DNA of 24,549 nt from a virus, in the IMG/VR virus record IMGVR_UViG_3300048797_000073, positions 1-24,549 of that record, one strand, 5' to 3'. This document shows, piece after piece, positions 1-24,549 of the stretch. Position 1 is the first letter of the stretch; the number at the start of each line of letters is the position of its first letter. The translations under genes and the position numbers were made by a program. The notes below the pieces were generated by a model that was given only the letters and a program-made list of their open reading frames with translations, was not told the DNA's origin and did not search any database.

Positions 1-2529
1 CGATAGCCCCGCGCTTTCCCACGTCGAGTTGTTGATCGTGCCCCCGAAACCGGCAGTCACGGCGTAGGCCAGCACTGCACCAGGCGTGCCGATCATGGGC
101 ACCGCAGACTGGATATAGCTCGACCCTGGCCAGGAATAGACGGTCGCCGCGTTCCAGGCCGTGCCGCTCCAGGTGCGGATACTGACGGTTCCTAAGACGT
201 TTCCTGTTGCGCCGTTGAAGACCAGCCGGCGCGCGGGGGAGGTGGTGTAATCGTAAACCGCCAGTTCCCCGGCAGCATTCGCTCCGGTCGGGGACCATAC
301 CGAAAAATTGGCCCCCGTGGGTCCTGTTCCAGACGTGTATGTCGCCCCATTCTGGACGTAGGTATATACCAACGATGATCCCACGACCGCGGTACCGACT
401 CCTGCGCCGTTGACCAACCACGACCCGATGCCCCCGGGAGAGACCACGATCAAACCATTGTTCTCGCGCATGTAGGCCGTTCCGCTGTAGGCCCGGTTCC
501 GCAGCCTCTGCCAGGGGTTGATGGTGCTGACATCATAGGGCATAAGATGAGCAGGTGCAGTGTCCGTCTGGCACGTCCAGTCCGCATTGGGCGCGTAAAC
601 AGAGGTGGTCAGATTGCCCCATCCCGCAGAAGGGGTTCCTACCCACGAATACGAGGGTTTGGGTGCCCATGTCGCAGAGGTTGGATCTGACCAGTTGGCC
701 CCGGTGGAAACCTTGATCACGCCAGAAACGTCAGGCTCGATATCACCCACGGGCCAGAGATTGTTCCCAGTGAGAGGGCGTAATGGGACGAAGCAAAAGA
801 CCGGGTCCTGGGTCGTCGGTAGGGTGAGCAGGCTGGTGTCAGCATGGTAGGGCAGCGCGGCCTTGGCCAGAATTACCCTGGCATCCTCCATGACCATCTC
901 GGACTGGCTCTGAGGGGTCCAGTAAATGTGCGCATCGAGGGGGACATCCGTCACGGGCTCCACTGTGATCACCTGGCACATGACCGGGTCCACGCCTGCC
1001 ACGGTCCATGATTGCGACTGACCGGTATTCACCAGGCAGATCGAGTCTCCCACTACCCCCCCGTCCACACTATTGAGGTTCAGGACGTTGACGGGAGAAT
1101 CAGTGTCTACGGCGCCAGCAAACGAGTTCGGCACGGGGACGGTGACCGTCCAGTAGTCCAGGTCCTGAGCAGTGGGGCTAGCGATGGTGAAATCAGCCTC
1201 GAACCACGCGCACTGGAGGGCAAAGAAATCCGCGACGCTGTAAAAAGTGAAATCGGCATGCGACCTTCCTCCACCGCTCCATCCATAGCCTAGGTAGTCG
1301 GCAAACTGAGGCCACGGGGACGCTCCGAGTTGGCAGACGTTCCAGCCATTGGGGCTGAAAAGCGCCGGGGCAAGGTTTTGTAGGTCAGCAGGAGTGCCGA
1401 TGATTTTGAATGCCTCTCCAGATGGGGTGGTGTCATAGGGCGAAACCCATGCGGTTCCATCGGCGCTGACCTGAACCATAATCCCGAGTCCTCCCGCTCC
1501 GTCGCTGAGTTGGACCAGCATCCCGGCGGGGAAATAACTGGCCAACGGAAGCTGACCCGCAGAGGTCATGTAGACCCCGGGGAAACTGGGGCCACCGCCG
1601 ACAGCCAGCGTGGCCATGAGGACCGGGGCCGTCGTGAGCGAGAGCATCTCGCCCGCCGATGTCCATTCACATGGGTCCTCAAAAATAACAGTGTTGAGGG
1701 TGGCTCCAGGGACAATGCCCCCGGTTTGCTGCATCCACGTAGTGAGGACCCCTGTCCCGCTTGGGGCAGAACCGTTGTTGGCCGCACTTGGTAGAGGCCG
1801 GGTCCATGCGGGTGGTTGGTATTGCCACGTGATACCACCGTCCTGGGCCGGAATGGCACCCACGGGGCCCTTGGACGCAGCAGAGGTGCCAGCGACCTTG
1901 CAAAAGTAAACAGAACCCCCGTTGAGGCACGTGGCCCCCTGCGCGTAATAGGTGATGGCCTTCCAGGGGAGCGCGGTCGGGGAGCCCAGATAGGAGGTGG
2001 CAAGGCTGATAGACCAGTCAACGGCGGCGATCTGGACGCTGTAGTCGTCGGCCGAGGTGTTCTGTTTGCATCGAGGGAGATCAACCAATCCCGTGAATTC
2101 CACCTGATTGCCCACCAGGAGTTGAAACCAGGGGGGAAAGAGCCCCGGGCCAGAGGTGCTCGTCCATTGGACCGAACCATCCGTGATCGCGCCGGTGCCA
2201 GTAGGCCCCCCGGATGACGCGGAGGTGCCAGCAATGGTGCATGTAAAAAATGATCCGCCATTGTTGACGGTCGTCCCGAGCGCGTAGGCCGTGGACGCGG
2301 ACCAATTCGGCGCGGCCTGAATGTCGTTCTGGATGAATGCCCAGATTGACCCATCGGGATCCAGGACCGTGCAGGGCATGTCTCCCGGCGTGACCTTGGT
2401 TAGCTTGTTAGTTCCGTCCACTTCTTGATTTTTGTCCGCAAGGCTGACGAGCTGAGCCGATACGGTCTTGGCCATACCAACGGCCCCGTTCCCGAGGTTT
2501 TGCTGAAGGATGATCTGAATTGACCTCAT
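1..2529 (-). CDS. Large tail-tip / distal tail protein (partial, runs off left edge)
   Basis: This reading frame opens with ATG overlapping the tape-measure stop (ATGA) and stays open for 843 codons to the window edge, so the C-terminus is missing. I do not recognise a full-length family match. Position directly after the tape measure is where siphophages encode distal-tail, hub and host-contact proteins. Residues about 131-180 (phrase 'VGNQVEFTGLVDLP') read like a tail-hub or baseplate entry domain, and residues 76-122 and 189-235 are two ungapped 47-residue repeats flanking it. The rest is rich in Gly, Ser, Thr and Trp and looks beta-structured, as expected for a virion surface protein. No transmembrane segment is obvious. 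Several overlapping frames on both strands are open here but have no coding character. Confidence is high that it is a gene and a tail protein, low on its exact role. Confidence 0.8.
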   Translation of the reverse strand, partial: MRSIQIILQQNLGNGAVGMAKTVSAQLVSLADKNQEVDGTNKLTKVTPGDMPCTVLDPDGSIWAFIQNDIQAAPNWSASTAYALGTTVNNGGSFFTCTIAGTSASSGGPTGTGAITDGSVQWTSTSGPGLFPPWFQLLVGNQVEFTGLVDLPRCKQNTSADDYSVQIAAVDWSISLATSYLGSPTALPWKAITYYAQGATCLNGGSVYFCKVAGTSAASKGPVGAIPAQDGGITWQYQPPAWTRPLPSAANNGSAPSGTGVLTTWMQQTGGIVPGATLNTVIFEDPCEWTSAGEMLSLTTAPVLMATLAVGGGPSFPGVYMTSAGQLPLASYFPAGMLVQLSDGAGGLGIMVQVSADGTAWVSPYDTTPSGEAFKIIGTPADLQNLAPALFSPNGWNVCQLGASPWPQFADYLGYGWSGGGRSHADFTFYSVADFFALQCAWFEADFTIASPTAQDLDYWTVTVPVPNSFAGAVDTDSPVNVLNLNSVDGGVVGDSICLVNTGQSQSWTVAGVDPVMCQVITVEPVTDVPLDAHIYWTPQSQSEMVMEDARVILAKAALPYHADTSLLTLPTTQDPVFCFVPLRPLTGNNLWPVGDIEPDVSGVIKVSTGANWSDPTSATWAPKPSYSWVGTPSAGWGNLTTSVYAPNADWTCQTDTAPAHLMPYDVSTINPWQRLRNRAYSGTAYMRENNGLIVVSPGGIGSWLVNGAGVGTAVVGSSLVYTYVQNGATYTSGTGPTGANFSVWSPTGANAAGELAVYDYTTSPARRLVFNGATGNVLGTVSIRTWSGTAWNAATVYSWPGSSYIQSAVPMIGTPGAVLAYAVTAGFGGTINNSTWESAGLS
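1825..1965 (-). repeat. Second copy of 47-residue Trp-bounded repeat in tail-tip protein
   Basis: Residues 189-235 of the tail-tip protein match residues 76-122 without gaps at 24 of 47 positions, including the terminal Trp residues, 'NGGS', 'AGTSA' and the 'DG' before the final Trp. The pattern (aromatic/Tyr-x2-Gly, GG, Cys, AGTS, GP, DG, W) resembles small carbohydrate-binding-like modules common in phage tail proteins; that function is inference. Confidence 0.8.
2164..2304 (-). repeat. First copy of 47-residue Trp-bounded repeat in tail-tip protein
   Basis: Residues 76-122 of the tail-tip protein form the first copy of the repeat also found at residues 189-235. The copies are diverged at DNA level, so the duplication is not recent. 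Both copies keep one Cys in the middle (repeat position 22). Confidence 0.8.
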
Positions 2530-5500
2530 CCCGAATCCCTCCCGGTGCGCTGGAGCGAGTTGGTTACGTGGCCGTCAAAAGCCCGCTCACCCTCAAGCGA
2601 ATTCGCCACGATGAGCGCGCCCTCGTAGTGGTTGTGGACATCGCCGCCGCCCGAACGACTTGACGCCGTTTGGCTCGCATGTGCCGCGGCGCTTGCATAC
2701 GACGCTCCAAGGCTGCTGTAGCGGTTCACTATGGCAGTCTGGGCCGCGTTCGCCCGAGCCAGGGAGGCGCCCATCTGCATAGCGCTGGTCAAGTCATGTG
2801 GAACGATCATGCCGGAACTGCTGGGGATGAAAAGTTCGTGGCCTGCCTCGCCAACAATATAGGGTGATCCGGCGGTCACGTCTCCGCCGTGTTCTCGGCC
2901 TGGGATGAGCACGCTGGCCCGCATGGCAGCAATTTCAGTAAGAGCCGCCACCTCGCCACCCATCAAGGAGAACGGGGCCCATGCTGCCCAGATTTCCGCC
3001 GCCGCCAGCTCTTGCGCAGCACCGGCAGCAACGATGTTCACCGCAGCCTGGGAGTTCCCGAAGGCTGCCCCTACTACCGCCGTCATCAGGTATTGCGCTG
3101 CCACCCGAGCCAGGGCTCCGATGACATCCATTTCGATGCTCTTGGCGAAAGCCCTGACCGCCTGACCGCCCTTCATCGTCCCGCTCACGACGCCTTCAAT
3201 GGTCTTGGCGAGTTGACCCTGGATTTGATCCAGAGTGCCTGCAACTGCGGTCTTAAATGTCATAAAGAGGTCTTCCCCTCTGGCGAGAAACGCCTGAATC
3301 CCAGCCACAAACCCGGCGCCGGCGTCCTTGGTGCGCTCCAGTTCCTTCCTGATTTCCGCGATGGCCTCGGGCGTTCGGCTCTTCATAGCAATGGATTCCA
3401 GAGCCCGGAGAGACTCTGCCACCGTGAGAGGAGCGCCCTTTTCTTTGGCTAGCTCCTCCAGGGTCTTGCGGATTTTCCCGATGTCGTCCTGGACGGCTTT
3501 TAGGTTTTCGCGGGCGATGGCGACCGCCTGCGCCGCCTCCACCTGGGCCGCCGTGAATTTGGCCGTGTTGCTATTTTTGATCTCCTCCAGCATTTTGGCC
3601 GACGCATGTTTAATGCTGTCCATGCGTGCGGCCAAACCACTGTCAAGCGCCTGATTGAGCTGGTTTTGGATCTTGTCTTCCGCCGCTTTTTGGTCCAGGT
3701 TGAACTTGGCGGTGCTGGCAGCAATCGAGGTTTGGTATACCTTATAGGCCTCGGCCCGATCAGCTTCCCCGGTGGCCTTGTTGGCCGGCGTGGGGGACTT
3801 GGCAACTTCGGAGGCTAACTTGTGCTTTTCCTCTAGATATTTAGCTTCGGCCTCGGCGTCGGTCTTCTGCCGCTCCTGCTCCAGAGTGACGGCCGACGAT
3901 GCCCGAAGGTCTTCCAGTTTTAATTGCAGGAGGCGTTCCTGGAGGTTGTTCAGGACCTCGGCGGCTACCTTGTCGACATCCTTCTCTCGATTGGACGCGT
4001 GGCCGATCCCGCTGGGGCTCTTGACTGCCGCGGGGTCGCCCAGGTGCTCCCGTTTGGCTTGGGCATCCAGTAGCGCATCCCCGAAGGCCGCAACGGCATT
4101 CTTGCCCTCCTGGAAGGGCTTTACGAGACTGTTGGTCAGTTCGTAGCCCTTGTTGATGAAATCCTGAAGTCCCTGGGCCTTATTGAAAAAAGCATCCCCT
4201 TTGTGGCCGCCCAGGACGGATCCAAGCCCTTCTGGGTCATTCAGAATTTGCCCGATGGTCATCAAGACGGCCTGAATAGGCCCAAGTACGCCATGGAGCA
4301 GAACGGTTCCGACGGAGACCACGCCCGCTTCGATGATCCGAATGGTGTCCCTGATCACGGCGACGACTAGGCCGATCCCTTCAAACAGAGTGCTGATCGC
4401 CTGGAGGGGGCCAAGCATTCCTGTCGTCTGGGCGCCAATCCCCGTCACGTCCCCAAGAAGGCCCGCCACCTGAAAGGCGACGATTCGGACCGCTTCCGCG
4501 ACCTGCAACACATCGGCCCGGTTTTCCTTGAACCATGCGGAAAGATCCTTGGCTTCCCCCACCAGCCACAGCAGGGCATCTCCGGCGGCCTTGCCGATCT
4601 CCCCGAAGATGTCCTTACTGGAGTCCAGGAGGCCCTTGAAGGCCTCGGAGAAATCCCCGGTGGATAGGTTGAACGCGTCGTGCAGCGCGTCATGCAACCC
4701 GGTTTTCAGGCCGTCAAACAGGGGCTTGACGCTCTCCCCAGAGAATGCCTGAAAGAAGTGCTGGACGTTGGACGTAACCCCCTGCCATGACGCCTCCACT
4801 CGTTCCCCGGCCAGTCCGAAGAATTCCAGGCGCTTGTTCATTTCTTCGACCACGGTTCCAGCCTCGGACCATGCCTTGATGTCCTCGCGCTTGATATGCA
4901 GCGCGGATGCGATTTTGGTGATTCGTGGGCTGATCTGGCCGCTGAAGGTGGCCCGCATTTCGTGGCCAAGCGTGTTGATGTCAAGCCCCAGTGCCCCCGC
5001 GGCCTGGGCGAACCGTTGGGTCATTTGGACCGTCTGGTCTAGATCCACGCCGGCCTGCTGCATTGGTCCAAGCGCCTGCTGGTAAGCGGCCACCATCTGT
5101 TCGAACGTCGCCACTGTGGCGAATGAGGCAAGCCGGAGTTTGGTAACCTGCTCCTCTCCCAGTTCCATTCCGGCATTCAGCGCCTCTTGGCCCTGGAGCG
5201 CCTTACCGTTGGCATCGGTCAAGGTGTTCTGGGTGGCGATGAGCGCACCGATACCGATCTGGGCGGTTTCGATGGTTCGGTTGAATTCGATGCCCATCTC
5301 TACAAAGCCGACGACGGCATTTTTCACGCCTTCGAATACTGTCTCCAGGGCACGGACGGCGATCTGGGCCAAGCCGAAGGCCTCGACCATTTGGAGGATG
5401 CCACCAGACGCCTCTTGCCCGCTGGCGCCGATGCCCTGGATAGCCCCAGAGGTGCCGTCGGCGGATGCCGCGGTGCCCTCTAGTTTCGCCTGAATTGCAG

Positions 5501-5564
5501 CCAGCGCAGCCACCACCTGATCAGGCGTGGCGCTGAATGTTACTTGGGCGTTGAAATCGGTCAT
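2526..5564 (-). CDS. Tail tape measure protein
   Basis: This 1012-residue protein sets tail length and is threaded through the tail tube, from which it is released during DNA injection. Evidence is its size, its position after the tail chaperones, an N-terminal hydrophobic helical region, a long hydrophobic stretch around residues 350-440, an alpha-helical charged coiled-coil region (about 550-720) and the family's typical C-terminal motif with 'GGDVTAGSPYIVGEAG' and 'ELFIP'. ATG at 5564 is preferred because GAGG lies 8 bases upstream; an in-frame TTG two codons earlier has no better signal. The stop overlaps the next gene as ATGA. The known relation of about 0.15 nm tail per residue predicts a tail of roughly 150 nm (inference). 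There is no recognisable muralytic domain. Confidence 0.93.
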   Translation of the reverse strand: MTDFNAQVTFSATPDQVVAALAAIQAKLEGTAASADGTSGAIQGIGASGQEASGGILQMVEAFGLAQIAVRALETVFEGVKNAVVGFVEMGIEFNRTIETAQIGIGALIATQNTLTDANGKALQGQEALNAGMELGEEQVTKLRLASFATVATFEQMVAAYQQALGPMQQAGVDLDQTVQMTQRFAQAAGALGLDINTLGHEMRATFSGQISPRITKIASALHIKREDIKAWSEAGTVVEEMNKRLEFFGLAGERVEASWQGVTSNVQHFFQAFSGESVKPLFDGLKTGLHDALHDAFNLSTGDFSEAFKGLLDSSKDIFGEIGKAAGDALLWLVGEAKDLSAWFKENRADVLQVAEAVRIVAFQVAGLLGDVTGIGAQTTGMLGPLQAISTLFEGIGLVVAVIRDTIRIIEAGVVSVGTVLLHGVLGPIQAVLMTIGQILNDPEGLGSVLGGHKGDAFFNKAQGLQDFINKGYELTNSLVKPFQEGKNAVAAFGDALLDAQAKREHLGDPAAVKSPSGIGHASNREKDVDKVAAEVLNNLQERLLQLKLEDLRASSAVTLEQERQKTDAEAEAKYLEEKHKLASEVAKSPTPANKATGEADRAEAYKVYQTSIAASTAKFNLDQKAAEDKIQNQLNQALDSGLAARMDSIKHASAKMLEEIKNSNTAKFTAAQVEAAQAVAIARENLKAVQDDIGKIRKTLEELAKEKGAPLTVAESLRALESIAMKSRTPEAIAEIRKELERTKDAGAGFVAGIQAFLARGEDLFMTFKTAVAGTLDQIQGQLAKTIEGVVSGTMKGGQAVRAFAKSIEMDVIGALARVAAQYLMTAVVGAAFGNSQAAVNIVAAGAAQELAAAEIWAAWAPFSLMGGEVAALTEIAAMRASVLIPGREHGGDVTAGSPYIVGEAGHELFIPSSSGMIVPHDLTSAMQMGASLARANAAQTAIVNRYSSLGASYASAAAHASQTASSRSGGGDVHNHYEGALIVANSLEGERAFDGHVTNSLQRTGRDSG

Positions 5565-5566
5565 CG

Positions 5567-5857
5567 TCAATCCTCAGGGGGGAGTGGTGGGTCCTGTGGT
5601 TCGCCATGAAAGGCGGGTAGGCTCATGTGCCAGCGGTCGAGCGACCTTTCCCATGCCTGCCATCTGGTGGCGTCCCAGTGCTCTTCCAGCCACTGAAGGG
5701 CCTGGTCTGCGGGGAGACGGCCAGCCTGAAGCCAGCCCCCAGCCATGGGGCTTAGGATTCGCTGGACGAACCCGACGTCTGTCGTGCCTCGTTCTCGCCC
5801 TTCTCTGTGCCGAAAGAGCTTTGGGCACCGGCCGCAATATTCGTTCGCAGTCCGATA
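5567..5857 (-). CDS. Tail assembly chaperone, -1 frameshift extension (T part of GT)
   Basis: This frame has no convincing start of its own; a -1 slip on the T8 run at 5857-5864 joins it to the upstream chaperone. The fusion would have 121 residues of the G-type protein followed by 96 residues from this frame (217 in total). The extension ends two bases before the tape-measure ATG, the standard place for the T domain, which in lambda and relatives binds tape measure and recruits tail-tube subunits. Residues after the junction include 'ILSPMAGGWLQAGRL' and a Trp-rich tail ('QWLEEHWDATRWQAWE'), with composition of real coding sequence. The frameshift position is inferred from the slippery site, not proven. 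Confidence 0.8.
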   Translation of the reverse strand, partial: YRTANEYCGRCPKLFRHREGRERGTTDVGFVQRILSPMAGGWLQAGRLPADQALQWLEEHWDATRWQAWERSLDRWHMSLPAFHGEPQDPPLPPED

Positions 5858-6219
5858 AAAAAAAGCACCTTGGCGATCACCTCCCCGGGCTCCATGCGGG
5901 CAACGACGCGAAGAAGTTCTTTCTCTTTCGCGGGCTTGTCTTCGCATTCCTCCAGCTCGTCCACGCTGGCGCTGGCGATCATGGCCAGACGGGTGAGCGC
6001 GTTGGGATCCAGGGATCGAACGAGGACCATTACGTCCTGAAGAAAGTCGGGGCCGAGTGCGTCGATCATAGCCGCCGTGGACGGTTCGCCTTCGGACGAC
6101 GCCTTGAGTTCCGCGATGGCCTTGGTGGCTCGCTGGAAAAGACCCAGGGCCGTAGGAATATCGATGTTCGCAAGGATCGGGATCGCGTTTTTAAAGTGGA
6201 GCCATTTGTAAACGGACAT
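5752..6219 (-). CDS. Tail assembly chaperone (G-type, zero frame)
   Basis: A 155-residue mostly helical, acidic protein encoded between the tail-tube candidate and the tape measure. No direct domain motif is visible, but the location, size and programmed -1 slippery sequence near its 3' end match tail assembly chaperones of the lambda G/GT type, which keep tape measure soluble during tail assembly. The last 34 residues after the slippery site are low-complexity (Gly, Ser, Glu rich), as is usual for the unshifted product's tail. The ATG at 6219 follows a GGTGA motif and lies just after a strong hairpin terminator that separates it from the upstream tail-tube gene. Confidence 0.8.
   Translation of the reverse strand: MSVYKWLHFKNAIPILANIDIPTALGLFQRATKAIAELKASSEGEPSTAAMIDALGPDFLQDVMVLVRSLDPNALTRLAMIASASVDELEECEDKPAKEKELLRVVARMEPGEVIAKVLFFIGLRTNIAAGAQSSFGTEKGENEARQTSGSSSES
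5857..5865 (-). promoter_or_regulatory. Programmed -1 ribosomal frameshift slippery site
   Basis: On the minus strand the zero-frame codons read CTT TTT TTT ATC (codons 119-122). This contains the X-XXY-YYZ heptamer T TTT TTT, on which both tRNAs can re-pair after a -1 slip. The -1 frame then stays open for 96 codons. A weak stem-loop (arms GTGCC and GGCAC, 5807-5828) lies about 28 bases downstream, rather far for a classical stimulator. Confidence 0.75.
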
Positions 6220-6227
6220 GATTCACC

Positions 6228-6256
6228 AGAAAAGCCCGGGGGCCGAAACCCCCGGG
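6228..6256 (-). terminator. Intrinsic terminator between tail-tube and chaperone genes
   Basis: On the minus strand an 8-bp perfect stem, CCCGGGGG and CCCCCGGG with a six-base loop (TTTCGG), is followed by CTTTTCT. It sits right after the tail-tube stop and nine bases before the chaperone ATG. The short T-run suggests partial read-through, which would lower chaperone and tape-measure mRNA relative to the tube. This is read from sequence only. Confidence 0.75.
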
Positions 6257-6265
6257 GGGTTGGGC

Positions 6266-6973
6266 CTAGCTGTGGGGGGCAGTCGTTTCCTGGAGGACGG
6301 CGAAGGCGTACTGGCCGGAGTCGGGAGACTCCAGGAACCAGTCGGCTTCAGCGTTGATTGTCACCGTCAGTTCGGAGGGTTTGGCCTTCTCGAACTTGGT
6401 TTCGATGGCCGCGCTGATCTTCGCCCGGGGCAGGAATAGGTTATTGAACTGGCCAGGGATAGGGTTCCCGAGAACATCGTAGGCGGGGTACTGGTAGAGG
6501 CACATGTAGGCCTGCTTGTAGAGCGCGGTTCCGAGCAGCGCGGCCGTTTTCGGGGCCTGGGTCGTGCTGGCAGCGAGGGTCGTGACTTCCCCCGTGGTCA
6601 CACTCAGGATGTCGCAGAACTTCGACTGGGACACGTCGCCCAGGACGATCTTGAAGGTGCAGGACTCGGGATACTGCCCCACGAGCATCTTGGGGCCGCT
6701 GGCAGGGTCGAAGGTCACATCCTTCATGTCGATCTTGAGGTCCCCACCTTTGGCGTCCACGAGCGACCACGGGGTCAATAGGGGAACCATGGAGACCTGG
6801 GTATCCCCGGCGACGTAGAAATTACCAAGGTAGGTGGTGAGGATGGCCTGATTGCCGGTTCCGGCGGGAGGCGTGGCCATGCTGTAGACGTTGGGGAGCA
6901 GAAAGAGCTTCCCGGGGCGGGCCTTGACCTTCGTGGGGTCATAGGATGAGGTAGTGACGAATGCGGTGGTCAT
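6266..6973 (-). CDS. Major tail tube protein (probable)
   Basis: A 235-residue protein whose position, after the connector/completion genes and before the chaperones and tape measure, is that of the siphoviral major tail subunit, which polymerises into the tube. The sequence is rich in Thr, Ala and beta-type segments, fits the size of tube proteins and lacks membrane segments. I do not see a diagnostic motif, so the assignment rests on synteny. ATG at 6973 overlaps the preceding stop (ATGA). A strong hairpin terminator follows its TAG stop, consistent with a gene that needs more transcript than the genes after it. No separate sheath gene is present, which argues for a non-contractile tail. 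Confidence 0.72.
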   Translation of the reverse strand: MTTAFVTTSSYDPTKVKARPGKLFLLPNVYSMATPPAGTGNQAILTTYLGNFYVAGDTQVSMVPLLTPWSLVDAKGGDLKIDMKDVTFDPASGPKMLVGQYPESCTFKIVLGDVSQSKFCDILSVTTGEVTTLAASTTQAPKTAALLGTALYKQAYMCLYQYPAYDVLGNPIPGQFNNLFLPRAKISAAIETKFEKAKPSELTVTINAEADWFLESPDSGQYAFAVLQETTAPHS

Positions 6974-7212
6974 TTCGTGGGCTCCTGGGCGGCCAGCGCT
7001 TCAGTGACGGCCTCCCTGATGACTTCTTGGTCGTGGGGAGTGAGGACGGGAGAGACGAAGGTGGTAAGCACCTGGACGTGCCTGGGAGATGCCTTGGCGG
7101 TGGCCGTGATGGAGTCGGAATACTTGTCGTCCACCGTGTGTTGGCCGGGCTGGAGGACAACCCCATCCGGGAGGGTCAGCTGGCAGTTGAGGTTGATCTG
7201 CATGGGATTCAC
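6970..7212 (-). CDS. Small hypothetical virion-module protein
   Basis: An 80-residue protein between the gp37-like and tail-tube genes. I do not recognise the family. The first half contains a short beta-like segment with 'LPDGVVLQPGQHTVDD'; the C-terminal third is helical and acidic ('DQEVIREAVTEALAAQE'). The GTG at 7212 overlaps the previous stop (GTGA), the coupling pattern used elsewhere here; an ATG three codons later (7203) is an alternative start, and neither has a clear Shine-Dalgarno site. The place in the cluster matches the small gp38-like genes between connector and tail genes in Mu-like phages, but no homology is claimed. Confidence 0.65.
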   Translation of the reverse strand: MNPMQINLNCQLTLPDGVVLQPGQHTVDDKYSDSITATAKASPRHVQVLTTFVSPVLTPHDQEVIREAVTEALAAQEPTK

Positions 7213-7607
7213 CCGACTCTTGAAGCGGTGAGCGTGGCGACGGCCAGCGGGTGCAGGCGTTCCACGGCGGATTTGTTGGGCTGGTAGGGAGATCCGACGG
7301 CCGGATCCCTCATCCAGGAGGCGATGGCGGAAAGCGCGTTGATGGCCAGGGAGCGCCGTTCCCGCTGGGATCCCCCGGGGACGACGGCCACGAAAGCGAG
7401 GGTGAAGGGGTCGCCCCCGAAAAACCCATGCTCGTGATCGGCGCCGGTCCAGGCCACCAGGAGATGGGGGACAGCCGTCACCAGCTGGTCCTTCTCGAAA
7501 TCGACCTGGTTATTCAGGGCTTCGATCTGAAAGCCGGAAAGCTGCGGGATGGCCGCGCCGATGAGATCGGACACGGCTTGGTCTTCCCAGGCAGAGGGGT
7601 CGGTCAT
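7209..7607 (-). CDS. Mu gp37-like protein (DUF1834-type)
   Basis: A 132-residue protein in the head-tail joining block. The N-terminus ('VSDLIGAAIPQL') followed by alternating hydrophobic strands ('HLLVAWTGADHEHGFFGG', 'FTLAFVAVVPGG') and a helix with 'RRSLAINALSAI' matches the outline of Mu gp37 / DUF1834 proteins, which lie between gp36 and the tail genes and are thought to act in tail or connector assembly. It overlaps both neighbours by four bases. Confidence in the family rests on general similarity and on order gp36 - G - gp37. Confidence 0.65.
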   Translation of the reverse strand: MTDPSAWEDQAVSDLIGAAIPQLSGFQIEALNNQVDFEKDQLVTAVPHLLVAWTGADHEHGFFGGDPFTLAFVAVVPGGSQRERRSLAINALSAIASWMRDPAVGSPYQPNKSAVERLHPLAVATLTASRVG

Positions 7608-8176
7608 AGCACCCCCTCAAACCAGTAGCGGTTCAGGATGCCGGTGTATTGCTCGACATCCTCGGACTGGATGACCAGGTAGGGCCGGGCCGGGAGGGTA
7701 ATCGCGGTGTTCATGGCGTGGCCCGCGAAGGCCATTTCAATTACGCCGATTCGCTTCCCGTCCTTGGCGTTTTTCTTGGCAAAACCAAGGAGCTGTCCTG
7801 TTTTTTTGCTGTAGCGGTGAAGGGTCTTTCCCGGCCTGTTGGGATGGATGATTGTGGCTCCATCGTTCTGGCCCTGGGCATAAGGAAGGACGCTGCCGAT
7901 GGTGGCGCTGTCCCCCGTGGTCCCGCCCTGCCCCGTAATGGATGCCCGAAGGCGCCCAGAGCGAAACAGGATCTTGGTCCAGCCGTGCTTTTCCTTGAAC
8001 TTCTGGGTTGCGGGCTTCAGGGCCACCCATTTCTCCGGGCGTCCCTCTGTCTCGAAATTCTGCTGGGCACTCGAAACCATCAGGTCCGAGATGGCGCGGT
8101 AGGCGGGCTTGCTGTTCGCCACTCTGCCCCGGACTTGCGCCAGGGTGTCTCCGAGGTTGCGAAGATCCCCGCTCAT
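7604..8176 (-). CDS. Phage virion morphogenesis / tail completion protein (Mu gpG-like)
   Basis: A 190-residue protein. The N-terminal helix is followed by the family's typical features: 'QNFETEGRPEKWVALKPAT', 'KILFRSGRLRASIT' and 'ARPYLVI' near the C-terminus. These belong to the Mu gpG / P2 gpS virion-morphogenesis family, which terminates tail assembly or helps tail-to-head joining. ATG at 8176 overlaps the gp36-like stop (ATGA); another in-frame ATG three codons upstream lies inside the previous gene and is less likely. In Mu the G gene comes before the protease, whereas here it follows the gp36-like gene, so the order is permuted. Confidence 0.85.
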   Translation of the reverse strand: MSGDLRNLGDTLAQVRGRVANSKPAYRAISDLMVSSAQQNFETEGRPEKWVALKPATQKFKEKHGWTKILFRSGRLRASITGQGGTTGDSATIGSVLPYAQGQNDGATIIHPNRPGKTLHRYSKKTGQLLGFAKKNAKDGKRIGVIEMAFAGHAMNTAITLPARPYLVIQSEDVEQYTGILNRYWFEGVL

Positions 8177-8718
8177 CGTCCCCACCCGCTGGGGAATAGG
8201 TTCCAGTCGCGCCGGAACGCATTGTCAACGATGGAACTGGAACGCATGACGGCCTGCTGGGGCGGGATGTTGTGGTCCACGCCACGAGCAAAGAAAGCCG
8301 GGTCCAGGGGAAGGGTGCCGTCCCTGAATTGCGTGAGCAGCGAGTGGGCGCCCTTGATGCTCTTGTCCCAGGCCGTGGGGAATTCCGAGGCTTGGCCAGG
8401 GATGCGAAGAAAGAGGTGTTCAAACGCAAGATGAACGGCGCAATGGATCAGGAGGTCCCCTGAGGCGCTTGGGGTGGGCAAGGGATCAATGAGTGTCCCC
8501 TGCCCCGCAAGCACTCCCGTCACCACAATCTGAGCCTCCACAGCAAGACTCGTGAGCAGTGCGATGGTGGCCAAGATTACGGGATCGGTTGGGGGCGCGG
8601 CAGCAATGGCGTAGGCGGAAGGCAGCGTGATCCCGGTCCCCGACTGGCCGGCAGCATAGTTCACCAGCTCGCGGTCCATCATGTGGACCTGGAATGCGTC
8701 GGGGACCGTGATCCACAT
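8173..8718 (-). CDS. Mu gp36-like head-tail connector (DUF1320-type)
   Basis: A 181-residue protein starting three bases after the major capsid stop. Two helices typical of gp36/DUF1320 head-tail connector proteins are visible: one around 'ILATIALLTSLAVEAQIVV' and one around 'LLIHCAVHLAFEHLFLR', followed by 'KGAHSLLTQFRDGTLPL', which matches the family's closing helix with a G-x-L element. Such proteins form an adaptor ring under the portal. The N-terminus is longer than usual and the family's common early Tyr is not seen. Assignment is from this pattern plus synteny. Confidence 0.7.
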   Translation of the reverse strand: MWITVPDAFQVHMMDRELVNYAAGQSGTGITLPSAYAIAAAPPTDPVILATIALLTSLAVEAQIVVTGVLAGQGTLIDPLPTPSASGDLLIHCAVHLAFEHLFLRIPGQASEFPTAWDKSIKGAHSLLTQFRDGTLPLDPAFFARGVDHNIPPQQAVMRSSSIVDNAFRRDWNLFPSGWGR

Positions 8719-8721
8719 GGT

Positions 8722-9729
8722 TTAGCTCGTGGCCGTCATGTTGAGCAGAACGCCCAGGTCGGCGGCGACGGTCTTCAGCGCGTACTTGTGGTAGGTGGCG
8801 AGGCACAGGCCACCATCGGGGCCCCGGTCGGGCTCCTCCCATGCGCGGACGATCCAGCCATCCTTGTGCGCCATGGTCTGGCTGATGCGGGGGCCTTCGA
8901 TCTGGTCGTTGTCCACCAGGAACTGGGCGCCCCAGGTGATCTGATCGATGGTCATCAGGTCGTCAGGGTTGCGGTAGGCCATGAAGAACACGCCCTGCCA
9001 CGCGAACGTGAGCGCCTGGGCACGGGCACGGTTGCCAGCGGAGTTGTATTTCAGGTCAGAAACGACGATCTCGGACACGTCGAACAGTTCCGCCATCTCG
9101 GAGGGGTTGATGGATCCGGCGCGGGTGATGGGACGCTGTCCCAGGACGTTGGGATGGTTCTGGAGACCAATGAAGACGTCACGGCCCATGACCAGCACGT
9201 TCGGAGGCATGGCGAGGGTGGCCCGGAGGGTCTGGACATCCTTGATCGGGAAGGCGGCGGCATTGTAGGCCGTCACCTGCCCGGAGGCATTGGAGGTCCA
9301 CCAGGGGGCTCCGCCAATGGTCACAGCCTTGATGACCGTGGAGGCCTGACACATGGCGATGGTGCGCAGCTCCTTCTGGAGCTTCAGGTTCCGGGCAAGG
9401 TTCTTGACCTTGACCTCAGCCCAGTTGACGGCGACGGGGTTCAGGGCGCTGGCGTCGTAGTCGTAGTAGTCCTTGTTGCCGTAGGGCTGGGCGAGGTAGG
9501 AGTCCAGCGTGGTCTTCCAGCCGATCTCGTTGGCCTGGCCGTTGTGGGCCATGGTGTCGTCCCAGATCTGGAACGCGGAGTCGCTGGAGAACTTGGTGTA
9601 GCTCCCGGAGTAGGTCGGGACCACAACGCTGGAAAGGAGTTTGTCGGCTACGAACTCCTCAGGATGGTATTCGATGCAGATCGACGGCATGAACTGCACG
9701 ATCTGGCTGACATCAGCATAAACACTCAT
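8722..9729 (-). CDS. Major capsid protein
   Basis: A 335-residue protein forming the head shell. Evidence: position after protease/scaffold and decoration genes, typical size, and features of the major-capsid group with an early 'EEFVADKLLSSVVVPTYSG' strand and loop, a Tyr-rich stretch ('YGNKDYYDYDASAL'), a long helix with 'NLKLQKELRTIAM', then 'PNVLVMGRDVFIGLQNHP' and 'INPSEMAELFDVSEIVV'. It does not look like Mu gpT itself, so the shell protein may come from another lineage than the flanking Mu-like genes. GGAGAG lies about 7 bases before the ATG. The 66-bp leader contains a hairpin (9748-9765). Confidence 0.85.
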   Translation of the reverse strand: MSVYADVSQIVQFMPSICIEYHPEEFVADKLLSSVVVPTYSGSYTKFSSDSAFQIWDDTMAHNGQANEIGWKTTLDSYLAQPYGNKDYYDYDASALNPVAVNWAEVKVKNLARNLKLQKELRTIAMCQASTVIKAVTIGGAPWWTSNASGQVTAYNAAAFPIKDVQTLRATLAMPPNVLVMGRDVFIGLQNHPNVLGQRPITRAGSINPSEMAELFDVSEIVVSDLKYNSAGNRARAQALTFAWQGVFFMAYRNPDDLMTIDQITWGAQFLVDNDQIEGPRISQTMAHKDGWIVRAWEEPDRGPDGGLCLATYHKYALKTVAADLGVLLNMTATS

Positions 9730-9747
9730 ATTTTTCTCTCCGGGAGG

Positions 9748-9765
9748 GGCCGTTTCAAAGCGGCC
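9748..9765 (-). other. Hairpin in leader of the major capsid gene
   Basis: The 66-bp gap between decoration and capsid genes contains an inverted repeat GGCCG / CGGCC with an 8-base loop. It has no T-run, so it is not a terminator. It may stabilise the capsid mRNA 5' end or mark a processing point; this is inference. The remainder of the gap is pyrimidine-rich on the minus strand and shows nothing else. Confidence 0.4.
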
Positions 9766-9795
9766 AAAGGAGGGTGGAAGGAGGAAGGATCAGGC

Positions 9796-10215
9796 TCAGG
9801 GATGCGTATAGGTGCCGGGATGAACGAGCACGCTGATCTTGTCGCCGATGGTTGAGCAGCCCTCCATGGCGGATCCGATGGTGCCGGTGATCGTCGCGGC
9901 GGTCGCGGGCACAGGGATGACCTGCCCAGAGGCATTCCAGGTCAGCATCGGCTGCACGGCGGGATCGATGGCCGCACCCGCGATGCAGTCGATGATCCCG
10001 CCACAGCGCACCGCGATGGGCAGGGTGGGACCGTTGACGGGGTCGTTGTTGTCGATCACCACGCCCAGGGGCGGGGTGGCGCCAGCGACGGCATAGCCGG
10101 GGACGACGCGATGGGAGCCGTCTCCGTCATCCGTGGCGACCACCACGGTATTGCCGATGAACGTGGTTCCGGCGGGGTTCAGGAAGGGGATGTCGAGGCC
10201 GACGTATTGACCCAT
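9796..10215 (-). CDS. Head decoration / capsid cement protein (probable)
   Basis: A 139-residue Gly-, Ala- and Val-rich, beta-type protein between scaffold and capsid genes. The pattern of short strands separated by Gly turns, with 'PLGVVIDN', 'LPIAVRCGGIIDCI' and 'TGTIGSAMEG', resembles DUF2190-type capsid stabilising proteins that bind the outside of the expanded head. A good AGGAG lies 8 bases before the ATG, and expression is likely high. The function is inferred from position and composition; no catalytic motif is seen. Confidence 0.7.
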   Translation of the reverse strand: MGQYVGLDIPFLNPAGTTFIGNTVVVATDDGDGSHRVVPGYAVAGATPPLGVVIDNNDPVNGPTLPIAVRCGGIIDCIAGAAIDPAVQPMLTWNASGQVIPVPATAATITGTIGSAMEGCSTIGDKISVLVHPGTYTHP

Positions 10216-10254
10216 TGGATTTTCTCCTGTTGATGAATCGTTGAAAGGGGGCTA

Positions 10255-10794
10255 TTACTTGGCGCGCTCTTTGACGCACTGCTGGCCGTGACGCAGGGCT
10301 TCGGCCATCGTGCACTTGGGGTTCTTGTCCCTGAATTCCTTGACCTTCTTGGCGCGGAAATCGGCTTCCGCGAGGGTTTCGTCATCGTCCTTGCCGTCCG
10401 TGTCCTTGGTCTTCTTGCCGGACAGGTTGGGCACATTCAGGGGATCGGTGAGGCCGTGGTCCTTCATCCCTTCCAGGAGGGAAAGGAAACAGGCTCTGGG
10501 GCTGACAGGGGTGTCCGTGCCGGACAGAGCCACCGTGGGCTCGTCGGAGTCCAGAGCCAGGGCGACAGCCTCGGCCAGTTCCATCTGGGCGGGAAGGAGC
10601 TTGGCGCTGAGATTGCCGATCTCAGCCTTGATCTCGGCGGCGTGGGACGCCTTCTTCTGGGCGGACAACTGGAGCCCCAGGGCTTCGTTCTCGCGCCGGA
10701 GCTTGAGGGCTTCCTGGCCAGCGGCGGCAAGAGAGACCGTCTGGGTCTCGGCCTTGGCCTGCAGTTCGGCGATTTCGTTGGGGGTGAGGGTCAT
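10255..10794 (-). CDS. Nested scaffold protein from an internal start (Mu Z-like)
   Basis: An in-frame ATG at 10794, codon 292 of the protease gene, has AGGAG 8 bases upstream (10803-10807) and would give a 179-residue protein. Its first nine residues, MTLTPNEIA, nearly repeat the protease N-terminus MTLTPEEIA, so the segment looks like a genuine protein start fused in frame. The product is rich in Ala, Glu, Lys and Leu with a coiled-coil-like helix ('KLRRENEALGLQLSAQKK'), as expected for an internal head scaffold. In Mu, gene Z is likewise an internal in-frame start within gene I and encodes the scaffold. Translation from this start is inferred. Confidence 0.75.
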   Translation of the reverse strand: MTLTPNEIAELQAKAETQTVSLAAAGQEALKLRRENEALGLQLSAQKKASHAAEIKAEIGNLSAKLLPAQMELAEAVALALDSDEPTVALSGTDTPVSPRACFLSLLEGMKDHGLTDPLNVPNLSGKKTKDTDGKDDDETLAEADFRAKKVKEFRDKNPKCTMAEALRHGQQCVKERAK

Positions 10795-11667
10795 GACGAT
10801 TGCTCCTGTGGAGGCTGAAAGTTTCGTGGCGGGCAGATTGGGGACGGCGGGTGCCGCGGCTCCAAGAAAGGCGAGGCCCTTCAGGTTCCATTTGCCGGGG
10901 GAGGGGTTGCTTTGATGGGTGGGGGGCCAGGCCTCAATGGAGGTTTTCCGGTACTTGGTCTGGGAAGCGAGGGCCTCGGGCGTGCGGGTCATGCGGACCC
11001 AGAGGCAGGTGTCAACGGTCCTGCCGTTGGTCAGGGTGCAGCGGTCAATTTTGACCTCTCGCACCTGGGACAATTCGGCCTGAGTGTCGGGTCCCTCGTG
11101 GCCGATCTTGACGGGGCAGGCTTCGGCCTTCGGGTTGAAGGTCTCCACCATTTCTTTGAGCATCGCGGCTGTGAACTGGAGATCGTTGTATTTCCCGGGG
11201 TAGAGCACGGGAACCCATGCAGTGAGTCCCGCACCGGCGGGGTCCGTAATGGCGCCCAGAAGGTCATCCATGGTGGCGGCGAAGACGGCCACGTTTTGGG
11301 CGGCGAACCGCGCGAAGGGCCCGTGCCCAAGGGTCTGGGCATGCAGAACAGTCTGGTCTGCTTCGTGCCGTGCCCGTTCATCGGACTTGCGGGCAGCGTC
11401 CCGGTGTTGGGCGGCGGTGTCGTAGTCCTTGGCCTCTTCGGCCTTCTTGGCGTCGTCGCGGTGCCCATCCGCTTCTGACCGGTGCGCGGCAGCAGCCTTG
11501 GCGTGAGCCAGCATGGCCTCCGCGCTCTTTTTGGGATCCTTCCCTGCTTCATACGAGGCGTCCGAGGCGGTCTTTGAAAGCTCCTCGGCGGCCTTGGATG
11601 GCTTCGCAGCCAGGGCCTCCTGGACATCGGCGGGCAGCATGGCGATTTCTTCAGGGGTCAGGGTCAT
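10255..11667 (-). CDS. Prohead protease-scaffold (Mu gpI-like)
   Basis: A 470-residue protein. Residues 150-250 show the Mu-like protease pattern: 'WVPVLYPGKYNDLQFT', then 'PVKIGHEG' with the probable catalytic His190, a strand pair ending 'CLWVRMTRTP', and 'YRKTSIE' with probable catalytic Ser243. The C-terminal part is a scaffold domain also translatable from codon 292. Residues about 20-110 are an unusual Ala/Lys/Glu/Asp-rich helical extension not needed for the protease fold. The ATG at 11667 overlaps the MuF stop (ATGA). The protease removes the scaffold during head maturation, and is probably itself cleaved between the two domains, near residues 280-291 (inference). Confidence 0.85.
   Translation of the reverse strand: MTLTPEEIAMLPADVQEALAAKPSKAAEELSKTASDASYEAGKDPKKSAEAMLAHAKAAAAHRSEADGHRDDAKKAEEAKDYDTAAQHRDAARKSDERARHEADQTVLHAQTLGHGPFARFAAQNVAVFAATMDDLLGAITDPAGAGLTAWVPVLYPGKYNDLQFTAAMLKEMVETFNPKAEACPVKIGHEGPDTQAELSQVREVKIDRCTLTNGRTVDTCLWVRMTRTPEALASQTKYRKTSIEAWPPTHQSNPSPGKWNLKGLAFLGAAAPAVPNLPATKLSASTGAIVMTLTPNEIAELQAKAETQTVSLAAAGQEALKLRRENEALGLQLSAQKKASHAAEIKAEIGNLSAKLLPAQMELAEAVALALDSDEPTVALSGTDTPVSPRACFLSLLEGMKDHGLTDPLNVPNLSGKKTKDTDGKDDDETLAEADFRAKKVKEFRDKNPKCTMAEALRHGQQCVKERAK
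10803..10807 (-). promoter_or_regulatory. Internal ribosome binding site for nested scaffold
   Basis: AGGAG on the minus strand, 8 bases before the in-frame ATG at 10794, in the middle of the protease gene. Together with the repeated MTLTP-x-EIA start this decides the internal initiation site. Confidence 0.7.
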
Positions 11668-12869
11668 GAGATTCGGGCTCCACGGCGGACAGAGTTGAGG
11701 TTTTCCACCCATCGGATGGGAAGGCCGGTGGCGGGGACAGTTCCGGCGACGACAGGGACGCAGAGGGTCTTTCCATCCACTCCCAACAGACAATTGATGA
11801 CCAGGACCACATGGCCCTTGGCGTCCTTGTAGGGCATCGCCCACGCTTCAGACGGCCCCTGGATGGCGGAACGGATCCACTCATGGGCATCCAGGGGGGC
11901 GGCCTTGATGGCGGGGGCAGAGAGGGCCACAACTCGCCCATCGCTCATTTCAATGAAGCCCGGGCCAGGGGTGGAGGTGCGGGCGGATCCGCGGGGCAGC
12001 GGTCCCTTGGGGGCGGTATCGGCCAGCCAGGAGAATAGATTCTCCTTCTCGGCAAGATGGGCCACAGCGGTATGCGCTGGCTCAAGGTCGGGCACCTGCA
12101 TGGCCTGGGATGCGATCTGGTTGCCCAGGAGGTCGCCACGGGGTCCGCAGAAATCCTTCCCGGGTGGCAACTGCAGCCGGGGATCATCTGGGTCCGTCAC
12201 TGTGTCTTTTTCGGTGCCCACGCGTAGAATGCACCGGCAATTCCAGTTGCAAGGGGGCGTGTGGTCCCCCCAGAAATCGTCATCCTTCGGCAGTGTGATC
12301 CCGTCCCACTCGGCATGCTCCGGGCGAACGGCGTCGTCCCCGGCCGTAACGTAGGTCAGCACCTCGACCAAGGGATTGGCCTGGTAGCTGGCCGCCTGGC
12401 TCTGCTGGTAGGCGGCATGGGTGTTGGTCCTGAAAAGAGTCTGAGCCAAGCCACCCTTGACGCCGTTCTCGGCCAAGACATCGCCGAATTGCTTGCGAAA
12501 GGTCGGCAGGGTGGTACCGGACTCAACCGCGTTGGCCAAGCCTTGAAGCACGTCCTCAAGAACGCTCTGCTGCTCCACGCCGGTGATCCAGAAGGCCTGC
12601 GAGCGGAGATACCCGTCCTGGAGTCCCTGCACCTTGCGCCAGTCCATGGGGATCTTGCCGTCCAGGTAGCGCACCGCGGCTTCAGGGGTCAACTGCCAGT
12701 CGATGCCGATAGATTCATCGGCCAGCCCCAGCGCCCTGAATTCCGTCATGGCATCCCAGGCGCCCAGGTCTCGAGCGGCACGAAGGGAGGATGCAAACTT
12801 CTCCGCAGCCGCGGTGGGGAAGTCGGCCAGGAGGCGCACGGTCTGTTCAGCGGCGTGAGAGAAGGTCAT
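11664..12869 (-). CDS. Minor head protein, Mu gp30/MuF family, with C-terminal extension
   Basis: A 401-residue protein. Residues 145-213 are a clear MuF domain: 'LFRTNTHAAYQQSQ', 'YVTAGDDAVRPEHAEWDG', and the closing 'PPCNWNCRC' cysteine motif. MuF proteins sit on the portal and may be injected with DNA. After a Pro/Gly linker (about 283-305), residues 325-395 form a separate small alpha/beta domain with 'EWIRSAIQGPSEAW' and 'GHVVLVINCLLGVDGKTL'. MuF proteins frequently carry small toxin-like or nuclease domains of the barnase/EndoU/ColE5/RelE-like (PBECR) type there, and the 'I-x2-P-x-E-x-W' element is compatible with that, but I cannot prove it. ATG at 12869 overlaps the portal stop (ATGA); upstream in-frame starts lie inside the portal gene. 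Confidence 0.88.
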   Translation of the reverse strand: MTFSHAAEQTVRLLADFPTAAAEKFASSLRAARDLGAWDAMTEFRALGLADESIGIDWQLTPEAAVRYLDGKIPMDWRKVQGLQDGYLRSQAFWITGVEQQSVLEDVLQGLANAVESGTTLPTFRKQFGDVLAENGVKGGLAQTLFRTNTHAAYQQSQAASYQANPLVEVLTYVTAGDDAVRPEHAEWDGITLPKDDDFWGDHTPPCNWNCRCILRVGTEKDTVTDPDDPRLQLPPGKDFCGPRGDLLGNQIASQAMQVPDLEPAHTAVAHLAEKENLFSWLADTAPKGPLPRGSARTSTPGPGFIEMSDGRVVALSAPAIKAAPLDAHEWIRSAIQGPSEAWAMPYKDAKGHVVLVINCLLGVDGKTLCVPVVAGTVPATGLPIRWVENLNSVRRGARIS

Positions 12870-14311
12870 TCGCCATCTCCCAGGGCGCCCAGGATCAGGC
12901 GATGAGGCCCGGCCACGCGCTCGCGCCATTGGGCGTTCCAACGGTCCAGGACGTTTTCGGTGTGCTGCTCCGCCGTGGTCTTCTTGGTGGACAGCGCCGG
13001 CGGGACAGGCACCTTGAACGGAGCGACCTCCGGGGCCTTGGGTGGCATGGCTGGAGCCGGGGCCGGAAGAGTCAGGTGCATCGCGTCGTTGGTTACGTTT
13101 TCGTCAGGCTCTGGGATGTTGAACTTGTCCCGCAGCCATGAACCGGAGATTTCCATCGGCTTGCCGCTCGCATCCACGAACGAGGCCACGCCCAACAGGG
13201 CCTGCATCGCCTTGAGGTCATCGGGTTTCACGGCTGCGTCAAAATTGATCTTGGGAGGCACACCACCGGGCCGATTGGCCTGGATGATCCAGGGGATCAG
13301 GGTCTTGTTGAGGGTCATTTGGAGACGGAGACCGTCGGCCCATGTTTGCTTGTCGGTCATGGACTCATGAACCCCGCCCAGGGCTTGGGTTCCATGCCTG
13401 CCCTCACCTGTGGTCAAGGTATTCCCTAGGATAGCCTTGGCAATCTGCCCGTCGCAGGCGTCGATGATTTTCACGCCGACTTCGAACTGATTCTCTAGTT
13501 TGACGGGCGTGACCTTCATACCTTCCTTTGTCACGAAGGCAGGAGCAGTCATGGCTTGCTGGGCGGTCCTTTTGTATTGCTCTATTTCCTGGACGTCGTC
13601 GCCATCGGGGTAGGTGAAGTGGGCCTTGTCGTGAGCGTAGGACCCGAAGTCCCTACAGGTGTAATAGCTGATTGCCTTCTTGACGCGGACCCACTGGGGG
13701 ACCGTGCGACCACGACCCAAGCCGTAAGGGTTACGGAAATGCATGCCCGTGGTGTGCAGGATTAGCTTCCCGGTTTCTGGGGTCCTCCCGCTGACCAGGG
13801 GTGCCCGCTGCTGGTTGAACCAGATGAACTGCAAATCCAAGGGGAGCACGTCCCAGGGGATGACCTTCCCGGGCCATGCGGGATCGTCGTTGCGCCAGAA
13901 CACTTCCAGGGCGGTGAGGCCGTAGTAGGTGGATTTGACCAGCTGCTCTAGTGTCCCGGGGAGGTCCAAGTCTTCCAGGATGCACTTCACCAGGGACATG
14001 TCATCCTTGGTGGTGCCTTCCTGTGCGATCAGTTCATACGGCAGAGATGCGGCGATCTGGCATCGCAGATCCAGGCATGCGGCAGACTGGGGATCCCGCA
14101 GGGCTTCGTGAAGATCCTGGTAGGTACCCTGCTTGTCGGTCCCGGTCTCCAGGTTGGGATTCCAATATTCGTTCGAGGTAACCCACGCTGACGGAAGGTC
14201 CGGCGCATCCAGAGCGGCGGACCCGTTCATCCCAGACCCGGGCCTATGCTCTTTCGAGCCCCCGAAGAGACTGGATCCGAGGCGGTCCTGGAGCCGCTGG
14301 AGGATGCCCAT
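12866..14311 (-). CDS. Portal protein (Mu gp29-like, DUF935)
   Basis: A 481-residue protein forming the dodecameric DNA portal at one head vertex. Family signatures of Mu gp29/DUF935 are visible: 'ALEVFWRNDD', 'LHTTGMHFRNPYGLGRG', and 'ILGNTLTTGEGRHGTQALGGVH', the most diagnostic segment, followed by the helix 'LRLQMTLNKTLIPWII'. The C-terminal part is Pro/Ala-rich and variable. The start ATG overlaps the previous stop by one base (TAATG). It lies directly upstream of the MuF gene, the usual portal-MuF pair, but is separated from the terminase genes by the lysis cassette. Confidence 0.92.
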   Translation of the reverse strand: MGILQRLQDRLGSSLFGGSKEHRPGSGMNGSAALDAPDLPSAWVTSNEYWNPNLETGTDKQGTYQDLHEALRDPQSAACLDLRCQIAASLPYELIAQEGTTKDDMSLVKCILEDLDLPGTLEQLVKSTYYGLTALEVFWRNDDPAWPGKVIPWDVLPLDLQFIWFNQQRAPLVSGRTPETGKLILHTTGMHFRNPYGLGRGRTVPQWVRVKKAISYYTCRDFGSYAHDKAHFTYPDGDDVQEIEQYKRTAQQAMTAPAFVTKEGMKVTPVKLENQFEVGVKIIDACDGQIAKAILGNTLTTGEGRHGTQALGGVHESMTDKQTWADGLRLQMTLNKTLIPWIIQANRPGGVPPKINFDAAVKPDDLKAMQALLGVASFVDASGKPMEISGSWLRDKFNIPEPDENVTNDAMHLTLPAPAPAMPPKAPEVAPFKVPVPPALSTKKTTAEQHTENVLDRWNAQWRERVAGPHRLILGALGDGE

Positions 14312-14577
14312 TACTTGCCCCGCTTCGAGGATTGGACATTGGTCTCAAGCCTATTCAGCCGGACATCAACCTGAGTCCGCCATAATTTGTCAGACTCCTG
14401 AGTCGCCTTCAAGGACGACACGTCGGCACCGATCTCTGCTATCGATTTGGTCAGGTAACTCAGGCTTGAGTTGACGCCGTTCGCGCCGATCGTCAAGAGG
14501 GCAATCACGACCCCCAGCAGGGCCGTAATGACCCACTGGAGCTTGTCTGGGTGGCGCCGTTCGGGCGTGATGGCCAT
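14311..14577 (-). CDS. Small membrane protein with coiled coil (XhlA-like)
   Basis: An 88-residue protein with one transmembrane helix (about residues 14-34, 'WVITALLGVVIALLTIGANG') and a following amphipathic coiled-coil segment with 'LTKSIAEIGADVSSLKATQ' and 'VRLNRLETNV'. The layout (short basic N-terminus, membrane helix, heptad-like region, basic C-terminus) resembles the XhlA/hemolysin-like accessory holins of phage lysis modules. Its location in the lysis cassette supports that, but the role is not proven. It starts three bases after the preceding stop with a weak GAG upstream. Confidence 0.6.
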   Translation of the reverse strand: MAITPERRHPDKLQWVITALLGVVIALLTIGANGVNSSLSYLTKSIAEIGADVSSLKATQESDKLWRTQVDVRLNRLETNVQSSKRGK

Positions 14578-14580
14578 CTC

Positions 14581-14754
14581 TTAGGCCTTCGGGAGGTCAG
14601 CGACGACGGCTTGGATCTTTGCCTTGGCTTCCGCCTCTTCCTTGACTTCGAAGGCCTTGAGCTTGGCGAACTTTGACGTAATCCAGGCGGTCACCGGGGC
14701 ACAAAGCGCGGCGCCGGCAGTGAAGGCAAGAATGAGCGAGACAGGGATGAGCAT
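14581..14754 (-). CDS. 57-residue membrane protein in lysis cassette
   Basis: A short gene of 57 residues. Residues 2-25 form a hydrophobic segment ('LIPVSLILAFTAGAALCAP'), followed by a charged, Lys/Glu/Ala-rich amphipathic helix ending 'VVADLPKA'. AAAGGG precedes the ATG, and it lies 11 bp after the spanin-like gene and 3 bp before the XhlA-like gene, so it is well fitted to the operon. The Cys in the hydrophobic segment is not in a good lipobox. I do not recognise the family; a holin, antiholin or spanin partner are all possible. Confidence 0.65.
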   Translation of the reverse strand: MLIPVSLILAFTAGAALCAPVTAWITSKFAKLKAFEVKEEAEAKAKIQAVVADLPKA

Positions 14755-14765
14755 GAGTGGCCCTT

Positions 14766-15479
14766 TCAGAACTTGATGCCGAGCCGAGCGACGGCTTCGA
14801 GGGTGGTGGGGCCGGAGGGGCGTTGGTGGCGCACGACGTCCAAGCCCGCCTGGACAAAGCCGAGGTCGCGGGTCACATAGGCGCCAATGGTGCCGTCCGT
14901 GCCATACACTGCGCCGGCCGCCCAGATCAAGGGACGGGGAACGACAGAAAGAGCGGCCTGCAGCGCGGCGACCTGCTGGCCCTTGACGTCGGCATCGGCC
15001 TGGAAGGCGGCGATGGCTGCGGTCTGGTCTTTGATCACTGAATCCCTGGCCAGGAGGGCGGACTTGGTGTCGGCAAGATCCTTGGTGAGGTCCGTGATCA
15101 GACGATCCTTCGCACCCTCCCGAGGGCTCTCCAGAGGCACGTCCACAGGCTGAGGATCACCCTTGGGACCAGCGGGGGCCGGAACATGGCGGGGAGATGC
15201 GTATGCCATCGCGGCCTCGTCCTGTGCCACTGCGGCATCGTCTCCCGCGTCCGTGGCGTCGTCCGTGGTGACAATCCCGGCGTCAATTTTGACCTTGGCG
15301 ACATCAGTAACTCCCTCGGATTCATCCTTGGCGGCGACCTTGCCCAGCCCTGCTGCCTTGGCCGTGTCGGCTGCGACGGCGCGCTTGCCCACGCATGAGC
15401 GCACATCGAAGGCCACCCACAGACAGCCTGCAGCCAGAAGCACGGGGCCAATCCAGGCCGGGAAGGTGGGCATCTTCAC
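14766..15479 (-). CDS. Spanin-like inner-membrane-anchored coiled-coil protein (Rz-like)
   Basis: A 237-residue protein. Residues 8-27 form an N-terminal membrane anchor ('WIGPVLLAAGCLWVAF'). An Ala/Asp/Val-rich periplasmic linker and a Pro-rich stretch (about 95-118) follow, then a coiled coil (about 123-178, 'LITDLTKDLADTKSALLARD'). The last 55 residues look like alternating beta strands ('GAVYGTDGTIGAYVTRDLG') and end in 'LGIKF', with a terminal Phe as in outer-membrane beta proteins. The layout suits an Rz-type spanin that joins inner and outer membranes in the last lysis step; no nested Rz1 lipoprotein was identified. GTG at 15479 overlaps the holin stop (GTGA). Confidence 0.6.
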   Translation of the reverse strand: MKMPTFPAWIGPVLLAAGCLWVAFDVRSCVGKRAVAADTAKAAGLGKVAAKDESEGVTDVAKVKIDAGIVTTDDATDAGDDAAVAQDEAAMAYASPRHVPAPAGPKGDPQPVDVPLESPREGAKDRLITDLTKDLADTKSALLARDSVIKDQTAAIAAFQADADVKGQQVAALQAALSVVPRPLIWAAGAVYGTDGTIGAYVTRDLGFVQAGLDVVRHQRPSGPTTLEAVARLGIKF

Positions 15480-15709
15480 TGGGCGCCTCCGGGTTCGGTC
15501 TTGGCCTTCAGGCCCAGGGCCGCACCGTGGGCCACGGTCACGACAGAAAGGGCAACGGCGAACTCCTGGAGAGCCGAACCGCTGCCCCTATAGACCTGAT
15601 AGGCCTCGTGGCCGATGACCGCAAGGTAGCTGGCAACCCAACTCACCCTGCCCATGTCCAGGGTCGAATTGTCACGCCCCGTCAGAAGGTTTTTGAGGAA
15701 GTCAGGCAT
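15476..15709 (-). CDS. Holin (probable)
   Basis: A 77-residue protein with two hydrophobic segments, about residues 21-37 ('WVASYLAVIGHEAYQVY') and 46-66 ('LQEFAVALSVVTVAHGAALGL'), a polar N-terminus beginning 'MPDFLKNLLTGRD' and a charged C-terminus. Size, topology and position directly after the endolysin fit a small holin that opens the inner membrane for endolysin release. ATG at 15709 overlaps the endolysin end by eight bases; an ATG eight codons upstream is inside the endolysin gene and less likely. Confidence 0.65.
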   Translation of the reverse strand: MPDFLKNLLTGRDNSTLDMGRVSWVASYLAVIGHEAYQVYRGSGSALQEFAVALSVVTVAHGAALGLKAKTEPGGAQ

Positions 15710-16202
15710 TCGGCACCTCATTCGCACGGACAAGCCAGCTTTTGAGGAACTGCTCGTCTTGGGGGTGCTCTGCGGCCACGGCGTCGTAGTGGGCCACGCT
15801 GACCTGGATAAGGGCCTTCATGAGCAGCGCGGAGTCACAGGCGTTCAGTGCCGCTTCAGTGGCGGGACCATAGGCGCCGTCCTCGGCGATCTCGGCACCA
15901 ATAACAACGGCGGCCCTCTGTGCAAGCTTCACGCCAGAGGGCAATCCGTCGTTCACATCCATGTCCAAGATCTTCGTGGCGCACGCCTGATCCTGGATCC
16001 CGTTGAACTTCCAGTAGCTCTGCCGGTAGATCAGTGAGGCCAGGGGTAACGGAAGGTCGCGCATGTCGCCCTGAAATCCGTTTGCCCTGGCCACAACCTG
16101 CGTGATGCCGTAATTCGTGGGACCGCCCGCATCGCCCTTTACATTGCAATACCCGCCCTCGTTTTTAAGAATGAACGACAGTGCTTTGCCAAAGTCAGCC
16201 AT
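15702..16202 (-). CDS. Endolysin, glycoside hydrolase family 108 type (N-acetylmuramidase)
   Basis: A 166-residue enzyme that cuts the glycan chain of peptidoglycan. The N-terminus has 'ILKNEGGYCNVKGDAGGPTNYGIT', split here as 'NEGGY' with catalytic Glu15 and 'GGPTNYGIT', the signature of the GH108/ZliS family. The second half (about 100-166, 'DGAYGPATEAALNA' to 'FLKSWLVRAN') matches the family's C-terminal peptidoglycan-binding part. No signal peptide is seen, so release should depend on the holin. ATG at 16202 is chosen for the family N-terminus. Its 58-bp leader folds into two hairpins, one covering the ribosome binding site. Confidence 0.92.
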   Translation of the reverse strand: MADFGKALSFILKNEGGYCNVKGDAGGPTNYGITQVVARANGFQGDMRDLPLPLASLIYRQSYWKFNGIQDQACATKILDMDVNDGLPSGVKLAQRAAVVIGAEIAEDGAYGPATEAALNACDSALLMKALIQVSVAHYDAVAAEHPQDEQFLKSWLVRANEVPNA

Positions 16203-16205
16203 GAG

Positions 16206-16227
16206 CCTGGGTCTCCAATGACCCAAG
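16206..16227 (-). promoter_or_regulatory. Hairpin over the endolysin ribosome binding site
   Basis: On the minus strand CTTGGGTC, loop ATTGGA, GACCCAGG: an 8-bp stem with one G-T pair. It ends three bases before the endolysin ATG and encloses both purine-rich candidates for the Shine-Dalgarno site (GGAG at loop/stem edge, AGG in the 3' arm). It could delay endolysin translation; inference from structure. Confidence 0.55.
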
Positions 16228-16242
16228 ACTCATGCCCGTATA

Positions 16243-16259
16243 GGCTACTATGTGTAGCC
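16243..16259 (-). other. Hairpin directly after the HTH-like gene
   Basis: A perfect six-base inverted repeat GGCTAC / GTAGCC with a five-base loop lies one base after the stop of the upstream gene. No T-run follows, so termination by it alone is doubtful. Together with the second hairpin it fills the endolysin leader, where a promoter or mRNA end could also lie. Confidence 0.45.
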
Positions 16260-16260
16260 G

Positions 16261-16560
16261 TTAGGCTGACCGGCGCCGGTCCAGCTCTGCCCGGTAGTCG
16301 CGGACCACCAGGGCGCGGCACACTCCTAGGCGCTCGCAGATCACCCGCACGGTCTGGCCGGCGCAGCGCATGCGATAGACCCGGGCGCGCCGGAGGGCCA
16401 CGGACAAATACATATCGGCAAGACCAGCCTGTGCCAGCTCCTCCAGCACCGCGGCGACGTGGGTCTCTGCCTCAGCCCATGCCTTCGCCGGTTCGACGCC
16501 GTGGGCTTCCAGGATGCGGGCCTGATTGCAAACCAGGATGGTGATGGGATCCGGTCTCAC
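16261..16560 (-). CDS. Small helix-turn-helix-like protein
   Basis: A 99-residue protein. The C-terminal half contains a likely HTH, 'GQTVRVICERLGVCRALVVR', preceded by helices including 'MYLSVALRRARVYRMR'. The region recalls the DNA-binding end of Mor/HTH-type phage regulators, though I cannot assign a family, and a packaging or structural role is not excluded. GTG at 16560 is chosen because it overlaps the stop of the small upstream frame (GTGA) and the preceding residues have odd composition; an in-frame ATG at 16680 would give 139 residues and overlap the terminase end. It lies just before the lysis cassette, so it might regulate lysis genes (inference). Confidence 0.6.
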   Translation of the reverse strand: MRPDPITILVCNQARILEAHGVEPAKAWAEAETHVAAVLEELAQAGLADMYLSVALRRARVYRMRCAGQTVRVICERLGVCRALVVRDYRAELDRRRSA

Positions 16561-16634
16561 AGGGCCGCCAGCCAGTAGGACAAAGCTTTGAGGGCGCGCC
16601 ACGGGTGACGGAGGATCTTCTGTGTGAGGTTCAT
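16557..16634 (-). CDS. Possible 25-residue peptide
   Basis: A frame of 25 codons starting 21 bases after the terminase stop and ending in TGA that overlaps the GTG of the next gene, the coupling used across the cluster. The peptide begins MNLTQKILRHPWRALK and continues with a short hydrophobic end containing Tyr and Trp, so it would be a basic amphipathic helix. There is no strong Shine-Dalgarno site. It may be a real micro-protein or only a leader that couples translation. Confidence 0.35.
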   Translation of the reverse strand: MNLTQKILRHPWRALKALSYWLAAL

Positions 16635-16655
16635 TTTGTATCCATTGATGGGTGG

Positions 16656-17963
16656 TTATCCGACTGCTTCCAGCGACCATTCGACGCGGGGTTTGATCGG
16701 GTATTCGAAATGGATGAAATAGCCGGCACCGTCATTCGGGTGGTCATGGCCCGTGGCCTTGTCTGGCTCTCCGTTGGCCGCCCAGGCCTGCTGCTCTAGG
16801 CCGTCGGCGTAAGTGGGGCACAGGAACTCATTCACGAGGTATCGGCGCTGCTTCTGTGCATTGCAGAACATGCCGTTCATGGCGTTGATGCGGTTCTTGA
16901 CGGGCGGGTTGGCCTCTGGGGCACAGACTCGGAACCCGGCTTGCTTCAGCAGCACAATGTCTGTTTCCGAGGCGTTAACGGACTTCCGACTCGCGCCGCT
17001 CGCATCTGGGTAAATGCGAATTTGGCAATTGGACCGGTATTTGCCATCATCAAACTTCCAGAATCGCTCTTTAATCTTCTGGATCATGTCAGGAGTGTCA
17101 TAGCCGTTCACTATCTCGTCTACGGCTCGGGGCAGACCCTCCCGCTTCACATGGACAATCGCAGCCATCTTGCCAACATTGAAGTCCATGCCGATGAACA
17201 GAATCTCTCCGGGGTTGACCGTGTCATCGCAATGGTTCAGGTGCCGATCGTAGGAGGCATAGACGTTTCCCGTCTGGAGATTCACGAACTGGCCGTCGAT
17301 GTAGGCCTTGATCAGGTTCTCCGGGTAGCTCGCCAGCAGCGAGGAGATGTAGTCCTCGGGCAGGTTGGCCTCGTTGTCATAGGTTGAGGACTGCACCATC
17401 CCGTAGAGCGAAGCCAGGGCAGGCTTCTTCTGTGGCTGGCGCAAGAATTGGTCATAGACGAAGCGGAAGCCCTCGGGCGTCGTGGTCACGTCGATCCCAT
17501 TGCGCAGGCCGTCCCGCTTGTAGCGCATGCGGGCGATGATCTTGCGCCAGGCCTGCTGGGCCTTGACGGGGTTCATCACATCAATTTCGTCCACCAGGGC
17601 ATGGCCGATCTTGAACCCGACGATGGACGCAGGGTCCTCCATGGACCGGCAAAGAATTATCCCCAGGAAGATGCGGCCCCGCCACACCTCCACCTCATGG
17701 TTCGCTTGCTTGACGTTCACCCGGAGGCCCCAATCGGCGAAGGCCTCTTCCACGGTGGGGTAGAAAATATCCCGGATTTGAGGGTATGTGGGCGCAAAAT
17801 AGGCCGCATTGATCCTGGGAAACTCATAGAAATGCTTCGCCGCACCGCCGCATCCCGCCCAGGTCTTCCCGGAGCCGAAGCCGCCAACATAGCCCCGGAA
17901 TTTATGGGGTAGGCTCAGAAATTTGGCCTGGGGAATAGTGAGGGTCGGGGCTATGTCGTTCAG
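16656..17963 (-). CDS. terL: Terminase large subunit, ATPase-nuclease, apparent CTG start
   Basis: The motor that packages DNA into the prohead and cuts it. With the start at 17963 the protein has 435 residues: Walker A 'GGFGSGKT' (27-34), Walker B 'LVDEID' (123-128), and RNase H-like nuclease acids Asp260 ('FIGMDFN'), Asp320 ('IYPDASG') and Asp411 in 'HPNDGAGY'. The first ATG/GTG/TTG-type codon in frame is GTG at 17753, which would remove the Walker A. Between the upstream in-frame stop at 18036-18038 and that GTG there is no ATG, GTG or TTG. CTG at 17963 has GGAGG five bases upstream and overlaps the small-subunit stop as CTGA, the same geometry as other junctions. The gene is certain; the start codon is inferred. 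Confidence 0.93.
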   Translation of the reverse strand: MNDIAPTLTIPQAKFLSLPHKFRGYVGGFGSGKTWAGCGGAAKHFYEFPRINAAYFAPTYPQIRDIFYPTVEEAFADWGLRVNVKQANHEVEVWRGRIFLGIILCRSMEDPASIVGFKIGHALVDEIDVMNPVKAQQAWRKIIARMRYKRDGLRNGIDVTTTPEGFRFVYDQFLRQPQKKPALASLYGMVQSSTYDNEANLPEDYISSLLASYPENLIKAYIDGQFVNLQTGNVYASYDRHLNHCDDTVNPGEILFIGMDFNVGKMAAIVHVKREGLPRAVDEIVNGYDTPDMIQKIKERFWKFDDGKYRSNCQIRIYPDASGASRKSVNASETDIVLLKQAGFRVCAPEANPPVKNRINAMNGMFCNAQKQRRYLVNEFLCPTYADGLEQQAWAANGEPDKATGHDHPNDGAGYFIHFEYPIKPRVEWSLEAVG

Positions 17964-18457
17964 GACTGCCTCCGCGCATCCACCACGTTGATATTCACCA
18001 CGGAAGGCATGGGGAGGTCCTGGGCGTCTTCGTCGTCAGCGAAGGCGCCAACGTGCTTGCCGAGCAGTTCCAGCGAGCGGTTGGCGCCGGAACTATCAAA
18101 GGTCCAGACGTTGGCCAGCACCTCTTTGCCTGTCGCGGGGTCCGTAGTGTAGACCTGGAGCTGCTTCCGATCCTTGCCGCTGCCGACCATGACCTTTTCC
18201 CGCTGCATGCACCGCTGGGCGACTTCCCTCAGGCCCGAAACGACGTATTCGACCGTCACGAGGGTTTCCTTTCGAACTTCCTTATGTGCCTCAGCAATCG
18301 CGGACTTAATATCAGCATTTTTCAGCAGTCTTGAAGCATTCACATCCGCCGAGTGCCCACAAGCCCTGTACCCAGCGCGTTTATATGCTGCTGACAAATT
18401 TTGCGGATCCTTGATGTATTCCTCGACGAACTTCTGTTGTTTGCCGCTCAAACTCAT
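17960..18457 (-). CDS. terS: Terminase small subunit
   Basis: A 165-residue DNA-recognition subunit that binds the packaging site and regulates the large subunit. The N-terminal half follows the Terminase_2 pattern: 'LSGKQQKFVEEYIKDPQNL', 'AAYKRAGYRA', and 'NASRLLKNADIKSAI', with a helix-turn-helix in residues about 5-50. The C-terminal half holds the oligomerisation and large-subunit-contact part; the last residues are variable. ATG at 18457 overlaps the NinB stop (ATGA). Confidence 0.9.
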   Translation of the reverse strand: MSLSGKQQKFVEEYIKDPQNLSAAYKRAGYRACGHSADVNASRLLKNADIKSAIAEAHKEVRKETLVTVEYVVSGLREVAQRCMQREKVMVGSGKDRKQLQVYTTDPATGKEVLANVWTFDSSGANRSLELLGKHVGAFADDEDAQDLPMPSVVNINVVDARRQS

Positions 18458-18966
18458 GCAATCTCCCTGGCGTGCGGGATGTAGTGGGGAACCTCGGTGC
18501 GCTCCGTGAACTCCACGAAGAACTGCTCCGCGGCGAAGGCCTCGACCTGAAGGCGGAAGCAGTGCATGCCCGGGTCGGTGAGCTGGGTCGTGGAGCCCAT
18601 GCACATCCGGGCGCCAGTGACCGGGTTAATGCTCCACTTGCGGTAGGCCTCGGGGTCAGTGACATGCGATGGCTCAAAGTCAGGGGCGTCCGGATCGGGC
18701 AGGAACATGGCCTTGAAGCCTTCGTGCCATTCCTCAGCGGCATACTGGCGTCCGTTGTGCCAGGCCTGCCGGGCGATGTCCGAAAGAGGCCCTGCCCAAT
18801 AGGAAGCATTCGCGTCTTGCTTGCGCTTGCGGGGTTCCTCCCGGATGAGGACCTGCAAGGGACAGATGGGATCCAAGGGCAGGTTCGGAATGGTATTGAG
18901 GGCGTAGGCGACTTGGGCGGAGGCGCGGAGGAGGATGGAGATCGGTTCAACCTTGGGGCGCTTCAC
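18454..18966 (-). CDS. NinB-like recombination protein
   Basis: A 170-residue protein. It follows the outline of lambda NinB (Orf), which binds single-stranded DNA and SSB and helps recombination-mediator loading: 'LQVLIREEPRKRKQDANASYW' (split 'REEPRKRKQDANASYW'), 'LSDIARQAWHNGRQYAAEEWHE', 'FKAMFLP', and 'MCMGSTTQLTDPGMHCF' with the closing helix 'AFAAEQFFVEF'. GTG at 18966 overlaps the previous stop (GTGA) and follows AGGGGAGG; more upstream in-frame starts lie in the preceding gene. It ends at the terminase genes and is the last DNA-metabolism gene. Confidence 0.85.
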   Translation of the reverse strand: MKRPKVEPISILLRASAQVAYALNTIPNLPLDPICPLQVLIREEPRKRKQDANASYWAGPLSDIARQAWHNGRQYAAEEWHEGFKAMFLPDPDAPDFEPSHVTDPEAYRKWSINPVTGARMCMGSTTQLTDPGMHCFRLQVEAFAAEQFFVEFTERTEVPHYIPHAREIA

Positions 18967-19262
18967 GACCTCCCCTCGTTGAGAGCCGTTCTCAGCGCTG
19001 TGGGCGTTCGGGCAAGGGCCAAGCGACGGATCCACCCGATCAGGCCCTTTGGCTTCACCTGGGGGGCGTGGGGCGCGGGCGAGGTGCCCTTGTATCCATC
19101 GCGGCGATCTAAATACGCTTGCGCATTGATATCCCGGATGCTGTCGCATTGTTTATGGATAGATTCGGTCAAAGTTCCGACCACTGCGAACTCAATGCTG
19201 TTTTCTTCCTTTGCGATCAGGACTTCAGTGCCGTCGATGATGCAGTTGGCGAGGGTGGTCAT
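18963..19262 (-). CDS. Hypothetical protein
   Basis: A 99-residue protein of no family known to me. The first 50 residues look folded, with strands 'ANCIIDGTEVLIAKEE' and 'IEFAVVGTLTESIH'; the C-terminal half is basic and Pro-rich with 'KGLIGWIRRLALARTP', a possible amphipathic or DNA/membrane-contacting helix. It overlaps both neighbours by four bases (ATGA and GTGA), so it is part of the replication-recombination operon. Confidence 0.65.
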   Translation of the reverse strand: MTTLANCIIDGTEVLIAKEENSIEFAVVGTLTESIHKQCDSIRDINAQAYLDRRDGYKGTSPAPHAPQVKPKGLIGWIRRLALARTPTALRTALNEGRS

Positions 19263-19519
19263 GGCGTTTTCCTTTCAGGGGGTCGGGGGCCGTGGTGTTT
19301 GGTGGTGTCGGCGTAAGCCATTGCCTTTGCCAGGGGTTCGGGGATGCCGCCGTCGTGGTGCATAATCGCGAACCGTTCGACGCAAAGTTCGTCCCAAGAG
19401 CCGCGATCCATGCGTGTTTTGAGCGTGACGATGGCCGCAGACGCCCTATCGGTGAGACTGGACGTTTGGCGGTTAGCCTGAAATCCAGCAGTGGTGCGTG
19501 TATCCGTAGTTCCAACCAT
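19259..19519 (-). CDS. Hypothetical protein with ER-x-AIM-DGG motif
   Basis: An 86-residue protein. The C-terminal helix 'WDELCVERFAIMHHDGGIPE' followed by 'LAKAMAYADT' is a motif I associate with the ends of phage replication proteins ('ER-x-AI-x3-DGG-x-P-x3-A'), without known function. ATG at 19519 is chosen since AAGGGG lies just upstream and the longer version would begin inside the origin-like spacer. It is the first gene after that spacer. An imperfect hairpin (19526-19544) overlaps its ribosome binding site. Confidence 0.65.
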   Translation of the reverse strand: MVGTTDTRTTAGFQANRQTSSLTDRASAAIVTLKTRMDRGSWDELCVERFAIMHHDGGIPEPLAKAMAYADTTKHHGPRPPERKTP

Positions 19520-19546
19520 CAGTTCGCCCCTTCGTGGAAAGGGCAC

Positions 19547-19555
19547 ATATCCACA
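19547..19555 (+). promoter_or_regulatory. DnaA-box-like nonamer
   Basis: ATATCCACA, one mismatch (first base) from the DnaA box TTATCCACA. It lies in the 100-bp spacer together with a palindrome and iteron-like repeats. A single nonamer can occur by chance; the context raises its weight. Confidence 0.45.
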
Positions 19556-19565
19556 GATGCAGAGA

Positions 19566-19582
19566 CATACACACGTTGTATG
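19566..19582. other. Spaced palindrome, operator-like
   Basis: CATACA, five bases, TGTATG: perfect six-base arms, the form of a site for a dimeric DNA-binding protein. It is intergenic, between DnaA-like box and repeats. It may also fold as a hairpin in RNA. Confidence 0.45.
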
Positions 19583-19600
19583 GGCTGACACGACTGACTT

Positions 19601-19637
19601 TCATTGACTTCATTGAATGTCATTGACATGTCATTGA
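19601..19637 (+). repeat. Four iteron-like direct repeats (TCATTGA)
   Basis: TCATTGA occurs four times, starting at 19601, 19610, 19620 and 19631. The spacing of 9-11 bp places the copies on one face of the helix. They straddle the stop codon of the initiator-like gene, so are partly coding. Iterons near or in an initiator gene are typical of theta-type phage and plasmid origins. Confidence 0.65.
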
Positions 19638-20009
19638 CCCTTCCGCTGCTTTCTTGGACGCACGTTCACGGGCCTTGGCCTCCCGGTTGTATTCCTTCCG
19701 CTCGTCTTCGTTGCGGATCTTGGAATATTTCGAATGGGAAACCACACGGTATTGGAACTGGCCATCCCGAATCAGGCGCCGGCCACCTTCGTCAGGGTTC
19801 CGGCTGAAGGGGTCAGGCTGTTCGAGGAAGGTGATGGCCGTGAGGACCCGATCAACCGGCATTCCGATCATGGCGGCGACTAGGGGCGGGTTGAGTTCGA
19901 CGCTGCCCTTCACCGTCTTGGTGAGGGCGAAGGTCCACACGGCGAACACATCAGGCCCGGCGCCCAACATGGACCCTTCGAACATCGAGGCGAACACTTT
20001 CCCATACAT
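19620..20009 (-). CDS. Winged-helix replication-initiator-like protein
   Basis: A 129-residue protein. The start 'MYGKVFASMFEGSML' and following helices ('VFAVWTFALTKT', 'LNPPLVAAMIGMP', 'RVLTAITFLEQPDPFSRN') form the winged-helix outline of phage replisome-organiser / initiator-like proteins, followed by 'YRVVSHSKYSKIRNEDER' and a very basic, charged helix to the end. The likely role is origin binding or primosome recruitment, supported by the preceding primase and by the iteron-like repeats at its 3' end. ATG at 20009 overlaps the primase stop by one base (TGATG); the longer version starting at 20042 lies in the primase gene. Confidence 0.7.
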   Translation of the reverse strand: MYGKVFASMFEGSMLGAGPDVFAVWTFALTKTVKGSVELNPPLVAAMIGMPVDRVLTAITFLEQPDPFSRNPDEGGRRLIRDGQFQYRVVSHSKYSKIRNEDERKEYNREAKARERASKKAAEGSMTCQ

Positions 20010-20950
20010 CACGCCACCATCCCGGTCTGGGCTTGGCCCCACACGTCGTTCCAGTCATCCCCGGGGTTCGGCGGAATCATGACCTCGACATCGAACCCTT
20101 TAAGCCGGAGCGCCTGGGCCTTGGCAAAAGCCGCCTTTTGGCCCTCAAAGAGCTTGTGCGCATCGTTGTCGCCGAAGATGACGACGCTCTTGACGCCCTC
20201 GGGAGGAACCCATGACAGGATGCCGTTCGCGCTGAGGGTGGACCACACAGGGAGGTTGAAGATCTTTCCGGAGCTGATCGCCGTCTCTACCCCTTCGGCT
20301 ATGCCCAAACGCTCCTGGACCCCTTTCAGCCTCACGGCGGCCCCTTCCAGCGGGCGGCCTGGCATGATCTTCCGCACCGGATCCAGATTAGCCTTATAGC
20401 CATCAGGGGTCAGGTAGGTCCGATGGATCGATACCAACTCCCCGACGGAGTCACGCAAGGAAGCCAGAAGGGCCGGATACCTCAATGGGTTCTGGAGGTC
20501 GTATCGGAGGGATGGGTGATGGGCGAGTCCTGAGATTCCGGTCGGATCTCCACATCGGCGCTCCAGATAGGTCCATGAGGCCGTGCCGGGGGCGAGTTTT
20601 TGGCTGGTGAAACCGAGCTTCTTCAAGGCCCCAACCTTTTCCTGTTCCGACCGTTCCGCCCTGATCTCATCCTTCTGGACGGTGCCAACTAGCCCATCCA
20701 CCTCCCGGGCCGCCGTGGCGAAATCCCAGCCCCGGGCGTTCATCACGAGGTCCATGCCGAGCCCAGGCTTGCACCCAGAGCAGAAGTAGGAACCAGAGCC
20801 GTCCTTATCATCGAAACGAAACCGATCTTTCCCACCACAGAAAGGGCATTTGTGGTGTTTCCCGTCCAGGAATGCAGGGTCAATCCCGAGGGTCGTGATG
20901 ATGCCGCGCCATCGGCCCCGGGCGGCGTCCTTCGTCTTCTCCATGCTCAT
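20009..20950 (-). CDS. DNA primase, zinc ribbon plus TOPRIM
   Basis: A 313-residue protein that should make RNA primers for phage replication. An N-terminal zinc ribbon has Cys35, Cys38, Cys57 and Cys60 in 'KCPFCGGKDRFRF' and 'YFCSGC', the P4-alpha-like primase type. The TOPRIM catalytic part has Glu219 in 'IAEGVETA' and Asp261/Asp263 in 'VIFGDNDAH'. There is no C-terminal helicase domain; the adjacent SF2 gene may not substitute, so a host replicative helicase could be recruited (inference). ATG at 20950 overlaps the helicase stop (ATGA). Confidence 0.92.
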   Translation of the reverse strand: MSMEKTKDAARGRWRGIITTLGIDPAFLDGKHHKCPFCGGKDRFRFDDKDGSGSYFCSGCKPGLGMDLVMNARGWDFATAAREVDGLVGTVQKDEIRAERSEQEKVGALKKLGFTSQKLAPGTASWTYLERRCGDPTGISGLAHHPSLRYDLQNPLRYPALLASLRDSVGELVSIHRTYLTPDGYKANLDPVRKIMPGRPLEGAAVRLKGVQERLGIAEGVETAISSGKIFNLPVWSTLSANGILSWVPPEGVKSVVIFGDNDAHKLFEGQKAAFAKAQALRLKGFDVEVMIPPNPGDDWNDVWGQAQTGMVA

Positions 20951-22638
20951 GCCTTTGTCCTCCTATGGGCAAAGGCAATCTGCATGGACCGGATCTTGTT
21001 CAGGGTGTTCCGGGTGGGCTCGACCGTGGGCGCCGACTGGACGTTGTAGGCCCGGGGCGGCCATTGGCCGGTGATGTCCTTGAACAGGTGGGCCGCCCTG
21101 CCGTTCTGCTTCTCCGGAGAGCTATGCTCACGGGCATAGGTGGCGATCTGGGCATAGAGGTGGATCTGGTCAGGAGCGAGCTTCTTGCCGCCCAGGACGA
21201 CCTCGGCCATTTCCCCGGGCAGATGCTCAACAAGGCTGCTCTTTTCGGGAACGACAAAGCCACAGCCGACGCACTTCTTGCCGCCCATCGGGCTATACCC
21301 ACACTTCGGGCAGGATTTGGGTTCCTTGCCTTCGTCCTTCCTGATTTCCTTGTCCAGCTTTTCGCCGTCATCCAACTTGCTGAGGCCTTCATAGAAAATC
21401 TTGGAGAAGTCATCAGCGAAACGGATGATATTGCCTGAAAAATCAAGCAAAATGCACTCAGTCTTGCCGGTTTCAGTGCTTGCGCGAAGGCCACGCCCCC
21501 ACATCTGAATCGCGGTCGAGAGGGACTTGCGCAAGGGCCGGCAATCGCAGACGCAGCCGATATCCTTCACGTCAAAACCTTTGGCGAGGGCTTCCACGCT
21601 CACCAGCACCTTGATATCCCCGTCCTGGAACCCCAGGAGGATACGGGCCCGGTCATCGTCCTCGGTGTCGGCGCAGAAGGTCGCGGCGGGGATGCCAGCT
21701 TCATTGAACTGGCGCGTCAATTCCTCGCAATGTTTGATGGTGGAACCGAAAACGATGGTTTTGAGGCCATAGGCCAGGCGCGTCCATTCGGTGATCACAT
21801 CCCCGACGATCACCAGTTCCCGTTCCTCAGCGGCCTTGTCCGTCCATTCACCGCCTGCGGTGGCGGCGCCGGCCATGTCGGGCTTCCGGCACGAGAAGAT
21901 CCGCATCGGAACGAGGATGCCCTTGCCGGTGAGTTCGTGCATCGTGGCGGCGTTGACCAGCCGATTGAAGACCTTGCCCATGCCAGGACTGAATGGGGTC
22001 GCGGATAAGCCGATCACAATCGCCTTGCACTGCTTAGATTTGATGTAATCGACCCAGGTCTTATATTGCGCATGGGCCTCATCAATGATAATGACGTCCA
22101 TATCCTCGGGCCATCCGCGCCTCATCAGGGTCTGGCAGCTGGCGATCTGGAATGACCTGGTGATGTCGTACATCGGATTTTGGGCCTGGATGATCCCGTG
22201 GTGACCGAGGCCCACGGCCCGCGCAACCTCGGAGGTCTGGGAAATGAGGGTTTTCCGGTCACACAGGAACATGGCCCGCTTGCGCCGCTTATGCCGCTTG
22301 CGGTTAGCCTTCTCAACCTTCGCGTTCTCTTCGTCGATCTTCTCGTTCACATCCTCAAGGTTCTTGACGACATTGAGGGCCAAAATGGTCTTGCCGGCGC
22401 CTGTGGGGGCCATGACCAGCACCCGGCACATGTCCTGGTAATTCTCCTCGGCTTCAACGGCCTCCCGCTTCGCCTTGGACTCTTCGGTTTCAGGTCCCCG
22501 GGTCAGGGCTTCGGCTTCCCGCTTCTCTTTGCGCTCCCTCTGGGCTTTCAGGGATTCCGCAACAGCGAGGCGGATGGATTCATGGGCCTTGGCCTGGAAG
22601 TCATGCAGGGAAGGAAACTCCCCTTGAAAAAGAGACAT
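20947..22638 (-). CDS. SF2 DEAH-type helicase with C-terminal zinc ribbon
   Basis: A 563-residue ATP-dependent DNA or RNA translocase. Motifs: Q/aromatic region 'LHDFQAKAHE' (11-20), Walker A 'APTGAGKT' (77-84), 'DEAH' (186-189), 'GLSATPF' (210-216), a 'FGST' motif IV region, 'VEALAKGFD' motif V (348-356) and 'QMWGRGLR' motif VI (378-385). A zinc ribbon follows with Cys443, Cys446, Cys456 and Cys459. Two charged insertions, residues about 30-68 and 95-120, enlarge the space around the Walker A and are unusual. It starts by one-base overlap with the ParB-like gene stop (TGATG). The likely role is origin melting or recombination; a UvsW-like activity is one possibility. Confidence 0.92.
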   Translation of the reverse strand: MSLFQGEFPSLHDFQAKAHESIRLAVAESLKAQRERKEKREAEALTRGPETEESKAKREAVEAEENYQDMCRVLVMAPTGAGKTILALNVVKNLEDVNEKIDEENAKVEKANRKRHKRRKRAMFLCDRKTLISQTSEVARAVGLGHHGIIQAQNPMYDITRSFQIASCQTLMRRGWPEDMDVIIIDEAHAQYKTWVDYIKSKQCKAIVIGLSATPFSPGMGKVFNRLVNAATMHELTGKGILVPMRIFSCRKPDMAGAATAGGEWTDKAAEERELVIVGDVITEWTRLAYGLKTIVFGSTIKHCEELTRQFNEAGIPAATFCADTEDDDRARILLGFQDGDIKVLVSVEALAKGFDVKDIGCVCDCRPLRKSLSTAIQMWGRGLRASTETGKTECILLDFSGNIIRFADDFSKIFYEGLSKLDDGEKLDKEIRKDEGKEPKSCPKCGYSPMGGKKCVGCGFVVPEKSSLVEHLPGEMAEVVLGGKKLAPDQIHLYAQIATYAREHSSPEKQNGRAAHLFKDITGQWPPRAYNVQSAPTVEPTRNTLNKIRSMQIAFAHRRTKA

Positions 22639-23711
22639 CAGCCCACCTCGTCAAAGGTCAGGTGGTAGTCGGACTCATCAGGGCGGGTTTCAAGTTCGAG
22701 CTCTTCTTCCGGCTCGGCTTCCAGGCCCTTGGTCTTCCGCTCCAGCAGGTCGAACTTGCGCTTCCAGGACTTGGCAAAGCCCTTGAGCTGGTTCACCTCG
22801 ACCATGAGCCCATCGTTCCGGCTCTTGGTGACCCGGGCCAGTTCCTTGAATTTGCCCACCTCATTCATGAGGGACATGAGGCTGTTGTCGGCCCGCAGAA
22901 TCTTGTCCATGGACTCGTTATCTTCCGTGGCACTGCGCAGAGAACTGGCGAGTTCCCGGTTCTGATCTCGGAGCGCTTCGTTCTCTGCCTTGGAATCAGC
23001 CAGAAGTCGGGTCAGCTCGGAAATCCGGGCGTCCCGGTCATCCTTGGGCTTGGGCGCCGGGGGAACAACGTCCTTTGGGACACTCGGAGACTTCTGGACA
23101 GGGGTTTCCAGTTGCTCCCGGGCCTTGGCCTTCTGCTTCGTTGTGGGCTTGGCGGGAAGATCCTTGGCTGCGTCGATAACCTTGGACCTGGGAGCTGCAA
23201 CCGTACCCTGGGTAACTTCTTGGGCAATTCCGAGCTTGTCTACAGCGGCGGCAAAGGCCCCGTCACGCTGGAGTGTATTTTTAGAAACGCCAAGCTCGGA
23301 AGCCAGTATTTCCGAGGTATTTTTCAAATCCCCACTTTGGGGATTTGCTTCACGTTTCCCGCCCTGGGTTTTCTTCGCTCGATTGTAGATCCGACCTCGG
23401 ATCAGAGACTCAAGATCAGCCGGGAGATTCCGCTGGTGGATGGCGTGGCGGTCGATCCAGTCCAGGGCGGACTCTCGATCCGGCAACGAAACGAGATGGA
23501 CAGCATAAGGCAGGCCGTGCGTCTGGGAAATGGTGTACCGGTGGTGCCCGTCCAGGAGGATGCCTTCTTCCGCCCATACCTTCAGGGGGTCAAGAATCGC
23601 CCCATCGGACAGGATATCGGCTTCCAATCCCTTGAAGGCGTCGGCATTTGGGGCCGGGATACGGTCCCTGAATTCAGGGTCTACTCGAAAGGTGCGCGTC
23701 AATTCGCTCAT
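22638..23711 (-). CDS. ParB/Srx-domain DNA-binding protein with C-terminal coiled coil
   Basis: A 357-residue protein. The N-terminal ParB-like domain has 'ILLDGHHRYTISQTHG' (residues 51-66), equivalent to the CTP-binding GEHRR box, here GHHRY. A helix-turn-helix follows around 'TSEILASELGVSKNTLQRD' (132-150). After a basic Pro/Lys linker (about 185-222), residues 224-330 form a long coiled coil. ParB-domain phage proteins can be DNA-segregation factors, nucleases or regulators; no ParA partner is present. A perfect 9-bp inverted repeat sits inside the gene (23325-23347). ATG at 23711 overlaps the resolvase stop (ATGA). Confidence 0.88.
   Translation of the reverse strand: MSELTRTFRVDPEFRDRIPAPNADAFKGLEADILSDGAILDPLKVWAEEGILLDGHHRYTISQTHGLPYAVHLVSLPDRESALDWIDRHAIHQRNLPADLESLIRGRIYNRAKKTQGGKREANPQSGDLKNTSEILASELGVSKNTLQRDGAFAAAVDKLGIAQEVTQGTVAAPRSKVIDAAKDLPAKPTTKQKAKAREQLETPVQKSPSVPKDVVPPAPKPKDDRDARISELTRLLADSKAENEALRDQNRELASSLRSATEDNESMDKILRADNSLMSLMNEVGKFKELARVTKSRNDGLMVEVNQLKGFAKSWKRKFDLLERKTKGLEAEPEEELELETRPDESDYHLTFDEVG
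23325..23347. other. Perfect 9-bp inverted repeat inside the ParB-like gene
   Basis: CAAATCCCC, five bases, GGGGATTTG. It lies within coding sequence between the ParB domain and HTH. No T-run follows in either transcription direction in the way needed for termination. It may be a binding site or an mRNA structure. Confidence 0.5.
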
Positions 23712-24076
23712 GCGATGTCCTCAAGAATCAGTTCAGTGAAGGGTTTCTCGCCCTTGTCCAGGGGGATCTGTTGCGGTTTGCCGTTCTCCAGCCACTTCGG
23801 CGCATCGTCCACCAGCAGGCCCCAGAGAACCAGGCAGTCCACGATGCCTTTGCAGCCGCCGTAAATGTTCGCTTCGTCCTGGTGCTGGCCGTTCCGGTGG
23901 TGGCGCACGATGGTCAACCGGCGCTTGCCCTTGGCCTTCGGGATGCCCAGGAAGCATTCGGCGGCGCGGATGAGCATGAACCAGTCCTGTTTGACCCTGC
24001 GACGAAGGGCCCAGTGCTGACTGTCGCGGGTGTTCTGGCTGGGGGTTGGAGCGTCAAGACGAAGGGTCCAGCTCAC
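23708..24076 (-). CDS. RusA-like Holliday junction resolvase
   Basis: A 122-residue protein that would cut branched DNA made by replication or recombination. The family pattern is visible in residues 67-91: Asp67, Asn70, 'GGCK' with Lys76, Asp80 and 'LLVDD' with Asp90-Asp91, following the N-terminal strand and 'PSQNTRDSQHW'. The acidic residue normally two before the Asn (the second Asp of D-x-D-N) is Ala here, which may weaken catalysis. GTG at 24076 overlaps the previous stop (GTGA) and has GGAGG upstream; the longer ATG version would start inside the previous gene. Confidence 0.8.
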   Translation of the reverse strand: MSWTLRLDAPTPSQNTRDSQHWALRRRVKQDWFMLIRAAECFLGIPKAKGKRRLTIVRHHRNGQHQDEANIYGGCKGIVDCLVLWGLLVDDAPKWLENGKPQQIPLDKGEKPFTELILEDIA

Positions 24077-24270
24077 AGGTCCTCCCCAAATAGCGGAACG
24101 CCGAGAACCGAAGCCATGCTCTGGGCATAGCGCCGGCCCTTCCGGGGCTTCTGAATGCCGTATTTCTGGGCGCATTTCGGGCCGATCCCCAATTTAATGG
24201 AAATCGCATCACCAAGGCAGCGGTGGCAGACACAGCAACGGGCAGCGGATTTTGAAGCGGCGTTCTTCAT
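24073..24270 (-). CDS. Small Cys-rich zinc-finger-like protein
   Basis: A 65-residue basic protein. Cys12, Cys13, Cys15, Cys18 and Cys33 in 'CCVCHRCLGD' and 'GIGPKCAQKYG' match the small DUF6011-type zinc-binding phage domain, with its 'G-x-GP-x-C' element. ATG at 24270 overlaps the upstream stop (ATGA). Function is unknown; it probably binds nucleic acid, given neighbours in recombination. Confidence 0.7.
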   Translation of the reverse strand: MKNAASKSAARCCVCHRCLGDAISIKLGIGPKCAQKYGIQKPRKGRRYAQSMASVLGVPLFGEDL

Positions 24271-24549
24271 GCGAACGCCTCGTCTCCGAAAAGGGACTGG
24301 GGCACCCATGAGGCAGCCGGCGCGGGCGCGGCATGTTCCTGGACGGGTTCAGCCGCGGGCTTGGCTGTTTTCATGCAGGGAACACCACCCTGATTCCAGG
24401 GCCGCTTATGGGCATCCTCGGGCGTCAAACGGTCCAAGAAGTCCTCACAGCAGTCCCTCCCGTCAAGCCGATCCATGGCAACCACGAACTGGTGATAGGT
24501 CATCTTGCCCTGCTCGACCCGCAGCTCTCCCTGGACGCCAACGCGGTCC
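24267..24549 (-). CDS. C-terminal part of an unknown protein (runs off right edge)
   Basis: The frame is open from the window edge to the stop at 24267. The first ATG in the window is at 24503, but the 15 codons before it are open and look coding ('VGVQGELRVEQGK' runs smoothly into 'MTYHQFVVAMDRLDG'), so the real start is probably outside. The visible 93 residues comprise a compact helical segment with 'RDCCEDFLDRLTPEDA' and a Pro/Ala/Glu-rich tail ending 'SLFGDEAFA'. I do not recognise it. The short acidic/aromatic end could be a peptide that binds a partner protein such as SSB or clamp (the 'QSLFGDE' resembles such motifs); speculative. Confidence 0.6.
   Translation of the reverse strand, partial: DRVGVQGELRVEQGKMTYHQFVVAMDRLDGRDCCEDFLDRLTPEDAHKRPWNQGGVPCMKTAKPAAEPVQEHAAPAPAASWVPQSLFGDEAFA

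Follow-up and report, generated by a model that had tools for sequence, protein, structure and literature searches.

A probable lambda-type replication origin at the 3' end of a winged-helix initiator gene in an IMG/VR virus record

Phage replication origins are rarely annotated, least of all in uncultured phages. The locus described here raises the question of whether a cluster of short repeats, running across the stop codon of a small gene, marks such an origin, and which part of the encoded protein would read it. The window, meaning the whole stretch of 24,549 bases that was analysed, is a 24.5-kb fragment given as an IMG/VR virus record whose completeness is not stated. Its main genes all lie on the minus strand and encode a RusA-like protein, a ParB-like protein, an SF2 helicase, a zinc-ribbon/Toprim primase and a protein of 129 aa. 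Past the gap that follows the last of these are further minus-strand genes: two small ones (86 aa and 99 aa), a NinB-like gene, the terminase small and large subunits and a Mu-type portal. There is an apparent gap at the large terminase gene, where the frame opens with a codon other than ATG, GTG or TTG and overlaps the stop of the small-subunit gene; at 17753-17963 the listed GTG start falls downstream of the Walker A region, and translation may begin at a CTG in the overlap. The genes of most concern here are:

22638-23711, minus strand: ParB-like protein (weak PHROG match)
20947-22638, minus strand: SF2 helicase, its order kept in relatives
20009-20950, minus strand: primase-like protein, zinc ribbon plus Toprim (Pfam and PHROG matches)
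19620-20009, minus strand: initiator gene, 129 aa, a winged helix and a long basic C-terminal helix (AF2, family alignment)

The order helicase, primase, initiator is preserved in the related loci L008, L089 and L093, and the primase that an earlier note on this DNA had placed near the repeats does adjoin the initiator gene.

Judging from the sequence, we consider it highly likely that 19545-19640 is a phage replication origin of the lambda type, or the main initiator-bound part of one, situated at the 3' end of the initiator gene. The sequence-level evidence comprises repeats, layout, conservation, covariation and a fold model, from which we infer binding, opening and priming. The earlier note had proposed an origin with iterons bound by the adjacent winged-helix protein, with the primase and DnaA at hand. 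The core of that proposal finds support in positional conservation across a large initiator family, a DNA-first search that landed on initiator genes, covariation between helix and iteron, and the lambda precedent; its DnaA component does not. The features of the segment are:

19635-19736, minus strand: codons of the C-terminal helix, residues 92-125, including KEYNREAKARER (AF2 secondary structure, iteron-class covariation)
19631-19637, plus strand: iteron 1, GTCAATGAC on the minus strand
19620-19626, plus strand: iteron 2, GTCAATGAC, providing the initiator gene with its TGA stop
19610-19616, plus strand: iteron 3, TTCAATGA
19601-19607, plus strand: iteron 4, GTCAATGAA
19586-19635, no strand: candidate unwinding stretch, joint GC-poorest 50 bp of the window, 36% GC
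19577-19590, minus strand: TGTCAGCCCATACA element, found after the iterons in relatives too (L108 TGTCAGCACATACA; L204 and L213 similar)
19553-19570, plus strand: hexamer array ACAGAT-GCAGAG-ACATAC, unit NCAKAN, the sole such triple in the window
19519-19629, minus strand: short ORF of 34/36 aa, tiling the gap with ATGA and TGATG overlaps

On the plus strand, TCATTGA begins at 19601, 19610, 19620 and 19631 (spacings of 9, 10 and 11), and the four copies straddle the stop (19622-19620) of the 129-aa gene, two within its last codons and stop and two just past it. It is the only 7-mer with four copies inside 40 bp in the whole 24,549-base window, its cluster ranks strongest across 6.2 kb, and a four-copy 7-mer cluster appeared in 0 of 300 dinucleotide shuffles of the window. 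The earlier description of four copies with a 9-11 bp period across the stop is confirmed. Read on the minus (coding) strand, the array is GGTCAATGACATGTCAATGACATTCAATGAAGTCAATGAAAGTCAGTCGTGTCAGCCCATACA. As expected of a lambda-type origin, the iterons come directly after the DNA-binding domain of an initiator, in that initiator's own gene.

The 129-aa protein has no match to a Pfam, PHROG (E<0.1) or NCBIfam model, and none to the PF09681 replisome organizer profile, for which the best family member gave E=0.00066. An AlphaFold2 model, whose input included 34 family sequences, has a pLDDT of 88; it shows a winged helix at residues 19-89 and, from 92 to 125, a helix of 34 residues, of which the KEYNREAKARER segment is the candidate iteron-reading part. 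A fold search of the PDB returned generic winged helices only, with RepA and RepE among the weak matches; in BFVD two unnamed matches fell below 1e-3, and the next was a 'Replication initiator protein'. Long relatives (240-300 aa) match PHROGs for replication initiation protein, replication initiation O-like and DnaD-like helicase loader. These matches come chiefly from the region past the winged helix, and the window member ends where this region would start; the C-terminal domain that recruits the helicase loader, present in the long relatives, is absent from the 129-aa protein, which ends at the iterons.

The nearest relatives are about 30-50% identical to the 129-aa initiator, and no near-identical initiator was found in a close relative. 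A tblastn search of 50,697 phage records with the winged-helix protein and three relatives gave no match, so the family is nearly confined to uncultured viruses. A single-sequence scan of IMG/VR was likewise empty, and alignment-based scans of the same collection did recover family members; in the class of one host MAG, 2 of 369 genomes match the family. In one contig of a Patescibacteria MAG, two winged-helix initiator copies (L221, L222) lie about 2.4 kb apart. Throughout the family, the basic helix that follows the winged helix looks like the basic region of a bZIP protein (N-x7-R), and GTCA, GTAA and GCAA, the half-sites of the iterons, coincide with those of bZIP. This is resemblance alone; profiles lend no support to homology, the best Pfam bZIP match being found in one of 34 members at E=0.18.

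The rest of the segment contains both signals and coincidences. The gap after the 129-aa gene is 99 bp, and it is the longest in the right half of the window, as had been noted earlier; it is not strictly non-coding, however, because the 34/36-aa ORF tiles it. The palindrome CATACA-N5-TGTATG is present exactly as described, at 19566-19582, but ten inverted repeats of this geometry occur in the window, and by itself it is unremarkable. Its left part is hexamer array and its right part belongs to a TGTCAGC-CATACA-like element that also follows the iterons in L108, L204 and L213. The DnaA-like nonamer, ATATCCACA at 19547-19555, exists as well; it is one of three plus-strand sites in the window within one mismatch of TTATNCACA, which makes it weak as a DnaA box. 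No excess of DnaA boxes over chance was seen in the window (one single-mismatch site at the segment, three on the plus strand), and no DnaA box recurs in those modules of the relatives that were read. Both palindrome and nonamer, occurring at chance frequency, were accordingly rejected as origin signals, and an involvement of DnaA is unsupported.

The hexamer array fares better. Although it has three units only, the NCAKAN triple matches once in 24.5 kb on both strands, any such triple is present in 3 of 200 shuffles, and the single best window match of the relatives' (GCNTMT)4 consensus is the 19553-19570 zone on the other strand, the figures for these two patterns being somewhat optimistic since the patterns were chosen after the region had been viewed. 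An AT-rich stretch also adjoins the iterons as in lambda-type origins: the joint GC-lowest 50 bp of the window, though just 64% AT. The cumulative GC skew of this 24.5-kb fragment has its maximum at 19933, adjoining the candidate origin, and its sign is the reverse of what a simple bidirectional origin would give.

For comparison, 37 non-redundant relatives were aligned on a PDPxSR...GRR motif. In nearly all of them, short repeats come just after the DNA encoding the basic helix, and a hexamer array follows. The earlier note had suggested looking for the repeats in relatives; they are there, after the winged helix, with a sequence that varies from phage to phage (GTAAC, GTCAAC, GTCAC, GTCCGAC, GTCGC, GCAAC or GTCAATGAC), and the hexamers vary too (GCAGAA, ACAGAT, TGTAGA, TMTGCY and CCTCTG among them). 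In a blind scan for repeats and period 6, which took in about 6 kb at each locus, the stretch past the winged helix was the top site of clustered short repeats in 19/36 loci and the top period-6 site in 28/36, where position alone would give about 1.4 in each case; many of these loci are related or near-identical, and the counts overstate their independence. The same detector recovers the annotated iterons of lambda and a repeat cluster in the TP901-1 rep gene (codon 92).

The hexamer array is in frame in long members, where it is translated into EA, DT, VD, SS, PL or SR dipeptide tracts, and it comes after the stop in the window, L093, L095, L008, L099 and L089. Since it is present in both situations, it is kept as DNA. 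The repeats are likewise read in different frames among the relatives. In L101 and L118 (IMGVR_UViG_3300031259_000021), the same initiator-origin stretch lies close to both contig ends, a repetition that suggests terminal redundancy, an assembly duplicate or two origins.

The layout can also be approached from the DNA, ignoring genes altogether. The query GTCAATGAC-N0-5-GTCAATGAC was run on all IMG/VR contigs and gave 58 matches, 31 of them within initiator genes or immediately past them. With the pair scrambled at constant composition there were 7 matches, 0/7 near a family gene. Fourteen of the loci found with the true pair carry a winged-helix family member, and 18 matches lie inside genes for replisome organizers, a distinct second family, right after the basic helix; once near-identical matches are collapsed, roughly 8 winged-helix and 13 organizer cases are distinct. 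Among the winged-helix loci, the pair is 54-98 nt past the domain in 11, at 323 nt in 2 with an inserted domain, and elsewhere in 1. The inserted domain, of about 80 aa (GFVYYAKDGDRIKIGFSKNPWARVLEL...), occurs between basic helix and iterons in L201 (6485-7588) and L216 (9432-10535), looks T5orf172/GIY-YIG-type and displaces the iterons to that distance; in these two, a mobile element may have inserted itself precisely next to the origin.

Named phages repeat this arrangement, with a winged helix, a basic helix, iterons of the GTAAC or GTCAC type and a hexamer array, in that order. They include Staphylococcus phages phi11, PH15, StB12 and phiIPLA7, Streptococcus phages SM1, phiARI0578 and Javan phages, Enterococcus phage phiEf11 and Oenococcus phage phiS11, and the layout is also found in several Bacillus plasmid-prophages. 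Organizer phages usually have replication helicase or loader genes next door.

With two families in hand, the basic helix can be compared with the iteron that follows it. Counting from a Tyr/His-Arg/Gln pair ([YH][RQ]), residue 0 of the helix is 12 residues further on in both families. Glu-Tyr-Asn at positions -2 to 0 is found in 20/20 members with GTCAATGAC (13 organizers, 6 of the other family and the window) and in 0/26 compared members with GTAAC or GTCAC repeats, the independence of these members being limited by shared ancestry. The match in the window is nonetheless informative, because its winged helix is only about 30% identical to those of other GTCAATGAC members. Members with GTAAC have R at +3 and Q or V at +4, those with GTCAC mostly R-K-Q, and those with GTCAAC Leu or Met at 0. 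The nearest helix across families gives the iteron class in 14/19 cases (permutation 109/5000), against 4/19 for winged-helix similarity; the reverse direction is weaker (14/27 and 9/27, respectively).

These correspondences suggest a broader proposal, plausible but tentative and a little short of probable: in initiators of at least two families, recognition of the origin would depend mainly on the basic helix that follows the winged helix, through a portable residue code (EYN with GTCAATGAC, Y-L/M with GTCAAC, RxQ/V with GTAAC, RKQ with GTCAC), and the conserved hexamer array beside the iterons would be a distinct origin element and would explain the EAEAEA, DTDTDT and YAYAYA tracts.

At the window's proposed origin, the winged helix of the 129-aa protein and the long basic helix behind it would together bind the four GTCAATGAC-type iterons. 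The bound copies might strain the DNA so that the adjacent AT-richer stretch opens, with the hexamer array beside it as a putative unwinding or loading element, and the neighbouring helicase and primase could then start synthesis. The array's place at the end of the gene rather than in the middle can be attributed to the initiator's missing C-terminal half, with whose loss the array would have slipped from mid-gene to gene end; the role of the usual loader may be taken by the SF2 helicase and primase next door.

Initiators that bind iterons can also control their own transcription, and thus iteron binding alone would not prove an origin. An operator, at which the winged-helix protein represses or activates the downstream 86-aa, 99-aa, ninB and packaging genes, is an unlikely reading but the foremost alternative to consider: the repeats do stand ahead of the next gene, and the protein has no helicase-loading domain. 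The long relatives, however, have their repeats inside coding sequence, between the two domains of a protein that matches replication initiators, repeats occupy the same position in the lambda and TP901-1 initiators, and an adjoining period-6 array would not be expected of an operator.

Much less probable is that the gap is simply a 34-36-aa gene coupled to its neighbours, the repeats being merely its codons. Exact tiling with ATGA and TGATG overlaps speaks for such a gene, but nothing homologous to its peptide is encoded in the fetched relatives despite the conserved DNA repeats, and the frames differ among them; the ORF is probably incidental, or there solely for translational coupling. We give slightly less weight still to a partition (centromere-like) site for the ParB-like protein, encoded in the same cluster, even though centromeres are also repeat arrays, since the repeats follow the initiator, organizer phages included, and covary with its helix, and the conserved neighbour is the helicase-primase-initiator block rather than parB. 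An origin at the initiator's 3' end remains the preferred reading.

That origins lie inside phage initiator genes is already known. New here are the hexamer array, a candidate code linking helix to iteron, and the initiator family itself, which is uncatalogued; in open papers we found no description of this family, of a hexamer array as an origin element, of the iteron-hexamer layout or of such a code. The two-part layout recurs in many other phages, including well-known ones in which it has been taken for an odd protein linker. Recurring as it does in an uncatalogued family and in textbook phages, it would allow origins to be called from sequence; if the reading is right, those of uncultured phages could be found and typed by sequence alone, the low-complexity dipeptide tracts of phage initiators would gain a DNA-level reason, and the residue-to-iteron code would be open to a simple swap experiment.

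Several known systems can be set beside this locus. Iteron plasmids have short direct repeats bound by a winged-helix initiator, together with an unwinding region (PMC5043065). The window shares with the RepA/RepE/TrfA type the array of short direct repeats and the winged-helix initiator. Iteron-plasmid initiators have two winged helices, and their origins usually have DnaA boxes; neither is seen in the window. In TP901-1, the origin is inside the rep gene, and the repeat cluster comes right after the winged helix (codon 92), as in the window, but the domain sequence is another and there is no standout hexamer array.

In lambda, the origin sits midway along gene O and combines iterons bound by O with an AT-rich tract that opens (PMC7466680, PMC5043065). 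In both lambda (NC_001416) and the window, the initiator has its DNA-binding domain at the N-terminus, and four iterons occur with an AT-rich tract; the iterons start near codon 117 of O, where the detector's pick is at codon 114, and near codon 124 in the window. Lambda's iterons are 18-19 bp, whereas those of the window are about 9 bp on a 9-11 bp pitch; the same detector found no standout hexamer array in lambda, while the window has one; and the window protein, unlike lambda O, has no C-terminal domain. A profile of its N-terminal part had no significant match to lambda O (hhalign probability 3%), and some long relatives share lambda-O-like C-terminal PHROGs.

A further parallel in layout is with the PF09681/TIGR01714 organizers (phi11, PH15, SM1, phiEf11, phiS11). 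Unlike the window protein, these retain a C-terminal domain, and their origin is within the gene. They share with the window the winged helix, basic helix, iterons and hexamer array, as well as the exact 12-aa distance from [YH][RQ] to helix residue 0, and 18 viral PF09681-type organizers bear the window's very GTCAATGAC pair.
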